DNA from: Alphaproteobacteria bacterium
GTDB lineage: Bacteria > Pseudomonadota > Alphaproteobacteria > Sphingomonadales > Kordiimonadaceae
DNA: 64,000 nt
Direction: 5' to 3'
Assembly: GCA_006226495.1 (NCBI GenBank)
Contig: SBGU01000049.1
Span: forward strand, 1 to 64,000
The notes beneath the pieces were generated by a model. The model worked only from the letters and a program-made list of their open reading frames with translations, was not told the DNA's origin and made no database searches. This document shows positions 1 to 64,000 of the stretch, piece by piece (position 1 is the stretch's first letter; every line of letters begins with the position of its first letter). Both the position numbers and the translations under genes were made by a program.

Positions 1-16
1 CCGATTGTTGCACGCA

Positions 17-22
17 TATAAT
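17..22 (+). promoter_or_regulatory. Possible -10 box for the first MFS gene
   Basis: A perfect TATAAT hexamer lies 23 bases before the ATG at 46. Any -35 element would fall at or beyond the left edge of the window, so the promoter cannot be confirmed. The sequence around it is AT-rich compared with its surroundings. Confidence 0.4.
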
Positions 23-45
23 AATCATATAGAAAGTATCCGGTC

Positions 46-1476
46 ATGGATAGCAAGGAAACCAATAACAATCGCCCACAAAATTCCGAAGCACGCCAAC
101 GCCTCGGCACGGCCGCCCTGTCGCTGTCGATGTTTCTGGGCGCCCTTGGCACAAGTATCGTGAATGTCGGCCTGCCGACATTCGCAAAATCATTCGGCGC
201 ACAATTCGCGGAAGTCCAGTGGTTGGTACTGGTCTATCTGCTGGCGGTTACCGCCCTTGTTGTCGGCGCGGGCCGGCTTGGCGACCTGATGGGACGACGG
301 CGCGTTCTGATGGCTGGCCTGACGCTGTTTACAGTCTCGTCAGCATTGTGCGCGCTGGCACCGAACCTATGGGGCATGGTGGTTGCCAGGGGACTGCAGG
401 GAACCGGGGCCGCCGCCATGATGGCACTGACCATAAGCTTTGTCGGGGATCTTGCGCCAAAGGGCCGTACCGGGCGCGCCATGGGTATGCTGGGGGCAAT
501 GTCGGCGGCAGGTACTGCCTTTGGGCCAACGATGGGCGGTTTCCTGCTGGGCGCCTTTGAATGGCCGATGCTGTTTTGGCTGAATGTGCCTTTGGGTATT
601 GGGGCGATCCTGCTTGCCTACCGCGGCCTGCCATCCGATGGGCCGCGACATGGTACGGGCCCGGTTGGCTTCGATATGGCCGGTATGTCCTTACTGGCTG
701 CCGCTCTTTGCCTTTATGCGCTTGCCATGACAATAGGCCGGACCGACGGGAAGCCGATGAATGTGGACATGTTGTTGCTGTCCATGGTGTTCCTGATCCT
801 TTTCCTGACAGTTGAATCGATGTCGGCATCGCCGCTGGTGCGTCTCGGACTGCTGACCGACACACAGCGGGGCCTTGCGCTTTCAGCCAATCTGGTGGTT
901 TCAACTGTGATGATGGCGACCCTTGTGATCGGTCCTTTTTACCTCACCCGTGTCTTCGCGCTTGATACGGCCATGACAGGCCTCGTGATGTCGGTCGGGC
1001 CGGTTGTGGCCGCCCTTGCCGGGACACCCTCCGGCAAGCTGGTTGACCGGCTGGGTGCGGATCAGGCATCGCGCCTGGCTTTGGCGGGGCTGCTGCTGGC
1101 CGCCGGGCTGCTGGCCAGCATGCCGGAAGCCTGGGGGCTGACGGGCTATGTGGCCGCGATCATGCTTCTGACCGCAAACTATGCGCTGTTCCAAAGCGCC
1201 AACAACACCGGTTTTATGGCAGGCGCCGCCGTGCAGGACCGGGGCGCCCTTTCCGGACTGCTTGGGCTCAGTCGCAATTTTGGCCTGATCACCGGTGCAT
1301 CTGTCATGGGCGCCCTGTTTTCCTGGGCAACAGGCACCCGAGATTTTGCCAGTGCGATGCCGGACGCAGTTGCCCATGGCATGCGGGCTAGCTTCGCCGT
1401 AGCGGCGGCCCTTCTGTTTTTTATGCTTGGCTTCAGTCTGCTTGTATGGGGCAGGCGCGCACGTACAACCACATGA
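46..1476 (+). CDS. MFS transporter, DHA2 (EmrB/QacA-like) drug exporter
   Basis: This 476-residue integral membrane protein is most likely a proton-driven efflux carrier of the inner membrane. The N-terminal region reads like the DHA2 family: a first helix with ALGTSIVNVGLPTFA, then VQWLVLVYLL, then the loop motif GRLGDLMGRRRVL (MFS motif A) near residues 78-90, and GRAMGMLGAMSAAGTAFGPTMGG, close to motif C, near 145-165. The length fits the 14-helix branch. The hydrophilic N-terminal 20 residues are short. Substrate cannot be read from sequence. It is alone on its strand and ends at a strong hairpin shared with the convergent DUF547 gene. Confidence 0.85.
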   Translation: MDSKETNNNRPQNSEARQRLGTAALSLSMFLGALGTSIVNVGLPTFAKSFGAQFAEVQWLVLVYLLAVTALVVGAGRLGDLMGRRRVLMAGLTLFTVSSALCALAPNLWGMVVARGLQGTGAAAMMALTISFVGDLAPKGRTGRAMGMLGAMSAAGTAFGPTMGGFLLGAFEWPMLFWLNVPLGIGAILLAYRGLPSDGPRHGTGPVGFDMAGMSLLAAALCLYALAMTIGRTDGKPMNVDMLLLSMVFLILFLTVESMSASPLVRLGLLTDTQRGLALSANLVVSTVMMATLVIGPFYLTRVFALDTAMTGLVMSVGPVVAALAGTPSGKLVDRLGADQASRLALAGLLLAAGLLASMPEAWGLTGYVAAIMLLTANYALFQSANNTGFMAGAAVQDRGALSGLLGLSRNFGLITGASVMGALFSWATGTRDFASAMPDAVAHGMRASFAVAAALLFFMLGFSLLVWGRRARTTT

Positions 1477-1482
1477 AATGAA

Positions 1483-1514
1483 ACCAACCCCGCCTGCAGG
1501 CAGGCGGGGTTGGT
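1483..1514. terminator. Bidirectional hairpin between convergent genes
   Basis: A perfect inverted repeat with 14-base arms (1483-1496 and 1501-1514) and a 4-base loop lies seven bases after the MFS stop codon and 40 bases past the end of the opposing DUF547 gene. Neither side has a long T run, so it may act as a bidirectional terminator or mRNA 3-prime stabiliser. Confidence 0.7.
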
Positions 1515-1553
1515 CCATTCAGGGTTGGGATGCGGCCTTCGGTTCAGGCGGCA

Positions 1554-2696
1554 TTATGGCCCAGGGTTCGGGGTGACGACGATTTCGTCGTCTTTTTCCT
1601 CTTCAGCCGCTTTGGGCGCGCTGGGCAGGTCTTCGATATAGACTGTGCCCAGGCGGTTGCGGTGGCGTTCCACCACACCTTCCAGAAGCCGGGCCACATG
1701 CGGCGGGAAGCGGCCGGCCTTGGTCTCGACGGTCTGGGCGCCGCGCTGGGCGACCAGATGGCCGTTATAGAGGTCGGCAATGTGCCAGTCGTCGATATTG
1801 GCCTTCAGTTCGTTCACCACATCCAGGTCGGATTTGAACTCGCCCCGGGCATAGGTGCGCAGGTGGTTCATCAGGTCAGCCTGAAAATCCGGGAACATCT
1901 GGGCCATGGTTTCATAATAGGTCGAAACCCGCAGTTTGGTTTTGCCATTCAGCCGGGTGCCGCGTACGCTGTTGACGAAGTCGACCGCATTGTCCTGCAG
2001 GTCTTCCCACACATCGTCGCCCCTGAAGGCGGCGCTGCGGATGTTCGGGGTGCCAACGGCGCCCATGTAGAAACCATAGATCACCAGCGGGTCTTTCCAG
2101 TTGGCCAGCACATGGTTTTCGATGTCCCTGAGCGAAACCATGGTCTCGCCCGCCAGATTGAAACGGCGCTCGCAGGCGAAGGACGTTTCCTTGGCGCAGT
2201 CTTCCCACAGGGTGTCGATCATCACCATGGGGTAGCGGTTGGCGATTTCGGCCAGCACGATCACATTATGCAGGTTGAACCAGTAGGCCAGTTGCTCGTT
2301 TTTCGACAAACGGTCCAGCGGCACCCTGCGCGGCAGGTCCAGCATGGCATCGCGGATATCGTTGATCATGACCAGGTTCTGGTCCTTGATCTCATGGAAC
2401 ATCACCCGGTTGCCCTCAAGGCGCGACGGGCTCGGGTTGTCCATCAGGAAGCGGCTTCCGGTCGGTGCTTCCGGGCGTGCTGCAGCTTCGTGGTCGGACC
2501 GGCCCAGCGGCAGAACCGTGTTCGCCAGCACATAGTCCAGGTCGTCATGATTGAGTTTCAGGGTCGAATCTGCCTTGAAGGCCACCGGCAGAATTGGCGG
2601 TGTGCTTGCGGCATCCCCGGCCATGGCGGCAGGATACGCAGATATGGCGATCATCGCGCAGGCGGCAAACCTGCTCAGGGCGGTGAATCGTGTCAT
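1554..2696 (-). CDS. Exported DUF547 domain protein
   Basis: This is a 380-residue protein with a clear signal peptide (MTRFTALSRFAACAMIAISAYPAAMAG), so it is probably periplasmic. The body carries the DUF547 hallmarks: LSKNEQLAYWFNLHNVIVL, the Asn/Tyr/Trp-rich core of the family, near residues 155-175, and DPLVIYGFYMGAVGTPNIR near 220-240. DUF547 proteins have no settled biochemical role. I chose the ATG at 2696 because it starts the signal peptide and follows GCGAGGA; an upstream in-frame extension would add about 80 poorly conserved-looking residues. The C terminus ends in an acidic, low-complexity tail. It is monocistronic, with a promoter just upstream. Confidence 0.75.
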   Translation of the reverse strand: MTRFTALSRFAACAMIAISAYPAAMAGDAASTPPILPVAFKADSTLKLNHDDLDYVLANTVLPLGRSDHEAAARPEAPTGSRFLMDNPSPSRLEGNRVMFHEIKDQNLVMINDIRDAMLDLPRRVPLDRLSKNEQLAYWFNLHNVIVLAEIANRYPMVMIDTLWEDCAKETSFACERRFNLAGETMVSLRDIENHVLANWKDPLVIYGFYMGAVGTPNIRSAAFRGDDVWEDLQDNAVDFVNSVRGTRLNGKTKLRVSTYYETMAQMFPDFQADLMNHLRTYARGEFKSDLDVVNELKANIDDWHIADLYNGHLVAQRGAQTVETKAGRFPPHVARLLEGVVERHRNRLGTVYIEDLPSAPKAAEEEKDDEIVVTPNPGP

Positions 2697-2746
2697 GGAA
2701 AAATCCTCGCTTTTATCGGTGCCGTCTTTGTGCGGCGTTACTTCTT

Positions 2747-2758
2747 TTGAAGCTTCAA
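2747..2758. promoter_or_regulatory. 12-bp perfect palindrome at the DUF547 transcription start
   Basis: TTGAAGCTTCAA is a perfect palindrome directly downstream of the proposed -10 box of the minus-strand DUF547 gene, where a repressor would block transcription. A second, looser repeat (CTTTTGA at 2744-2750 and TCAAAAG at 2764-2770) surrounds it. No regulator is recognised. Confidence 0.35.
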
Positions 2759-2786
2759 TGCTATCAAAAGATGCGGTTTTTGACAA
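2758..2786 (-). promoter_or_regulatory. Sigma70-type promoter of the DUF547 gene
   Basis: On the minus strand TTGTCA (2786-2781) and TAGCAT (2763-2758) are separated by 17 bases, a good match in spacing and fair in sequence. It lies about 60 bases before the start codon at 2696. Confidence 0.4.
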
Positions 2787-2820
2787 TGTTTTCAACCCCT
2801 GGCACTTTGGTTTAGGCGCG

Positions 2821-3786
2821 CTAAAGCCAGCCGTTGCGGCGGAAATAGACCAGGAGGCCAAGGGCAATGGCCGAACAGCCGCCCGCAACCCACCAGAAAG
2901 CCCAGGCGTCGTCCGCCCCCGGCATGCCGCCGACATTGATGCCCAGAAGCCCGGTCAGGAAACCGAGCGGCAGGAAAATGGCCGCCACGATCGACAGGGT
3001 ATACATATTGCGGTTCAGCTTGTCCGAGCTTTCGGCGATCAACTGTTCCTGCATGAACTGCAGCCGTTCGCGGGCGGCATCCATGTCCTCGATGAAGCGG
3101 GTCAGGTGGTCGTTGCCTTCGCGCAGGCGCCGGGTCGCCTTTTCGCCCAGCCATTCTGTCGCCAGTTCCCGAAGCTCGCCCACCGCCTGCCTGAGCGGGA
3201 ACAGGTACCGCCGGAACGACAGCACGCGCTGGCGCAAGTCGATCAGCGCATGGCGCATCTCGATATCGACCGTGTCGATCATGTTTTCCTCAAGCGCATC
3301 CACTTCATCCAGGATGTCGGTGATGGTGGGGCCCATGTTTTCGATGATATTGATGGTCAGCCCGACGATGATCTCCGACGCCTTCGCGGGCTTGCCGCTG
3401 GCCTTCAACCGTTCGACCAGCTTCTGGGCGGCGAACACGCGGCGGCGCTGGGCGCTGATCACATGTTTGCCGTCGCTCCAGATGCGCAGAGACACCATGT
3501 CTTCGGGCGATGCCGCAGGGTCCAGGTTGGCGCCCCGCAGGATCACCAGATATTCCTTGCCGAACTCCTCGACCCGGGGGCGCGTGTCTTCGGCGCACAG
3601 TGCGTCGATGGTGCTTTCGTCGATATAAGGCGCGGCCTTCTGCATGGCTGTGCGGGCTTCGGGTTTCGAGACGTCGAAATGCAGCCACACGGGCGGGTTG
3701 GTGTCACTGAGCGCGATATCCTCCTCGCCCGGGGCCGCCGTGGCGGCCTCGAGGTAAAAGCTGCTCAGGAGCGGTTTTTTGCTCAT
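2821..3786 (-). CDS. zntB: CorA-family divalent cation transporter, ZntB-like
   Basis: This 321-residue protein has a long soluble N-terminal region followed by two C-terminal membrane helices, as in CorA/ZntB. The loop signature between the helices reads GINVGGMPG near residues 285-293, which is the ZntB form; classical CorA has GMN followed by different residues. The stretch before it, RNMYTLSIVAAIFLPLGFLTGL, is the pore helix. The expected role is proton-coupled zinc uptake or efflux of divalent cations in the inner membrane. Its ATG overlaps the stop codon of the upstream mechanosensitive-channel gene by four bases, so the two are co-translated. Confidence 0.85.
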   Translation of the reverse strand: MSKKPLLSSFYLEAATAAPGEEDIALSDTNPPVWLHFDVSKPEARTAMQKAAPYIDESTIDALCAEDTRPRVEEFGKEYLVILRGANLDPAASPEDMVSLRIWSDGKHVISAQRRRVFAAQKLVERLKASGKPAKASEIIVGLTINIIENMGPTITDILDEVDALEENMIDTVDIEMRHALIDLRQRVLSFRRYLFPLRQAVGELRELATEWLGEKATRRLREGNDHLTRFIEDMDAARERLQFMQEQLIAESSDKLNRNMYTLSIVAAIFLPLGFLTGLLGINVGGMPGADDAWAFWWVAGGCSAIALGLLVYFRRNGWL

Positions 3787-4757
3787 GCCTCTGCCTTCGT
3801 TTCAAGGCGCACCGCGCCCTTGATATTGACATCGCGCTGCGGGAACGGGATTTCGATGCCGTTCGCCTGGAACTTGCGCCAGATGGCCATCAGCACCTCG
3901 GACCGGGGCTGGCGCCGGCCTTCGACCACATCGTCGACCCAGAAATTGAGGGTGAAATCCACCGAACTGTCGCCAAAGCCGTCCAGGAACACATGGGGTT
4001 CCGGCAAGGGCGAACAGCGCGGATGTTCGGTCGCGGCGGCCAGAAGCAGCTTTTCCACCTGTTCAAGGTCGGAACCATAGGCGACGCCGATCTTGATATC
4101 GACCCGCGCCTTCAGGTTGGTCATGGTCCAGTTGGTCACACGGCCGGTGATGAAATCCTCGTTCGGTACCATGATTTCCCGGCCGTCGAAGGTTTCGATC
4201 AGGATATAGCGCGCGGTGATATGGCGGATGAACCCCTGGGTGCCGTCCTGCAGTTCGACCAGGTCGTCGATCTCGACCGCTTTTTCAAGAAGCAGGATGA
4301 TGCCGCTGATGAAGTTGGACGTGATCTTCTGCAGGCCGAAACCAAGGCCGATACCAATGGCGCCGCCCACCACGGTAAGTGCCGCCAGGTTGATGCCCAG
4401 AAGGTCGATGGCCACCACGCCAAAGAAGAAATATACGAGAAGCATCAAGGCCTTGGCGATCAGCGCCCGGTTGCTGGCCCGCACGGTCTGCAGCTTGCCG
4501 ATCTGGCGTTCGACGGCATCGGACACCAGCCCGGCCGCCCACATGAACATGGCCACGATCAGGATCGCCTTCAGCACCTTGTAGGGGGTGATGGCGGTAT
4601 CCATGAAATGCAGGGTGACATCCTCCGAATCAAGGATGGCCTCGACCGGTTCAAGGTAACCCTTGGCCCCGGCGACAAACAAAAGGATAACGACCAGAAG
4701 CACCAGCGCCTTGGCGCCCATGGATTTGGGATGAATGATGGAACCCAGTACTGACAT
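3783..4757 (-). CDS. MscS-family mechanosensitive ion channel
   Basis: This 324-residue protein has two to three N-terminal membrane helices followed by the MscS core. The pore-lining helix reads LAALTVVGGAIGIGLGFGLQKITSNFISGIILLLEKAVEID (roughly residues 125-165, given here as a region with Gly/Ala spacing typical of TM3), then the beta domain with GFIRHITARYILIETFDGREIMVPNEDF. It should release osmolytes when membrane tension rises. The final residues are charged and not conserved. It is followed with a four-base overlap by zntB, and preceded by a hairpin that separates it from the acyltransferase gene. Confidence 0.85.
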   Translation of the reverse strand: MSVLGSIIHPKSMGAKALVLLVVILLFVAGAKGYLEPVEAILDSEDVTLHFMDTAITPYKVLKAILIVAMFMWAAGLVSDAVERQIGKLQTVRASNRALIAKALMLLVYFFFGVVAIDLLGINLAALTVVGGAIGIGLGFGLQKITSNFISGIILLLEKAVEIDDLVELQDGTQGFIRHITARYILIETFDGREIMVPNEDFITGRVTNWTMTNLKARVDIKIGVAYGSDLEQVEKLLLAAATEHPRCSPLPEPHVFLDGFGDSSVDFTLNFWVDDVVEGRRQPRSEVLMAIWRKFQANGIEIPFPQRDVNIKGAVRLETKAEA

Positions 4758-4788
4758 GGCCTTGCGGCGCCTCCCCTTGAACTGACGT

Positions 4789-4818
4789 TGGCGCCATCAT
4801 TCCCGAAAATGGCGCCAA
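4789..4818 (-). terminator. Hairpin after the HGSNAT-like gene
   Basis: TTGGCGCCAT (4789-4798) and ATGGCGCCAA (4809-4818) form a perfect 10-base stem with a 10-base loop. It lies 20 bases past the stop of the minus-strand gene ending at 4838 and upstream of mscS. There is no T run, so a terminator role is likely but not certain; each arm is also partly self-palindromic. Confidence 0.5.
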
Positions 4819-4837
4819 TGTCACGAGCCGAGGCGGA

Positions 4838-5938
4838 TCAGACCTTTAGGATGATACCGCGCCTTTGCATCACATAAAGTGGCAGCCAGGTGGCGCCGAT
4901 GACCAGCATGACCGGCACCAGCATCGCTGCTTCGCCCGGCAGGACGCCCGCGAGGCTGCCATATATCGCGCCGGTGACCGGGTTTTCGAGCATCGGGCCC
5001 ATCAGATAGGTGTGCAGCACATAGCCCGTGATGGCGTTGATGCCGAAGGCCTGCATGAAGGTGGCCCAACTGCCCCGCACCTTGCGCACATCCAGAAGCC
5101 AGCCGAGGAAGGCGAGCAAAAGGAACGCAAGGCCGGTGGTGACAAGCACGAAGCTTGAGGACCAGAGCGCCTTCACGACCGGGAAGATGGGCGTCCATAC
5201 GAACCCGAGCACCAGAAGGCCGGTGCCCACCAGCGCCAGCCGTTTCAGGCTGTCGGGCGTGACACCTTTTTCCTTGAGCCAGATACCGGCCAGGACGCCG
5301 AACAAGGCCTGCCCGACCGACGGCAGGGTGCCCAGGATACCTTCGGGGTCGAAAGGTGCCGGGCCGGTGCGCACATAGATATGCTGGCCCAGAAGCCAGG
5401 AATCCAGCCAGCTTGAGAAATTCTGCCCGGGTGCATAAAGGTCGGTCGCAAGGCCGGATACCGGTATTTTGACGAGCGCAAAATAGATGAGGAGCGACAG
5501 CGCGGCCAATATGGCGATGGTGCGCACCTCGCACACCATGAACAGAAGCGCCGCGAAGAAGAAGGTCAGGCCGATACGCTGCAGCACACCCGGGATGCGC
5601 AACGGTTCCTCAAGCCCGTGGAACGACAGGGTGAGTATGAGCCCGATGCCGAACAGGATGGCCGCGCGCTTGAACAGCCGCCAGACCGTGGCGCCCGTCA
5701 GCCCCTCCCGCGCCTTCAGGCCCGAAAGCGCAAAGGGGATGGCCACACCCACCATGACAATGAAGAAGGGGAACACCAGGTCGGCGACCGTCAGTCCCGC
5801 CCAGTCCGCATGCAGGAAAGCGCCATAGGCCGGCACCTCCTGGCCATAATGAAACACGGCGACCGAGTTGACGAAGATCATGCCGATCACGGTCAAGCCC
5901 CGCATCACATCCAGTGAAAGCAGCCGCTCCTGTGCCAT
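4838..5938 (-). CDS. Membrane acyltransferase, HGSNAT/NagX-like (DUF1624/DUF5009 type)
   Basis: This polytopic protein of 366 residues begins RLLSLDVMRGLTVIGMIFVN, the standard first helix of the heparan-alpha-glucosaminide N-acetyltransferase-like family. It continues with DLVFPFFIVMVGVAIPFAL and LRIPGVLQRIGLTFFFAALL, both family signatures. Bacterial members are thought to transfer acetyl groups to amino sugars across the inner membrane; the substrate here is unknown. I chose ATG 5938 because it follows GGAGAGGGAGGAAG and starts right at the family motif. It is monocistronic, closed by a hairpin at 4789-4818. Confidence 0.75.
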   Translation of the reverse strand: MAQERLLSLDVMRGLTVIGMIFVNSVAVFHYGQEVPAYGAFLHADWAGLTVADLVFPFFIVMVGVAIPFALSGLKAREGLTGATVWRLFKRAAILFGIGLILTLSFHGLEEPLRIPGVLQRIGLTFFFAALLFMVCEVRTIAILAALSLLIYFALVKIPVSGLATDLYAPGQNFSSWLDSWLLGQHIYVRTGPAPFDPEGILGTLPSVGQALFGVLAGIWLKEKGVTPDSLKRLALVGTGLLVLGFVWTPIFPVVKALWSSSFVLVTTGLAFLLLAFLGWLLDVRKVRGSWATFMQAFGINAITGYVLHTYLMGPMLENPVTGAIYGSLAGVLPGEAAMLVPVMLVIGATWLPLYVMQRRGIILKV

Positions 5939-6052
5939 GTCTTCCTCCCTCTCCAGAAATGACAACGTTGGACATTCTAGGCAAACGGCGGGGGAAAGCA
6001 ATGTATCTTTGCCGTGGCGGCGCCGGGTGGAGCGGGAAGGGGCGGGCAAAAA

Positions 6053-6080
6053 GAAAGCCCGGCACGCTGGCCGGGCTTTC
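6053..6080 (-). terminator. Hairpin after the Bax inhibitor-1 gene
   Basis: GAAAGCCCGGC (6053-6063) and GCCGGGCTTTC (6070-6080) make a perfect 11-base stem with a 6-base loop, 23 bases after the stop of the minus-strand gene ending at 6104. On the minus strand the descending arm ends in TTTC followed by TTTTTG, a fair intrinsic terminator. Confidence 0.7.
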
Positions 6081-6103
6081 CGATGTCTGGTGTGGCGGGT
6101 CGC

Positions 6104-6856
6104 CTATTCGCGGTTGCCCATGAAACGCAGCAGGTACATGAACAGGTTCACGAAGTCGAGATACAGGCGCACCGCACCCATGATCGCGCCTTTTTCGGCC
6201 ATTTCGCCACCACCCATATAATAGTAGCTTTCCTTGATCTGCTGGGTGTCGTAGGCGGTCAGGCCCGCGAAAATCAGCACACCGCCGACCGAGGTGATGA
6301 AGCTCAGCATGCCCGAGCCCAGGAACAGGTTCACCACGCTTGCGATGATCAGGCCAAACAGGCCCATCATCAGGAACGTGCCCCAGCCCGACAGGCTTTT
6401 CTTCGTGGTATAGCCATAAAGGCTGAGCGCGCCAAAGGCGCCTGCGGTCACGAAGAAGGTCTGCGCAATGCTGACACCCGTGTAGGTCATGAAGATCGAG
6501 GACAGCGAAATGCCGAAGCAGGTCGCAAACGCCCAGAAGATCATCTGCAGGGCGCTGCTTGAAAGCCGGTTGATGCCCATGTTCATCACCAGGATGAAGG
6601 CAAGCGGCGACAGGGCGGCGATCCAGCCAAGGCCGGTCATGCCGACATAGGCACCACGCGCGGTTTCGCGCACTTCGAAGAACAGGCCGTGAAGCACGGG
6701 CGTGTTTGCAACCAGCAGCGCAACGATGCCGGTCAGCAGCACGCCGGACGCCATCAGGTTATAGACCCTGAGCATATAGGCGCGCAGGCCTTCATCATAT
6801 TCGGCAGTCTGGGTACGCGCTTGCGTACCGAATTGGCTATTGTAACGTTCGACCAT
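6104..6856 (-). CDS. Bax inhibitor-1/YccA family membrane protein
   Basis: This 250-residue protein has seven predicted membrane helices. Recognisable family segments are LRAYMLRVYNLMASGVLLTGIVALL near the N terminus, FWAFATCFGISLSSIFMTYTG in the middle, and IFAGLTAYDTQQIKESYY near the C terminus, where the conserved Asp pair of the BI-1 fold sits. Bacterial homologues act as pH-sensitive calcium leak channels or interact with FtsH; which applies here cannot be told. It has its own RBS (GGGGAG) and terminator, so it is a single-gene unit. Confidence 0.85.
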   Translation of the reverse strand: MVERYNSQFGTQARTQTAEYDEGLRAYMLRVYNLMASGVLLTGIVALLVANTPVLHGLFFEVRETARGAYVGMTGLGWIAALSPLAFILVMNMGINRLSSSALQMIFWAFATCFGISLSSIFMTYTGVSIAQTFFVTAGAFGALSLYGYTTKKSLSGWGTFLMMGLFGLIIASVVNLFLGSGMLSFITSVGGVLIFAGLTAYDTQQIKESYYYMGGGEMAEKGAIMGAVRLYLDFVNLFMYLLRFMGNRE

Positions 6857-6985
6857 CTCTACTCCCCTAAGGGTTTATTATCAGTTGCCCCTAATATGGT
6901 GAATGTACGAACCGCTTGCAATGGAAACCGGACTGGATTCAGTCCGATTTCGTCGCTTTTCAAATACGGTCCGTCGCATTTGGCC

Positions 6986-9520
6986 CTATTCGGTGCGCAG
7001 CACCTGGTTGGGTTTGGCCGCCAGCGCCCGCCAGCTTGACGCCATGCCGAACAGCACGGTTACCACCAGGCTTGCGGACACGGTCAGCAACATCGGCCTT
7101 GGCAGGAAGCTATATTCCATTTCCATGACAAATTTGATGACCACCCAGCCCGCAAGGCTGCCGAGCGCCAGCGCGATCAGCGCCGTGATCAGGCCGATAA
7201 GGGCATATTCCATCAGGTACGCCCCCAGCACCTGCGACCGCACGGCACCCACCACTTTCAGGATCACACTTTCGTAAACCCGTTGGCGGAACCCGGCGGC
7301 AATGGCGCCCGCCAGCACCAGAACACCGGCGATAATGGACACCAGTGCAGTGGCCCGCACGGCGGTGCCCACCTGTTCCACCATGGCGTTGAAGCTGTTC
7401 AGAACTTCTTTCATGCGCACGGCGGTGATGTTGGGGAAACTGTTGGTCAGCACCCTGTGGGCCTCGGCCTCCGCCTCGCCCGACGCTTTCAGGGTTGCCA
7501 TGAAGGTATGGGGTGCGGCTTTCAGGGTGTGCGGGTCAAACAGGATGACAAAGTTGAAGCCGAATGTGCCCCAGTCGATTTCCCGGAGCGAGCGGACGCG
7601 CGCCGTGATGTCCCGGCCCAGAACATTGACCGTGATGGTATCGCCGATCTTCAGGCCCAGGCCTTCGGCTTCGGCCTTGCCAAGGCTGACTTCAGGTTCA
7701 CCGGCATAATCGGCCGGCCACCAGTCGCCGTCCACGACCGTGCTGCCGCGGCCCAGTTCGTCCATATAGCTGAGGCCCCGGTCGCCGCGCAAAATCCAGC
7801 GCACATTGTCGGCAACCTGGGCTTCCTTGGCAGGCACGCCGTTCAGCATGACCACACGGCCGCGAAGCGACGGCACGGCCACCAGATCTTCGACCCCAGG
7901 CAGGCCGCGGGCGGTTTTTTCAAAGTCCTCCAACTGGTAATTCTGGATATCCAGCATGAAAAAGGCCGGCGCTTCGGATGGCACCTGTTCACCCAGCCGC
8001 TTGTTCATGTTGCCTTCAATCAGCGCAAGGCTGGCGAACAGGGTCAGGCCCAGGCCAAGGGACAGCACCACGGCCCCGGTGGCGGCACCCGGGCGGTGCA
8101 GGTTGGCGATCGCCATGCGCCTCAGCACACCCTTGGGGCGCGGCGCATGCGCGGCCCCCCGTTCGATGATCCAGCTTGTCAGGCGCAACAGCCCGAGGGT
8201 GATGGCAGCACCACCCATGAAACCGGCCGCCAGCCAGCGCTCGGTTGCCATGCCCACGGCCAGCATCACCACCATGACGGCGGCACCGGTGATGGCAGCC
8301 AGATAGATGAAACGCGGACGCCGGTTTTCAGGCGCCACAAGCGCCCGGAACAGGCGCACCGCCGGCAGGTCGCGTGCCTTGCCCAGGGGCCAGACCGTGA
8401 AGGCAACGGTGATCAGGATGCCATAGGCCGCCGCCAGCAGCAGGGCGACGGGATAAACGCCGCCATCGGGTTTGACCGGCAGGCTGTCCGGCAGGAACGC
8501 CGCCAGCACGCTGGGCAGGAACGCACCGGCAATCAGGCCCACCACAATGGCCAGAAGGCCGATCAGCAGCACCTGGATGAAATAGGTGGCAAAGATCACA
8601 TTGCCGCTGGCGCCCAGAATTTTCAGGGTCGCGATGGTGCGGGTCTTGCGGTCCATGTAGCCCTTGACCGCGTTGCCGACCCCAACCCCGCCGACCACGA
8701 GGGCGGAAATGCCCACAAGGGTCAGGAACATGCCCATCTGGTCAATGAAACGCCGCATGCCCGGCGCGCCGTTCGACCGGTCGCGCATGCGCCAGGTGGC
8801 GTCGGGGAAGCTTTCCTTCAGGTTGTCCACGACCGGCTGCACGGCCACGCCTGCGGGCAGCTTCAGCTTGTAATAATGGTTCACAAGGCTGCCCACGGTC
8901 ACAAGTCCGCTCTGGTCCAGGGCCGCGTGGCGGATCATCACACTCGGCCCCAACTGGAAGCCCATGTTGGCCTTGTCGGGCTCGCGCTCGATGAAGGCGC
9001 GGATATCGGCGGTGATGGCGCCGAAGGTCAGCCTGTCGCCCACCTTCACGCCCAGCCGGTCGGCCAGCATGGGATCGATGGCCGCGCCCCAACTGTCGCC
9101 ATGCTGGTCAAACAGCGCCTTGTTGTCGAGCTGCGGGCTGGTCGCGAAATTGCCATACAGCGGATAATTTTCATCCACCGCACGCAGTTCCACAAGGGTC
9201 GAACGCGGCGCGTCCTTCACCCGCGCCATGGTGCGCAGGCGGGCCGATTCCGACAAGGTGCCCTTGTCGGCGAACCAGGTCCTGAGCTCCGGCCCTGCCG
9301 TGCCCTGGAAAATGTCGATCTCGATATCGCCGCCCAGGATGGACTGGCCTTCGCGTTCCATGCCTTCCTGGATCGCGCGGGTCAGGGACCCCACGGCCGC
9401 AATGGCGGCCACACCCAGCACAAGGCAGGCCACAAACACGCGGAAGCCGTTCAGGCCACCACGCAGTTCCCTCAGCGCCAGTCTTACAGACACTGGCAGG
9501 CCGGTCGAACGGCTGATCAT
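6986..9520 (-). CDS. ABC transporter permease, FtsX-type (YbbP-like)
   Basis: This 844-residue permease has an N-terminal helix ([30 protein letters not shown]), a MacB-like periplasmic domain, an FtsX-type membrane block near residues 265-385, a second periplasmic region, and a final FtsX block near 715-835. That duplicated layout is typical of YbbP-like permeases paired with a YbbA/LolD-like ATPase. Its start overlaps the stop of the ATPase gene at 9517 by four bases, so the two form one exporter. In related loci the neighbour is a TesA-like esterase, as here, divergently placed. Substrate is unknown; lipid-linked or hydrophobic compounds are a guess. Confidence 0.8.
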
Positions 9521-10254
9521 TTGCCGCCGACCTTCTGTTTGTCTGCGGGAACCGTTACTGACTGGGTGTCGCCGGTGTCGTCGACGATGCGGCCATCGGC
9601 CATGCTGATCACCCGGTCGCAGCGGTCGGCCAGGTGCGGATCGTGGGTCACCAGCACCAGGGTGGATTTGCGTTTTTCCGACAGGTCGAACAACAGGTCG
9701 ATAATGGCCCGGCCGGTTTTTCCGTCCAGGTTGCCGGTCGGTTCGTCACCGAACAGGATGGCGGGTTCGGGCGCCAGCGCGCGGGCCAGTGCCACACGCT
9801 GCTGTTCGCCACCCGAAAGCTGGGCGGGGTAATGGTCCATGCGGTGGGCAAGGCCCACGGCTTCCAGTTCCCTGGCCGCGCGGTCGAAAGCATCGTTGGT
9901 GCCGGCCAGTTCAAGCGGCACGGCGACATTTTCAAGTGCGGTCATGGTCGGGATCAGGTGGAAAGCCTGCATCACGATACCGATGCGGCTGAGGCGGTGG
10001 CGCGCGAGCGTATCCTCGTCGGCGCCGTCCAGCCTCAGGCCGTCAACGGTCACACTGCCGCCACTGGCCTGTTCAAGCCCGGTCATCAGGCTCATCAGCG
10101 ACGACTTGCCGGAACCCGACGGCCCCACAATGCCGACACTTTCGCCCGGCATGATATTGAAGCTGATATCCTTCAGGATATTCACCGGCCCGGCCCCCGA
10201 CGACAGGGTCAGGGAAACGGACGAGAGGGAGATAAGCGCTGTTTTTTCAGCCAT
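9517..10254 (-). CDS. ABC transporter ATP-binding protein, YbbA/LolD-like
   Basis: This 245-residue ATPase energises the permease encoded directly downstream. Motifs are the Walker [16 protein letters not shown] near residue 43, the Q-loop [17 protein letters not shown], the signature [15 protein letters not shown], the Walker [14 protein letters not shown], and the H-loop LVTHDPHLA. These are the hallmarks of the LolD/MacB branch. I use ATG 10254, which follows GAAGGTG; a longer reading frame upstream runs through the divergent esterase gene and is not credible. The C-terminal 20 residues are hydrophilic and variable. Confidence 0.85.
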
Positions 10255-10317
10255 TGTAATTTTGCACCTTCGCTGCCAGTTATGTTTTTGTATTTCAAAC
10301 AAGTAGGAGCCCGGACC

Positions 10318-10989
10318 ATGCCGGTCAACCGCATCCCGCGCAGATTCGTTGCATTTCTCGGCTTTTTGATGGCCGCTGTGTCGTTTTACGATGCAACCGC
10401 CCGGGCGGATGAGCAAGCGGCGGCGGGTTACAAGGTGCTGGCGTTCGGCGACAGCCTGACCGCAGGCTATGGCCTTGGCCCCGGCGAAGGCTTCACCGAT
10501 GTGCTGCAGGACTGGCTGAACGCGCATATGGATGCACCCGTCACCGTGGTGAATGGCGGCGTGTCGGGCGACACAACAACAGGCGGCCGTTCGCGCCTCG
10601 ACTGGGCGCTGGCGCCCTTCAAGGACGGCAAGCCGGATCTGGTGATCCTCACCCTCGGCGGCAACGATGGCTTGCGCGGCATCGACCCCACCATCACGCG
10701 CGACAATATCGACGCCATGGTGAAAACCCTGTCGGAACGCGGCATTCCGGTGCTTCTGGCCGGCATGATGGCGCCGCCCAACCTGGGCGAAGATTATGCG
10801 GCGGTGTTCAACCCGGCGTATCCCGACACGGCCAAACGCTACGGCGTGCCCTTCTATCCCTTCTTCCTGGACGGTGTTGCGGCGGACCCTGCGCTCAACC
10901 AGGCGGACGGCATCCATCCCAACCCGGCGGGCGTAAAAATTATCGTCGACCGCATTGCACCCATGGTGCAGGCCGAACTTTTGCGCTAG
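10318..10989 (+). CDS. SGNH-family esterase/lysophospholipase (TesA-like)
   Basis: This 223-residue protein carries an N-terminal signal sequence (VAFLGFLMAAVSFYDATARA) and should act in the periplasm. All four SGNH blocks are visible: GDSLTAGYG with the nucleophile Ser, NGGVSGDTTTGG with the oxyanion Gly, GGNDGLRG with the Asn, and DGIHPNPAG with Asp and His. E. coli TesA and arylesterases share this layout. I start at ATG 10318, preceded by AGGAGC; an ATG at 10282 is also in frame but lacks a good ribosome site. It is divergent from the ABC exporter, a known genomic pairing for YbbA-YbbP. Confidence 0.85.
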   Translation: MPVNRIPRRFVAFLGFLMAAVSFYDATARADEQAAAGYKVLAFGDSLTAGYGLGPGEGFTDVLQDWLNAHMDAPVTVVNGGVSGDTTTGGRSRLDWALAPFKDGKPDLVILTLGGNDGLRGIDPTITRDNIDAMVKTLSERGIPVLLAGMMAPPNLGEDYAAVFNPAYPDTAKRYGVPFYPFFLDGVAADPALNQADGIHPNPAGVKIIVDRIAPMVQAELLR

Positions 10990-11043
10990 AGTTAGTGGGT
11001 CGGGAGCCTCTATACCCGATATATAGATGATAGGGGGCAGGCT

Positions 11044-11649
11044 ATGGTACGATTGTTTATTGGCCTGGAAGTACCGGAAACCATTCAGGAAGCCCTGATG
11101 GATGTCCGGGGCGGCGTTGAAGGCGCGCATTGGCAGCGCGACGACCAGCTTCATCTGACACTGGCCTTCATCGGCGATGTTTCCAAAAAATCCATGCGTG
11201 AAATCGAGGGCGAGCTGTCGCGCATCAGCTTCCATCCCTTCGACCTGCAGCTTCGTGGTGTCGGGCTTTTTGGCAAGCCCAAACAGCCGAAGGCGCTGTG
11301 GGCCGGGGTCGAAAGCCCGGGGCCCTTGTGCCATTTGCACGAAAAGATCGTGCATGCGCTCGACCGGGTCGATGTCGAAACCGAACGGCGCAAATACAAG
11401 CCGCATGTCACACTGGCGCGGTTCCGCAAGCATGCGCATGCCCGGGTCGGCGACTGGCTCACGGAAAACGAGACCCTGCGCACACCCGCCGAAACCATCG
11501 AATATTTCACCCTGTTTTCCAGCCAGCTTACCAGCAACGGGTCCTATTATACCCCCGAAGCGCGGTTTGGCCGGGTGTTGGAAGACGAACCGGAAGCCGA
11601 CAATTACGGCTTCTCGATGGGTGGTTTCGTCGAAGCGGCGGCCTGGTAG
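11044..11649 (+). CDS. thpR: RNA 2',3'-cyclic phosphodiesterase ThpR
   Basis: This 201-residue protein belongs to the 2H phosphoesterase family. Both HxTx motifs are present: HLTLAFIG near residue 37 and HVTLARF near residue 121. The N terminus MVRLFIGLEVPETIQEAL and the block LQLRGVGLFGKPKQPKALW are typical of ThpR/LigT. It hydrolyses or ligates 2',3'-cyclic phosphate ends of RNA. It follows the esterase gene by 54 bases on the same strand and is convergent with the next gene at three bases distance. Confidence 0.85.
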   Translation: MVRLFIGLEVPETIQEALMDVRGGVEGAHWQRDDQLHLTLAFIGDVSKKSMREIEGELSRISFHPFDLQLRGVGLFGKPKQPKALWAGVESPGPLCHLHEKIVHALDRVDVETERRKYKPHVTLARFRKHAHARVGDWLTENETLRTPAETIEYFTLFSSQLTSNGSYYTPEARFGRVLEDEPEADNYGFSMGGFVEAAAW

Positions 11650-11652
11650 GCT

Positions 11653-12534
11653 TCAGCGCGCATTCTGGCTTTCGGGCAATGCCCCGTCACCGGCCCCGCT
11701 ACTGGCCATGTCGGTGACGGCGGACACGATCACCCCCGCGGAATTCCAGGGCAGGAAATGGTTCTGGCCCTCAAGGGTCACAAGCTTGGGGCTGGTGCCC
11801 GTGAACATTTTTTCCATATAGGCCACGTTGGCATAGGGCACCAGGTCGTCCCTGGTGCCATGGATGATGGTGACGGGCACATGGATGTCCGCCAGCTTGG
11901 GCGCCAAAATCCTCAGTTCGTCCTCGAGGCCGATCAGTTCCCTGTTCATGTGCCGCATGGGTGCAGCCAGAAGCCAGGAAAAGGGCGGCACATCGCCGAC
12001 ATACTGGATGAACATCACATCCTCAAGGTCCGGGTCCAGGGCCCCCGCCACCACCACGATGCCGCCTATAAGGTCAGGATATTTGGCCGCAGCCGCCACC
12101 ACTACCGGCCCACCCAGCGAATGGCCCACGAGGATCGGTTTGCGTCCGTTTTTTGGGTGCAACAGGGGTTCGAGCGCGGCAGCCTGGCCGTCCAGCGACA
12201 CCATGGCCTTGTCCGGCAGGGTCTGGCCAAAACCGGGCCGGTCGACCGACAGGAATTCATAGCCTGCCGGTGCCGCTTTCAGCATGTCATACCATGCGGC
12301 GGCATCCCCCGGGGTGCCATGCACGAAGATGACCCGCTGGCCGTCCGCATCACCCCGGTGCAGGTAACTGAGGCTGTCGATCCCGGGGGCGGGAGTTGTT
12401 GCACGTGCAACATATTCGTCCGATGTGAAGTGGCTGTCGAAATCGACAAACAGCGATGAACAGCCCACCAGCAACAGGGGTGCGGTCAGCACAAAAACCA
12501 GCCAGAATTTTCCCGATTTCAGAATTTTCCCCAT
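11653..12534 (-). CDS. Alpha/beta-hydrolase lipoprotein
   Basis: This 293-residue protein has a lipoprotein signal ending in LLLVGCSS, so Cys at about residue 25 should be lipidated. The alpha/beta-hydrolase core shows RVIFVHGTPGDAAAW (oxyanion region), the nucleophile elbow VGHSLGGPV, a likely acid Asp near GTRDDLVPY, and the final His in GQNHFLPW. The substrate is unknown. It has no operon partner on its strand and is divergent from phoD. Confidence 0.75.
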   Translation of the reverse strand: MGKILKSGKFWLVFVLTAPLLLVGCSSLFVDFDSHFTSDEYVARATTPAPGIDSLSYLHRGDADGQRVIFVHGTPGDAAAWYDMLKAAPAGYEFLSVDRPGFGQTLPDKAMVSLDGQAAALEPLLHPKNGRKPILVGHSLGGPVVVAAAAKYPDLIGGIVVVAGALDPDLEDVMFIQYVGDVPPFSWLLAAPMRHMNRELIGLEDELRILAPKLADIHVPVTIIHGTRDDLVPYANVAYMEKMFTGTSPKLVTLEGQNHFLPWNSAGVIVSAVTDMASSGAGDGALPESQNAR

Positions 12535-12718
12535 GTCCCCGCCGTCCCTCTGGGCCCATTGTCATGGCCCTTGTTTTGACCCCAGTGTGCGGTAGCGTGG
12601 CCGGGATGCCAGTCACGAATCTGTGATGCCACCCGCCCGCCGGTTCATGCTGTCATGCTGGCGTCATACGGCCCCGGTTAAAAGGGGCGGGTTCGTGTTA
12701 TCAAGGGGGGAACTGACC

Positions 12719-14281
12719 ATGGAAAAAATCTCGCGGCGCCAGATGTTGCGCGCGGCCAGCTTGCTCGGCCTTGCGGCCTTCAGCCGGCCCCTGCTGGCGA
12801 CACCGGAATGGATCGTCGGCAAACCGCGTTTCATCGATTACCCCTTCAAGCTGGGTGTGGCGTCGGGTGACGCACTGCCCACCGGCTTTGTGATCTGGAC
12901 CCGCCTTGCGCCCAGCCCGCTGGACGCCAGCGCCACGGGTGCCGAACCGATCCCGGTCGGGTATGAAATTTCGGCGGACGAAAATTTCCGCAAGATCGTG
13001 CAGACCGGCCATGCGGTCGCGCACCCCGACAATGCCCATGCCGTGCATGTGGATGTGCAGGGCATGGCGCCCGGCCGACCCTACTGGTACCGCTTCCGGG
13101 CGGGGGACGAAATCAGCGCCACGGGCCGCGCGGTCACCACGCCGTTGGTGATGAGCCCGCTCGAGAAGTTCCGCTTCGCCTTTGCGTCGTGCCAGAATTA
13201 CGAGCAGGGTTATTTCGGCGCCTACCGCGACATGATCGAACAGGACGTCGACCTGATCGTGCACCTGGGCGACTATATCTATGAATATGCCGCCGGTGGC
13301 CCCTTGCGCCGCAGCCCGGTCACCAGCGCGCGCACCCTGGATGACTACCGTGCTTTCCATGCCGTCTATAAACTGGACGAGGACCTGCAGGCCGCGCACC
13401 GGCACACAAGCTGGCTCCTGACCTGGGACGACCATGAGGTCGCGAACGATTATGCCGGCGACAATGACGCCGATTATGAGGACAAGGCCACGTTCCTCCA
13501 GCGCCGCGCCGCCGCCTACAAGGCCTATTTTGAACATCTGCCGCTTCGGAAAGCCACCACGCCGCGCGGCCCGGATATGGACCTCTACCAGCGCGCCGCC
13601 TACGGCGACCTGATGGAAATCAACATGCTGGACACGCGCCAGTACCGGGACGATCAGCCCTGCCAGTTGCCGGACGATGGCGGCTGGCGCCTGATCGACG
13701 ATACCTGCGACGAACGGCTGGACCCCAAGCGCAGCATCCTGGGCGAAGGCCAGGAACGCTGGCTTCTGGGCGGCCTTGGCCGCACCGGTGCCAAATGGAA
13801 TGTCATCGCGCAGGGCATGCTGTTCTCGAAGCATGATTACAAGATCGGCGAAGGCCAGCAGTTCGGCAGCGAATATTGGGACGGTTATGTCGGCTCGCGC
13901 GACCGGGTGCTGAATGCGATCGAAAAACGCAAGGTGTCGAACCCGGTCATCATCGGCGGTGATGTTCATGCAACCTACGTCTGCGATGTGAAGCAGGATT
14001 TCGACAAGCCGGAAAGCGTCACCGTCGCCAGCGAATTTGTCTGCACCTCCATCACCAGCGGCAACTGGCATCATGACCGCAACGCGGCTACCATGGCCGA
14101 TAACCCGCATATCAAGCTCTATGAGGGCCGGTACCGTGGCTACACCCTGTGTGATGTCTCGAAAAAGGACTGGAAAGCCCAGCTTCGGGTCATGGACGAT
14201 GTCACCAAACGCGACATGAAGGCCTCGACCCTCAAGACCTATGTCATCGAAGACGGGGTTGCCGGGCCCAAGGAGGCTTAG
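12719..14281 (+). CDS. phoD: Alkaline phosphatase D (PhoD family), Tat-exported
   Basis: This 520-residue protein starts with a twin-arginine-type signal (SRRQMLRAASLLGLAAF), as PhoD enzymes do. It then has the PhoD N-terminal Fn3-like domain with FKLGVASGDALPTGFVIWTRL, followed by the metallophosphatase domain: FRFAFASCQNYEQGYFGAYRDM, VDLIVHLGDYIYEYA, LTWDDHEVANDYAG, and VIIGGDVHATYVCDV. It should hydrolyse phosphomono- or diesters in the periplasm, using iron and calcium in characterised members. I chose ATG 12719 because it follows AAGGGGGGAA and starts the Tat peptide. No Pho box was seen by eye in the 184-base upstream gap. Confidence 0.9.
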   Translation: MEKISRRQMLRAASLLGLAAFSRPLLATPEWIVGKPRFIDYPFKLGVASGDALPTGFVIWTRLAPSPLDASATGAEPIPVGYEISADENFRKIVQTGHAVAHPDNAHAVHVDVQGMAPGRPYWYRFRAGDEISATGRAVTTPLVMSPLEKFRFAFASCQNYEQGYFGAYRDMIEQDVDLIVHLGDYIYEYAAGGPLRRSPVTSARTLDDYRAFHAVYKLDEDLQAAHRHTSWLLTWDDHEVANDYAGDNDADYEDKATFLQRRAAAYKAYFEHLPLRKATTPRGPDMDLYQRAAYGDLMEINMLDTRQYRDDQPCQLPDDGGWRLIDDTCDERLDPKRSILGEGQERWLLGGLGRTGAKWNVIAQGMLFSKHDYKIGEGQQFGSEYWDGYVGSRDRVLNAIEKRKVSNPVIIGGDVHATYVCDVKQDFDKPESVTVASEFVCTSITSGNWHHDRNAATMADNPHIKLYEGRYRGYTLCDVSKKDWKAQLRVMDDVTKRDMKASTLKTYVIEDGVAGPKEA

Positions 14282-14283
14282 GC

Positions 14284-15147
14284 CTAGACGCCAAACCGGG
14301 CCAGGATGCTTTCGACCTGGCCCACATAACCCCCGCCAAACAGCCGCACATGCACCAGCAGCGGCCACAGTTGATAAATTGCACAGCGTTCGCGCGTGAA
14401 GCCGGCATCGATGGCATATTGGGCGTGGTAGGCGTCAAAAAATACCGGGTCCAACCCACCCATCAGCGCGATGAAAGCCAGGTCCATTTCCCGGTCGCCG
14501 TAGGAAATGGCCGGGTCGATGAAGGCTGCCACCGTCTCGCCGTCGATCAGCATGTTGCCGGCCCATATGTCGCCGTGCAGCAGGCTGGCGGCGGGGCTGG
14601 CCGGCAACAGGTCCGGCAGTTTCTGGGCGAGCTTTTCGATGCGCGCCATGGTGCCGGGGCTCAGCCGCGCGACCCGCGCGCATGACCCCGCCATGGCCAA
14701 CAACCGGTTTTCGGTGAAAAAGCGGCACCAGTTGTCGTCTTCCCGGTTCTGCTGGCCCAAGGGGCCGATAACCGTGTCTGTCTGGAAGCCGAAGCGTTTG
14801 CCGGTCACCCGGTGCAGCGCCGCCACAGGCCCCGCGATACTGATGGCCGCCTTGTGGGCGTTGGTGCTGCCCGCATGCGCGATATGCTCCATCACCAATA
14901 TGCCGTCGGCCTGATACAGAACCTTGGGCACCGGCAGCGGCGAATGCTCGGCCAGGTAGGTCAGCATCATGGCCTCGGTCGCCGTGGTGTCCGGCTGGTC
15001 GGCGCGCGGGCGTTTGGCCACCACCGTGCGGCCGTCCGACAGGCTCAGGCGCGAAACATCGGCGATATCACCACCGCGCATGGGCCTGCTGCCGGTCACC
15101 GCCGCGCCCAGCGCCTTTTCAAGCTGTCTGGCAAGCGGTCCGGCCAT
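14284..15147 (-). CDS. Fructosamine/ribulosamine 3-kinase family protein
   Basis: This 287-residue protein has the FN3K kinase fold: RTVVAKRPRADQ with the ATP-binding Lys, LPVPKVLYQADGILVMEHI at the hinge, the catalytic loop LLHGDIWAGNMLID, and FIDPAISYGDREMDLAFIALMG. Bacterial members phosphorylate ribulosamines or erythrulosamines on glycated proteins, which makes the adduct fall off. It lies five bases downstream of the low-molecular-weight phosphatase gene on the same strand. That pairing recurs in bacteria and supports a deglycation role. Start is ATG 15147, with only a weak ribosome site, consistent with coupling to the upstream gene. Confidence 0.85.
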   Translation of the reverse strand: MAGPLARQLEKALGAAVTGSRPMRGGDIADVSRLSLSDGRTVVAKRPRADQPDTTATEAMMLTYLAEHSPLPVPKVLYQADGILVMEHIAHAGSTNAHKAAISIAGPVAALHRVTGKRFGFQTDTVIGPLGQQNREDDNWCRFFTENRLLAMAGSCARVARLSPGTMARIEKLAQKLPDLLPASPAASLLHGDIWAGNMLIDGETVAAFIDPAISYGDREMDLAFIALMGGLDPVFFDAYHAQYAIDAGFTRERCAIYQLWPLLVHVRLFGGGYVGQVESILARFGV

Positions 15148-15152
15148 GGGGT

Positions 15153-15626
15153 TCAGAAATGCTTTTCGCGGATTTTGGCCAACAGGCCGTCGGACGCATC
15201 CATGGCGGCGGCGTAACAGTCGTCAAACTGGCTGTGGTGGCCATAATAGGGGTCCGGCATTTCATGGAACGGCATGCCGGGCGCGTGGCTCAGGAACAGG
15301 CTCAGCTTGTGGCGGTGTTCTTCGGGGCAGCGTTCGGTCAGGTCGGTCATATTGTCATGGTCCATGGCCAGGATATAATCGAAATCCTCGAAATCCTCGT
15401 CCGTTACCTTGCGGGACCGCTGGCCGGAGATATCGACACCGCGTTTTTTGGCCGTTGCCTGCGCGCGCGAATCCGGCGCTGATCCGGCGTGGTAGCCAAT
15501 GGTGCCGGCGCTGTCGATGGTCAGTTTGTCCAAAACACCGGCCTTTTGTGCGGCCGCACGAAAGGCGCCTTCGGCCATGGGCGACCGGCAGATATTCCCC
15601 ATGCAGACAAAAAGCACCTTCACCAC
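15153..15626 (-). CDS. Low-molecular-weight protein-tyrosine-phosphatase family protein
   Basis: The 157-residue protein has the P-loop C-M-G-N-I-C-R-S (CX5R) close to its N terminus and the general-acid motif MPDPYYG near residue 128. The start is one of two adjacent GTG codons (15626 or 15623) behind GAGG; either gives the canonical KVLFVCMGNICRSP beginning. A longer upstream reading would overlap the sirtuin gene and is rejected. Some bacterial members remove phosphate from protein-bound ribulosamine 5-phosphate rather than phosphotyrosine, and its neighbour here is an FN3K kinase. Confidence 0.85.
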   Translation of the reverse strand: MVKVLFVCMGNICRSPMAEGAFRAAAQKAGVLDKLTIDSAGTIGYHAGSAPDSRAQATAKKRGVDISGQRSRKVTDEDFEDFDYILAMDHDNMTDLTERCPEEHRHKLSLFLSHAPGMPFHEMPDPYYGHHSQFDDCYAAAMDASDGLLAKIREKHF

Positions 15627-15713
15627 TTTGCACCTCGTTCCAAGCTGGTTTAATAACAGGTAGCCCATCGGGGCGCAGATAAAAAGAGGCCTGTTCAATT
15701 GGGGGAAGCGGCC

Positions 15714-16433
15714 ATGGTTGCATACAGGAATATCGTGGTGCTGACCGGCGCCGGCATCTCGGCGGAATCGGGCCTGCGCACCTTTCGCGACGCGGGCGGC
15801 CTGTGGGAAGGTTTCCGCATGGAAGATGTCGCTACACCTGAAGCGTTCGCGCGCGATCCTGCGCTGGTGCAGCGCTTCTACAACATGCGCCGGGCTGACC
15901 TGTTGTGGGCCGAACCCAACGCCGCCCACAAGGCGCTGGCGGAGCTTGAAGCCAATTTTGCGGGTGAGGTGACCATCATCACCCAGAATGTGGACGACCT
16001 GCATGAAAAGGCAGGATCGCACAATGTGATGCATATGCATGGCGAACTTCGGAAAGTGCGCTGCCGTATGTGCGGGCAGGTGCATGACTGGGAGGACGAT
16101 ATCGAGGACGGCAGCGGCTGTGCCGATTGTGGCACCATTGGCATGCTGAGGCCCCATATCGTCTGGTTTGGCGAAATGCCTTTCTATATGGAGGAGATTG
16201 TGGACGCGCTTCGGGGCTGCGACCTGTTCCTGTCCATCGGTACCAGCGGGCACGTTTACCCCGCCGCCGGATTTGTTGCCGAAGTGCGTGCGCAGGGGCT
16301 TGCGCACACGGTGGAACTGAATATGGAACCAAGCCAGGGCGCCAGCTATTTTGCCGAATGCCGGCACGGCCCCGCCGGCAGCCTGGTGCCCGGCTTCGTG
16401 AGCGAACTTTTAAACGGAAGGATGATAGAATGA
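15714..16433 (+). CDS. cobB: NAD-dependent protein deacylase (sirtuin)
   Basis: This 239-residue sirtuin shows VVLTGAGISAESGLRTFRD for NAD binding, TQNVDDLHEKAG, the catalytic His in MHMHGEL, and a zinc site with CRMCG and CADCG. The segment FYNMRR contains the Tyr-x-x-Arg pair that recognises succinyl or malonyl lysine in class III sirtuins, so desuccinylase activity is plausible. ATG 15714 follows GGGGGAAG; a TTG 15 bases upstream is less likely. It is divergent from the phosphatase-kinase pair and overlaps the pterin dehydratase gene (ATGA). Confidence 0.9.
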   Translation: MVAYRNIVVLTGAGISAESGLRTFRDAGGLWEGFRMEDVATPEAFARDPALVQRFYNMRRADLLWAEPNAAHKALAELEANFAGEVTIITQNVDDLHEKAGSHNVMHMHGELRKVRCRMCGQVHDWEDDIEDGSGCADCGTIGMLRPHIVWFGEMPFYMEEIVDALRGCDLFLSIGTSGHVYPAAGFVAEVRAQGLAHTVELNMEPSQGASYFAECRHGPAGSLVPGFVSELLNGRMIE

Positions 16434-16726
16434 CACGACCCAGCCAACTGACCGCCGATGCCCGCGACGAAGCCCTTTCGGGCCTGCCCGGCTGGGCCTA
16501 TGACGCAGCGGACAAGGCGATCAAAAAAACCTTCAAGTTCGCCGATTTTTCGGAAGCCTGGGCTTTCATGAACCGTGCCGCGCTTCTGGCCGAAAAAATG
16601 GACCACCATCCGGAATGGTTCAATGTGTATAATCGGGTCGAGGTGAAGATGACCACGCATGACGCGGACGGTGTCACCGACCTTGATATCCGGATGGCGA
16701 CGGCCATGGAGGCTTTCGCCGCCTGA
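16430..16726 (+). CDS. 4a-hydroxytetrahydrobiopterin dehydratase (PCD)
   Basis: This 98-residue protein has the PCD active-site pattern EKMDHHPEWFNVYNRV followed by VKMTTHDADGVTDLD, with the His-His-Pro and the distal Thr-His. It dehydrates 4a-hydroxytetrahydropterin so that the cofactor of aromatic amino-acid hydroxylases, or a molybdopterin-related compound, can be recycled. No phenylalanine hydroxylase lies in this window. The start codon overlaps the cobB stop codon. Confidence 0.9.
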   Translation: MTRPSQLTADARDEALSGLPGWAYDAADKAIKKTFKFADFSEAWAFMNRAALLAEKMDHHPEWFNVYNRVEVKMTTHDADGVTDLDIRMATAMEAFAA

Positions 16727-16755
16727 TCGAACATTGCCCGAAGGGGGAGGGTGCC

Positions 16756-17175
16756 ATGAAGAGATTTGTGACGGGACTGGCCGCGACCGTGCTTTTTGCC
16801 GCGGCCGCGCAGGCGGGCGAGGTAAAACCGCTGATGCAGGCGGATACCGATATCATCGGTGGTGCGCTCAGTTACCCCGAGGGCAAACCGGTCATCAGCG
16901 CGGTCGAGATCACGGTCTTGCCGGGCGAAGCCAACACATGGCACAGCCACCCGGTGCCCACCTTCGGATATACGGTATCGGGCGTGCTGACGGTCTATTA
17001 TGCCAACGGCGACAAGCGGGTCATCCTGCCGGGCCAGACCATTGTCGAGGCCCAGCACACCCCGCATTACAGCCGCAATGAAGGCACCGAAGTGGTGAAG
17101 CTGATTGTCTTCTACGCGGGCGCGGAAGGCGTGCAGAACACCATCCCGGCCCCGGCGCCAGAGCACCAGGACTAG
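16756..17175 (+). CDS. Periplasmic cupin-domain protein
   Basis: This 139-residue protein has a cleavable signal (MKRFVTGLAATVLFAAAAQAGE) and a single cupin_2 barrel. The metal-binding segment reads PGEANTWHSHPVPTFGYTVSGVLTV, with His-x-His and a spaced Glu/Tyr, and later GQTIVEAQHTPHYSRN. Small exported cupins of this kind lack a defined substrate. It follows the PCD gene by 29 bases with its own GGGGAGGG ribosome site, so it may be co-transcribed with cobB. Confidence 0.75.
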   Translation: MKRFVTGLAATVLFAAAAQAGEVKPLMQADTDIIGGALSYPEGKPVISAVEITVLPGEANTWHSHPVPTFGYTVSGVLTVYYANGDKRVILPGQTIVEAQHTPHYSRNEGTEVVKLIVFYAGAEGVQNTIPAPAPEHQD

Positions 17176-17178
17176 GCT

Positions 17179-18090
17179 TCAGCCTTCCTTCAGCCAGGCC
17201 AGCACCAGATTGTGGGCAATGGCCAAAGGCGGCGGCAGCATGAAATCCTCGCGCGTGCGCATCAGGCCTTCGCGCGCTTCTTCCTTGGTGATCCAGCGGG
17301 CGGATTCGATCTCGACCGGGTCGATGTTCAATTCGTCATCCTCGACCCAGGCCATGCAGCCGATCATCAGGCTCGATGGCCAGGGCCAGGGCTGGCTGGT
17401 GACATATTTCACCTTCGTTGCCTTCACGCCGGTTTCTTCCCACAGCTCGCGGGCCACGGCTTCTTCGATGGTCTCCCCCGGCTCCATGAAACCGGCGAGG
17501 GCGGAATACATGCCGGGCGGCAGATGGTGGCCGCGGCCGACCAGCGCCTTGTCACCGTGGAACGCCAGCATGATCACTACCGGGTCGGTGCGCGGGAAAT
17601 GGCTGGCGTCGCAGGCCGTGCATTTGCGCTCGTACCCGCCTTTCACCAGCTTGCTTTCATGCCCGCATTTGGCGCAGAAACGGTGGCTCTGGTGCCAGCT
17701 CAACATGGATTTGGCTTGCGCGATGATGCCAAGGGACGGGTGGGCATGGCCCAGTTTCATGGCAATGGCGCGGGCATCGCGGAATTTGGCATGGCCAAAC
17801 AGGCCGGTCAGGTCGTCGGGCGTGCCGTCCAGCCGGGCACCGTAACAGGGCGCGCTGCCATTGAGCCCCAGGAACACGCGGGTGCCCACGGGCAGGAAGC
17901 GGCACTGGCCGGCTGTCAGCCAGAAAATGTCGCCGATATCGTCGGTCAGGATCTGGTCCTCGGCCATCAGGACGAATCGGGCATCGTCGCCGCGCGCGAT
18001 ATCGCCCAATATCTCGGGGTCGGTGCGCAGATGGTCCGCGCGGTCCAGCGGGTTTCCGGAAAAAACGGTCTGAATGTCGGCCAGGGCCAT
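17179..18090 (-). CDS. nudC: NAD+ diphosphatase / RNA deNADding enzyme NudC
   Basis: This 303-residue protein has the NudC architecture: a variable N-terminal domain, a zinc ribbon (CAKCG near 142 and CTACD near 160), then the Nudix box GFMEPGETIEEAVARELWEE and the NudC-specific motif SQPWPWPSSLM. The enzyme cleaves NAD(H) to NMN and AMP and removes NAD caps from RNA 5-prime ends. It ends three bases from the convergent cupin gene. Its start is followed upstream by the SRP RNA gene on the opposite strand. Confidence 0.9.
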   Translation of the reverse strand: MALADIQTVFSGNPLDRADHLRTDPEILGDIARGDDARFVLMAEDQILTDDIGDIFWLTAGQCRFLPVGTRVFLGLNGSAPCYGARLDGTPDDLTGLFGHAKFRDARAIAMKLGHAHPSLGIIAQAKSMLSWHQSHRFCAKCGHESKLVKGGYERKCTACDASHFPRTDPVVIMLAFHGDKALVGRGHHLPPGMYSALAGFMEPGETIEEAVARELWEETGVKATKVKYVTSQPWPWPSSLMIGCMAWVEDDELNIDPVEIESARWITKEEAREGLMRTREDFMLPPPLAIAHNLVLAWLKEG

Positions 18091-18140
18091 ATTTTGCTCC
18101 CTCCTGTCGCGGGGTTTAAGCTAGGGCGGGCATATTCCTC

Positions 18141-18169
18141 TTGCAAGTGCGGCGTGGAATCGCCATATA
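18141..18169 (+). promoter_or_regulatory. Probable promoter of the SRP RNA
   Basis: TTGCAA (18141-18146) and CATATA (18164-18169) are separated by 17 bases and would start transcription within a few bases of the RNA 5-prime end at about 18173. The -10 match is only partial. Confidence 0.4.
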
Positions 18170-18172
18170 GGC

Positions 18173-18270
18173 GGCGGGAGAGCCGGCGGACATTCCGCTC
18201 GCCAACCCGGTCAGGTCCGAAAGGAAGCAGCCGTAACGAGTTGTGCATGGGTCGTTTTGGCCCTCCCACC
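18173..18270 (+). ncRNA. ffs: Bacterial small signal recognition particle RNA (4.5S-type)
   Basis: The apical part contains the universal SRP domain IV sequence: GGTCAGGTCCGAAAGGAAGC followed by AGCC, with the GGAA-type tetraloop region and the conserved A-rich internal loop bound by Ffh. The outer stem pairs GGGAG at about 18176-18180 with CTCCC at 18263-18267. The RNA lies directly upstream of dnaX, its usual alphaproteobacterial position. Ends are estimated to within about five bases. It works with Ffh and FtsY in co-translational membrane targeting. Confidence 0.9.
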
Positions 18271-18386
18271 CAACCCCCTTTTCGACGAATTCCCCCGCCT
18301 TGTCGTGACACGCGCCAAAAGCCTTCCGCTTGGCCGTCGTTCCTGTTAGTCATGGCGTCTGAGTGAGACAAGGGAGAGCCTTTTCG

Positions 18387-20156
18387 ATGGCAGGCCAGAA
18401 CGGCGACCAGACCTACCGCGTGCTTGCGCGCAAATACCGCCCGGCGGACTTCGACAGCCTTATCGGCCAGGAAGCCATGGTGCGTACCCTGTCGAACGCC
18501 ATCGATACCGGCCGCCTTGCCCATGCCTTTGTGCTCACCGGCGTGCGCGGGGTTGGTAAAACCACCACCGCCCGCATCATCGCCAAGGCGCTCAACTGCA
18601 CCGCCCATGACGGCCCGTCGATCAGCCCCTGTGGTGTGTGCGAAAACTGCAAATCCATCGCCGAAAGCCGGCATGTGGATGTGCTGGAGATGGACGCCGC
18701 CAGCCGCACGGGCGTGGATGATATCCGCGAGATTATCGAAAGCGTGCGCTATGCGCCCGTGTCCGCCCGCTACAAGATTTATATTATCGACGAAGTGCAC
18801 ATGCTGTCGAAGAACGCGTTCAACGCGCTCCTGAAAACGCTGGAGGAACCGCCGGCGCATGTGAAATTCATCTTCGCGACCACCGAAATCCGCAAACTGC
18901 CGGTGACCGTGCTTTCCCGCTGCCAGCGTTTCGACCTGAAGCGGGTGGAAGCCGATGTGCTGGTGGCCCATCTGGCCAGGCTGGTTGAAAAGGAAGGCTG
19001 CACCGCCGAAGAAGGCGCCCTGAAGTTGATCGCGCGCGCCGCCGAGGGTTCGGTGCGCGACAGCCTGTCGCTTCTGGACCAGGCCATCGCGCACGGCGCG
19101 GGGTCCGTGAGCGAAGGCCAGGTGCGCGACATGCTTGGCCTTGCCGACCGCGCCCAGGTCTTGGACCTGTTCGCGGCGCTGATGAAGGGTGATGTGGTCA
19201 CGACGCTCACGACCCTTCGCAGCCAATATGATGCCGGTGCCGACCCGACGGTGGTGATCAACGACCTTCTTGAGGTCACCCATTGGCTTACCCGCCTGAA
19301 GGTAACGCCGGACGCAGGTTCCGACGCGCTTGTTTCGGAAGCGGAACGAAAGCATGGCGGCGAGATGGCCACCACGCTCGGCATGCCGCACCTGACACGG
19401 GCGTGGCAGATGCTTCTGAAGGGCCTTGGTGAGGTTCGCACGGCGCCAAGCCCGATCGCGGCCGCCGAAATGGTGATGATCCGCATCTGTTATGCCGCCA
19501 ACCTGCCGGGGCCGGCGGAACTGGTGAAACAGCTTCAGGGCGGCGGTGCCGTGGCCGCAGGTGGTGCGCCTGCGCCCACCGGTGGCCCGGGTGGTAATGT
19601 GCATGCGATCGGCAGCCACCAGGCGCCGATGGCGGGTGGGTCCGGCCCGACCGCGCGGGCGTCCGCGCAGGTGGTGGCCTTCAATCCGGCGGGCGGGTAC
19701 GACCATCCGCGCCATCCGATGCCGCTCGATTTCGAAAAACTGGTGGCCCTGTTCAAGGCCGAGCGCGAACCGACCCTCGCGGTGATTCTGACCGACCATG
19801 TGCGCCTAGTGGACTATCGCCCCGGCGCGATTACCATGAACACCACCGACCGTGTGCCGGCAGATTTTGTCATGCGCACCAAACAGTGCCTGAAGCTCTG
19901 GACCGGGACCGACTGGAACATCACCATCACCCGCGAAGGCGGCGAGGCCACGGTCAGGGAAAAACAGGTGGCGCGCGACCGCCAGCAGAAAGCCGAAGCG
20001 ATGGAAGAACCCATCGTGAAGGCGCTGCTGTCCACCTTCCCCGATGCCGAACTTCTGGCCGTGCGCGACCGGCGTTCCACCGAAGACGACCTGTCGATCG
20101 AGGACCTGCCCGCCGCCCATACGGTGGATGAAGAAACCGGCGATTTTGATTTCTGA
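18387..20156 (+). CDS. dnaX: DNA polymerase III subunit gamma/tau
   Basis: The 589-residue protein is the clamp-loader ATPase. It opens YRVLARKYRPADFDSLIGQE, has Walker A GVRGVGKTTTARI near residue 48, a four-Cys zinc module around PCGVCENC, Walker B with IIDEVHML, and the sensor TVLSRCQRFDL. A Gly/Pro/Ala-rich linker at about residues 385-430 separates the ATPase part from the tau-type C-terminal region. The gene is followed by ybaB and, after two extra genes, recR. ATG 18387 is preceded by GGGAGAG. No obvious slippery A-run for a gamma frameshift was seen. Confidence 0.95.
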   Translation: MAGQNGDQTYRVLARKYRPADFDSLIGQEAMVRTLSNAIDTGRLAHAFVLTGVRGVGKTTTARIIAKALNCTAHDGPSISPCGVCENCKSIAESRHVDVLEMDAASRTGVDDIREIIESVRYAPVSARYKIYIIDEVHMLSKNAFNALLKTLEEPPAHVKFIFATTEIRKLPVTVLSRCQRFDLKRVEADVLVAHLARLVEKEGCTAEEGALKLIARAAEGSVRDSLSLLDQAIAHGAGSVSEGQVRDMLGLADRAQVLDLFAALMKGDVVTTLTTLRSQYDAGADPTVVINDLLEVTHWLTRLKVTPDAGSDALVSEAERKHGGEMATTLGMPHLTRAWQMLLKGLGEVRTAPSPIAAAEMVMIRICYAANLPGPAELVKQLQGGGAVAAGGAPAPTGGPGGNVHAIGSHQAPMAGGSGPTARASAQVVAFNPAGGYDHPRHPMPLDFEKLVALFKAEREPTLAVILTDHVRLVDYRPGAITMNTTDRVPADFVMRTKQCLKLWTGTDWNITITREGGEATVREKQVARDRQQKAEAMEEPIVKALLSTFPDAELLAVRDRRSTEDDLSIEDLPAAHTVDEETGDFDF

Positions 20157-20178
20157 GCCACGCGCTGGAGTATTTGCG

Positions 20179-20502
20179 ATGAAAAACCTGTCCGAAATGC
20201 TGAAAAAAGCCCAGGAAATGCAAAGCCGCATGGGCGACATGCAGGCCGAGCTGGATAATGTCGAGGTCATGGGCACCGCCGGCGCCGGCATGGTGAGTGT
20301 GGTCATGACCGCGAAGGGCGACCTGAAGAAGGTCACCATCGACCCGAGCCTGTTTTCTTCGGAAGAAAAGGAAGTGGTCGAAGACCTGATCGTCGCCGCC
20401 CACGCCCAGGCCCGCGCCCGCGCCGCCGAAGAAACCCAGAAACGCATGCAGGACCTCACCGGCGGCCTCCAGTTGCCCGCCGGCTTCAAGATGCCGTTCT
20501 GA
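20179..20502 (+). CDS. ybaB: Nucleoid-associated protein, YbaB/EbfC family
   Basis: This 107-residue protein begins MKNLSEMLKKAQEMQSRMG, the helical arm of the YbaB dimer, and includes GAGMVSVVMTAKGDLKKVTIDP and a C-terminal Gly/Leu-rich end (GGLQLPAGFKMPF). It binds DNA and alters nucleoid structure. It lies 22 bases after dnaX, the usual arrangement, and almost certainly shares its transcript. Confidence 0.95.
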   Translation: MKNLSEMLKKAQEMQSRMGDMQAELDNVEVMGTAGAGMVSVVMTAKGDLKKVTIDPSLFSSEEKEVVEDLIVAAHAQARARAAEETQKRMQDLTGGLQLPAGFKMPF

Positions 20503-20514
20503 GGCGCTTGCGGC

Positions 20515-20790
20515 ATGGCCGGCCCGTGCCTCGTTTATATCCTCGGCAGCCTGAAGGACGGTGTGGCCCGCACCTATGTGGGCTGGACCAACGATCTGGA
20601 AAAACGCCTTGCCGCCCATAATGCCGGCACGGGCGCCAAATCGACCCGCGGGCGCCAGTGGTTGGTGCTGTATACCGAAAGCTTCAAGACCCGGGGCGAG
20701 GCCATGAGCCGCGAATGGCACCTCAAGCGCGACCGCGCTTTCAGGAAGCGGCTCAGCGACCGGTATCTCATGAACGAAACAGTGGATTGA
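20515..20790 (+). CDS. GIY-YIG domain protein (UPF0213-like)
   Basis: This 91-residue single-domain protein carries the GIY-YIG signatures: VYILGS in strand 1, TYVGWTNDLEKRLAAHNAG with the Tyr-Val-Gly and Arg, then KSTRGRQW and a Glu in RGEAMSREWHLKR. Stand-alone members of this size are common in bacteria and their role is unsettled; a nuclease acting on branched or damaged DNA is plausible. It sits 12 bases after ybaB, inside the ancient dnaX-ybaB-recR order, so it is co-transcribed with replication and repair genes. Confidence 0.85.
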   Translation: MAGPCLVYILGSLKDGVARTYVGWTNDLEKRLAAHNAGTGAKSTRGRQWLVLYTESFKTRGEAMSREWHLKRDRAFRKRLSDRYLMNETVD

Positions 20791-20847
20791 CGGGGCCGGA
20801 ACCGGCTAGAGTGACGCCACGTCATTTCTTGGAATATTGGGGGATAT

Positions 20848-21330
20848 ATGAGCGACGCAGCAGTTTCCGGGCAACCGGTGTCGATGATGAAATATGCCGG
20901 CTGGTTCGCGGTTGCGTATTTTGGCGGCCTTGTGCTTCTGACCGCGATCGGCATGATCTTCGATATCGATATCGGCCGCATCGGCAGCATGGCCGTATTG
21001 TTTTCGTCCGCCATTTTTGCCGGCAGCAAGTTCGGCAAGGAACAGGGGCGGCTGTTTGACGGCGGCGAACGCTGGACGCTGTCGCTTCTGTGCCTGCTCG
21101 CCAGTGTGCTGGTTTCGGCGGGCAGCATTGCCATTGTTACCCTGTTCATGCCGGCGGAAGACGCCAGCGCGCTTTTTGCGATGCTGGGGGATATTTCGGC
21201 GGCGGTCTGGGCCGTGGTCGCCCTTATCCTCGCGGTCATCGAATATTTCGTGATCTTCTTTTTCCTCGGCTCCGGCGCCAAGGGCGGTGTCAAGCAGGCC
21301 GCAGCCAAGGCCGAGACTGTGTTTGACTAG
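20848..21330 (+). CDS. Four-helix membrane protein, ABZJ_00895-like
   Basis: This 160-residue protein has four hydrophobic helices: residues about 8-30, 38-53, 71-95 and 112-140. A short basic loop (KFGKEQGRLFDGGERW) follows helix two, which is reminiscent of the small ABZJ_00895 membrane family, but I am not certain. The function is unknown. It lies between the GIY-YIG gene and recR, with ten bases to recR, so it is part of the replication-repair transcript. Start ATG 20848 follows GGGGGAT. Confidence 0.6.
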   Translation: MSDAAVSGQPVSMMKYAGWFAVAYFGGLVLLTAIGMIFDIDIGRIGSMAVLFSSAIFAGSKFGKEQGRLFDGGERWTLSLLCLLASVLVSAGSIAIVTLFMPAEDASALFAMLGDISAAVWAVVALILAVIEYFVIFFFLGSGAKGGVKQAAAKAETVFD

Positions 21331-21340
21331 GACCTGAGCC

Positions 21341-21952
21341 ATGCCCCGTTCCCACGGCAGTGATATCGATACCCTGATCCAGCTTCTGGCCAAGTTGCCG
21401 GGCCTCGGGCCCCGGTCGGCCCGGCGCGCGGTGCTGCAGCTTCTGAAAAAGAAGGACAGCGTGATGGTGCCGCTGGCGAACGCGCTGGATGATGTGGCGG
21501 ACCGCGTGCGCATCTGTGCCACCTGCGGCAATATCGATACGTCCGACCCCTGCCATGTCTGCATCGACAACCGGCGCGACCGCACCACCATCTGCGTGGT
21601 CGAGGACGTGGCCGACCTGTGGGCGCTGGACCGGTCGGAAACCTTCAAGGGCCTGTATCATGTGCTGGGCGGCACCCTGTCCGCGCTGGATGGGGTGGGG
21701 CCGGATGAGCTGAATATCGCGCCCCTGATCGCGCGGGTCGAACGCGGTGACGTGCAGGAAGTGATCCTGGCGCTGAATGCCACGGTCGACGGCCAGACCA
21801 CCAGCCATTATCTGGCCGAACGGCTGGCCGATACCGGCCTGGACATGCGCATCACCGCGCTGGCGCACGGCGTGCCCGTGGGCGGCGAGCTGGATTATCT
21901 GGACGACGGCACCCTGGCGGCGGCGCTGAAGGCGCGCGGCAGCGTTGCCTGA
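21341..21952 (+). CDS. recR: Recombination mediator RecR
   Basis: This 203-residue protein has the RecR order: the helix-hairpin-helix [20 protein letters not shown], a zinc finger with [16 protein letters not shown], and a Toprim domain starting [21 protein letters not shown] and including [15 protein letters not shown]. It helps RecO load RecA at single-strand gaps. The following glycosyltransferase gene begins within or five bases after its stop codon. Confidence 0.95.
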
Positions 21953-21956
21953 CTCC

Positions 21957-22949
21957 GTGCCCGGTATCGGCACCATAACGGCGGCGGTGGCCACCTGGAA
22001 CGGCAGCCGCGTGATCGGCGAGACCCTGACCGCCATCCTGAACCAGACCCGCGCGCCGGACGAGGTGATCGTGGTCGATGACGGTTCACCCGAGGATATG
22101 ACCGTGGTCCTTGCGCCGTTCATGGACCGCATCCGCCTGATCCGCATCGACAACCGGGGGCCGGAGGGCGCCAAGAAGGTGGCGATCGAAGCCGCGATGG
22201 GCGACTGGGTCGCGCTTTGTGACCATGACGACCTGTGGCGACCGGACCATCTGGCGCGCCTTGAAGGGCTTGTTGCGGCCTATCCCGCCACCGATTTCGC
22301 CTTCAGCAATTTTGCCGAGTTTGGCACGGCGTCACATTTCAGCGACAAGTTCGCCAGCATGGGCCCGACCTTCTGGACCCGCACCGCCAGCGAACCGGAT
22401 GCGGACGGCTACCAGCTTATCGGGACAGACGGGTTCCGGCTGCTGCTCGCTGGCAACCCGTTTTTTCCGTCTGCCGGCCTGTTCCGGAAAGCCCTCTATG
22501 CGCGCGTGGGCGGCATACGCGAAGGTTTTTCCTTCAATGTGTCGGCCGATATCGACATGACCCGCCGTTTTGCGCTTGAAGGCATCATGGCCTGCGACCA
22601 CCGGATCACGGTCGATATCCGCAAGGACGGGCAGAATTATTCGGGCGCCAACCTCAGGGCCGCGATGGACCGGCTGTTGATGCTGCGCGCCCATATCGCG
22701 GAAGGCGGTATCTATGCGCCCTACCGGTCCGACCTTGAACAGGCGGCACGCGCTGCGGCCATCGAGGCCATGGTGAACGCGCTTGAGAAACGCGATATCG
22801 CGACCCTGAAAACGGTGCGCGCAGGCATGCGCTGGCGCGACCTGCCCATGGCCCTCAGGCTTCGGGTCATGCTGGCGCTGTTGCCCTTCGGTGCGGGCCG
22901 CGCGATGCTGTGGCTGTATGACCGCATTGCCGGCGGCGGCAGGAGATGA
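21957..22949 (+). CDS. Family 2 glycosyltransferase
   Basis: The 330-residue protein has a GT-A fold: TITAAVATWNGSRVIGETLTAILNQT, VIVVDDGSPEDMTVV, and DHDDLWRPDHLARL with the DxD-type motif. It lacks membrane helices. A sugar acceptor is not evident. The start is either GTG 21957 or TTG 21945, the latter overlapping recR; neither has a good ribosome site, so translation probably relies on coupling to recR. It overlaps the next gene (ATGA). Confidence 0.8.
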   Translation: MPGIGTITAAVATWNGSRVIGETLTAILNQTRAPDEVIVVDDGSPEDMTVVLAPFMDRIRLIRIDNRGPEGAKKVAIEAAMGDWVALCDHDDLWRPDHLARLEGLVAAYPATDFAFSNFAEFGTASHFSDKFASMGPTFWTRTASEPDADGYQLIGTDGFRLLLAGNPFFPSAGLFRKALYARVGGIREGFSFNVSADIDMTRRFALEGIMACDHRITVDIRKDGQNYSGANLRAAMDRLLMLRAHIAEGGIYAPYRSDLEQAARAAAIEAMVNALEKRDIATLKTVRAGMRWRDLPMALRLRVMLALLPFGAGRAMLWLYDRIAGGGRR

Positions 22950-23281
22950 GTGTGACATTTCTCTATAGCGTCAAGGTCTGGGTCGACCCCGACCATGGAC
23001 AGGACTACCTGGCCTGGCTGACGGGCGGCCATGTGGCCGACGTCGCCCGCGCGCCCGGTGTCTTGTGGGCGCACCTGGCGCGGCTGGATGACAATGCGCC
23101 CGACGGCTGGATGGCCTTCCAGGCCGTTTATGCCTTCGAAAGCCGGCCCGCGTTCGAGGTCTACCAGGGAAGCGAGCTTTATAAATCCTTCATGCCGATC
23201 TGGCAGCGTTATGCCCATGTGTTCCGCATTGAACGCCAGACCGGCAATATTATCGAAAGCCACGACAGGAAACCGAGATGA
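22946..23281 (+). CDS. DUF4286-like small ferredoxin-fold protein
   Basis: This 111-residue protein begins SVTFLYSVKVWVDPDHGQDYLAWLTGGHVADVARAPGVLWAHL (strand, helix, strand), the pattern of DUF4286, a Dabb-like family. The last part contains SELYKSFMPIWQRYAHVFRIER. No catalytic residues stand out and no function is established for the family. Its start and stop codons overlap both neighbours, so it is translated as part of the recR tail. Confidence 0.65.
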   Translation: MSVTFLYSVKVWVDPDHGQDYLAWLTGGHVADVARAPGVLWAHLARLDDNAPDGWMAFQAVYAFESRPAFEVYQGSELYKSFMPIWQRYAHVFRIERQTGNIIESHDRKPR

Positions 23282-23658
23282 GTGAAAAAATAACCCACAA
23301 GGGCGGCTGCCACTGTGGTGCCGTGCGTTTTGAAATGGAGGGCCCTGCCGACCTGAAGGCCAGCAGTTGCAATTGCAGCATGTGTGCAAAAACCGGCTTC
23401 CTGCATGTGTTTGCCACGAAAGACGAGTTCCGCATCACGGCGGGCGCCGGCAACCTGACCGAATACCGTTTCAACACCGGCACCGCCCGGCACCTGTTCT
23501 GCAAGACCTGCGGGGTGAAAGCCTTCTATGTGCCGCGCAGCCACCCGGACGGCTGGTCGGTCAATGGCACCTGCATCGAGCGCGATACCGTGACATCGAT
23601 GGAAATCAGCGAATTTGACGGTGCCAACTGGGAAGCCAATATCGACCAGCTTCGTTAG
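23278..23658 (+). CDS. GFA/CENP-V family zinc protein
   Basis: This 126-residue protein belongs to the glutathione-dependent formaldehyde-activating (Gfa-like) family. The zinc ligands are visible: GCHCGAVRFE, SCNCSMCAKTG and HLFCKTCGVKAFY. Family members are small beta-fold zinc proteins, and most are not proven formaldehyde enzymes. It is the last gene of the coupled chain after recR and is followed by a hairpin. Confidence 0.85.
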   Translation: MSEKITHKGGCHCGAVRFEMEGPADLKASSCNCSMCAKTGFLHVFATKDEFRITAGAGNLTEYRFNTGTARHLFCKTCGVKAFYVPRSHPDGWSVNGTCIERDTVTSMEISEFDGANWEANIDQLR

Positions 23659-23684
23659 GACGCCGTTCTTCCGTTCCAGGGGTT

Positions 23685-23712
23685 GCGGGCCCGCGGATGG
23701 GCGCGGACCCGC
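23685..23712. terminator. Hairpin between convergent genes
   Basis: GCGGGCCCGCG (23685-23695) and CGCGGACCCGC (23702-23712) pair with one mismatch and a 6-base loop, lying between the GFA gene and the convergent gene ending at 23727. No T run follows. Confidence 0.5.
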
Positions 23713-23726
23713 ATGGGGAGGGGTCG

Positions 23727-24059
23727 TCAGGCGGGGCTGGCTATGAGATCACCCGACGACCAGAAAACTGCCTGGTGCGACCGCGCGTCAAACGCGGCGA
23801 CATGGAAACTGCCACGGAACCAGCGGTCCGTGTCTTCCGCATAAATCTCGAGCTCGACCGGTACGTCGCTCGCCGAATACCGCGCAAGCCGGTACATTTC
23901 CGCGCCCGGGGTCGGCAGGATTTCGCCGCGCACCACAAGGCCATTGCCCATTGCCAGATGCGGCATCGCGCTCCAGCTCATGGATTGTGCCCGAATGGCA
24001 CCCAAAGGAAAGCGGCTTCCCTGGGCACCGATCATGTCGATCATATATGCTTCCGCCAT
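23727..24059 (-). CDS. Conserved-looking 110-residue protein of unknown function
   Basis: I do not recognise this gene. The protein begins MAEAYMIDMIGAQGSRFPLG, has no signal peptide or membrane helix, and looks like a small beta-rich soluble domain: alternating hydrophobic strands in GNGLVVRGEILPTPG, MYRLARYSASDVPVELEIYA and WFRGSFHVAAF. It starts at ATG 24059 after AGGAAG. It lies downstream of dapE on the same strand but separated by a hairpin, so it may be transcribed separately. Codon use resembles the neighbours, so it appears to be a real gene. Confidence 0.6.
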   Translation of the reverse strand: MAEAYMIDMIGAQGSRFPLGAIRAQSMSWSAMPHLAMGNGLVVRGEILPTPGAEMYRLARYSASDVPVELEIYAEDTDRWFRGSFHVAAFDARSHQAVFWSSGDLIASPA

Positions 24060-24118
24060 TCTTCCTGTTCCCTGTCGCAACCCGGGTTCTTGGCCCTGTT
24101 GACACAACAATAACGTGC

Positions 24119-24134
24119 GCGGGCAACGGCCCGC
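24119..24134 (-). terminator. Short hairpin after dapE
   Basis: GCGGGC and GCCCGC make a 6-base stem with an AACG loop, 32 bases past the dapE stop. It is small but GC-only and may end the dapD-dapE transcript. Confidence 0.35.
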
Positions 24135-24165
24135 ACCTAGAAAGAATTTAGGTGAAATGCGGCGG

Positions 24166-25317
24166 CTATTGGGCCAGAAGGCGGCCAATTATGTCTTCAT
24201 AGATGTCGCTCAGCGCACATATATCGCTGGTTGCAACATGTTCGTCCACCTTGTGCATGGTCGCGCCGACCAGGCCGAATTCGACCACCGGGCACATGTC
24301 CTTGATAAAGCGGGCGTCCGACGTGCCGCCGGTGGTGGAAAGGACCGGCTTGCGGCCAAGCCGCGCTTCGATGGCGGCGGAAACGGCGGCGGAAAGCGTA
24401 CCTTCTTCGGTCAGGAAACTGTCGCCCGACAGGTCCCATTCGATCTCGTAGCCGACACCGGCCCTGTCCATGCGGCGCGTAAGCTCGGCGCGCAGGCTTT
24501 CGGGCGTATATTCATTGTTGAAACGCACATTGAAGCGGGCCATGGCCTCGCCCGGGATGATGTTATGGCTGTCGTTGCCGACATGCAGGTTCACGACCTC
24601 AAGGTTCGACGGCTGGAAATGCGCGTTGCCGGCATCCAGCGGCTCGCGGTACAGCTCGGCGATGATTTTTGTAAGGTCGGGGATCGGGTTGTGCGCCTTG
24701 TGCGGATAGGCCACATGGCCCTGCGTGCCGTGGATGGTGACCACACCATGCAGGCTGCCACGCCGGCCGATCTTGACCATCTCGCCCATCATTTCAGGGT
24801 TGGTGGGTTCGCCCACCAGGCACAGGTCGATGGCTTCGCCGCGCGCACGCATCCAGTCCAGCACCTTCTTTGTGCCGTTGATGGCCACACCTTCTTCGTC
24901 CCCGGTGATCAGGAACGACAGCGAACCCGTGGGCGCGCCGCCGCATTTGGCCAGATAACGTTCGACCGCCACCACAAAGGCGGCGATGGCCGATTTCATG
25001 TCGGACGCACCCCGGCCATAAAGCTGGCCGTCGCGGATTTCGGCGGCGAACGGGTCGGCGGTCCATTTGCGCAGGGCGCCCACGGGCACCACATCGGTGT
25101 GGCCGGCGAAACAGACGTTGGGGGATGCCGTGCCCAGCCGGGCATACAGGTTCGGCACCGGCGCGGTGCCTGCTTCCTCGAACACCAGCTTGTGGCAGTC
25201 GAAACCCATCTTGCCCAGGATATCGCCGAGGAAATCGAGCGTGTCGCCGCGGTCCGGCGTCACGCTTTCGAAGCGGATCAGGTCCTGCGACAGGGAAACC
25301 GGGTCAAGGCTGGGCAT
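24166..25317 (-). CDS. dapE: Succinyl-diaminopimelate desuccinylase
   Basis: This 383-residue M20-family metalloenzyme removes succinate from N-succinyl-LL-diaminopimelate in lysine and peptidoglycan synthesis. Landmarks are CFAGHTDVVPVG with the first metal His, GRGASDMKSAIAAFV with the bridging Asp, ITGDEEGVAINGTKKVL with the catalytic Glu pair, and LSTTGGTSDARFIKDMCPVVEFG near the C terminus. It lies eight bases after dapD on the same strand, giving two consecutive steps of the succinylase branch in one operon. Confidence 0.95.
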   Translation of the reverse strand: MPSLDPVSLSQDLIRFESVTPDRGDTLDFLGDILGKMGFDCHKLVFEEAGTAPVPNLYARLGTASPNVCFAGHTDVVPVGALRKWTADPFAAEIRDGQLYGRGASDMKSAIAAFVVAVERYLAKCGGAPTGSLSFLITGDEEGVAINGTKKVLDWMRARGEAIDLCLVGEPTNPEMMGEMVKIGRRGSLHGVVTIHGTQGHVAYPHKAHNPIPDLTKIIAELYREPLDAGNAHFQPSNLEVVNLHVGNDSHNIIPGEAMARFNVRFNNEYTPESLRAELTRRMDRAGVGYEIEWDLSGDSFLTEEGTLSAAVSAAIEARLGRKPVLSTTGGTSDARFIKDMCPVVEFGLVGATMHKVDEHVATSDICALSDIYEDIIGRLLAQ

Positions 25318-25325
25318 GATGCTGT

Positions 25326-26171
25326 TCAGTCCCTCAGCAGTTCGTTGATCGAGGTTTTGGACCGGGTGCGCTCGTCAACACGCTTCACGATCACGGCGCA
25401 GTACAGGCCGGGGCCGGCCGAACCGTCCGGCAGCGGTTTGCCGGGCATGGTGCCGGGCACCACAACGCTGTAGGCGGGCACGCGACCGACGAACACTTCA
25501 CCGGTTGCGCGGTCGACAATCTTGGTTGAGGCCCCCAGGTACACACCCATCGACAGCACCGAGCCTTGTTCGACCACAACACCTTCGGCCACTTCGGCGC
25601 GCGCACCGATGAAACAATTGTCCTCGATGATCACGGGGCCGGCCTGCAGGGGTTCCAGCACGCCGCCAATGCCGGCGCCGCCCGACAGGTGCACATGTTT
25701 GCCGATCTGGGCGCAACTGCCGACCGTGGCCCAGGTATCAACCATGGTGCCTTCACCGACATAGGCGCCCAGGTTCACAAACGACGGCATCAGCACCGCG
25801 CCCTTGGCGATGTGGGCCGACCGGCGCACGATGGCACCCGGCACGGCGCGGAACCCGGCGGCCTTGAATTCGGCTTCACCCCAGCCTTCGAACTTGCTGG
25901 GCACCTTGTCCCACCAGTTGGTACCTTCACCCGGGCCACCGGCGATCAGCGCCATTTCGTTCAGCCGGAACGACAGAAGCACGGCCTTTTTCAGCCACTG
26001 GTTCACGACCCAGGTGCCGCTGTCCTTTGACGCTACACGCAGGGTGCCGGCATCCAGAAGATTCAGGGCAGTGTCCACGGCGTCGCGCACTTCGCCCTTC
26101 GTGGACACAGTCACCTGGTCGCGGTTGTCGAAAGCGGCGTCGATGACAGACTGGAGATCGGCGTGGCTCAT
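25326..26171 (-). CDS. dapD: Tetrahydrodipicolinate N-succinyltransferase
   Basis: This 281-residue enzyme transfers succinate from succinyl-CoA to tetrahydrodipicolinate. The N-terminal part is helical; from about residue 105 hexapeptide repeats of a left-handed beta helix run through [38 protein letters not shown] and NVHLSGG-like turns to [25 protein letters not shown]. The product feeds dapE, encoded next. A sigma70-type promoter lies 58 bases upstream. Confidence 0.95.
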
Positions 26172-26202
26172 GGGCGTTTCCTCGGTTTTGGTACGGGCCT
26201 GC

Positions 26203-26215
26203 CTACTGGCAGTAG
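26203..26215. repeat. 13-base interrupted palindrome in the dapD leader
   Basis: CTACTG and CAGTAG flank one central base, 32 bases before the dapD ATG and just downstream of the proposed transcription start. It might be a protein-binding site; nothing else supports that. Confidence 0.25.
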
Positions 26216-26228
26216 AAAAATCCCGTGA

Positions 26229-26256
26229 ACAATAGCGAGGGGGGCACCGAAGTCAA
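26229..26256 (-). promoter_or_regulatory. Promoter of dapD-dapE
   Basis: On the minus strand TTGACT (26256-26251) and TATTGT (26234-26229) are 16 bases apart, a good sigma70-type match. Transcription would start near 26222, leaving a leader of about 50 bases. Confidence 0.5.
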
Positions 26257-26292
26257 TCGGCGCAAGGCGCAGGGCGGGTTAGAATTACTTGA

Positions 26293-26985
26293 TCAGCGGT
26301 TTAAAAAAGCGTGCAGCCAGTCGGTCAGGCGCGGCGTTTCGGCATGGATGACCCTGGCGTCATAGTCGGCTTCACCCCAGATGGTGCCCGTGTTCACCCA
26401 CACGGTGCCCATGCCCAGGGCGTGCGCCGGGATCAGGTTGCGGGCCATATCCTCGAACATCACGGCTTTCCTGGGGTCGACATCATGGTCGCGCAGGAAC
26501 TTGTCATAGACGTCGGGCTTGGGCTTGGGCTCAAGCGCCGCGGAATGGATGTCGAAGATATCCTCGAAATGATGTTCAACGCCCAGCCGCTTCAGGATTT
26601 CACGGGCATAGGGTGTGTCGGCGTTGGTGAACACCAGCTTGCGGCCTTCCAGCTTGTCCAGCGCGGCCTGCAGGTCAAGGTCGGGCCCGACGGGGCTGAA
26701 GTCGATATCATGCACATCGGCCAGATAATGCATCGGGTCGACCTTGTGGTTGGTCATCAGGCCCTTCAGGGTGGTGCCAAATTCCAGAAGATAACCCTTC
26801 TGCACCTTGCGGGCATCGTCGGGCGAAAGCTTCAGGGTTGCCTGCACATAGTCGCCGATCTTGCGGTCGATCTGGGCAAAAAGGTTGCATTCGGCTGCGT
26901 ACAGGGTGTTGTCCAGGTCAAAAACCCAGACGTCGCGACCGTCATCGAAGACAGGATGGAAAATAGTTCGGTTAATGTCCAACAT
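26293..26985 (-). CDS. HAD-superfamily pyrimidine 5'-nucleotidase-like phosphatase
   Basis: This 230-residue protein carries the HAD motif I VWVFDLDNTLYAAECNLF near residue 18, motif II in LVFTNADTPYAREIL, and motif III/IV with ALEPKPKPDVYDKFL and AVMFEDMARNLIPAHALGM. The sequence matches the pyrimidine 5'-nucleotidase/SDT1-like branch that sits beside dapD or argB in many alphaproteobacteria. It should dephosphorylate small nucleotides. Its promoter places TATAAT only ten bases before the ATG, so the mRNA leader may be almost absent. Confidence 0.8.
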   Translation of the reverse strand: MLDINRTIFHPVFDDGRDVWVFDLDNTLYAAECNLFAQIDRKIGDYVQATLKLSPDDARKVQKGYLLEFGTTLKGLMTNHKVDPMHYLADVHDIDFSPVGPDLDLQAALDKLEGRKLVFTNADTPYAREILKRLGVEHHFEDIFDIHSAALEPKPKPDVYDKFLRDHDVDPRKAVMFEDMARNLIPAHALGMGTVWVNTGTIWGEADYDARVIHAETPRLTDWLHAFLNR

Positions 26986-26995
26986 AGTCCTATGA

Positions 26996-27024
26996 ATTAT
27001 AGCTGATTGATTATTAAATCTCCA
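26996..27024 (-). promoter_or_regulatory. Promoter of the HAD nucleotidase, near-leaderless
   Basis: On the minus strand a perfect TATAAT (27001-26996) lies ten bases before the ATG at 26985, with TGGAGA (27024-27019) 17 bases upstream as a -35. Transcription would begin about four bases before the start codon. The -35 box falls inside the CtrA-type site. Confidence 0.45.
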
Positions 27025-27028
27025 TTAA
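27014..27028. promoter_or_regulatory. CtrA-type binding site TTAA-N7-TTAA
   Basis: TTAA (27014-27017) and TTAA (27025-27028) are separated by exactly seven bases, the full consensus for the cell-cycle regulator CtrA. The site lies between the divergent HAD nucleotidase (start 26985) and the GGDEF gene (start 27076), so it could control either. CtrA itself is not in this window. Confidence 0.6.
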
Positions 27029-27075
27029 GCAAAACATAGATATGGTAGCCGCAGCAAATTGAAAGCACGGAGCGT

Positions 27076-28731
27076 ATGGCCGGCCTTGATTCAATCCGGA
27101 GAAAACTGAGCGCCCCGCCGTCGCTTGCCGCGGCGGGGGTCTGTGCGCTCAGGGTCAACCGGGCGGGGGCTATCCTCGACCGTTCGCCGGCTGGCGAAGT
27201 GCTGCAGGCCATGTGGCTCGAGGAAGCGGCCGACCTGCGCGGTATCGTCGCCAGGACCATGGCGGCTGGCGTGCCGGCGGAAGAACGCATGCTTGATGTC
27301 GGCGGTGTCCATTTCTGGGTCGTCATGATTCCGGACGGCGACGAATGCCTGATTGTCGCGCGCGACACCACCCTTGCCGACAAGGTGACCGAAGCCCTGA
27401 TGAAAAGCCGGGCCATGTTCCGCGAACTGCTGGATCGCGCCGTCGACATGGCGTTCGAGCTGGATGAGCAGGGCCATTTCATCTTCATTACGCCGGCCGA
27501 GGCGTTTGGCCAGCGCACCGAAGGCTGGCTTGGCCTCAGGGCCGCCGATGTTTTCTGGTCCGATGGCACGGTACCAGCACGCGACCCGTTCGCGGCGCGC
27601 ATGGCCACCAGTTTCGATGCTGTACCGGTCTCTATTGAAGGGCAGGAGAAACGCTGGGTGCAGTTTGGCGTGCATCCGCAGGCGGACGAAGCGGGCCATG
27701 TGCGCACCGTGCGGGCGACCTGCCGCGATGTCACGAAACGTTACCGCGCTGAACGCCAGACCAAACTCGACAATCTGCGCATGTCGCTGCTTCAGCGCAT
27801 CACCGAAGTCTTGAACACCGAAGAAAGCGCGCAGGACCTTCTGGACAGTGCCTCGCGCATCCTGGCCGATATCCTGCGGGCCGACATGGTCTGGGCCGTA
27901 GTCAAATATCAGGAGGGCCTGGTGCCCATCTCGATGGAAGGCACGCAGCATGACCTGATCGATTTCGAGAGCATCTGGGGTGCGCTTGAAGCGAACGAAC
28001 CGGGGGTGCAGACAATCGACTGCGATGGCCGTCGTCACTTGGCGATCAGGCTTGAGCGTGGGGATATCGGCCTTGGCATGGTAATTGTCAGCCGCGACAC
28101 GGACGCGAATCCCTGGTCAGCCCAGGAAGAACAGCTTCTGAACGCGGTTGCCGGTGTGCTGACCGCAGCCTTCGGCAAGGCTGAACTGATCGACAAGCTG
28201 TACCGCCTGTCCAGCAAGGACGAACTGACCTCGCTCCTCAATCGGCGCGCGCTGGCGGAGACGATCGAGCGGCGGCTCAGGCACCAGGGCAGGACCGGGC
28301 AGGCCGGTTGCCTGTTGTTCATCGACCTCGATTATTTCAAGGAAGTGAATGACACCCTGGGCCATGCCAAGGGTGACGAAGCCCTCGTCCTTGTGGCCAG
28401 TCACCTGCAGTCCATCATCCGGCCGTGCGATTATGCCGGCCGGTATGGCGGCGACGAATTCATCGTCTGGCTCGAAGACGTTTCCGCCGACGTGGCGCTG
28501 GCAAAAGGCCAGAGCCTTCTGGATGCCATGCCAAAGGTTCGGGAACTGCTGGGCAATACTGGGCTCAAGCTGTCGGCTTCCGTTGGTGTATGTGCAACGG
28601 TCGCAGGGAAGGACATCGATTTCGACGATCTGGCTGACAGGGCCGACCAGGCTTTGTATCGTGTCAAACACAGCGGCAGGGGGGGCATCGCGATTGCGGC
28701 GCCCATTCATGATGCAGCGGGGGAAGGGTGA
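27076..28731 (+). CDS. Diguanylate cyclase with PAS and GAF domains
   Basis: This 551-residue cytoplasmic protein makes cyclic di-GMP. After a short N-terminal region comes a PAS domain at about 115-225 (RELLDRAVDMAFELDEQGHF), a GAF-like domain at about 245-375, and a GGDEF domain at about 385-545. The active site reads RYGGDEFIVWL, intact. The inhibitory I-site is present as RPCD five residues before GGDEF, so product inhibition is likely. There are no membrane helices. A downstream DUF2336 gene starts four bases after its stop codon. A CtrA-type box lies 48 bases upstream. Confidence 0.9.
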   Translation: MAGLDSIRRKLSAPPSLAAAGVCALRVNRAGAILDRSPAGEVLQAMWLEEAADLRGIVARTMAAGVPAEERMLDVGGVHFWVVMIPDGDECLIVARDTTLADKVTEALMKSRAMFRELLDRAVDMAFELDEQGHFIFITPAEAFGQRTEGWLGLRAADVFWSDGTVPARDPFAARMATSFDAVPVSIEGQEKRWVQFGVHPQADEAGHVRTVRATCRDVTKRYRAERQTKLDNLRMSLLQRITEVLNTEESAQDLLDSASRILADILRADMVWAVVKYQEGLVPISMEGTQHDLIDFESIWGALEANEPGVQTIDCDGRRHLAIRLERGDIGLGMVIVSRDTDANPWSAQEEQLLNAVAGVLTAAFGKAELIDKLYRLSSKDELTSLLNRRALAETIERRLRHQGRTGQAGCLLFIDLDYFKEVNDTLGHAKGDEALVLVASHLQSIIRPCDYAGRYGGDEFIVWLEDVSADVALAKGQSLLDAMPKVRELLGNTGLKLSASVGVCATVAGKDIDFDDLADRADQALYRVKHSGRGGIAIAAPIHDAAGEG

Positions 28732-28734
28732 TTT

Positions 28735-30000
28735 ATGTTCGGTAAGCTGAAGTCGCTTTTCGGGGGTGGGAAGACCCTGCCAGAAACGCTGACCCATGAA
28801 GACGAACAGAAAATTCTGCAAAAGGGCACAGACGACCAGCGGGCAGCGCTGGCGGCGCGTGCGGACGCGCGGCCGGAGGTTCTGTATTATCTGGCTGAAG
28901 ACAAACTGCCCGAGGTGCGGAAGCTGATTGCGGCCAACCCCTCGACCCCGATCCAGGCTGCGGAAAAACTGACAAACGACGAAGACGACGACGTGCGGGC
29001 CGAACTGGCGCGCAAGATCGGCAGGCTTGTGCCCGGGCTTGCCCCCGGTGAACGCACGGCGCTTCGGGAAAAGGCTATCAAGGTTCTGGAGGTGCTGGCC
29101 GAAGACCAGTTGCCCAAGGTGCGGGCTGTGGTCGCCGAAGAAATCAAATGTTCGGACACGGTGCCGAAGGAAATCGTCGACCGGCTGGCGCGCGATGTGG
29201 TCGACATCGTCTGTGGCCCGATCCTCCAGTATTCGCCGCTGTTGAATGACGACGACCTGCGCGAGATTATTGCCGCCGGTGCCAGCCAGACCGCGCTGGC
29301 CTCGATTGCCCAGCGCACGATGGTCAGCCAGGAAGTGGCGGACGAGCTGGTGGCCACGCTCGATATTCCTGCCATCACGGCGCTTCTGACCAACGCCAAT
29401 GCCCAGATCAGGGAAGATACGCTGGACCAGATCATCACCCAGGCGGAATCGGTCGAGGACCTGCACCGCCCGCTGGCCATGCGACCGCAGCTTTCGATCC
29501 GGGCCATGAAACGCATTGCCGGGTTTGTCGCTTCTGCCCTTGTGCATGCGATGATGGAGAAAAACGAACTGCCGGAAGACCAGGCGGAAGAGCTTCTGGA
29601 ACGGGTGCGCGAACGCCTGACCAACGAACGTCTGGGCGAGGACGAACAGGCCAAACTGGCGCGTTCGGCGACAGACTATTACCAGCGCGGCATGCTGACC
29701 GACAAATTTGTCGTCGAACAGATCGAGGAAGGCCGGCGGGAACTGCTGATCCAGTGCCTTGCCATCATGGCCGATATCCCGGCGCAGACCGTGCGCCAGA
29801 TCGTGCAGTCGAAAAGCGGCCGGGCGGTGACCGCGCTGGCGTGGAAAGCCGGGCTCAAGATGCACACGGCCTACGAGCTGCAGACCCGGTTCGCGCTGGT
29901 GCCCAAGGCCCAATTGCTGAGTGCCAAGAACGGCACCAAATACCCGATCGACGAAAACGAACTGGACTGGCACCTGAGCTATTTTGTCGAACAGAACTGA
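28735..30000 (+). CDS. DUF2336 domain protein (alpha-helical repeat)
   Basis: This 421-residue soluble protein is made of helical HEAT-like repeats, for example ARADARPEVLYYLAEDKLPEVRKLIAANPSTP and EVLAEDQLPKVRAVVAEEIK, followed by the DUF2336 core with DRLARDVVDIVCGPILQYSPLL. Such proteins are almost restricted to Alphaproteobacteria and their role is unknown, though some are near cell-cycle or motility regulators. The ATG is three bases after the GGDEF stop codon behind GGGGGAAGGG, so the two are co-translated. The unit ends at a strong terminator. Confidence 0.85.
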   Translation: MFGKLKSLFGGGKTLPETLTHEDEQKILQKGTDDQRAALAARADARPEVLYYLAEDKLPEVRKLIAANPSTPIQAAEKLTNDEDDDVRAELARKIGRLVPGLAPGERTALREKAIKVLEVLAEDQLPKVRAVVAEEIKCSDTVPKEIVDRLARDVVDIVCGPILQYSPLLNDDDLREIIAAGASQTALASIAQRTMVSQEVADELVATLDIPAITALLTNANAQIREDTLDQIITQAESVEDLHRPLAMRPQLSIRAMKRIAGFVASALVHAMMEKNELPEDQAEELLERVRERLTNERLGEDEQAKLARSATDYYQRGMLTDKFVVEQIEEGRRELLIQCLAIMADIPAQTVRQIVQSKSGRAVTALAWKAGLKMHTAYELQTRFALVPKAQLLSAKNGTKYPIDENELDWHLSYFVEQN

Positions 30001-30006
30001 GACGTG

Positions 30007-30037
30007 AAAAAAGGGGCCGCGAGGCCCCTTGGTTTTT
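30007..30037. terminator. Bidirectional rho-independent terminator
   Basis: AAGGGGCC (30011-30018) and GGCCCCTT (30023-30030) form a perfect 8-base stem with a GCGA tetraloop. GGTTTTT follows on the plus strand and a run of A (T on the minus strand) precedes it, so it can end both the GGDEF-DUF2336 unit and the convergent argB gene. Confidence 0.9.
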
Positions 30038-30056
30038 CTGTCGCTTTGGTTTTGTG

Positions 30057-30959
30057 TCAGGCGCGGATCAGGGTACCCGCACCGCGCTCGGTGAAGATTT
30101 CCAGCAGCACGGCATGTTTGACACGCCCGTCCAGGATAACCGCACCCTTCACGCCTTTTTCCACCGCCATCAGGCAGGTTTCCACCTTGGGCATCATGCC
30201 GCCGGTGATGGTGCCGTCGGCGACCAGGCGTTCGATATCCTTGCGTTTCAGTTCGGTCAGCAGCTCGCCTTCCTTGCTCAGCACACCCGGTACGTCGGTC
30301 AGCAGGAAAAAGCGGCGGGCGCCCAATGCCCCGGCGATGGCGCCGGCCATGGTGTCGGCATTGATATTGTACGTCGTACCGTCCTCACCCTGTGCGATCG
30401 GCGACACAACGGGAATGATGTCGCTGTCGATGCAATGCTTGAGGATATAGGGGTTCACGATGGTGGGTTCGCCCACGAAACCCAGGTCGATGACCTTTTC
30501 GATGTTCGAGGTCGGGTCGATCTTGGAACGCGCCATCTTGGTGGCGGTGACCATCGAACTGTCCTTGCCCGACAGGCCGATGGCACGGCCGCCGGCGCGG
30601 TTCAGATCGGCAACGATGGATTTGCAGATCGAGCCGCACAGCACCATTTCGGCGATATCGACCGTGGCCTTGCAGGTCACACGCAGGCCGTCGACAAATT
30701 CGCTCTGGATCGACAGGCGCGACAGCATCTGGCCGATTTGCGGCCCGCCGCCATGCACGACAACCGGGTTGATGCCAACCTGTTTCAGAAGGGTGATGTC
30801 TTCGGCGAACTGGCGGGCAAGCTCAGGGTCGCCCATGGCGTGGCCGCCATATTTGATCACGAAGGTTTCATCCGCATATTTGCGCATGTAGGGCAGCGCT
30901 TCAACGAGCGTTGCCGCTTTTTTCTGTAACTTTCTCTTGTCCTGGTCCACGACGATCAT
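30057..30959 (-). CDS. argB: Acetylglutamate kinase
   Basis: This 300-residue enzyme phosphorylates N-acetylglutamate, the second step of arginine synthesis. Signature segments are [53 protein letters not shown], and [30 protein letters not shown]. The N-terminal [21 protein letters not shown] helix is characteristic of arginine-sensitive, hexameric forms, so feedback inhibition is likely. ATG 30959 follows AAGGGCT. It is monocistronic, closed by the bidirectional terminator. Confidence 0.95.
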
Positions 30960-31010
30960 AGCCCTTTATCCATAGCAAATGCCAACCGCTCTATTGCGGG
31001 AAAATGGTGG

Positions 31011-31730
31011 TTAGTCAAACCGATAAGTGCCGAAGCTGCTGCTTCGTCGGTCTTCAGCCAGCATGACGCCCAGGGTCATCAAAAGCTGCGCCAGATAATA
31101 GGATGCCCACACAAGATAGCCGAACACGGCCGGAACGTCCAGAAACTGGCGGGCGCCCAGGAGGGCGTCGGACACAAGGAAAAGGATGGCACCCAGGCCC
31201 ACAAGGCGGGGCGGGTATATGCTGAGGATCGCGCTCGTTGCCATCAGCGCCAGAAGCGCGGAATAGCCAACCACGTACCAGAGAAGCGCACCAAGGTGCG
31301 GCCACATCAGGAAATAGGCGATGCCGGTGGCAACCCACACAAGGGTGGCGGCATTGATGCGCGGCCGGGTCATCTCGCGCCCGGGCAGGCGGTTGCGCAT
31401 GTAAAGAAGCAGGAACACCACATGGGCGCCGCCAAAGGCCAGGAGGCCCTTGACGAAAGCCTGCTCGATCGGCAATGCCAACAGCACGTCGCCCGCGACA
31501 GAGGCCGCAAGCGCGAGGAACAGCAGGAAATGATTGACCGAGCGGATGTTCATCAGAACAAACAGGGCCAGAAGGCCAACCGCCGCCCCTTTCATCACCG
31601 CTTTCAGGATGGCATCGGCCGGGTAGACGTGCGCGCCGTAGGCAACAGCCACCAGGAACGACAACAGGATCAGGATCTGCCCGATTGTCTCAAGGACCGG
31701 TTTGCGGCGTTTGCTGAAGATGCGGGTCAC
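31011..31730 (-). CDS. YhhN family (lysoplasmalogenase-like) membrane protein
   Basis: This 239-residue protein has eight hydrophobic helices and the YhhN/TMEM86 motifs AASVAGDVLLALP and AILFLVSDALLGARQF, each with the conserved Asp in a helix, plus LVWASYYLAQLLMTLG at the end. TMEM86 enzymes cleave the vinyl-ether bond of lysoplasmalogens; the bacterial role is mostly open. The start is GTG 31730 right after AGGAGGGG; upstream extension to 31781 is not supported by a ribosome site. Confidence 0.75.
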   Translation of the reverse strand: MTRIFSKRRKPVLETIGQILILLSFLVAVAYGAHVYPADAILKAVMKGAAVGLLALFVLMNIRSVNHFLLFLALAASVAGDVLLALPIEQAFVKGLLAFGGAHVVFLLLYMRNRLPGREMTRPRINAATLVWVATGIAYFLMWPHLGALLWYVVGYSALLALMATSAILSIYPPRLVGLGAILFLVSDALLGARQFLDVPAVFGYLVWASYYLAQLLMTLGVMLAEDRRSSSFGTYRFD

Positions 31731-31822
31731 GACCCCTCCTTTTCCGCCCACACTATAGGCAGAGGTGAAGGCGCCGGACAAGCCTTTGATTCAAATGTAG
31801 GTATCGGCCCCCGGGCCATGGG

Positions 31823-33097
31823 CTAGAGCCGGCTGTTCAACTGCCGTGCGACCGGCAGCACAAGGAGGTTCGCAAGGCCCGCCAAGAGCAGCACGGCCGG
31901 TGTGCCAAGCCCGAACGCCAGAAGGATTGAGGCCAGGATCGAGCCGCCGGCCATGAAGCCGCTGTTGAAGATATTGTTGGCTGCCACCATGCGCGAACGT
32001 TCGCCCCGTTCGGTGCTGTCCTGCAGAATTGTGTATAGGGGCACAATCACGACGCCGGCCGATGTGGCGATCAAGAGCAGCACCGCGACCAGAAACCAGT
32101 TCATGGGCTGGCCCAGGAAATCAAGAAGGCTGATGGCCACCGGCGAAGGTGCCGACGGCAGCAACAGGTACAGAAGCACGCTGAGTGCGGCCAGAAGGGT
32201 CAGGGCGGGCGCCGCGAGGCGGGCCGAGATACGGCCCTTCAACAGGCTGCTGGCCAGCATGGAGCCGGACCCGATGCCCAGCGAAAAGCAGGCAAGCGCC
32301 AGGGTGGCGACCGATTCGTCGGCACCGATGCGGTTTTTCACGATGTCCGGGATCTGGGTGATATAGAGTGAACCAAAGAGCCAGATCCAACTGATGCCCA
32401 GGATCGCAGGACGCGCAATAGGGTGCTGCCACGCCGATTTCAGTTGGGCGCCGGTTGCCGCGAAGATATTCTTGCGCAGCACAAGGTCAGGGGCCGCCCG
32501 CCCGGTCTTTGGCACCATGCGGCCTGAGGCGGTGCCCAGAAGCGCCACGGTGATGCTGAGCCCGGCAATGACCGCCACACCCCCCGACTGCAGCACCACA
32601 TAACTGCCGATAATGGTGCCGATCAGGATGGCAATGAAGGTGCCGGCTTCAACGAGCGCGTTGGCGGTCAGCAGCTCTTCCTTTTTCATCAGGTCGGGCA
32701 GGATGCCGTATTTGATGGGGCCAAAGAAGGTGGACTGCAGGCCAAGGCCGGACAGCACGCCGATCAACAGCGGCAGGCTTTCAAGGTAGAAGCCGAGCGC
32801 GCCCATAAGCGCCAGCCCCACTTCCCACAGCTTGATCCAGAAAACCTGGTTGGATTTCTCGAACTTGTCGGCCAGTTGCCCGGCCAGGGCCGAAAACAGG
32901 AAGAAGGGCAGAATGAACAGCCCGATGGCCATATTGTTCAAAACCGCCGGCGCCACGGCCAACTGTTCCGCCAGCCGGTAGGTGATCAGCATGATCAGTG
33001 CCTGCCGGAACAGGTTGTCGTTCAAGGCCCCCAGAAACTGGGTTATGAACAGAGGCAGGAAACGCCGGCTGCCGATAAATCCTGAAGATGCCCCCAC
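31823..33097 (-). CDS. LplT-like MFS transporter
   Basis: This 424-residue carrier reads like the lysophospholipid transporter LplT branch of the MFS: FLPLFITQFLGALNDNLFRQALIML at the N terminus, STFFGPIKYGILPDLMKKEEL in the middle, and ANALVEAGTFIAILIGTIIGS. In larger proteins this domain is fused to an acyltransferase; here it stands alone. The start is GTG 33097, just 11 bases after the stop of the upstream cation-efflux gene, with a GGAATAGGG ribosome site. Confidence 0.8.
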   Translation of the reverse strand: MGASSGFIGSRRFLPLFITQFLGALNDNLFRQALIMLITYRLAEQLAVAPAVLNNMAIGLFILPFFLFSALAGQLADKFEKSNQVFWIKLWEVGLALMGALGFYLESLPLLIGVLSGLGLQSTFFGPIKYGILPDLMKKEELLTANALVEAGTFIAILIGTIIGSYVVLQSGGVAVIAGLSITVALLGTASGRMVPKTGRAAPDLVLRKNIFAATGAQLKSAWQHPIARPAILGISWIWLFGSLYITQIPDIVKNRIGADESVATLALACFSLGIGSGSMLASSLLKGRISARLAAPALTLLAALSVLLYLLLPSAPSPVAISLLDFLGQPMNWFLVAVLLLIATSAGVVIVPLYTILQDSTERGERSRMVAANNIFNSGFMAGGSILASILLAFGLGTPAVLLLAGLANLLVLPVARQLNSRL

Positions 33098-33107
33098 AGC
33101 GCCGGCC

Positions 33108-33737
33108 CTATTCCGCCGGCGCGTGCCGGTGATGGCGAAGTTCGTGCCCGGCCTGCCGGATGATGCTGAGCGCACCCGAGATGAACAGGCTGGCCATGAT
33201 GCTGGCGACCACCAGGTCAGGCCATGCCGTACCCGATGCCCACACGCCGGACGCCGCCAAAATGACCATCAGGTTGCCGATGGCGTCGTTGCGGCTGCAC
33301 AGCCAGACGGAGCGCACGTTGGCATCGCCGTCCTTGAAACGCATCAGCAACAGCACGCTGGCCAGGTTGGCAAGCAGCGCCGCAACACCGACCGATCCCA
33401 TGATCAGCGCTGCCGGTTCGTGCAGGTAAAAGACTGTATAGAGGGTCGAACCCAATACCCACAGGCCCATGAGCAAAAGGCTGATGCCCTTGAGGAGTGC
33501 GGCCTTGGCGCGCACGGCCAGCGCCCGCCCGATCACGGCGAGCGAGATGGCATAGGTCGCGGTGTCGCCCAGGAAATCAAGCGCATCGGCTTTCAGGGCC
33601 TGCGATTGGCCCACGAACCCCATGGGCATTTCCACCAGGAACATGGCGGCATTGATCGCGATCACTGCAATCAGTGCGCGCTTGTAGGCGGGGTCGACGC
33701 CGTCGAACTTGGTATCGTGGCAGCAATGTGCGCCCAT
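33108..33737 (-). CDS. Cation diffusion facilitator (CDF) family transporter
   Basis: This 209-residue protein has the CDF membrane core without the C-terminal cytosolic domain. The paired metal sites are visible: the first in ALKADALDFLGDTATY (Asp-x-x-x-Asp) and the second in SRNDAIGNLMVILA with Asp in place of the usual His. The N-terminal GAHCCHDTKF has a Cys-Cys-His that might bind metal. Zinc, cobalt or iron are possible substrates. It precedes the LplT-like gene closely on the same strand. Confidence 0.75.
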   Translation of the reverse strand: MGAHCCHDTKFDGVDPAYKRALIAVIAINAAMFLVEMPMGFVGQSQALKADALDFLGDTATYAISLAVIGRALAVRAKAALLKGISLLLMGLWVLGSTLYTVFYLHEPAALIMGSVGVAALLANLASVLLLMRFKDGDANVRSVWLCSRNDAIGNLMVILAASGVWASGTAWPDLVVASIMASLFISGALSIIRQAGHELRHHRHAPAE

Positions 33738-33753
33738 AAAGGCCCTTCCTGTC

Positions 33754-33765
33754 TGTTCACGAACA
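33754..33765. promoter_or_regulatory. Small inverted repeat before the CDF gene
   Basis: TGTTC and GAACA flank two bases, 17-28 bases before the CDF start codon. Its position overlapping the expected ribosome or promoter region would suit a metal-responsive repressor such as an ArsR-type protein, but no regulator gene is nearby. Confidence 0.25.
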
Positions 33766-33886
33766 TTTGGCACCAGCAAGTTGCTGCATGCAATAGCCTT
33801 TTATTGAAACATATCGTATGGAACATTGCAAAGCGCCGCCGCTGAGGGCCAAGATGGCGGGGCGCGTGTAAAGTAAGGATCAGGGC

Positions 33887-34981
33887 GTGACCGGAGTGGG
33901 ACAAAAACTGTTTGCTGTCATCGGGGGGCTGTTCGGCCTGTTACTGATGGTTGCCTTGATGACCTTGCCCGGCCACGGCACCGAACCCGCGCCGGAAGCG
34001 GACCAGATCGGCGGTGTGCAGGTTGTCTCGTCGCTTGATGTCTCTGCCCTCAAGCCGGGCCGCTACAATTTCTATTTCGATGCCGGCTGGCGCAACAGCG
34101 GCCAGACCATCCTTGTGCCCGTGATTGTGTTGAAGGGCGCCAAACCGGGCCCGCGCCTGTTGCTGACAGCCGCCGTGCATGGTGACGAGCTGAACGGTAT
34201 CCGGGTGATCCAGCGGCTGGCAGACGAAATCGCCACCGACACTCTTGAAGGCACGGTGCTGGCCCTGCCGGGCGTGAACCAGACCGGCATGAATGCCAAC
34301 AGCCGCTATTATGTCGGCTCGTCAGGTGGTGGCTTCATGGTCGATCTGAACCGCGAATTCCCGGGCCGCACCGAAGGTGGCGGCACCGCGGAACTGTTTG
34401 CGGGCCGGCTGTGGACCGGCCTTCTGGCCGGCCAGGCCGATATCGTGGTCGACCTGCATACCCAGACGCAGGGCTCTGCCTACCCGCTTTTTGTGTTTGC
34501 CGATTTCTCGAACAGCACGGCCCAGGAAATGGCCTATGCCCTGATGCCGGACATCATCAAGAATGACCCCGGCCAGAAAGGCACGCTCGAGACCACCTTC
34601 ATGGAACAGGGCATTCCTGCGGTCACTTTCGAGATCGGTGCGCCCAAACAGTTCCAGAAAGAAATGATCGACCGTGCCGTGGCCGGCGTGAAAAACCTGA
34701 TGATCCAGCAGGGGCTGTTGCCCGGCACCGTAAGGGCGCCGAAGGCCCCGCCGTTTGTAGGTTCGTCCTACACCAATATCTATGCTGGCGTGGGCGGCAT
34801 TGCGGTGCTGCATGTGGCGCTGAACCAGAATGTGGAAAAGGACCAGCTTGTGGCTGTGCTTTACGACCCCTTCGGGCGCGAGATCGAGCGTTATTACGCC
34901 CCGCACGACGGCCGTGTGCTGGCCATCGCGACAGACCCGCTCCGGGAAGCGGGGGCTATGCTGGTGCGCATCCTTCAGTAA
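33887..34981 (+). CDS. Succinylglutamate desuccinylase/aspartoacylase family protein
   Basis: This 364-residue protein has one N-terminal membrane anchor (LFAVIGGLFGLLLMVALMTL) and an AstE/AspA-type metallohydrolase domain. Zinc ligands are visible in AAVHGDELNGIRV (His-x-x-Glu) near residue 100 and IVVDLHTQTQG near residue 190; the catalytic Glu is probably in VTFEIGAPKQF. A C-terminal beta domain (residues about 290-360) follows. Deacylation of an N-acyl amino acid or similar amide at the membrane is expected; the substrate is unknown. Its end overlaps the convergent Cys-rich gene by seven bases. Confidence 0.8.
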   Translation: MTGVGQKLFAVIGGLFGLLLMVALMTLPGHGTEPAPEADQIGGVQVVSSLDVSALKPGRYNFYFDAGWRNSGQTILVPVIVLKGAKPGPRLLLTAAVHGDELNGIRVIQRLADEIATDTLEGTVLALPGVNQTGMNANSRYYVGSSGGGFMVDLNREFPGRTEGGGTAELFAGRLWTGLLAGQADIVVDLHTQTQGSAYPLFVFADFSNSTAQEMAYALMPDIIKNDPGQKGTLETTFMEQGIPAVTFEIGAPKQFQKEMIDRAVAGVKNLMIQQGLLPGTVRAPKAPPFVGSSYTNIYAGVGGIAVLHVALNQNVEKDQLVAVLYDPFGREIERYYAPHDGRVLAIATDPLREAGAMLVRILQ

Positions 34982-35274
34982 GTGCAGCTTGTGTCCGGGC
35001 CGCAGGCTTGGCGGTTGCCGCTGCCGGCCTTTGGCGTGTCATCAGCATGATATTCGGTGATCAGGTGATCCAACCGCTCGTCCAAACCGTTTATACAGCG
35101 CATGGGTGCCAAGGGGCACTTGCCGCAGCTCGGGTCGTTGCACCAGCCATGCACGCTGCCCTGGATGCGGTACAGCGCCCCCAAAAGGGCTTCCTGCCGA
35201 TTGTCGAGTGCGCGGTCGATCGCGGTTTCGATATCGTCGAGCAGAGGTTCGCTTGTGTCCGATGCGGCTGCCAT
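34975..35274 (-). CDS. Small cysteine-rich protein divergent from hemH
   Basis: I do not recognise this 99-residue soluble protein. Its first half is helical and acidic (EPLLDDIETAIDRALDNRQEALLGALYRIQ). The middle holds a tight cysteine group, W-C-N-D-P-S-C-G-K-C-P-L-A-P-M-R-C, and two more cysteines lie at the extreme C terminus, six in all. Codon use resembles the neighbouring genes. ATG 35274 follows GAGG. The cysteine spacing could bind zinc or an iron-sulfur cluster. It shares an intergenic region with ferrochelatase. Confidence 0.55.
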   Translation of the reverse strand: MAAASDTSEPLLDDIETAIDRALDNRQEALLGALYRIQGSVHGWCNDPSCGKCPLAPMRCINGLDERLDHLITEYHADDTPKAGSGNRQACGPDTSCTY

Positions 35275-35419
35275 TGTCGTGCCTCGCATGGTTGTATGAA
35301 AGCAACCATAACACGGTTCGCGCGTGTATGCCATGTTTGGCTGCGACACTTCGCAGGAATGTTACTGGAACGAAATAGATGCTAAGACGGTCCATTACGG
35401 GCCGACAACGGATACGGAT

Positions 35420-36427
35420 ATGAACGCAGACCATCCCCAGATCGCACACGGCAAGACCGGTGTTCTCCTCATCAGCCTCGGCACGCCCGATGCCCCGACA
35501 GCCGGTGCGCTCAGGCGCTATCTTGCCGAATTCCTGTCCGACCCGCGGGTTATTGAAACGCCGCGCCTGTTGTGGTTGCCCATCCTTTACGGCCCGATCC
35601 TGACCTTCCGGCCGCGCAAATCGGCCAAGGCCTATGCCGCCATCTGGAACAGGGAAAAAGACGAATCACCGCTGCGCACCTTCTCGCGCGAGCAGGCTGA
35701 AAAGCTGCAGGCGCTTATGGGCGGTGATGTCATTGTCGACTGGGCCTTCCGCTACGGCCAGCCGTCCATCGCCAGCCGCCTTGAAACCCTGAAGGCGCAG
35801 GGCTGCGAGCGTATCCTGTTGTTCGCTCTTTATCCGCAATATAGCGCCACCACCACCGCCACCGCCCACGACAAGGCGTTCGAGGTGCTGGCCGGCATGC
35901 GCTGGCAACCGGCCATCCGTACCGTGCCGCCCTATTTCGACAAGCCGGTTTACGGCGACACCCTGGCGGCGTCGGTGAAGCAGTCGCTCGCCACGCTTGA
36001 TTGGCAGCCGGAAAAGATCGTGGCCTCCTACCATTCGATTCCGAAAAGCTATTGGGACAAGGGCGACCCCTATCCCTGCCACTGCATGGCCACCAGCCGG
36101 GGCCTGAAGGAACGGCTGGCGCTGTCGGACGACCAGTTTGTGACCTGCTTCCAGTCGCGGGTCGGGCCCACCGAATGGGTCGGGCCCTATGCCGACCATA
36201 CGGTGGAAAAACTGGCCAAGGACGGGGTGAAGAAAATCGCGGTGTTGGCGCCGGCCTTCAGCTCGGACTGCGTGGAAACGCTCGAGGAAGTGAATATGGG
36301 CCTGCGCGAAACCTTCCTGGAGCATGGCGGCACACATTTCCATTATATCCCGTGCCTGAATGCGTCGGACGACGGCATGGCCATGCTGGAACAGGTGGTG
36401 CGCACGGAACTGGCCGGCTGGATATAG
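35420..36427 (+). CDS. hemH: Ferrochelatase
   Basis: This 335-residue enzyme inserts iron into protoporphyrin IX, the last step of heme synthesis. Family segments are KTGVLLISLGTPDAPTAGALRRYLAEFLSDPRVIE, YSATTTATAHDKAFEVL, SYHSIPKSYWDKGDPYPCHCMATSRGL with the active-site His, and FQSRVGPTEWVGPYADHTVEKLA. ATG 35420 begins the conserved region. The C terminus has one Cys in IPCLNASDD but no obvious four-Cys iron-sulfur motif. It stands alone on its strand and is divergent from a Cys-rich small gene. Confidence 0.95.
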   Translation: MNADHPQIAHGKTGVLLISLGTPDAPTAGALRRYLAEFLSDPRVIETPRLLWLPILYGPILTFRPRKSAKAYAAIWNREKDESPLRTFSREQAEKLQALMGGDVIVDWAFRYGQPSIASRLETLKAQGCERILLFALYPQYSATTTATAHDKAFEVLAGMRWQPAIRTVPPYFDKPVYGDTLAASVKQSLATLDWQPEKIVASYHSIPKSYWDKGDPYPCHCMATSRGLKERLALSDDQFVTCFQSRVGPTEWVGPYADHTVEKLAKDGVKKIAVLAPAFSSDCVETLEEVNMGLRETFLEHGGTHFHYIPCLNASDDGMAMLEQVVRTELAGWI

Positions 36428-36433
36428 CCGGCC
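36412..36433. terminator. Hairpin across the hemH stop codon
   Basis: GGCCGGCT (36412-36419) and AGCCGGCC (36426-36433) pair perfectly around a 6-base loop that includes the end of the hemH coding sequence. There is no T run. It lies between hemH and the convergent copper chaperone gene. Confidence 0.35.
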
Positions 36434-36457
36434 GTCAGGCAAGCAGCTTTAGGGTGG

Positions 36458-36928
36458 TCAGTCGGCCTTCGGGCCGGCCATGCCGGTCACTTCCACATAG
36501 ACCGTTACCTCGCCCTGGTTCTCGAAGGTCAGGACCATCGGGAAAACATCGCCTTCCTTCAGGGGCTCGGTCAGGCGCATCAGCATGATGTGATAACCGC
36601 CGGGGGCAAACTCCATGGTTTCGCCGGGCGCCAGCGGCACCTCTTCCACATGTTCCATGCGCATGATGCCGTCTTCTTCGAAGCTTCTGTGAACTTCGGT
36701 CATCTCTGCGCGGTCGGTGTGGGCATCCAAAAGGGTTTCAAGCTCGTCGCTGTCATTCTGGATGATCAGGTAAACGGCGGCCGACATGGTGCGGGTGCCG
36801 GTCTGGCGCGCCCAGGGCTGTTCGATGGTGATGCCATGGCCATGGTGACCGTCATGCGCCCAGGCGGGCGACAGGGCCAGGAACAGGCTGGACAACAGGG
36901 CAAACACAAGACGGCTCAGGCGGAACAT
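36458..36928 (-). CDS. Periplasmic copper chaperone PCu(A)C
   Basis: This 156-residue protein has a signal peptide ending LSPAWA followed by a His-rich start (HDGHHGHG). The copper-binding pattern of PCu(A)C is present: MTEVHRSFEEDGIMRMEHV and, further on, GGYHIMLMRL, which supply the Met and His ligands. It delivers Cu(I) to the CuA centre of cytochrome c oxidase in the periplasm. It faces hemH, so heme and copper maturation genes adjoin. Confidence 0.85.
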   Translation of the reverse strand: MFRLSRLVFALLSSLFLALSPAWAHDGHHGHGITIEQPWARQTGTRTMSAAVYLIIQNDSDELETLLDAHTDRAEMTEVHRSFEEDGIMRMEHVEEVPLAPGETMEFAPGGYHIMLMRLTEPLKEGDVFPMVLTFENQGEVTVYVEVTGMAGPKAD

Positions 36929-37039
36929 CGGACACTCCCAAATCTGTTTGGCCGCCAGCGGGCGGCACGCCGCTTCCATAGCAGGCGCAAAAGGCGCTGC
37001 CAACGGTCCAAGTGTCGCAGGCCGAGAGATCGGGCGGGC

Positions 37040-38005
37040 TCAGGCCGCGTCGGTTGCGCAGATCAGTTCATGCTGGATCGAGGGTTCGAACGCCGAATGC
37101 CCTGCCACCGGCACGATCTTCAGCCGTGCCCACGGCATGGCGCGCGCCAGTTCCCACGCCGATGTCGGCGGGCAGATGGCATCGTAGCGGCCCTGGATAA
37201 TGGTGGTCGGCACATTCACCAGCCGCCCGGCATCATGCAGGATCTGGTCATCACGTGTCAGGAAACCCTTGTTGATGAAATAGTGCGCCTCGATGCGCGC
37301 GAAGGCGAGCGCGAACACCGGGTCCACCGAATGGGCGCGCTGTTCCTCGTCAGGCACCAGGGTGACGGTGCTGCCTTCCCAGAGGCTCCATTCCTTGGCA
37401 AATGACAGGCGTTCCCGTTCATGTTTGCCGTCGGTCAGGCGGGCATAATAGGCGCCGATCAGGTCGTGGCGTTCTTCGGGCGGCACCATGCTGGCGAACC
37501 GGTCCCAGGCTTCCGGGAACAGGGCGCGGGTACCGTTCTGGTAGAACCAGTCCAGCTCCTGCTGCCGCATCAGGAAAATGCCCCTCAGGATCATGCTATG
37601 CACCCGCTCGGGGTGGGTTTCGGCATACAGAAGCGACAGGGTGCTGCCCCAGGACCCGCCGAACAGCAACCATTTTTCGACACCCAGATGCCGGCGAATG
37701 GCTTCCATGTCGGCCACCAGGTCCCAGCTTGTATTGTTTTCAAGCGATGCATGCGGCCGGCTGCGGCCACAGCCGCGCTGGTCGAACAGGATGATACGGA
37801 ACTTGTCCGGATTGAAAAAGCGCCGCTGGATCGGGCTGGTGCCGCCGCCGGGGCCGCCATGCACAAACAGGACCGGCAGACCCGACGGGTTGCCCGACTG
37901 TTCGATATAGATTTCATGGCCGCCCGGTACGGCGATCCGCTCGCTGGAGAAAGGCTCTATCGAAGGATAGAGCGTGCGGAAAGTGGTTGAGCTGTCAGCA
38001 CGCAA
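37040..38005 (-). CDS. pip: Proline iminopeptidase
   Basis: This 321-residue alpha/beta hydrolase removes N-terminal proline from peptides. Visible motifs are LPVLFVHGGPGGGTSP, ILFDQRGCGRSRPHAS, the nucleophile GGSWGSTLSLLYAETHPERV, and the late RYDAICPPTSAWELA and VAGHSAFEP with Asp and His. I chose TTG 38005 because it follows AAAGGACGGG and starts at the usual family N terminus; the longer frame upstream runs back through the HAD gene. It is 88 bases after that gene and may share its transcript. Confidence 0.9.
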   Translation of the reverse strand: MRADSSTTFRTLYPSIEPFSSERIAVPGGHEIYIEQSGNPSGLPVLFVHGGPGGGTSPIQRRFFNPDKFRIILFDQRGCGRSRPHASLENNTSWDLVADMEAIRRHLGVEKWLLFGGSWGSTLSLLYAETHPERVHSMILRGIFLMRQQELDWFYQNGTRALFPEAWDRFASMVPPEERHDLIGAYYARLTDGKHERERLSFAKEWSLWEGSTVTLVPDEEQRAHSVDPVFALAFARIEAHYFINKGFLTRDDQILHDAGRLVNVPTTIIQGRYDAICPPTSAWELARAMPWARLKIVPVAGHSAFEPSIQHELICATDAA

Positions 38006-38093
38006 TGGACCCGTCCTTTTATCATTATGCCAATCCAGAATACGGGCTGCGGCGGCTTCTGACAACTCCCGCAATTCAGGGGCGGTGCGGGGG

Positions 38094-38753
38094 CTATTGC
38101 CAGGCCACGGCACGCATGTTCGGGCGTGTGGCGCCATAGGCCGCCAACGGCTTCTTGGGGTTCACCAGAATGCCGGCGCCGGCGCGGTTCAGAAGCGGAA
38201 TATCGCTTTTGTCGTCGGTATAGAAAATGAAGTCGCGCCCCAAGCCACGGCTGTCCAGGTATCGGGTTACCATGCGTTCCTTGGCGGGGCCATAACAGTT
38301 GTCGCCCACGATGCGGGGCAGGAAGCGCCCGCCACCTTCGGCGATGTCTGTACCCACCGTATGGTCGAAGCCGAGGCGCTTGCCGATGCGGGCGGCATAG
38401 AAGGAAAAACTGGCGGTGGCCAGCACCAAGGTATCCCCCGCGGCCCGGTGGTCGGCAATTGCGCTGACGGCGTCCTGGAAACAGTGCCGGCTCAAAACCT
38501 CGTCGGCAAAATCGTCGGCGGCTTGCATCATGGTCTCGACCGTCGGGCGGCCTGCCAAGAGCCGGAACATGATTTCCTTGAGCCGCGAGCGGGTCGTCAG
38601 GCCAAGCTTGTAGCCCAGCATCGCCAGCAGGACAAAGGGCGCAAACAGCAGGCGCCAGGGCGCATGCCGGCGCGCGAACCTGATCAGGAAAGGGGTATAG
38701 GTACCGAACCGGACAATCGTGCGGTCCAGGTCGAAAACGACAAGCCGGGCCAT
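38094..38753 (-). CDS. HAD-IB phosphatase (PgpC/CicA-like)
   Basis: This 219-residue protein opens with motif I VVFDLDRTIVRFGTYTPFL, has motif II in LVLATASFSFYAARIG, and ends with motif IV in FIFYTDDKSDIPLLNRAGAG, with GPAKERMVTRYL supplying the Lys. It contains a hydrophobic segment near residues 33-52 (WRLLFAPFVLLAMLGYKLGL) as in PgpC-like enzymes, which dephosphorylate phosphatidylglycerophosphate or related phosphomonoesters. It starts three bases after the nucleotidyltransferase gene stop codon. Confidence 0.75.
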   Translation of the reverse strand: MARLVVFDLDRTIVRFGTYTPFLIRFARRHAPWRLLFAPFVLLAMLGYKLGLTTRSRLKEIMFRLLAGRPTVETMMQAADDFADEVLSRHCFQDAVSAIADHRAAGDTLVLATASFSFYAARIGKRLGFDHTVGTDIAEGGGRFLPRIVGDNCYGPAKERMVTRYLDSRGLGRDFIFYTDDKSDIPLLNRAGAGILVNPKKPLAAYGATRPNMRAVAWQ

Positions 38754-38756
38754 GGT

Positions 38757-39551
38757 TCAGTATCCCAGAATTTCGCGCACCAGCACCACATCAGCCGGTT
38801 TGTCCACATCGATGGACAGGTTGGCCCGGTGCAGCACCACGGGCCGCACGTCCGCCCCGATCACCTTCGAGCCACGCCCGAAGGCATCCTGAAGGCCAAG
38901 CCGTTTCAACAGGAAGCGCAGACAGGTTATGGGGCCAAAGCGCCAGGCCAGTCTGAGCGGCTTTTTGCGGTCCTTTTCCACCACGGACCAGAAATCCAGC
39001 ACCCGGCCTGCGGTCGCATGCTGCATCAGGAACAGGTTGCAGGTGGTATAGGCGCCGTCCCGGAAGCGGAGCCAGGTGCGCTGTGCGGACGGGTGTTCGG
39101 CCAAAACCGTGCTGTCTTCGATCAGACCGACCGCCAGATCGGCCTCTTCGGGTGCGCGGGCCAGGAAGGTGCGGATATCGTCCGCCTGCAACAACACATG
39201 GTCGCTGGTCGTGACCAGAAGCGGGAAGGCGGCTTCGTCTGTGCCCGCAAAATCGCGCAGGCTTTCGCAGATCGACCCGCCCGAGCGGATGAAATGCACA
39301 TCCGGCCGGTCGCGCAGCGGCGCAAAATCCTCCAGCCCCGCCAGAACCTCGGGCGACTGCAGAAGGATATAGATGTCGTGTGCGACACCGGATGCATCGA
39401 TGGCGTCCAGGACCCGGTTCAGCATGGCACGTTCGCCGATGCGGGCCGCGGCCTTGTAGGGCACGCCGAACATGTCGGCGATCGGGTCGCCCTGCGGACG
39501 GCGGCCGGCCAGGACGGCTACGCGGATTTTCTGATCGGTTCCGGCGTGCAT
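38757..39551 (-). CDS. Nucleotidyltransferase-like protein (MobA/IspD-type fold), paralogue 2
   Basis: This 264-residue protein has the start of a nucleotidyltransferase fold: KIRVAVLAGRRPQGDPIADMFGVPYKAAARIGERAMLNRVLDAI, a P-loop-like glycine/arginine segment followed by a Lys. A DxD-type site is likely in LLVTTSDHVLLQ. The related protein at 41049-41855 has the same layout, including TWLRFRDGAYTTCNLFLM versus AFHNLKDGGWSSCNLYALM. It lies between a CDP-glycerol glycerophosphotransferase-like gene, which it overlaps by 34 bases, and a HAD-IB phosphatase. A cytidylyltransferase role is possible. Confidence 0.65.
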   Translation of the reverse strand: MHAGTDQKIRVAVLAGRRPQGDPIADMFGVPYKAAARIGERAMLNRVLDAIDASGVAHDIYILLQSPEVLAGLEDFAPLRDRPDVHFIRSGGSICESLRDFAGTDEAAFPLLVTTSDHVLLQADDIRTFLARAPEEADLAVGLIEDSTVLAEHPSAQRTWLRFRDGAYTTCNLFLMQHATAGRVLDFWSVVEKDRKKPLRLAWRFGPITCLRFLLKRLGLQDAFGRGSKVIGADVRPVVLHRANLSIDVDKPADVVLVREILGY

Positions 39552-40708
39552 GTTTCAAGTCCCAGGAAATGGCTGAGCGCCTCGGCCGCGCGTTCGGACG
39601 ACGGGCGCGCCTGCAGGTCGATGGATTCGCGGAACAGCTTCTGCTGTTGCTGCACATAGAAAGGCTGTTCCTGCCGGCAACGCGCCAGCTTCCGGTCCAG
39701 TTCCTCGATATTTTCGACGACCGACCCCAGAGACCAGAACCGGTATTTCGGGTCTTTGCGCCAGTTGGCTCTGTGCCCGTTCACGAAGATGCACGGGCGC
39801 GGTTCGGCAATGAACTCATAAACCTGGCTCGACACATCGCCCAGATAGATATCGGCTGCGCGTGTATAGGTCATGTCCATGCAGGCCGGGCTGCCGGTAT
39901 CGATCAGGATGTTGGGGCAGTGGCTGAAGCGTTCGTCCAGGTCGTGGCGCCAGCGCACGACCTTCTGGCTGAGCGACGTATGCAGGCGCCGTCGCATCAG
40001 CATCACGTGCGGCGCGAACACCAGGTTATAGTCCCGATTGCCCGCGAAATAGTCGAGGATCGCAGGTCCCATGTCGTACCAGGACGACAGGTAGGGGTCG
40101 AAATGCGGGTTATAAAGCACCACCGGCTTGTCATTGTCGAACAGGCGGGCCTTGCCGCCCTTGTCCGCCAGGGCATCGAATTTCATATAACCGATGACCG
40201 CGCTGTTGTCGGGGCGCACAAGGCCCAGTTCCAGCATGCGGTCCCGGTGTTTGGCGCCCGGCAGCATCACATAGTCGAAATCTGTGATGTTGGACGCCCA
40301 GGCGACATCGCGGTCCCCGGCGCCGTGGCAGACCCGGATGAACTTCAGATGCTTCAGGCCAAAGCGCTGGCGCAGCATCAGGCTCGTGCGTTCGGGGACG
40401 ACAAGTGCGTCGATATCCTCGAATATGGGCAGGTTGGCCTTCAGGGTCGCAACCCGTTTGAACGGCGCCACCTTGCCCAGTATGCGGTCGAGCGCGGCAT
40501 AAAGCTTCGGTGTGTCCAGCAGCATGAACCGGCAGCCCGGCACATCGCCGGTGATGCGCCTGACAAGGTCAAGCTGTTCCTGGCTTGAGGCCAGAACCGA
40601 GATTCTGGTGCCGAGGGTCGAAGCGGCCAGGGCCGGGATCATCGGCGCCATGTGACTGATCTGGTGCGCCGCTTCGTGGTTGAACAGGAATCCAATGTGT
40701 CGTGTCAT
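39518..40708 (-). CDS. CDP-glycerol:glycerophosphate glycerophosphotransferase-like protein
   Basis: This 396-residue soluble protein resembles the TagF/TarF glycerophosphotransferase fold (GT-B-like): a first domain with GFLFNHEAAHQISHMAPMIPAL, then LKHLKFIRVCHGAGDRD, PVVLYNPHFDPYLSSWYDMGPAIL, and the donor-binding region DMTYTRAADIYLGDVSSQVYEFIAEPRPCIFVNGHRANW, here shown only as a landmark region ending in a conserved His. ATG 40708 starts the family motif. The downstream gene overlaps it by 34 bases. It probably transfers a nucleotide-activated polyol phosphate. Confidence 0.7.
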   Translation of the reverse strand: MTRHIGFLFNHEAAHQISHMAPMIPALAASTLGTRISVLASSQEQLDLVRRITGDVPGCRFMLLDTPKLYAALDRILGKVAPFKRVATLKANLPIFEDIDALVVPERTSLMLRQRFGLKHLKFIRVCHGAGDRDVAWASNITDFDYVMLPGAKHRDRMLELGLVRPDNSAVIGYMKFDALADKGGKARLFDNDKPVVLYNPHFDPYLSSWYDMGPAILDYFAGNRDYNLVFAPHVMLMRRRLHTSLSQKVVRWRHDLDERFSHCPNILIDTGSPACMDMTYTRAADIYLGDVSSQVYEFIAEPRPCIFVNGHRANWRKDPKYRFWSLGSVVENIEELDRKLARCRQEQPFYVQQQQKLFRESIDLQARPSSERAAEALSHFLGLETCTPEPIRKSA

Positions 40709-41048
40709 ATTATATACATCTTTCCGGGCCATATATGGGGGCACGCCCTGGCATATATACGCTGGAGACAGGTCCAGCCGTCGGTAGCTGCGTTTTTTGA
40801 AGATGCTGGCATTCGCACAGGGCACGCGACGCCCGAACGCCAGCCTGGGGCCGGTGGCCGGATGTTGTGCTTGCACGCACGTCGGCACTTCATATGGGCC
40901 CGAATGTGCCCAATTTACAGTCCGGTTAAATGATTTTGGTCAAATGCGGCGATTTGGCGCATGGATTGGCGCGAAAATGCGGCAGCACCAGCGACGCTGG
41001 CAGCAATGTGCCAGCGTCGCGCGTGCATTTACTGGTCCGGGGCCGGCT
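40709..41048. other. 340-base gene-free gap with a palindrome and a hairpin
   Basis: No credible gene fills this gap. The left third is AT-rich relative to the rest, with CCATATATGG (a perfect 10-base palindrome, 40729-40738) and CATATATAC repeats, and should contain the promoter of the minus-strand glycerophosphotransferase gene. The right end contains a strong hairpin. The middle 200 bases show nothing I can name. Confidence 0.5.
40991..41020 (-). terminator. Perfect 12-base-stem hairpin after the first nucleotidyltransferase gene
   Basis: GCGACGCTGGCA (40991-41002) and TGCCAGCGTCGC (41009-41020) pair without mismatch around a 6-base loop, 29 bases past the stop codon at 41049. There is little T on the 3-prime side, so it may be a terminator or a protein-binding site. 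Confidence 0.6.
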
Positions 41049-41855
41049 TCAGGCGCCGCGGCGGGCTTTCAGGATTTTTTCCGTGCGGGCAAAGTCGCCT
41101 GGGTTGTCCACATCGATGGGCGCGTCTGCGAACGGCATACGGATGACCCGAACCGCCAGGCGCCAGCGGCGCGACAGGCTGGACGCCAGTTGGTCGATGG
41201 TCGCCAGCTTGTACCGGTAGCGGATCATGAACCACAGGCCAAAGGCCTTCAGGATGCGCTGCGGCTTTTTGCCGAACTGGCCGCCGCCTTCGAACACCTT
41301 GGCGGTCATGGCGGCCTTGTCGCTCATCAACGCATACAGGTTGCAGCTCGACCAGCCACCGTCCTTGAGGTTGTGAAAGGCGCGGGTGCCGTCCGGATAG
41401 GTCGCCAGAATAACCGACGCCGGGGTCATGGCGACGGCTGCATCGGTGGGGTTCGCAAAAATCTCGTCGCAGAAATGCTCGATCATATCGGTGGTATGCA
41501 GGGCATTGTCACCGGTGGTGATGATCAGCGGCCAGGGGTCGTCGATCAGTTTGATGGCCTGCAGGACCGAGAGATACAGGTTGTCGGCGCTGGGCACGAA
41601 ATGGATTTCACCGGCCTCCAGCATGGCTTTCAGCGCCGGGACTTCCTGGATCGTTTCCTTGCTCTCGATGGAGATATAGACACGGTCGACGTCGCGGGCC
41701 TTCTTGATCTCGCGCACAACACGTTCCAGCATGACCACCCCGTCCAGGGAAACCAGACATTTGTGGCTGACGCCCTGAAGCTGCGCTACGGCGTCAGCCG
41801 GACCACGGCGGCTGGCGGCCAGCACCAGCGCAGTCACTTTGCGGCTTTCGGTCAT
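41049..41855 (-). CDS. Nucleotidyltransferase-like protein, paralogue 1
   Basis: This 268-residue protein has the MobA/IspD-like start KVTALVLAASRRGPADAVAQLQGVSHKCLVSLDGVVMLERVVREI (glycine-poor P-loop then Lys), a DxD-like site in LIITTGDNALHTTDMI, and GGWSSCNLYALMSDKA in common with its paralogue at 38757-39551. The C terminus ends in PIDVDNPGDFARTEKIL, close to DVDKPADVVLVREIL in the paralogue, the aspartate-rich end typical of these transferases. It follows AGAGGGA. A role in making CDP-activated polyols is possible. Confidence 0.65.
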   Translation of the reverse strand: MTESRKVTALVLAASRRGPADAVAQLQGVSHKCLVSLDGVVMLERVVREIKKARDVDRVYISIESKETIQEVPALKAMLEAGEIHFVPSADNLYLSVLQAIKLIDDPWPLIITTGDNALHTTDMIEHFCDEIFANPTDAAVAMTPASVILATYPDGTRAFHNLKDGGWSSCNLYALMSDKAAMTAKVFEGGGQFGKKPQRILKAFGLWFMIRYRYKLATIDQLASSLSRRWRLAVRVIRMPFADAPIDVDNPGDFARTEKILKARRGA

Positions 41856-41898
41856 GGAAGTCCCTCTCCTACCCTGTCGCGGGGTATTTTAATACAGG

Positions 41899-43293
41899 TT
41901 ATACCTTTGTTAAACCGGTCATATGGTGCACAGGCGCATCCAGAGCCAGATTTTTCAGCGCGTCTTTAAGCCTGTCTGCCTGCACCGTGTCAAGAATGCC
42001 GGCAACGCAGCCATCGAATTTTTCCCAGAGTTGCGCGCGGCTGAGCGGTGCCGCGCTGCTGCCGACCGGCATGAAAACGCTGGTCGAGAATGTTTCGCCC
42101 GCATGCGTGCGCACATGCACCTCGGTCGGAAAGTCGCTTTCAAGCGCATCGACATAGTCCTTGCGCACCAAGGGCAGCAAGGCTGTCACATGTGGGCGTG
42201 CAATGGCCTCGGGCTCGAAATCTGCCAGCGCCAAGTTGCCCTGTATCAGGCCCACGGCGAGATTATATTCCAGGCTGAACTTGGCCTCGGCCGGTGTGGC
42301 CGGGCGTTCATACATCAGGTTCCGCAGGTGCGCGGCGGGCGCGCGCACAAATATCTCGGCCACATCATCGGGGCCGAAACCATGTTTGGCCCGAAGTTCC
42401 AGAAGTCCGTCCAGCGCCCGGTGTACGCTGCCGCAGTTGGGGAAGCGTTTCACCTTCAGGCCATATTTTTCGATATGCAGGGGCGTGCCGATATTTTCAG
42501 TCGCGAACGTGACCTTCTGGCCATGCTCGTCCTTGTCGGCCATCAGCGCACGCAATGCCTCGACATCCTGGCCCACCATCAGGGTACCCATACCGTTCGT
42601 GCCGTGCAGGGTCAGGTGGCCGGCGGTCACACCCGCTTCGGCCATCAGCGCGGCTTTTACGGCACCTTCGGCAGCCAGGCCCGCATGCAGCGGCTTGGCC
42701 ATGGTGCCAAACTGGCTCATGAAACCGCCGGCCATGCTGGTTGCCAGCGAAATGGCATGTGCGGTGCGTTCTGCGTCCAGCCCCAGAAGGCGCGCACAGC
42801 CGGCTGCGGAGCCCACGGCACCCACGGTGGCGGTGGCATGCCAACCGCGGCTGCGGTGGAACGGGTTCACACCCTGGCCCACGCGGCCAATGATCTGCAG
42901 GCCGACGATATAGGCGTCGATCAGCGCCTTGCCACCCAGCTTGCGGTCGTCCGCCAGCGCCAGCAGTGCCGGCACCAGGACCGCAGAGGCATGGGCTTTG
43001 GCGGGGTCGAAATTGTCGTCAAAATCCAGGGCATGGGCCGAGGTGCCGTTCACCAGCGCAGCCATGGGCGCTGACAGGTTTTCACGGAAGCCGGTGGCGT
43101 GGCAGTCGCCTTTGCCCCACTGGCTTGCAAGGGCATGGATTTTCTGGCTGACCTCGTCGCGCGCGCCCGGGATCATCACGGCAACGGTGTCGATAATGGC
43201 CGCTTCCGCGCGCTCGGTGGCGAGGGCGGACCAATCGTCGGGCGTGTCGGCAGTCCATGCCGCGAAGGCATGAAGCGGGTTGTCGGCGTCCAA
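41899..43293 (-). CDS. MmgE/PrpD family protein
   Basis: This 464-residue protein belongs to the MmgE/PrpD family (2-methylcitrate dehydratase and cis-aconitate decarboxylase relatives). Typical segments are AALVNGTSAHALDFDDNFDPAKAHASAVLVPALLAL near residues 75-110, GWHATATVGAVGSAAGCARLLGL, and KRFPNCGSVHRALDGLLEL. The substrate is uncertain; no prpB, prpC or citrate-synthase-like gene is nearby. The start is TTG 43293, the only start codon available after an in-frame stop, with AAGGGA upstream. Confidence 0.85.
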   Translation of the reverse strand: MDADNPLHAFAAWTADTPDDWSALATERAEAAIIDTVAVMIPGARDEVSQKIHALASQWGKGDCHATGFRENLSAPMAALVNGTSAHALDFDDNFDPAKAHASAVLVPALLALADDRKLGGKALIDAYIVGLQIIGRVGQGVNPFHRSRGWHATATVGAVGSAAGCARLLGLDAERTAHAISLATSMAGGFMSQFGTMAKPLHAGLAAEGAVKAALMAEAGVTAGHLTLHGTNGMGTLMVGQDVEALRALMADKDEHGQKVTFATENIGTPLHIEKYGLKVKRFPNCGSVHRALDGLLELRAKHGFGPDDVAEIFVRAPAAHLRNLMYERPATPAEAKFSLEYNLAVGLIQGNLALADFEPEAIARPHVTALLPLVRKDYVDALESDFPTEVHVRTHAGETFSTSVFMPVGSSAAPLSRAQLWEKFDGCVAGILDTVQADRLKDALKNLALDAPVHHMTGLTKV

Positions 43294-43449
43294 GCTCGTA
43301 TGTCCCTTAAATTATATGGGGCTTGTTTGTTGCCCCAATTTCAGCAAGGTTTGTTATAGTTAATTCAGTGGATTTTATAAAGTCCCGCTGTGCGAGGCCC
43401 GGGACCTATTTGCTGATTGTTCGGGGCATTTTCAAGAGGGCAGGGCCTG

Positions 43450-44589
43450 GTGTCGGAAATCCTGTTTCAAAGCGACCATGTCAGGGTCGAACGCGGCAGC
43501 CCGGCTGCGATGGTCCGCCTGTTTGGCGCCTGGACCATCGAGCATGCCGTGGCCATCGACCGTGCCATGCCCCCGACCGTGCGGGCCTGCCCGTCGGGCG
43601 CCGTGATCGACTGTTCGGGCATCGAAACCCTCGATACCACGGGTGCGGTGTTGATCCGGCGGTTTGCCGAACATCTGGAAGGTGCGAATGCCGCGCTTCT
43701 GACCGGTGTGCGCGGCGACCACAAGATGCTTCTCGAAGTGATCAGTTGCCGCCCGCCTGATGCGCCCACCGAACCCGAGCATATGCCCTGGTATCTGGCG
43801 CCACTCTATCAGGCAGGGCAGGCCACCATACAGGCTTTCAGTTCCTTTGGCCGGCTGCTCAGTTTCCTCGGGCTGGTGCTTGTGCGGCTCATGGGCTCGC
43901 TGATCGATCCGGCACGGCTCAGGCTCATTCCCACCTTGCACCAGATGGAAGTCGTGGGCCTTCAATCCATGGGCATCGTAGGGCTGATTTCCTTCCTTAT
44001 CGGCGCCGTGATGGTGAACCAGGGTGCGATCCAGTTGGCCAAGTTTGGTGCCGATATTTTCGTGATCGACATGCTGGGCATCGCGCACCTGCGCGAACTG
44101 GGCATTTTGCTGACCGCCATCATCATCGCCGGGCGCTCTGGCAGCGCCTTCACCGCCCAGATCGGTTCGATGGTGCTGCGCGAGGAAGTGGATGCCATGA
44201 AGACCCTGGGCATGAACCCGGTCGATGTGCTGGTGCTGCCGCGCCTGATCGCGCTTACCATCTGCCTGCCGCTTCTGGCCTTCTATGCCGATGTGGTCGG
44301 TATCGCGGGCGGTGCCGCCATGGCCTGGGCGCAGCTTGATATCACGCCCGCCAACTTCCTGGTCTATTTCCGCGAGGTCATCTCGATCGATCATTATTGG
44401 GTCGGTGTCCTGAAAGCACCCTTCTTTGCCGCTGTCATCGCCACCTGCGGCTGTTACCAGGGGTTGCGGGTGGAAGGCAGCGCCGACGCGCTTGGTGCCC
44501 GCACCACCAAAAGCGTGGTGCAGTCCATCTTCCTGGTGATTGCGCTGGACGCCCTGTTCGCCATCTTTTTCACGAGTGTCGGGCTATGA
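43450..44589 (+). CDS. mlaE: MlaE-type lipid ABC permease with N-terminal STAS-like domain
   Basis: This 379-residue protein has an N-terminal STAS-like domain of about 105 residues (SGAVIDCSGIETLDTTGAVLIRRFAEHLEG) fused to an MlaE permease. Permease motifs include VVGLQSMGIVGLISFLIGAVMVNQGA, LRELGILLTAIIIAGRSGSAFTAQIGSM and EEVDAMKTLGMNPVDVLVLPRLIAL. In E. coli the STAS protein MlaB is separate, so this is a built-in MlaB. It should move phospholipids between membranes. GTG 43450 follows AGAGGGCAGGG. It overlaps the ATPase gene. Confidence 0.85.
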   Translation: MSEILFQSDHVRVERGSPAAMVRLFGAWTIEHAVAIDRAMPPTVRACPSGAVIDCSGIETLDTTGAVLIRRFAEHLEGANAALLTGVRGDHKMLLEVISCRPPDAPTEPEHMPWYLAPLYQAGQATIQAFSSFGRLLSFLGLVLVRLMGSLIDPARLRLIPTLHQMEVVGLQSMGIVGLISFLIGAVMVNQGAIQLAKFGADIFVIDMLGIAHLRELGILLTAIIIAGRSGSAFTAQIGSMVLREEVDAMKTLGMNPVDVLVLPRLIALTICLPLLAFYADVVGIAGGAAMAWAQLDITPANFLVYFREVISIDHYWVGVLKAPFFAAVIATCGCYQGLRVEGSADALGARTTKSVVQSIFLVIALDALFAIFFTSVGL

Positions 44590-45383
44590 GCGCAGTGGCG
44601 GAAAATATGCCGGACGGCGTATCCGACGATATCATGATCCGGGTGCGGGGGCTGAAGACAGCCTTCGGATCGCATGTGGTGCATGACGGGCTGGACCTTG
44701 ATGTCCGGCGTGGTGAAATCCTTGGTGTGGTCGGTGGTTCGGGCACCGGCAAGTCGGTGCTCCTGAAGGCCATTGTCGGGCTTTTGACACCCGTTGCCGG
44801 CACGATCGAGATCAAGGGCAAGAACCAGGCAGAACTGTCCGGCGAAGAAGCCCGTGCCGCCCGCCGCGACTGGGGCGTGTTGTTCCAGGACGGTGCCTTG
44901 TTTTCGTCCCTGACCGTGGCCCAGAATGTGCAGGTGCCGCTGCGCGAACATTTTGACATGAACATGGATCTGATGGACGACCTGGCGATCAGCAAGATCA
45001 CCATGGCCGGCCTGTCGCTGGATGCGGCGGTCAAGTTCCCGTCGGACCTGTCGGGCGGCATGCGCAAACGGGCGGCCCTGGCGCGGGCGCTGGCGCTTGA
45101 TCCCAGCGTGCTGTTTCTCGATGAACCGACGGCGGGGCTTGATCCCATCGGCGCCGCAGCGTTTGACAAACTGGTGCGCGAGCTCAGCCGCTCGCTTGGC
45201 CTGACGGTGTTCCTGGTCACACACGATCTCGACACCCTCGTTACAGTATGCGACCGTATCGCCGTATTGGGCGACAACCGCATCCTGATCAATGCGCCGC
45301 TTCGGGACGTGGTCGACTATGACCATCCGTGGGTGCAGGAATATTTCAAGGGCCCGCGTGCGCGCGGCGCCGGCATAGACTAG
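44586..45383 (+). CDS. mlaF: MlaF-type ATP-binding protein
   Basis: This 265-residue ATPase drives the Mla-type transporter. It shows Walker A GGSGTGKSVLLKAIVGLL near residue 49, the Q-loop GVLFQDGALFSSLTV, the signature LSGGMRKRAALARAL, Walker B VLFLDEPTAGLDPIGA and the H-loop FLVTHDLDTL. LSGGMRKR and the Gly-Thr-Gly-Lys-Ser loop are the MlaF form. Its ATG overlaps the mlaE stop codon (ATGA), so the subunits are co-translated. Confidence 0.9.
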   Translation: MSAVAENMPDGVSDDIMIRVRGLKTAFGSHVVHDGLDLDVRRGEILGVVGGSGTGKSVLLKAIVGLLTPVAGTIEIKGKNQAELSGEEARAARRDWGVLFQDGALFSSLTVAQNVQVPLREHFDMNMDLMDDLAISKITMAGLSLDAAVKFPSDLSGGMRKRAALARALALDPSVLFLDEPTAGLDPIGAAAFDKLVRELSRSLGLTVFLVTHDLDTLVTVCDRIAVLGDNRILINAPLRDVVDYDHPWVQEYFKGPRARGAGID

Positions 45384-45405
45384 GCAGGAACAGGGGTTTC
45401 AGGCG

Positions 45406-46383
45406 ATGGAAACACGGGCATCATATATCATGGTTGGCGGCTTTGTGCTGGCCTTCCTGTCCGGTCTGATCGCGTTTGCCATCTGGATCGCCAAGGTCGA
45501 CCTGGATGCCGAATATACCGAATATGACATCTATTTCGAGGGCACGGTTTCCGGCCTCTACAAGCGCAGCATCGTCTATTATCTCGGCATTCCGGTGGGT
45601 GAAGTGCGCGATATCGGGCTGGCGCCGCACGATGCGCAGAAGGTGCGGGTGCATGTGCGGCTCGACAGCGAAGTGCCGGTCACCGAAGGCGCCAAGGCAC
45701 GGCTCGATTTCCAGGGCCTGACCGGCGTTGCCTATATCGAAATCAATGGTGGCCCGCAGGGCGGCAAACCGCTGAAGCCGGAAGGCGGTGCCGAATATGC
45801 GGTCATTCCGTCCGAATTGTCGCCGCTGCTCGCGCTCTATTCCAGCGCGCCCAACCTGGTGAACGAGGCCATGGAAGCAGTGATCCAGGTGCAGAAGCTG
45901 TTGAATGACGACAATCTGACCCGGGTCAGCAATATCCTCGCGAACGCCGACCGGCTGACCACCAATATCGCCGATGGCACCGAAGACCTGGACCAGTTGG
46001 TGGCAGAAGCGCGGGGCCTGATCCTCAAGGTGAATACCGCGACCGACAAGCTGAGCCAGCTTGCCGACAGCGGCAACCGGCTGCTGGACGAAGACGCCCG
46101 TGTGCTGGTGGCCCAGGCGGTCGCGACACTTGAAAGCGCCCAGACCACCATGGCCCGTATCGATGCGCTGGTGGACGCGAACGACGACAATATCACCCAG
46201 TTTGTCGGCAACAGCCTGCCCGAGGTGACCCGCATGATCATCGACCTGCGCGCAACCGCCCGCAGCCTCAGCCGGCTGGTCAGCAAGTTCGAACAGAACC
46301 CGGGTGAAGCGATCTTCGGTACGCCCGAAGCGGCATATGACCTCAAGACACGGTCCGAGAAAAAGAAGGGGGACGGCAAATGA
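45406..46383 (+). CDS. mlaD: MlaD-type MCE-domain protein
   Basis: The 325-residue protein has one N-terminal membrane helix (YIMVGGFVLAFLSGLIAFAIWIA) and an MCE domain at about residues 38-120 (YDIYFEGTVSGLYKRSIVYYLGIPVGEVRDIGL; ARLDFQGLTGVAYIEINGG). A long helical C-terminal part follows, with many Ala, Asp and Leu residues, as in MCE proteins that form a hexameric tunnel for lipid. It lies 22 bases after mlaF and is followed with a four-base overlap by the auxiliary lipoprotein. Confidence 0.85.
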   Translation: METRASYIMVGGFVLAFLSGLIAFAIWIAKVDLDAEYTEYDIYFEGTVSGLYKRSIVYYLGIPVGEVRDIGLAPHDAQKVRVHVRLDSEVPVTEGAKARLDFQGLTGVAYIEINGGPQGGKPLKPEGGAEYAVIPSELSPLLALYSSAPNLVNEAMEAVIQVQKLLNDDNLTRVSNILANADRLTTNIADGTEDLDQLVAEARGLILKVNTATDKLSQLADSGNRLLDEDARVLVAQAVATLESAQTTMARIDALVDANDDNITQFVGNSLPEVTRMIIDLRATARSLSRLVSKFEQNPGEAIFGTPEAAYDLKTRSEKKKGDGK

Positions 46384-47024
46384 CCATCCGGCGCGGAACG
46401 ACCATCTCGATGCTTGCGGCGGCCCTTTTGCTGCCCGGCTGCGGGCCGCTTGTGTCCTTCGGCAACGACGGGCCGGCCGATGCCGTCTATTCCCTGCGCT
46501 ATGCCGGCGACTATGCGTCCGAAGCCAAACGGGCGGGGCCGCTGCTCTATTTCGATGAACCGATGATGGCAGAAGGCCTGGCCGGCCAGAAGGTGGCTGT
46601 GCGCCTGGGCACCTATCGGCGCTCGACCCTGGCGGAAGCACGCTGGTCCACGGGCCTCAGCACCCTGGTGCGCGACTATCTGATGCGCGCCCTGTCCGCC
46701 GAAACCGATGCCCAGACCGTGGGCGAAGGCGGGCTTGATATCAAGGTGGACTGCCGCCTGGGCATCAAGATCTGGAGCTTTGACTATGTGCCCGACACCT
46801 CGCCCGGTGTGGATGTGGTCGATGTCGCAATCGAACTGTCGATGGTGCGGCTCAGGGACGGCAGGCTTCTGGGCCAGCATACGTTCGTGCAGACCCCCGA
46901 GGTAACGGGACAGGGCGAAGACACCGTGCCGTCAGCCTTCAACAAGGCCATGCAGGCGGCATCGGTCGACATGGCCAAATGGCTGGATGATACGAAGAAC
47001 GACTGCGTCGCAATCGGCAGCTAG
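46380..47024 (+). CDS. ABC-transporter auxiliary lipoprotein (PqiC/ABC_trans_aux-like)
   Basis: This 214-residue lipoprotein (signal ending LLPGCGP) has the fold seen in PqiC/YmbA and ABC_trans_aux proteins: YSLRYAGDY near the start, LAGQKVAVRLGTYRRSTLAEARWSTGLSTLVRDYLMRAL, and GLDIKVDCRLGIKIWSFDYV. Such proteins are outer-membrane partners of MCE transporters. Its ATG overlaps the mlaD stop codon. The set mlaE, mlaF, mlaD and lipoprotein makes a complete, four-gene unit. No MlaC homologue is in the window. Confidence 0.8.
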   Translation: MTIRRGTTISMLAAALLLPGCGPLVSFGNDGPADAVYSLRYAGDYASEAKRAGPLLYFDEPMMAEGLAGQKVAVRLGTYRRSTLAEARWSTGLSTLVRDYLMRALSAETDAQTVGEGGLDIKVDCRLGIKIWSFDYVPDTSPGVDVVDVAIELSMVRLRDGRLLGQHTFVQTPEVTGQGEDTVPSAFNKAMQAASVDMAKWLDDTKNDCVAIGS

Positions 47025-47027
47025 GGC

Positions 47028-48191
47028 TCAGGCCCTTTCGCGGCGGATTTCGAACGCCGCCCATATGAGCACGATCACACCGGCCACACCCACCTGGATG
47101 AAGGGGCGTTCGGGCGTCAGGGCCGCGAACAGCAGGCCCGCGCTTGCCGGCCCGATCACACGCCCAAGCGCCGACAGGCCGTTTGCAAGGCCAAGGCCGG
47201 TGCCCTGCAGGCGCCGGTCCGACCGGCGCGACATCAGGCTGTTGAGGGCCGGGAAGGCCAGCGACAGGCCGCACATCACCATCAGAAGGCCAAGGCCTGC
47301 CAGCGGCACGGTGGTGGGCGTCGAAATCATGATCAGGCTGCCGGCCACATGCACCATGGCACCATACATCAGCGAGCGTACCTCGCCCAGCACCCGGAAC
47401 ATCGGGCCGATCAGGAACCACTGGATGCCCACGGTCGCGACGCCAACGAGGGAATAGAAAGAGCCGACGTCCCGTTCATCCCAGCCCAGCACGGCATCGG
47501 CCCAGAAGGGTGTGATCGAAAAACTGGTGCTTTGCGCAACGGCGGTCACGATGAAGATGGCGAGAAGCGCAAGCTGCCCCGGCGCCTTCAGGACCTGGGT
47601 CCAATGCGGCGGTGTGCTGTCCGCCTTTTCTGTCGCGACATGCTTTTCCTTGTTCGTTTCGGCAACGAAATAGAATGCCAGCGCCGCCGCTATGAAGGAA
47701 AGTGCCGCCGCCATCAGGCCGGGCAGCAGGATGTTGGCACCGCCGCCCAGGCTGCCGGCAAAGCCGCCGATTACCGGTCCGAAGGCGAAACCAAGGCCGA
47801 ACATGGCGCCGATCTTGCCCATGGTCTTGCCCCGGTCCTTCTCGTCCGACAGGTCGGCGGCGATGGCGGTCACGATGCCGATATTGCCGGCCATCATGCC
47901 CGACATGGCGCGCGCGACATACAGCATCAGGATACTGTCCGACAGCGCCAACGCCACATAGGAGATCGCGGCCCCCAACAGGGTGGCGATCAGCGCGGGC
48001 CTGCGGCCAAAGCGGTCCGAAAAACGCCCCCACAGCGGGCCCGATGCAAAAGCCATCAGGGAATAGATGGACATGAGCGCCGTGCCGTCCAGCGCCGACC
48101 CGCCATATTTCAGGGTCAGGAACGGCAACAGCGGCACAATCAGGCCGAAACCGAGTAGGTCGATAAAGACGGTCAGAAGGATAACGGGCAT
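47028..48191 (-). CDS. MFS transporter, TetA-like (DHA1)
   Basis: This 387-residue protein has twelve predicted helices and resembles tetracycline/multidrug antiporters: PVILLTVFIDLLGFGLIVPLLPF, the motif A loop GRFSDRFGRRPALIATLLG and later GAMFGLGFAFGPVIGGF (motif C). The start ATG 48191 matches the family N terminus; a GTG 39 bases upstream is possible but less supported. Substrate unknown. It converges with the Mla operon at three bases distance. Confidence 0.8.
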   Translation of the reverse strand: MPVILLTVFIDLLGFGLIVPLLPFLTLKYGGSALDGTALMSIYSLMAFASGPLWGRFSDRFGRRPALIATLLGAAISYVALALSDSILMLYVARAMSGMMAGNIGIVTAIAADLSDEKDRGKTMGKIGAMFGLGFAFGPVIGGFAGSLGGGANILLPGLMAAALSFIAAALAFYFVAETNKEKHVATEKADSTPPHWTQVLKAPGQLALLAIFIVTAVAQSTSFSITPFWADAVLGWDERDVGSFYSLVGVATVGIQWFLIGPMFRVLGEVRSLMYGAMVHVAGSLIMISTPTTVPLAGLGLLMVMCGLSLAFPALNSLMSRRSDRRLQGTGLGLANGLSALGRVIGPASAGLLFAALTPERPFIQVGVAGVIVLIWAAFEIRRERA

Positions 48192-48295
48192 CGGCTGATC
48201 CAATAACAAGACGGAAGCCACACCTAACACAGGGCCATGCCGTTCCCTAGTGCAAGTTATTGTGAAATGGTTGGGAGAATGCTTCCGGCCCGCCC

Positions 48296-48892
48296 TCAGC
48301 GTGCGAGGGCGTCCACCTTGTCCTTCAGGGCCGCGAGCTGGGCCTTCAGGGCATCGATTTCCCGTGCCTTGCCGCCCTCGGCGCCCCCTTCGGTTTTTTC
48401 CGTAGCGGGGGCCGGCTTCACGTCGGGCCGGCGGCCCATGGCGAACAATTGCATGGACTGTTCGAACAGCGCCAGGTTCTGGCGGGCGATTTCCTCGAAC
48501 AGCGGTACGAAGTTGCCCGTATCCTCGCTGCGGTCGAGCGCCGAGCGCAATTCGTCCTGGTTGCGGGTCAGCACCTCCATGGCGCTTTGCAGGTAGCCGG
48601 GCACCATGGTCTGCAGCCCGTCGCCATAAAAGGCGATCAGTTGCCTCAGGAACGACAGCGGCAGCATGTTGCGCTCTTTCGTTTCCTTTTCGAAGATGAT
48701 CTGGGTCAGGACCGACCGGGTCAGGTCTTCGCCGGTTTTGGCGTCCAGCACGACAAAATCGCGGCCTTCCTTGATCATGGCGGCAAGGTGATCAAGCGTG
48801 ACATAGCCCGACGTCTCGGTATTATAGAGCCGTCGGTTGGCGTATTTCTTGATGATGATCGGCTCACCCGGCTCCCGCTTTTTACGTGCCAT
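48296..48892 (-). CDS. phaR: Polyhydroxyalkanoate synthesis repressor PhaR
   Basis: This 198-residue protein has the PhaR DNA- and polymer-binding N-terminal domain: PIIIKKYANRRLYNTETSGYVTLDHLAAMIKEGRDF and the following ARKKREPGEP region. The middle (SFLRQLIAFYGDGLQTMVPGYLQSAMEVL) is the PHB_acc domain. The C terminus is charged and low in complexity, ending in a predicted coiled coil (KAQLAALKDKVDAL). PhaR represses phasin and synthase genes and is released by binding the polymer. It is divergent from the phaC-like unit. Confidence 0.9.
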   Translation of the reverse strand: MARKKREPGEPIIIKKYANRRLYNTETSGYVTLDHLAAMIKEGRDFVVLDAKTGEDLTRSVLTQIIFEKETKERNMLPLSFLRQLIAFYGDGLQTMVPGYLQSAMEVLTRNQDELRSALDRSEDTGNFVPLFEEIARQNLALFEQSMQLFAMGRRPDVKPAPATEKTEGGAEGGKAREIDALKAQLAALKDKVDALAR

Positions 48893-49004
48893 CGATTGTC
48901 CCTTTGTGGCTGTTTGTGCGCATGCGAAAAAAGTGGCCAAACTGCTCAAAACCTATGTATTGCAGGTGATTAAATGGTATTTGATGCGCTGCCGCAAGGA
49001 AAAT

Positions 49005-49018
49005 TGTGCATTTGCACA
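49005..49018. promoter_or_regulatory. Candidate PhaR operator, TGC-rich inverted repeat
   Basis: TGTGCA and TGCACA flank TT in the intergenic region between phaR and the microprotein-phaC unit. PhaR is known to bind TGC-rich sequences, and this one lies 57 bases before the microprotein start codon. Another TGC-containing stretch (CTGCCGCAAG) is nearby. Confidence 0.45.
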
Positions 49019-49074
49019 CGGACGATGCCCCAGGCAATGCTACCGGGCGCGCATGGGCAGGGGGAGGCACATTC

Positions 49075-49233
49075 ATGGTAGAGGACGACGCACAGGCACT
49101 GGCGGAACGTTTCCTGGACCTGTGGCAGGAAAATGTGCGCCTGTGGGCCTCTGACCGGGATATCCTGACGGCGGGTGAACTGGCGGAACTGTTGGGCGAG
49201 CCCGCGGGGCCCAGGAGCGCATCGGATGACTGA
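49075..49233 (+). CDS. 52-residue microprotein overlapping the phaC-like gene
   Basis: This small gene has a strong ribosome site (GGGGAGG, seven bases before ATG 49075). The product is acidic and helical: EDDAQALAERFLDLWQENVRLWA. It lacks a signal peptide. Its stop codon overlaps the phaC-like start by eight bases, so the two are co-translated. The FLDLWQ pattern recalls the helical arm of PhaE or phasin-like proteins, but it is far too short to call one. I do not recognise the family. Confidence 0.6.
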   Translation: MVEDDAQALAERFLDLWQENVRLWASDRDILTAGELAELLGEPAGPRSASDD

Positions 49234-50467
49234 AGCCGGCATGACCATGGGCACACCCGGCATCCGTGGGCCGCGCCCCATGGCGCTGCATCTGCAGAAC
49301 AGCCTGACCCTCTGGACCGGTACCGAGGCGGGTGCGCGCCGGCTTGAACACGGCGTGGACGACCGCTGGCATGCCTCGCTGGTGGATGATGTGAAGGCAC
49401 TGGCGGCCCGCGTTGCCGCGATGGACGAACTGTCGCGCGAACGGTTTTTTGCCGCTGTCAAAGCCGGTGCCGACCGGCGGGGGCGCCTGTTCCTTGAAGG
49501 TGTGAATGCCTACCTGATCCACCCCTACCAGCGACCGGAAAGCGATGCACGGCTGAGCCTTGAGCTGGGTGAATGCCAGCTTCTGGATTTTGGCGGCGAT
49601 GGTCAGCCGGTCCTGATGGTGCCCAGTCTGATCAACCCGCATTATATCTTCGACCTGAAACCCGGCCGCAGCATGGCCGCCTACCTGAAACGGCGCGGTT
49701 TCCGGCCCTTCTTGGTCGACTGGGGTGAACCCGGGCCCGAAGAGCGCCATTTTGGCACCAGCGACTATGTGACCGAACGCCTGTTGCCGTTCCTCAAACA
49801 TGTCGCGGCGCTGTCGGGCGGCCCGGTGCCGGTGATCGGCAACTGCATGGGCGGCACCCTGACCGTGGCGCTGGGCGGCATCGCGTCTGAGCTGATGTCC
49901 CGTCTCGCCATTCTGGCCGCGCCGTGGGATTTCAAGGACAGCCTGCAGCATGTCGGGCGCAATTATGCCCCCATCGCCGCCTCGTTCCTCGACCGCTTGC
50001 CGGGCGCGATGCCCTTGCCGGTCGATGCGCTGCAGACCTTTTTCACCAGCACGGACCCGACCCTGTCGGGCCGCAAGTTCCGCCGCTTCGCCGGTATGGA
50101 CAAAAACAGCGAAGCCGCAGAGTTTTTTGTGGCGCTGGAGACCTGGGCCAATACCGGGGCACCACTTGCCCGCAAGGTGGCATCCGAATGCCTGGTCGGC
50201 TGGTACCGGGAAAATACGCCGGGTCGCGGCCTGTGGCAGGTGGCCGGCAAGGCGGTCGACCCTGCCGCGATCAATTGCCCGGTGTGGGTGGCGGCACCGC
50301 ATCAGGACCGGCTGGTGCCGCAGGAAAGCGCCCATGCGATCCTGCGCCAATTAAAGCATGGCACCCGCCACGACCCCGGTGCCGGCCATATCGGCATGCT
50401 GGTGGGCAACCGGGCCGAAAAAGGCCTGTGGGAACCGCTGGCCAACTGGCTTCTGGGTGAAGGATGA
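49226..50467 (+). CDS. PhaC-like alpha/beta hydrolase (PHA synthase-type Cys nucleophile)
   Basis: The 413-residue protein has the PhaC lipase-box variant GNCMGG with Cys as nucleophile near residue 208, the acid Asp in APHQDRLVPQE and the His in GAGHIGMLVGN. Other PhaC-like parts are VLMVPSLINPHYIFDL, FRPFLVDWGEPGPEERHFG and AILAAPWDFKD. It is shorter than class I PhaC (about 590) and lacks the long N-terminal domain, being closer in size to class III PhaC. It could be a synthase or a depolymerase-like relative. Its position beside phaR supports a PHA role. It overlaps the methyltransferase gene. Confidence 0.75.
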   Translation: MTEAGMTMGTPGIRGPRPMALHLQNSLTLWTGTEAGARRLEHGVDDRWHASLVDDVKALAARVAAMDELSRERFFAAVKAGADRRGRLFLEGVNAYLIHPYQRPESDARLSLELGECQLLDFGGDGQPVLMVPSLINPHYIFDLKPGRSMAAYLKRRGFRPFLVDWGEPGPEERHFGTSDYVTERLLPFLKHVAALSGGPVPVIGNCMGGTLTVALGGIASELMSRLAILAAPWDFKDSLQHVGRNYAPIAASFLDRLPGAMPLPVDALQTFFTSTDPTLSGRKFRRFAGMDKNSEAAEFFVALETWANTGAPLARKVASECLVGWYRENTPGRGLWQVAGKAVDPAAINCPVWVAAPHQDRLVPQESAHAILRQLKHGTRHDPGAGHIGMLVGNRAEKGLWEPLANWLLGEG

Positions 50468-51195
50468 GCGGCATGCGCCCTGATGTCCTGAACCTGTACC
50501 GCTTTTACCAAAGCCCGCTCGGGCGCATGGTGGCCGAACTGATCGGCAACCGGCTGGCGGCACTGTGGGAGGCCGGCACCGGCCAGCAGACCATCGGATT
50601 CGGGTTTGCGCTGCCATACCTCAGCCGGCTTGAATTGACGGAGGACGATCCGGCATCCCGCTATCTTGCCTTCATGCCGGCACAGCAGGGCGTGTGTCCC
50701 TGGCCGCAGGCCGCCAAAAGCCGGGCGGCGCTGGTGGAGGAATATAACATGCCGCTGCCGGATTCGTCGGTGGATCGGCTGCTGCTCATGCATGCGCTTG
50801 AGCATACCAACAGGCCGGCCCACCTGCTTCGGGAAGCCTGGCGTGTGCTGGCCCCCGGCGGGCAGGTGATCGCGGTGGTGCCGAACCGCCGCCGGACATG
50901 GTCGGCGGTCGACGCCACCCCGTTCGGGCATGGCAGGCCCTATTCGAAGGGTCAGCTCTATAGCCTGATGGACGAACAGATGTTGCCGCCTGAAGGCTGG
51001 GACACAGCGCTGATGCTGCCGCCCATGACCCTGCCGGGCACACCGCGCCTGATGCGCTGGTTCGAACGCCCGATCCATGCTGTGGGCCGCAACCTTGGTG
51101 GTGTGCTGATCGTGGGCGCGCGCAAGCAGGTTTATGGCGCGGTACCGACCGCTGAAAAACGCGCGCGCATCATGCCGGTGCTGACCGGGCCCTGA
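50464..51195 (+). CDS. Class I SAM-dependent methyltransferase-like protein
   Basis: This 243-residue protein has a type-11 methyltransferase pattern: SVDRLLLMHALEHTNRPAHLLREAWRVLAPGGQVIAVVPNRRR is clear. The glycine-rich SAM loop (motif I) is unusual, reading TIGFGFALPYL rather than a G-x-G-x-G, so activity is uncertain. Target unknown. Its ATG overlaps the phaC-like stop codon, which makes it the third gene of the unit. Confidence 0.7.
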   Translation: MSGMRPDVLNLYRFYQSPLGRMVAELIGNRLAALWEAGTGQQTIGFGFALPYLSRLELTEDDPASRYLAFMPAQQGVCPWPQAAKSRAALVEEYNMPLPDSSVDRLLLMHALEHTNRPAHLLREAWRVLAPGGQVIAVVPNRRRTWSAVDATPFGHGRPYSKGQLYSLMDEQMLPPEGWDTALMLPPMTLPGTPRLMRWFERPIHAVGRNLGGVLIVGARKQVYGAVPTAEKRARIMPVLTGP

Positions 51196-51201
51196 GGAAG
51201 G

Positions 51202-51840
51202 TCAAAGCGGGGCGTTGTTGCGCTCCCACACCGGGCGCAGCCGGTCGTCTGTGCTCAGCCGTTCGGCCACGGCATAAAGGCCGGGGCATTCCGATTTGAA
51301 CCACACCCGGCGTGGCCGCCACCAGGTCATGACCGTGATGAACACATCAAGCGCGGTCATGTCCGCGCCCATCAGCCATGGAGCCGGCACAAGGGTGGCT
51401 TCCATCTGGCGCCACAGGCCTTCGCGCCTGGTGTCGGTCGCGTGCCTCAGCGCCCGGGCCTCGGCACCCGCGCCCAGAAGCCGTTCCGGGTGATCGCCAA
51501 AACTGAAGGTCGGATATACCGCCGCCACCAGCCATACCAGCCAGCGCAGGAACTGCGCGCGGGCGGGGTGGTCGGGCGCGGGCACCAGGGTGCTTTCGGG
51601 GTATCTGTCGCCCAGCCACAGGGTGATGGCGGCGCTTTCGGTCAGGATCTCGCCGTTCGGCAGTTTCAGGGTCGGTACCTCGGCCATCGGGTTCACGGCA
51701 AGGAGCGGGCTGTCGTCATCCCCGAAATGGCCCCATTCCACATAGGTGACATCAAAGGGCTGGCCGGCCAGGGCAAACAGGGCCTCGATGATTGCGGAAC
51801 CACCGCCCCGGGCGGCATACAGATGGGGGTGCTGGCTCAT
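51202..51840 (-). CDS. Glutathione S-transferase family protein
   Basis: This 212-residue protein has the GST N-terminal thioredoxin-like half with NPMAEVPTLKLPNGEILTESAAITLWLGDRYPES (cis-Pro and the glutathione Glu-Ser) and an all-helical C-terminal half with GADMTALDVFITVMTWWRPRR. The start ATG 51840 follows GAGG with a long spacing; an upstream in-frame ATG at 51900 adds a stretch rich in Pro and Thr and is unlikely. The substrate is unknown. Confidence 0.8.
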   Translation of the reverse strand: MSQHPHLYAARGGGSAIIEALFALAGQPFDVTYVEWGHFGDDDSPLLAVNPMAEVPTLKLPNGEILTESAAITLWLGDRYPESTLVPAPDHPARAQFLRWLVWLVAAVYPTFSFGDHPERLLGAGAEARALRHATDTRREGLWRQMEATLVPAPWLMGADMTALDVFITVMTWWRPRRVWFKSECPGLYAVAERLSTDDRLRPVWERNNAPL

Positions 51841-52013
51841 GGCAGGTGGCCTCGTGGTGACGGTGTTGGCGGGCAGGCAAGCATCTGAAGATAGCATCAA
51901 TCGGCCGACTGTCCCGTAAAAAGACGGAACAATTATCCTTGTATTATTATTGCGCGCTGCCTATTGTTTTCCTTATAAAATTAGCCAAAACCCCTGACAT
52001 TCTGGAGAGTAGT

Positions 52014-52226
52014 ATGACCACAGATCCGGCCGACAAATCATCGATGGACGAAGGCAAGGAAATGGCAATCCGGCAGGTGGCAAACGCCCTGCACCGCCTG
52101 AATGACGCTGTGATCTCGGCCGTGGGCAAAGGGGTTACGGTCGAACTGATGCGGGCTTCGCGCTACCATAACGAAGAAGGCGCCTGGGGCGACATGCTGG
52201 TGCCGATCATTCACAAACAGGACTGA
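52014..52226 (+). CDS. 70-residue protein of unknown function
   Basis: This short protein has no signal or membrane helix and contains RQVANALHRLNDAVISAVGKGVTVELMRASRYHNEEG, probably two helices and a strand. The start is well marked (GGAGAG before ATG 52014). It ends in a one-base overlap with rraA (TGATG), so the two are co-translated. I do not recognise the family. Confidence 0.6.
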   Translation: MTTDPADKSSMDEGKEMAIRQVANALHRLNDAVISAVGKGVTVELMRASRYHNEEGAWGDMLVPIIHKQD

Positions 52227-52738
52227 TGCCGATGCCGCTTGGCAAAATCTTAGCACCCGCCCTTGCAACTGCCGATGTTTGCGACGCGCTCGGCAAGAAG
52301 GTGGCTGTTTTGCCGGTGGATTTCCTGGACTTCGGCGGGGTGAGCGACTTTGCGGGCCCCGCCGTTACCCTGCAAACCCTTGATGACAATACCAAGGTCA
52401 AGGCGCTTCTGGAGACCAGGGGCGAAGGTCGTGTGCTTGTGGTCGACGGCAACGCCAGCCAGCGGGTTGCGCTCGTGGGCGGCAACCTGGCGGCACTGGC
52501 GGCCAAAAACGGCTGGGCCGGGTTGGTGGTATATGGCCGTGTGCGCGACCGGCACGAACTGGTGCGCGAAGATATCGGCATCAAGGCGCTGGGGTCCTGC
52601 CCGCGCAAAAGTGAAAAGCTCGACCGTGGCGACGTGAATGTCGAAATCGCCATCGGCGGTGTGACCATCCATCCGGGTGACTGGGTTATCGCCGACGCCG
52701 ATGGTGTCGTGGTGTCCCGCGAATTGCCGTCGCTTTAG
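52226..52738 (+). CDS. rraA: RraA-like / 4-hydroxy-4-methyl-2-oxoglutarate aldolase family protein
   Basis: This 170-residue protein fits the RraA fold: LATADVCDALGKK at the start, DFAGPAVTLQTLDDNTKVKALLE, VLVVDGNASQRVALVGGNLAALAAKNGWAGLVVYGRVRD (the conserved Gly-Gly-Asn-Leu and Gly-x-Val-Arg-Asp) and VHPGD-like VTIHPGDWVIADADGVVV. Members either inhibit RNase E or are aldolases; the residues seen (Arg and Asp in VRDR) are common to both. It is co-translated with the preceding 70-residue gene and closed by a terminator. Confidence 0.8.
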   Translation: MPMPLGKILAPALATADVCDALGKKVAVLPVDFLDFGGVSDFAGPAVTLQTLDDNTKVKALLETRGEGRVLVVDGNASQRVALVGGNLAALAAKNGWAGLVVYGRVRDRHELVREDIGIKALGSCPRKSEKLDRGDVNVEIAIGGVTIHPGDWVIADADGVVVSRELPSL

Positions 52739-52766
52739 GACCAATTACCGAAATATAGCCAGTATG

Positions 52767-52796
52767 CGGCGCCCGCGTGTGGCGCCGGTTTTGTTT
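52767..52796 (+). terminator. Rho-independent terminator after rraA
   Basis: CGGCGCC (52767-52773) and GGCGCCG (52781-52787) pair perfectly around a 7-base loop and are followed by GTTTTGTTT, a good T-rich tail, 28 bases after the rraA stop. Confidence 0.75.
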
Positions 52797-53584
52797 CAGG
52801 TGCTCTGGATCGCGTGGGTCATGGCCCGGATCAGTTGCACCGTGGTCATGCAGCCGTCGGTTTCGCCGCGGAAGCGTTCCATGTTGCGACTGAGGCTGGA
52901 CACATCCCGCTTCAGAAGGCGCGCCACGTCCGACAGGCTGTGGCCACAGGCCTGTTGCACCGCTGCGGTGAAAATGCAGCGCTGCCGCACGGCGCGCCGC
53001 GCACGTGTGGCGCCTGTCAGTTCCTGCGGTGAAATGCCGAGGATTTCGCGCGCGATCGTCAGAAGTTCGCCTGGGGTTTTTTCCACTGTCTGCGGCACGG
53101 TGCGCTCGCTGTCCGTTGCGGCGACCAAGGCGCGAAACTGCTTTGAACCCACGACCTGGCCGTTGTAGCCTGCGGGCGGCCAGACCGGCGTCGACAGAAC
53201 ATCACCGTGTCCTTCAAGCGCCTTCAGGTGCGCCTGCACGGTCTCAAGATGGCAGGCCGGGTCGAACAGCAGCGCCAGATAGCGCCCCTGGAACAGCGAA
53301 CCTTCAAACCCGTGGCGCCGGTGCGCATAGCGGGTGAACCTGAGGGCCAGTTTCTGCATCATGGACGACAGCGGCAGGTCGCCGATTTCGATGATCAGTT
53401 CAAAGCGGTCCCGGCCAAGCGCGTGGCCATGCAGGTGATATCCGCATTCGCGCAGGCCCACCGCCAGCAATTCAAGAAATGCATCCTTGTCGGTTTCATC
53501 GGTAAAGAGATCGACCCCGGGCGCGGCGCGAAGCACCACATGGTAATAGCCGCCGGGATAATGCAGGCGCGGTTTGCGTGCCAT
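52796..53584 (-). CDS. Degenerate REP-associated tyrosine transposase (RAYT)-like protein with C-terminal helix-turn-helix
   Basis: This 262-residue protein begins ARKPRLHYPGGYYHVVLRA and follows the RAYT/Y1_Tnp layout through RFTRYAHRRHGFEGSLFQGRYLALL. The HUH metal-binding motif (usually NHxH) is replaced by D59-R60-F61-E62, and the helix where the nucleophile Tyr should be reads ETVQAHLKALEG without Tyr. So it cannot nick DNA in the usual way. The C-terminal third has a DnaA/HTH-like helix set (QACGHSLSDVARLLKRDVSSLSRNMERF). The frame is intact. It may have become a DNA-binding regulator. Confidence 0.7.
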   Translation of the reverse strand: MARKPRLHYPGGYYHVVLRAAPGVDLFTDETDKDAFLELLAVGLRECGYHLHGHALGRDRFELIIEIGDLPLSSMMQKLALRFTRYAHRRHGFEGSLFQGRYLALLFDPACHLETVQAHLKALEGHGDVLSTPVWPPAGYNGQVVGSKQFRALVAATDSERTVPQTVEKTPGELLTIAREILGISPQELTGATRARRAVRQRCIFTAAVQQACGHSLSDVARLLKRDVSSLSRNMERFRGETDGCMTTVQLIRAMTHAIQST

Positions 53585-53676
53585 CAGCGCCTGCCTTGCC
53601 GGAATACCGGATAGGCAGCCCGATGAGCTGCCTCATGATGGAAGTCGCCCCACACTTTCCCATCCTCGCAATTGGC

Positions 53677-53690
53677 GGGGCCAGGGCCCC
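53677..53690. repeat. Short GC hairpin upstream of the RAYT-like gene
   Basis: GGGGCC and GGCCCC flank AG, 93-106 bases before the RAYT-like start. It is a perfect but short inverted repeat, of uncertain meaning. Confidence 0.3.
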
Positions 53691-53698
53691 GGATCTTG

Positions 53699-53714
53699 TT
53701 AACACTTGTGTTAA
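53699..53714. promoter_or_regulatory. Perfect palindrome TTAACAC-TT-GTGTTAA
   Basis: Two 7-base arms around TT form a perfect inverted repeat 115 bases upstream of the RAYT-like start codon. It resembles TetR-family operators and contains TTAA at both ends but eight bases apart, so it is not a CtrA box. The region is followed by TATAGGAGG on the plus strand, with no gene behind it. Confidence 0.5.
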
Positions 53715-53776
53715 TATAGGAGGACTCGCACAGGCCTGTCCCGGCAACCTGTCGCGCGTAGCGGGCAATGTGTCTC

Positions 53777-53790
53777 AAAGTGATCACTTT
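53777..53790. promoter_or_regulatory. Perfect 14-base palindrome AAAGTGATCACTTT
   Basis: A perfect palindrome lies 25 bases from the end of the araC-type gene and about 190 bases upstream of the RAYT-like start codon. It looks like a dimeric regulator site. Confidence 0.4.
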
Positions 53791-53814
53791 TATGGCGGCA
53801 GCATGCGCCCGGTG

Positions 53815-54948
53815 TCAGGTCAGGAGATCAGCAACCCATTTTTTATAAAGCGTGTCACCCATTGCCACATGGCTGACGTCAGACCGTTCCCGGCTGGCGG
53901 CAGCATGATAATGGACATAGGCTTGGGCCCCCAGGTCGCGCGCTTCCGCGGGCGCCATGCCGAACGCTTCGCGGAACGCCCGGCGGAACGTGCTTTCCGA
54001 TTGGAACCCCAGGTCAAAGGCTAACTGGATCAGCGGAATATTGCGGCCGTCAGGCGACGTCAGCAGCCGGAACGCATGCCGGACCCGGCGGTTGGTCACA
54101 AAACGCTGGATGCCCCCCAGCGGCGCGGCAAGCCGGTACAGGGTGGCGCGCGACATGCCCAGCGCATGCGCGATCATGTCGGGGCTCAGGGCCGGGTTTT
54201 GCAGGTGCCGGTCCACAAAGGTGCGAATTTCCTGCAAGCGCCCGCGGTCAATGGCGGGCTGGGCCTGGGCAAGCGCCTCCGGGGTTGCGTCAAGGGCGGC
54301 CCGCAAAAGGCTGACGGTCGGTGCCACAAGGCCCGCTGCCTCGTTGGGGGTCATATATTCAGCCATGAGATGCAGGTCCTGCATGTGCCGGGCAAGAATG
54401 CGCGTGGCCACCGCATCGCCGGCCAGCCGGCGGGTATGATGGTTGTCCATGTTGATGTCCGCGGCTTCCAGCACTGTGCGGGGGATCAGGAGGTTGAAGG
54501 CATCAAAATCGCTTGCAGTGGCATGTATGTGCCGCGTCATGTCGACGAGGTGCAGGTCCCCGGTTCCGATATTCTTGCTGTCGCCGCCGGCTTCGGACAG
54601 GATTCCGCCTGAGCGGTAATATTGCAGAACGAGCCCGTCGATACTGTCGCGGGCGAAGTTGGCATTGCCGCGCGTGAAATGCTGGCCTGACGCCGTAACC
54701 CGGATCGACATGAAACCCGGGAACAGGAAATTATCGATTGTGCCGCGAGTTTCGTTCCGGGGGTTCAGTTTTTGCCGGGCATTTGTGTCCGCAATCTGCG
54801 ACGCATTGAAAAAGACCGACATGGCATCGATCCAGGCGTCCGAGACAAAACCGGCATCAACATCGTCAGTATTGCGCAGGATTTCTGTGGAAAAAGTCGA
54901 GCGCGGCAGCGCTATTTCCTGCGGTCGGGCATTCTGGTCATCCGGCAT
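53815..54948 (-). CDS. AraC-family transcriptional regulator
   Basis: This 377-residue regulator has an N-terminal sensing region with an AraC-binding-like domain (HFTRGNANFARDSIDGLVLQYYRSGG) and a C-terminal AraC DNA-binding domain: LQEIRTFVDRHLQNPALSPDMIAHALGMSRATLYRLAAPLGG and IPLIQLAFDLGFQSESTFRRAFREAFGMAPAEARDL. Ligand unknown. ATG 54948 follows GGGGGC; an earlier ATG at 55026 has no ribosome site. It is on the same strand as the RAYT-like gene and 230 bases upstream of it. Confidence 0.85.
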   Translation of the reverse strand: MPDDQNARPQEIALPRSTFSTEILRNTDDVDAGFVSDAWIDAMSVFFNASQIADTNARQKLNPRNETRGTIDNFLFPGFMSIRVTASGQHFTRGNANFARDSIDGLVLQYYRSGGILSEAGGDSKNIGTGDLHLVDMTRHIHATASDFDAFNLLIPRTVLEAADINMDNHHTRRLAGDAVATRILARHMQDLHLMAEYMTPNEAAGLVAPTVSLLRAALDATPEALAQAQPAIDRGRLQEIRTFVDRHLQNPALSPDMIAHALGMSRATLYRLAAPLGGIQRFVTNRRVRHAFRLLTSPDGRNIPLIQLAFDLGFQSESTFRRAFREAFGMAPAEARDLGAQAYVHYHAAASRERSDVSHVAMGDTLYKKWVADLLT

Positions 54949-55076
54949 AAAGCCCCCTGCCGGACGCGGATTCAATCCATTGCATTCTGACTCTCCCCCA
55001 AAGAAAATCGTTCTTCCACATAACATGTGGCTGGGGGCAAGCCAATATCGTGCCAGATAGCGTTTGTGTGATCAGC

Positions 55077-55682
55077 TCAGCGTTCCAGAAGGAACAGCGC
55101 CTGGTCGGCGGACCAGTTGGCGCGCATACGGCCAATGTTCAGGCGCTGGCCGCGCGCGGTGTGCGGGACAAATTCCCGAACCCGGATGCCTTCGGCTTCC
55201 AGAAGGTCGAACAGGTCGAGAATGGTACAGAAATGGATGTTGTCCGTATTGTACCAGGTTTTCTCCAGCGCCTTCGTGACCGGCATGCGGCCGCGGGTTA
55301 CCAGGCTCATGCGTACTTTCCACTGGCCGAAGTTGGGGATGGTCACCACGGCCTTCTTGCCGATCCGGAGCAGGGACACCAGCACATCGCGTGGCCGGTG
55401 CACGGCCTGCAGGGTCTTGGACAGGATCACATAATCGAAACACTGGTCCGGATATTCGGCCAGGTCATTGTCGGCGTCGCCCTGGATCACGAACAGGCCC
55501 TTGCCGACACATTCATTCACGCCGGACTGGCTGATCTCGATCCCGCGGCCATCGACATCGCGGTGGCGCACAAGCCAGTCCAACAGTTCGCCGTCGCCGC
55601 AGCCGACGTCCAGCACGCGGCTGCCGGGTTCAATGAGGTCGGCGATCAGCTTCAGGTCGGGGCGCAATTGCTCGGTGGTCAT
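55077..55682 (-). CDS. metW: Methionine biosynthesis protein MetW
   Basis: This 201-residue protein has the SAM-binding motif [20 protein letters not shown] and the MetW-specific [21 protein letters not shown]. It works with MetX in homoserine acetylation. Its ATG overlaps the metX stop codon (ATGA), so the two are made together. Confidence 0.9.
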
Positions 55683-56815
55683 GCCTCAAGCCCCCGTGCG
55701 CGGGCTGCCGCGGTCATGAAACCGGTCAGCATATGGTCCATCTCCGGCACATCCAGCAGGAAACTGTCGTGCCCGTGCGGCGCGTCGATTTCCGCGAAGC
55801 TGACCGGCACCCCGGCGGCGTTCATGGCATGCACGATGCGCTTGTTCTCGACCGTCGGATACAGCCAGTCGGACGTGAAACTGATCACACAGCACCGCAC
55901 ATGCGCGGCACGGCGGAAGGCGTCGGCCAGCCGGCCTTCGTGGCGCCCGGCGATATCGAGATAATCAAGCGCGCGGGTGACATACAGGTAACTGTTGGCA
56001 TCGAACCGGTCGACAAAGGTGCTGCCCTGGTGCCTGAGGTAACTTTCGACCTGGAAATCGGCATCGAAACCGAAGCTGACGGCATCACGCGCCTGCAGGT
56101 TGCGGCCGAACTTGCGGGTCAGCGCGTCTTCCGACAGGTAGGTGATGTGCGCGGTCATGCGCGCGACCGACAGGCCCTTGTCGGGTTTGGCGGCATGGTC
56201 GTAATAACGGCCGTCATGCCAGTTGGGGTCGGCCATGATGGCCTGGCGCCCGACTTCATGGAAGGCAATATTCTGGGCCGTGTGCCTGGCGGCTGTTGCA
56301 AGTGCAACAGCACTGTGCAGCCGTTCGGGGTAGGTGGTCAGCCATTCCAGCACCTGCATGCCGCCCATCGAACCGCCGATCACGGCCATCAGGGTGCCTA
56401 CACCCAGATGGTCCAGAAGCGCCGCCTGTACGCGCACCATGTCACGGATGGTGATGACCGGGAAATCAAGGCCGTATGCCTTGCCGGTTGCCGGATTGGT
56501 GGAACCCGGACCGGTTGTGCCCAGGCAACTGCCCAGCACGTTCGAGCAGACGACAAAATATTTCTCGGTATCGATCAGCTTGCCGGGGCCCACAAGGCGG
56601 GTCCACCAGCCGGGCTTGCCGGTGATCGGGTGATTGGACGCCACAAACTGGTCGCCGGTCAGGGCATGGCAGATCAGGATCGCATTGGTACGGTCGGCAT
56701 TCAGGTTGCCATAGGTTTCGTACCCGACCGTGACCGGCGACAACAGGGCTCCGCCATCGAGCCGCAGGGGCTCGGCGTCAAAAAGGGTTGCCTGTTGTCC
56801 GGTGTGCCGGTTCAT
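55679..56815 (-). CDS. metX: Homoserine O-acetyltransferase
   Basis: The 378-residue alpha/beta hydrolase makes O-acetyl- or O-succinyl-homoserine for methionine synthesis. Landmarks are [31 protein letters not shown], the nucleophile [12 protein letters not shown], and the catalytic Asp and His in [10 protein letters not shown] and [14 protein letters not shown] 56815 follows GAGGA. No SAM-II riboswitch could be recognised in the upstream leader. It is divergent from hisC. Confidence 0.95.
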
Positions 56816-56861
56816 CGTGTCCTCGCATGCGGGCCATAGCTTTGGGCCCTTGGTGGCGCAC

Positions 56862-56890
56862 AGAAAAGCGGGGGTTGGCCCCATTGTCAA
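56862..56890 (-). promoter_or_regulatory. Promoter of metX-metW
   Basis: On the minus strand a perfect TTGACA (56890-56885) and TTTTCT (56867-56862) are 17 bases apart, a good -35 but a weak -10. Transcription would start near 56855, giving a leader of about 40 bases, too short for a full riboswitch. Confidence 0.5.
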
Positions 56891-57016
56891 CGCCCGTAAA
56901 ACTTTCCCGGTGAATTAGGAAAGTTTCCTTTGCCTTTGAAGCGCCGTGTGGCTAGTTCTATGGCCGCGAAACCTTTGGTTTCCCTTATATTTGTGCAAGG
57001 CGGAGGAGGACGTGCC

Positions 57017-58129
57017 ATGACGGCGCCGAAAGCCCATGACTGGATTGTGAAGATGAAGCCCTATGTGCCCGGTAAATCGACCGTGGCGGGCATCCATCAT
57101 CCGGTCAAGCTGTCCTCGAACGAATCCGTCTTTGGCCCGAGCCCCAAGGCGCTTGAAGCCGCCCGCGCCAGCGCCGACAGGATGATGCGTTACCCGGACG
57201 CCGAATCCCGCGCGCTCCGCGATGCCATCGCCCAGGTGCATGGCCTGGATGCCGAGCGCATCATCTGTGGCGCGGGTTCCGACGATATCCTGACCCTGTT
57301 GATCCATTCCTTCGCCGGGCCGGGCGACGAGGTGATCTTCAGCCAGTATGGTTTCATGGTCTACCCCGTGCAGACCGACGCCGTGGGTGCCACCGGCATC
57401 GCCGTGCCCAACAAGGACTGGGGCGCCGACATCGACGGCATCCTGGCTGCGGTGACCGAACGCACAAAGCTGATTTTCATCGACAACCCGAACAACCCTA
57501 CGGGCGCCTATGTGCGCTGGGACGAGATCGAGCGCCTGCATGCGGCCCTGCCGGAAAACGTGCTGCTGGTCCTGGATGCCGCCTATGCGGAATGTGTGAC
57601 TGCCGCCGACTATGACGCCGGCGCCAGGCTCGTGGAGCGGGCCGAAAATGTGGTGATGGTGCGCACTTTCTCGAAAATGTATGCGCTCGCGGGCCTGCGG
57701 GTCGGCTGGGGGTATTTCCCGCCCGCGCTCGCGGACATGATCAACCGGGTGCGCATGCCTTTCAATGTGTGCCTCACCGGACAGGATGCCGCCATCGCGG
57801 CTGTGCACGACCAGGCACATCTGAAGGCGTCGGTCGATTTCAACGCCGAATGGCGCGACTGGGAAACGGCGGCGCTGACCGCCCTTGGCCTTGATGTGGT
57901 GCCGAGCGAAACCAACTTCCTGCTGGTTGGCTTCCCCACCGAAAGCCCGTTCACGGCGCTTGAATGCAACGAATTCCTGTTGAAAAACGGCTATATCGTC
58001 CGGGCCCTTGGTGTGCTGCCGAACCACCTGCGCATTTCCATCGGGTCCGAACAGCAGAACCGGGGGGTGGTGGCGCTGATCACCGAATTCATGAACGGTT
58101 CGCCGGAAGAGCGGGGCAGCAATGACTGA
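57017..58129 (+). CDS. hisC: Histidinol-phosphate / aromatic aminotransferase
   Basis: This 370-residue class-II aminotransferase shows VKLSSNESVFGPSPKALEA, IICGAGSDDILTLLIHSF, FIDNPNNPTGAYV, and the PLP-lysine motif TFSKMYALAGLRVGWGYF. Its direct partner is a prephenate dehydrogenase (eight-base overlap), so it may transaminate prephenate or hydroxyphenylpyruvate as well as histidinol phosphate. ATG 57017 follows GGAGGAGGA. Confidence 0.9.
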   Translation: MTAPKAHDWIVKMKPYVPGKSTVAGIHHPVKLSSNESVFGPSPKALEAARASADRMMRYPDAESRALRDAIAQVHGLDAERIICGAGSDDILTLLIHSFAGPGDEVIFSQYGFMVYPVQTDAVGATGIAVPNKDWGADIDGILAAVTERTKLIFIDNPNNPTGAYVRWDEIERLHAALPENVLLVLDAAYAECVTAADYDAGARLVERAENVVMVRTFSKMYALAGLRVGWGYFPPALADMINRVRMPFNVCLTGQDAAIAAVHDQAHLKASVDFNAEWRDWETAALTALGLDVVPSETNFLLVGFPTESPFTALECNEFLLKNGYIVRALGVLPNHLRISIGSEQQNRGVVALITEFMNGSPEERGSND

Positions 58130-59045
58130 GGGCACGCATTTCGACCAGGTCACCATCATCGGGGCCGGGCTTATCGGCTCGTCGGTTGCGCGGGCCGTGC
58201 GCCGGGGCAACCTGGCCGGTCGGCTGGTGCTGGCGGACGCCAGCGCCGACGTGTGCGCCGAAGCCGAAAGGCTCGGCCTTGCCGACGCCTGCCTGACCAA
58301 TGTGGCCGACGCCGTGCGCGGTGCCGGCCTGGTGATCCTGGCGGTGCCTGTGGGTGCCATGGCATCCGTGGGGGCTGCGATCGCGCCGGCCCTTGAGGCA
58401 GGGGCCATCGTTTCGGACGTCGGGTCGGTGAAGGAAAGTGTGCTGAAGGCGCTGCAGTCTTTGTTGCCCGCGCATGCGCACCTGATCCCCGGCCACCCGG
58501 TTGCCGGCACCGAACATTCGGGCCCGGCAGCGGGTTTTGCGTCGCTGTTTGATGGCCGCTGGTGCATCCTGACGCCGCCCGAAGGCGCGGACGAGGCTGC
58601 GGTGGCGCGCCTGACCGATTTCTGGACCGCCCTTGGCAGCAAGGTCGAGATCATGACCGCCCAGCACCATGATCTGGTGCTGGCGATCACCAGCCATGTG
58701 CCGCACCTGATTGCCTACAATATCGTCGGCACGGCCTCGGACCTCGAGGCGGTCACGCGGTCTGAGGTCATCAAATATTCCGCGGGTGGTTTCCGGGATT
58801 TCACCCGTATCGCGGCGTCCGACCCGACCATGTGGCGCGACGTATTCCTGAACAACAAGGACGCGGTTCTTGAAATGCTGGGCCGGTTTTCCGAGGACCT
58901 GACGGCGCTGCAGCGGGCGATCCGCTGGGGTGATGGCGACCAGTTGTTTGACCTGTTTACCCGCACGCGCGACATTCGCCGCCGCATCATCGATGCGGGG
59001 CAGGACGATGCGCAGGCGGATTTTGGCCGCCCGCACAAACCCTGA
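58122..59045 (+). CDS. tyrC: Prephenate/arogenate dehydrogenase
   Basis: This 307-residue enzyme makes tyrosine precursors. It has the NAD-binding start VTIIGAGLIGSSVARAVRRG, the catalytic His in IPGHPVAGTEHSGP, and GGFRDFTRIAASDPTMWRDVF near the C terminus. Its start overlaps hisC by eight bases, so transamination and dehydrogenation of the aromatic branch are coupled. It is convergent with a DUF2125 gene. Confidence 0.9.
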   Translation: MTEGTHFDQVTIIGAGLIGSSVARAVRRGNLAGRLVLADASADVCAEAERLGLADACLTNVADAVRGAGLVILAVPVGAMASVGAAIAPALEAGAIVSDVGSVKESVLKALQSLLPAHAHLIPGHPVAGTEHSGPAAGFASLFDGRWCILTPPEGADEAAVARLTDFWTALGSKVEIMTAQHHDLVLAITSHVPHLIAYNIVGTASDLEAVTRSEVIKYSAGGFRDFTRIAASDPTMWRDVFLNNKDAVLEMLGRFSEDLTALQRAIRWGDGDQLFDLFTRTRDIRRRIIDAGQDDAQADFGRPHKP

Positions 59046-59054
59046 TCAGGGTAT

Positions 59055-60008
59055 TCAGTCGCCGATCACCGGTTTGAGGGACGTCAGCTCGGCATTGCCA
59101 ACCGTCACCTGCCCGTTCTGCAGCATCACCGGCACCGATGCGGCTTCTTCACCGATGGTGGCGATGGCGGTATCGGCCTGGATGCCGGTGCCGTCCAGCC
59201 AGCGCGCCAGCGCACTGCCGCCGGCCATGGTCAGGCTGGCGCTGCCCAGCGGTTTGAAGGTTTCATCCAAAGTCAGGCTGGCGTTGCCTTTGAGGCGCGC
59301 ACCGGCCACGGCAAAATCGATGCTGTCGAATTCAAGGATGCCGCCGCCATCACGCCAGGCCGCCAGTTGGTCCGCCGTCCAGTCCGCGATCACGGGGCCC
59401 GAAATGCCGCCTTCAAGACCGACCTGCGTAGCGCCCGCGGCTGCCTGCAGTTTGAAATCGAGGAACCGGTCTTCATAAAGCCCGCTGTCTGGGCCGTGTT
59501 TTTCGGTGCCCGGGCGCAGGTACAGGGTCCAACTGTCCAGGCGCGCGGGTGCATCAAGCCCCGGTGCTTTCAGAAGCTGGAAATCGTCGGTCGCCAGCGA
59601 ATCCACCACGATGATCGGGCGGCCGTCTTCATGCCGGCGATAGCTCGCGCGCATGTAACCGTCCGTCAGCGCCCAGGCGTCGCCCGCCGCCGATGCCGCG
59701 ACATCATGGGCTTCGGCCATCCAGTGGCCGGGTGTCCACAGATGGCTGATCAGGGTCAGGGAACCGGCCTTGACCTGAAGGCCTTTCGCACGGGTGCGCA
59801 CCTCGGGTTTGTCGACCGTGATGATGATCCGGTAGGGAAAGCCCTCAAGCGTCACCTTGCCATGGTCGACTTTCAAGCCGGCATCGCGCCAGGCTGAAAA
59901 TTTGGCCACCACGGCTTTTTCCGCTTTCATGCCGGCCGTGTACCAAAGGCCGGTATAAACCAGCACGGCGGCAAGGATCAGAAGGGCGAGGGTACGAAAT
60001 CGGGTCAT
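59055..60008 (-). CDS. DUF2125 domain protein
   Basis: This 317-residue protein has an N-terminal membrane helix (LALLILAAVLVYTGLWYTAGM) and a periplasmic beta-rich body with DHGKVTLEGFPYRIIITVDKPEVRTRAKGLQVKAGSLTLISHLW, characteristic of DUF2125, a family common in Alphaproteobacteria with no known function. Its ATG overlaps the ydcF stop codon, and it is the last gene of the ftsE operon. Confidence 0.8.
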   Translation of the reverse strand: MTRFRTLALLILAAVLVYTGLWYTAGMKAEKAVVAKFSAWRDAGLKVDHGKVTLEGFPYRIIITVDKPEVRTRAKGLQVKAGSLTLISHLWTPGHWMAEAHDVAASAAGDAWALTDGYMRASYRRHEDGRPIIVVDSLATDDFQLLKAPGLDAPARLDSWTLYLRPGTEKHGPDSGLYEDRFLDFKLQAAAGATQVGLEGGISGPVIADWTADQLAAWRDGGGILEFDSIDFAVAGARLKGNASLTLDETFKPLGSASLTMAGGSALARWLDGTGIQADTAIATIGEEAASVPVMLQNGQVTVGNAELTSLKPVIGD

Positions 60009-60589
60009 GTTTCCTGCTCATAGGCTTTGTCCGGGAGCACCTGCCCCAGAACCGTGAACACATATTTGGTGTATTCTTTGGCCAAAAGATGGACGGGCCG
60101 GCCCGAATTCACGGGATAGGCGATAAATTCCGCTTCCGGCATGGCGCGGCGGAACACCACCAGGCTGCGCGGCATGTGGTAATCGGCGGTCACGATGATC
60201 AGCCTGCGGAAGCCGTGGGACCGTGCCCAGGTGCGCGATTCCGTGGCATTGCCGATGGTGTTGCGCGCACTGCGGCCAAGGTCGACACAGCAATTGAACA
60301 GCGACATATCAAGCCCCGTGAGCGCGCTCAGTTCCGTCATCTCGACGGACGGATGCACCCCAGACAACAAAAGCCGCTCCGCGGTTTTCTGCTGCAACAG
60401 GGTCATGCCCGCTTCCAGCCGGCCGGCGCCGCCCGTCAGCACGATGATGGCATCGGCTTCCATGGCTGGAATTTCGGCCACCTCAGGCAATTGCACGACA
60501 TAATAGGCAAAACCAAGCGCCCACAGGGCGCCGAGATACAGGGGCAATCTGAGGAGGAACCGCCAGGGGGCAAAACGACGCTTTTTCAT
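60005..60589 (-). CDS. YdcF family (DUF218) protein
   Basis: This 194-residue protein has an N-terminal membrane helix and the DUF218/ElyC core: DAIIVLTGGAGRLEAGMTLLQ, RSARNTIGNATESRTWARSHG and IIVTADYHMPRSLVVFRRAMPEA. Relatives are thought to act in envelope biogenesis. It lies ten bases after ftsX and overlaps the DUF2125 start, so it is part of the cell-division operon. Confidence 0.8.
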   Translation of the reverse strand: MKKRRFAPWRFLLRLPLYLGALWALGFAYYVVQLPEVAEIPAMEADAIIVLTGGAGRLEAGMTLLQQKTAERLLLSGVHPSVEMTELSALTGLDMSLFNCCVDLGRSARNTIGNATESRTWARSHGFRRLIIVTADYHMPRSLVVFRRAMPEAEFIAYPVNSGRPVHLLAKEYTKYVFTVLGQVLPDKAYEQET

Positions 60590-60599
60590 GGCCGCCGTC

Positions 60600-61484
60600 C
60601 TACATCAGGTCCAGAAGCGCGCGCCGCACGGTAATGCGGGCGGTCAGCATGGTCACGACACCGGACAGAACCGGCAAAAGCGCAAGCCAGGCCAGGCTCG
60701 AGGCCGCTGGCAGGCTGGCCTGAATGAGGCCCTGGCCCATGTCGTCCGCAAGCCGGATCAGGATATAGAGGGTCAGCCCCGCCATCAGCACACCAAACAG
60801 GCCGCCTTTCAGGCCGTGCGCCAGATAGCGTTCGTCAAACGCCTGCGAAATGGTGCGGTCCTCGGCGCCCATCAGATGCATGATCTCGATACTTTCCCGG
60901 TGGGTCGCAAGCCCCGCCCGGCAGCCGAAAATAACGATGGCGACGGTACAAAGCACCACCATCACCACGATGCCCGCGAGAAGGAGGCGCACTACGGCGG
61001 CCAGGTTCAGGATCTGGGTCATCCAGGCTTGATGGTCATCCAGCCGGGCGCCGGACGCTGTGGCCATCAGCCGTTCGCCCAGCCCCTTGATATTGACGGC
61101 ATCAGGCGCGGTCAGCTTTACCTCAATGAGGGTCGGCAAGGGCAGGCCGGTATCGGTCGGAATTTCACCCAGCCAGGGGGACAGGAGCGCTATCACGTCC
61201 GCGTCTGCCATCACGCTGGCTTCGGCCACACCCGGTGTCGCCCGCAACAGTCTGAGCGCGTCTTCGGTCTGGGCCTTGCGCACCATCGGGTCGTCGACCA
61301 CAATCTGCACCGACAGATTCGAGGTCAGCCCCGCGCTCCAGCGTTCAAGGCCGCGGCCCAGCGCCAGGGCCGATGTCAGCGACAGGGCGCACAGGAACAG
61401 CATCACCCCGATGACCCAGGGCAGCAGGCCTTCGCGCTGGTTCTGCTTTGGCAGGAACTGGAGTGTACGGCCCCACATGCTCAT
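60600..61484 (-). CDS. ftsX: Cell division protein FtsX
   Basis: The 294-residue protein has an N-terminal helix, a periplasmic loop, and three C-terminal helices (LLLAGIVVMVVLCTVAIVIFG; GGLFGVLMAGLTLYILIRL; ASSLAWLALLPVLSGVVTMLTARITVRRALLDLM). That is the FtsX layout. With FtsE it regulates amidase activation at the division septum. Its start overlaps the ftsE stop codon. The segment between helices one and two carries DADVIALLSPWLGEIP. Confidence 0.9.
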   Translation of the reverse strand: MSMWGRTLQFLPKQNQREGLLPWVIGVMLFLCALSLTSALALGRGLERWSAGLTSNLSVQIVVDDPMVRKAQTEDALRLLRATPGVAEASVMADADVIALLSPWLGEIPTDTGLPLPTLIEVKLTAPDAVNIKGLGERLMATASGARLDDHQAWMTQILNLAAVVRLLLAGIVVMVVLCTVAIVIFGCRAGLATHRESIEIMHLMGAEDRTISQAFDERYLAHGLKGGLFGVLMAGLTLYILIRLADDMGQGLIQASLPAASSLAWLALLPVLSGVVTMLTARITVRRALLDLM

Positions 61485-62173
61485 GCTGCCGCCTCCGGGT
61501 CCAGGGGCGTGCCGCCGGCAATCATGTTCAGCTCACCTTTGTCGAGGCGCATAATCGGCGCGCCGATCATGCGCACCAGGTCCTCGTCGTGGGTCGCGAC
61601 CACCGTGGTGGTGCCGATCTTGTTCAGTTCCACGAACAGGTGCATCAGGCGGCGCGACATGTCGGGGTCCACGTTGCCTGTGGGTTCGTCGGCGACCAGA
61701 AGGTCGGGTTTGTTGATCACGGCGCGGGCGATGGCGACACGCTGTTTTTCACCGCCCGACAGGGTGGCCGGGCGCGCATGCATGCGGTCCTCAAGGCCGA
61801 CCCAGCTCAGGAGCTCTTCGACATGGTCGGCAACCTGGGCTTTCTTCGCGCCCTGAATGCGCAAGGGCAGCGCCACATTCTCAAAGGCGGTCAGATGGTC
61901 AAACAGGCGGAAATCCTGGAACACGACCCCGATGCGGCGCCTCAGCCGCGGCAGCGCGCCGCGTTCGAGGGTCGCAAGGTCGCGTCCGAAAAAATTGACA
62001 AGGCCGCGGCTCGGGCGATGTGCAAGATACAGCAGTTTCAGCAGAGTCGTCTTGCCCGCGCCCGACGGCCCGGTCAGGAAATGAAACGATCCGCGGTCGA
62101 GGGAAAAGCTGATGTCGCGCAGGACTTCGGTACCCATCCCGTACCGCATGCCGACATTTTCGAATGTAATCAT
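61481..62173 (-). CDS. ftsE: Cell division ATP-binding protein FtsE
   Basis: This 230-residue ATPase shows MITFENVGMRYG at the start, Walker A LTGPSGAGKTTLLKLLYL, the signature LSGGEKQRVAIARAV, Walker B LLVADEPTGNVDPDMS and the H-loop VVATHDEDLV. These are specific for FtsE. ATG 62173 follows AGGAGCGG; the longer frame upstream is not supported. It starts the operon ftsE-ftsX-ydcF-DUF2125. Confidence 0.95.
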   Translation of the reverse strand: MITFENVGMRYGMGTEVLRDISFSLDRGSFHFLTGPSGAGKTTLLKLLYLAHRPSRGLVNFFGRDLATLERGALPRLRRRIGVVFQDFRLFDHLTAFENVALPLRIQGAKKAQVADHVEELLSWVGLEDRMHARPATLSGGEKQRVAIARAVINKPDLLVADEPTGNVDPDMSRRLMHLFVELNKIGTTTVVATHDEDLVRMIGAPIMRLDKGELNMIAGGTPLDPEAAA

Positions 62174-62269
62174 AACCGCTCCTGCTTGCCCCGGCGCAGA
62201 ATTGCACAGGACGTCCGTACAGTCCAGAGGTGCCCCCGCCTGTACCGGAACGGGACATATCACGGAGGC

Positions 62270-62297
62270 TTGTGTTTTTTTCGAGCTTTCCTATACA
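62270..62297 (+). promoter_or_regulatory. Promoter of the zinc-ribbon gene
   Basis: TTGTGT (62270-62275) and TATACA (62292-62297) are 16 bases apart, about 70 bases before the start codon at 62367. A T-rich run lies in the spacer. Confidence 0.45.
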
Positions 62298-62366
62298 CTT
62301 GGGCCGTTTCGTGGCATATGGTTGGGGGAAGAAAATCATCAACCGCCCTGATATCTGGACTGATGT

Positions 62367-63482
62367 ATGATCCTTGTTTGTCCTTCGTGTAGCGCAAATT
62401 TCAAAATACCCGACGGTGCCATTCCGCCGGAAGGCCGAAAGGTGCGCTGTGCCAAGTGCAAACACAGTTGGCACGCCACGCCGAAACAGGTGCTGAAGCC
62501 GCAGCCGCAAGCTCGGCCCGCCCCGGTGCGCCGGCCCGTGCCGCCCGTTGGTGGCCGTGTGCCGCCGGCCGCCGCGCGTTCGATGGTGGCAGACGATGCC
62601 GGACTGGCCGCGCGCACCGCACAGATGCGCCGCACCCTCGATGAAGCGCCGCCACCGCCGCCCGCGCACATGGACGACCCGTTCGACGACGAGGGCCCAC
62701 GACCGGCGGCTGCGAAAAAACCTGCTGCCGCCGATTTTGAGCCCGGTGACGACTTTGGCGTTGGCGCCGTGCTCCGCGAAAAGCTGGCCCATGATGCTGT
62801 CGAAGAAGACTTCGAGCATGACCGTGCGCGCGAAGAGACCGACCCTGACGGCGATGATTATGACGACGCCGAAGACGGCGAAGCCTATGACGAGGATGAT
62901 TTCCTGGCCCGCCGCCGCGCCGAACAGCGGCGCGATGCCGAACGCGGCGCGCTCGCGCGCCAGCGCCGGATTGTCACGGTCGGCTGGGCGCTTCTGATGG
63001 TGTTCATCCTGTCGGTCCTTTATGTGCTGGTGTTCATGCAGGACACCCTGAAAGAAAGCTGGCCCGCCAGCCGCGGTTTCTACAGCCTGTTCGAAGGTTC
63101 GTCCGACATTGAACGTTTCCGGCCCGCAGAGGGTGAAACCCTCACCAAGCCGATCACCGAAGAAGAGGTCTATGTGCGTGCCTCGCTTGATCCGCCCACG
63201 GTGGAGGAACGCGAAGGCCAGATGGCGCTTGTGCTTCGGGGCTATGTTGAAAATACCGGCAACCGCGCCGCCAACGTGCCGCGGCTCCTGATCGAGATCA
63301 AGGATGGCCGGGGGCGTGTACTTGATAGCTGGACCTTCGATCCGCCGGGCCTGGTGATCCGCCGGGGGGCCAAACTGGCGTTCGAACAGAGCCGCAGCCC
63401 GATCCCGACTGGCGCCGCCACCGCCGAGGTGAAAGTGCTCGAGGGTACCAAATCGTCGACCGAAGCGGCGGAGGCCCCCTGA
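62367..63482 (+). CDS. MJ0042-type zinc-ribbon / DUF3426 membrane protein
   Basis: This 371-residue protein starts MILVCPSCSANFKIPDGAIPPEGRKVRCAKCKHSW, the MJ0042 zinc ribbon with two Cys-x-x-Cys pairs (given here as a landmark: C5, C8, C28, C31). A long Pro/Ala- and then Asp/Glu-rich linker follows to residue 195, then one membrane helix (WALLMVFILSVLYVLVFMQD) and a periplasmic DUF3426 domain with VLRGYVENTGNRAANVPRLLIEIKD. Function unknown. It faces ftsE and is co-translated with the next gene. Confidence 0.85.
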   Translation: MILVCPSCSANFKIPDGAIPPEGRKVRCAKCKHSWHATPKQVLKPQPQARPAPVRRPVPPVGGRVPPAAARSMVADDAGLAARTAQMRRTLDEAPPPPPAHMDDPFDDEGPRPAAAKKPAAADFEPGDDFGVGAVLREKLAHDAVEEDFEHDRAREETDPDGDDYDDAEDGEAYDEDDFLARRRAEQRRDAERGALARQRRIVTVGWALLMVFILSVLYVLVFMQDTLKESWPASRGFYSLFEGSSDIERFRPAEGETLTKPITEEEVYVRASLDPPTVEEREGQMALVLRGYVENTGNRAANVPRLLIEIKDGRGRVLDSWTFDPPGLVIRRGAKLAFEQSRSPIPTGAATAEVKVLEGTKSSTEAAEAP

Positions 63483-64000
63483 TGCATTATTTCTTCGACT
63501 GGGACAGGGCGGGCGACGCGCACCATGGCGTGGAGCCGGTGTTCACAAGCGACGAGATCGTTGCCCGGGTCGAGGAGCTTGCCGCCCAACTGGTGCGCTG
63601 GTTCGATGAAGAACCGGTCGCACAGGTGGTGATGAACGGTGCCATGATGTTCGCCGCCGACCTGACCCGTGCCATGTCAGCCCGCGGCTGCGTGATGGAA
63701 ATGGATTTCATCCATGTCAAGAAGGACCGGCGCAAGGACAAGGTGGATCTTGTTGCCGCGTCAGAATTGCCGGTCGAGGGCCGCGAGGTGCTGGTGATTG
63801 ATGATATTTTCGAAAATGGCCGCACCCTGTCGTTTGCGCGCGACTATTTCATGGCGCAGGGCGCGCAATCGGTTACAAGCGTTGTGTTGCTTGACAAAAG
63901 CTGTGGCCGCGAGACTAATATCAAACCTGATTTCATCGGTTTCGAGTGCCCCGATATTTTTGTTATCGGATATGGAATGGACATTGCATACAGGTACAGG
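63482..64000 (+). CDS. hpt: Hypoxanthine phosphoribosyltransferase-like protein, 3-prime end cut off
   Basis: This gene starts at ATG 63482, overlapping the previous stop by one base (TGATG), and runs off the window after 173 codons; full-length relatives are about 180 residues. The PRPP-binding loop is clear in EVLVIDDIFENGRTLSFARDYF (two acidic residues plus Gly-Arg-Thr), and VVMNGAMMFAADLTRAM and FECPDIFVIGYGMDIAYRYR complete the pattern. It salvages hypoxanthine or guanine. Confidence 0.85.
   Translation, partial: MHYFFDWDRAGDAHHGVEPVFTSDEIVARVEELAAQLVRWFDEEPVAQVVMNGAMMFAADLTRAMSARGCVMEMDFIHVKKDRRKDKVDLVAASELPVEGREVLVIDDIFENGRTLSFARDYFMAQGAQSVTSVVLLDKSCGRETNIKPDFIGFECPDIFVIGYGMDIAYRYR

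Follow-up and report, generated by a model that had tools for sequence, protein, structure and literature searches.

Where RAYTs are described as domesticated transposases, they are taken to be active enzymes that process single-stranded DNA. A literature search on catalytically inactive RAYTs, which covered little of the subscription literature, returned nothing relevant. A DnaA-type C-terminal domain marks subclass 2.1.2 of the TnpAY1 transposases (PMC6006769), and this subclass is probably the same as the TIRYTs (PMC6006769; PMC3733652). The HUH and Tyr motifs are reported to be conserved in every TIRYT aligned in one study (PMC3733652), and the main survey put sequences lacking the motifs to one side, regarding them as non-functional (PMC6006769).

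The gene described here lies in a window of 64,000 nucleotides, the whole stretch of DNA that was analyzed (contig SBGU01000049.1, Kordiimonadaceae). It encodes a protein of 262 amino acids (aa) with the following features.

52796-53584, minus strand: coding sequence of the 262-aa protein, TIRYT/RAYT-like and catalytically dead (present once in the genome; frame free of stops; codon-position composition native)
53201-53584, minus strand: Y1-transposase-type N-domain, residues 1-128 (AlphaFold model compared with 4er8)
53399-53410, minus strand: lost HUH motif, D59-R60-F61-E62 in place of the N-H-x-H of relatives (alignments)
53228-53230, minus strand: lost nucleophile, with H119 on the catalytic Tyr column and Leu at position 123 in place of the Asn of the Y---N motif (alignments; no Tyr in residues 103-139)
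53147-53203, minus strand: linker, residues 128-146, shorter than in relatives by about 50 residues that include their WSS region (alignments; lower pLDDT)
52799-53080, minus strand: DnaA domain IV-like C-domain, residues 169-262 (structure matches; Bac_DnaA_C below threshold)

Genomic context of the gene

The reading frame is free of stops, as the preliminary description had reported, and opens with the same MARKPR start as the rest of the family. The YYHVV and FQGRY segments occupy residues 13-17 and 98-102, where that description had placed them. The GC content at the three codon positions (0.69/0.46/0.75) is like that of the neighboring genes (0.72/0.44/0.73 for rraA). The source genome contains a single match for the gene and no second RAYT-like gene. 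Database searches with the protein gave no match to Pfam Y1_Tnp and nothing significant in PHROGs and NCBIfam; Rfam yielded no matches.

The gene and an AraC-family gene sit between rraA and metW. They have the same orientation, and 230 bp separate the araC-type gene from the 262-aa gene, which lies downstream of it. Of 17 congeners that were inspected, 13 have metW after rraA and lack an AraC-family gene in the interval; in the other four (G004, G006, G007, and G015) the slot holds an AraC-family gene and one or two flagellin genes, the G006 contig terminating within the AraC gene. The content of this slot varies within the genus, and the 262-aa gene has no syntenic orthologue there. The rraA-metW interval (52738-55077 in the window; L128, L129, L130, and L139) is empty in most species of the genus, and the link between AraC and flagellin genes in this slot may merit attention.

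Domain structure and origin of the DnaA-type end

An AlphaFold2 model was built from a 61-sequence alignment of homologues and has a mean pLDDT of 90.2. For residues 1-136 of the model, the closest structure is TnpAREP in complex with a REP hairpin (4er8; Z 12.7, rmsd 2.7, 129 aligned), so the Y1/HUH ferredoxin-like fold of RAYT/TnpAREP is predicted for this protein. Residues 169-262 superpose on DnaA domain IV (3pvp, Z 13.2; 1j1v, Z 12.8). The sole Pfam signal for the protein is Bac_DnaA_C (E 5e-5, below the curated cut-off), and the family profile picks up DnaA chains by sequence with E about 2e-11. Four residues of the DNA-binding domain, R202, R226, D227, and S232, are kept. Two of these, R202 and D227, represent the Arg and Asp of the family whose columns align with DNA-contacting residues of DnaA. 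The predicted combination of a Y1 fold with DnaA domain IV is well supported, yet the model depends on the family homologues.

The protein had been described as a domesticated transposase that became a DNA-binding protein by losing both catalytic motifs and gaining a helix-turn-helix end. The motif losses and the retained DNA-binding end stand, and according to the model this end is fuller than claimed, being a complete DnaA domain IV. The gain does not stand: the DnaA-type C-domain is ancestral to the branch and present in catalytically intact relatives from Mariprofundus, Geobacter, other Desulfuromonadales, Nitrospirae, and elsewhere. Acquisition of the helix-turn-helix by fusion was rejected, since intact relatives carry the same end.

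Loss of the catalytic motifs

More than 150 homologues, drawn from named genomes, from the order to which a Desulfuromusa genome belongs, and from genomes sharing the order, class, or phylum of the source genome, were aligned in sets of 89, 89, 61, and 42 sequences. In the larger and the local-pair alignments alike, the N-H-x-H column is occupied by D59-R60-F61-E62 and the Tyr column by H119, which bears out the losses first noticed by eye. A small 10-row alignment put a gap before H112; the conclusion of Tyr loss is independent of this gap because residues 103-139 contain no Tyr at all. The other reading frames of the gene hide no HUH or Tyr motif, and a frameshifted catalytic motif was thus ruled out.

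Among the columns that are fixed in intact relatives, the protein keeps 20 of 44 in the N-domain and none of the five catalytic ones. As both metal-binding His residues, the nucleophile Tyr, and the third metal ligand are all gone, the protein is incapable of the HUH/Tyr cut-and-join reaction. Relative to its relatives, it also lacks about 50 residues between the two domains, including the conserved WSS region, a deletion that the preliminary description did not mention.

A conserved dead group in Desulfuromonadales

Three proteins from Desulfuromonadales (L149, L160, and L183) are among the best matches to the 262-aa protein, and they are full-length and lack both motifs. They belong to an orthologous dead group (L149, L160, L183, and L237-L253) that is found in 20 of 136 Desulfuromonadales genomes, with one strong match in each (E below 1e-140). 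One member, L247, carries a stop; the others are 313-314 aa long and 66-81% identical to L149. The catalytic Tyr is lost in all members, being replaced by E, D, H, Q, or A (Glu or Asp in most), and the HUH motif is intact in none, the first His being kept in two and the second in two. The column of the first HUH His is the most variable in the protein (3.37 bits) and is invariant in intact relatives. The DnaA domain is kept despite these losses, the same combination as in the 262-aa protein.

The dN/dS ratios within the group are 0.04-0.20 (median 0.09; 27 pairs with usable synonymous divergence), and the group is under purifying selection. Thus, orthologues with the same losses and a dN/dS below one, proposed earlier as a check on the 262-aa protein itself, exist in this related group. 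Ten loci have rng and a radical-SAM gene upstream, which is consistent with vertical descent of the group. A single functional neighbor for the whole group was rejected, as the contexts of the remaining loci differ.

In intact relatives the repeat GGGTCAGGCTTG precedes the ATG, in many cases by 43 nt, and an inverted copy lies just after the stop. Among 64 intact relatives, the left copy is present in 49, the right copy in 25, and both in 22, compared with 4 and 0 in the wrong-orientation controls. The repeat is common to intact RAYT-DnaA_C elements of many phyla (L146, L158, L182, L187, and others) and differs from the published TIRYT consensus GGGGWSAS. In the dead group, the left-end repeat GGGGCAGGCTTG (equivalent to GGGGCAGGCTTGYAAT) is found in 17 of 19 leaders and the right end in one of 19. 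The 12-nt core GGGGCAGGCTTGYAAT is 94-100% identical at each position, with flanks mostly at 30-70%, and the GGGG form of the repeat is almost confined in those genomes to the group's own leader. The outlying members L251-L253 lack the leader motif and have a GC-rich hairpin-like repeat about 120 nt upstream (GTAGGGGCAGGGTTGCCCTGCCC in L251).

In our reading, the group is a transposase that can no longer cut or move and whose own end has been retained as a site of control, to which it would bind. Because it is under purifying selection and the left-end repeat is kept, dead TIRYTs can be retained, and autoregulation by DNA binding is the simplest role for them. The 262-aa protein is plausibly a more diverged case of the same kind.

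Relationships and further losses in the family

The phylogenetic position of the 262-aa protein is compatible with more than one arrangement. Its grouping with the Desulfuromonadales dead group has an SH-aLRT value of 93 in one tree and is absent from another (AU p 0.48); placement with the partly dead pair L002 and L148, which lost HUH and kept Tyr, has an AU p of 0.44. Losses of the motifs recur across the wider family. The RAYT-HTH proteins L047, L048, and L050, from three genomes of one genus, have an intact HUH motif and His in place of the catalytic Tyr, with a dN/dS of 0.06 for the sole pair with a finite estimate; L003, L049, and L065 are further single cases. A common origin of the main dead members is not supported, nor is it rejected (AU p 0.13 with the 262-aa protein and 0.095 without it).

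The region upstream of the gene

Four features were found between the gene and its upstream neighbor.

53676-53691: GC-rich palindrome CGGGGCCAGGGCCCCG in the leader (sequence)
53699-53714: perfect palindrome TTAACACTTGTGTTAA, candidate operator, overlapping the predicted -10 box
53713-53742, minus strand: predicted promoter GGGACA, 18 nt, TATATT, the sole promoter-like site in 52700-53830 (0.2 expected by shuffling)
53777-53790: perfect palindrome AAAGTGATCACTTT, upstream of the predicted promoter (sequence)

The palindromes at 53699-53714 and 53777-53790 had been pointed out before and are indeed present. The former (16 bp) is unique in the genome, with one arm mismatch allowed, and its interpretation as a REP was rejected because it occurs in a single copy. 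Since it is unique and overlaps the predicted -10 box, a candidate operator fits this site better than a REP.

No TIR pair surrounds the 262-aa gene, and the family end repeat GGGKCAGGCTTG has no match above background near it. The best match to GGGGCAGGCTTGYAAT is GGGACAGGCCTG, which agrees in 10 of 12 positions and lies 158 nt upstream; 7% of random windows (both strands) reach 10 of 12. The predicted -35 box GGGACA lies inside GGGACAGGCCTG (53731-53742) in the expected orientation, a match within background.

Selection or decay

No orthologue of the 262-aa protein was found in 19 congeners, and a scan of genome contigs returned no close one. A search of plasmids gave six weak matches only (21-34% identity), and each scan of viral contigs turned up a single distant relative. 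Given the lack of an orthologue in the congeners and the extreme branch length (about 3 changes per site, compared with medians of 0.2-0.5), selection on the protein is not directly measurable as dN/dS; the value against L002, 0.455, is too near saturation for use. In a neutral simulation started from the gene's own sequence, the frame stayed open in 5.5% of copies at 0.2 substitutions per site and in 1% at 0.5. Set against this simulation, the open frame and the native composition are moderate evidence for selection, not proof.

Discussion

We lean towards the view that the gene is a dead TIRYT derivative surviving as a DNA-binding protein which, most simply, represses its own promoter. In this scenario, a TIRYT-type transposase with an HUH/Y1 domain and DnaA domain IV would have lost catalysis and left a dead derivative. 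The protein would bind the palindrome at 53699-53714 over the -10 box and so repress its own promoter, and it may act at further DNA sites too. Dimers are the usual state of Y1 proteins, and the 262-aa protein probably acts as one. Autorepression is proposed because the unique palindrome overlaps the predicted -10 box, the place of a repressor operator. Several lines of evidence point to this scenario: the motif losses, the two-domain model, the kept DNA-binding residues, and a frame that is open despite the long branch. The genome has no other RAYT-like gene to supply an active partner subunit. By analogy, the purifying selection and conserved left-end repeat of the dead relatives, demonstrated for that related group only, would also favor it. 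The weak points are that selection on the protein itself has no orthologue for its measurement, that the family end repeat is unrecognizable at its promoter, and that the adjoining AraC-family gene could own the palindrome.

The loss of about 50 residues and of over half of the fixed N-domain columns also counts against retention, being what decay would give. A decaying remnant would have lost catalysis, have no function, and keep its frame open merely because too little time has elapsed. The absence of an orthologue from the congeners and the variability of the rraA-metW slot suit such a remnant, as do the very long branch and the stop-bearing copies that are common among Desulfuromonadales relatives. 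We nevertheless consider it unlikely: the frame and codon-position composition depart from the neutral simulation, the two-domain model is confident, the DNA-binding residues are kept, and the long branch itself implies much elapsed time.

A function in DNA binding may also be directed at a target other than the gene's own promoter. The protein could modulate its AraC-type neighbor, bind hairpins or sites linked to replication by means of its Y1 fold and DnaA domain IV, or silence relatives of the parent element. Two potential DNA-binding domains and a similarly oriented araC-type gene 230 bp upstream would allow this, but the genome has no intact RAYT relative to silence, and a single-copy palindrome makes no regulon visible by motif, so we rate such a target as rather improbable. 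It is highly improbable that the protein is a nuclease with new chemistry, in which D59, E62, or H119 would form a different metal site. Acidic and His residues do occupy the former active-site columns, and Glu or Asp stands at the Tyr column in most of the dead group; yet the HUH columns vary freely in that group, where a new active site would be expected to be conserved. The 262-aa protein probably works as a TIRYT-derived DNA-binding protein.

A more general proposal, which we put forward tentatively, is that dead TIRYTs are a class of domesticated DNA-binding regulators that has arisen repeatedly in bacteria. In several lineages, including that of the 262-aa protein, HUH/Tyr catalysis and the mobile ends would have been lost, and the remaining end or a new palindrome would have become an operator read by the transposase fold and DnaA domain IV. 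That a group without the motifs is under purifying selection and retains the left end but not the right suggests a second path, by which a transposase becomes a DNA-binding regulator. The conserved Desulfuromonadales dead group is new here, and the broader value lies there. It opens the question of whether a non-cutting transposase still reads its own end and controls transcription from it.

Comparison with known systems

With the RAYT of E. coli, TnpAREP (4er8), the 262-aa protein shares the fold of its N-domain (129 residues, Z 12.7). In contrast to the E. coli protein, the 262-aa protein has neither HUH nor Tyr, no REP family was found for it in the genome-wide count of the palindrome at 53699-53714, and it carries an additional DnaA-type domain. 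The whole of this C-domain superposes on DnaA domain IV (3pvp and 1j1v, Z about 13), and the Arg and Asp that we take to be equivalent to its DNA-contacting residues are kept. Unlike DnaA, the protein gives no match to an AAA+ domain, and the His of the DHTT signature is Val; the likeness is one of fold and does not imply DnaA-box specificity.

TIRYTs (TnpAY1 subclass 2.1.2; PMC6006769, PMC3733652) share with the 262-aa protein a Y1-type N-domain followed by a Bac_DnaA_C-type C-domain, and they have no association with REPs. The 262-aa protein differs from them in the absence of HUH, Tyr, flanking TIRs, and about 50 residues. Because its catalytic residues and TIRs were looked for and are absent, it is classed neither as a RAYT nor as a TIRYT. 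The Desulfuromonadales dead group is about 30% identical to the 262-aa protein, which is shorter (313 aa in the group), an orphan, and without a recognizable left-end repeat GGGGCAGGCTTGYAAT in its leader. What the two have in common is the architecture, the loss of both motifs, and the single copy per genome.
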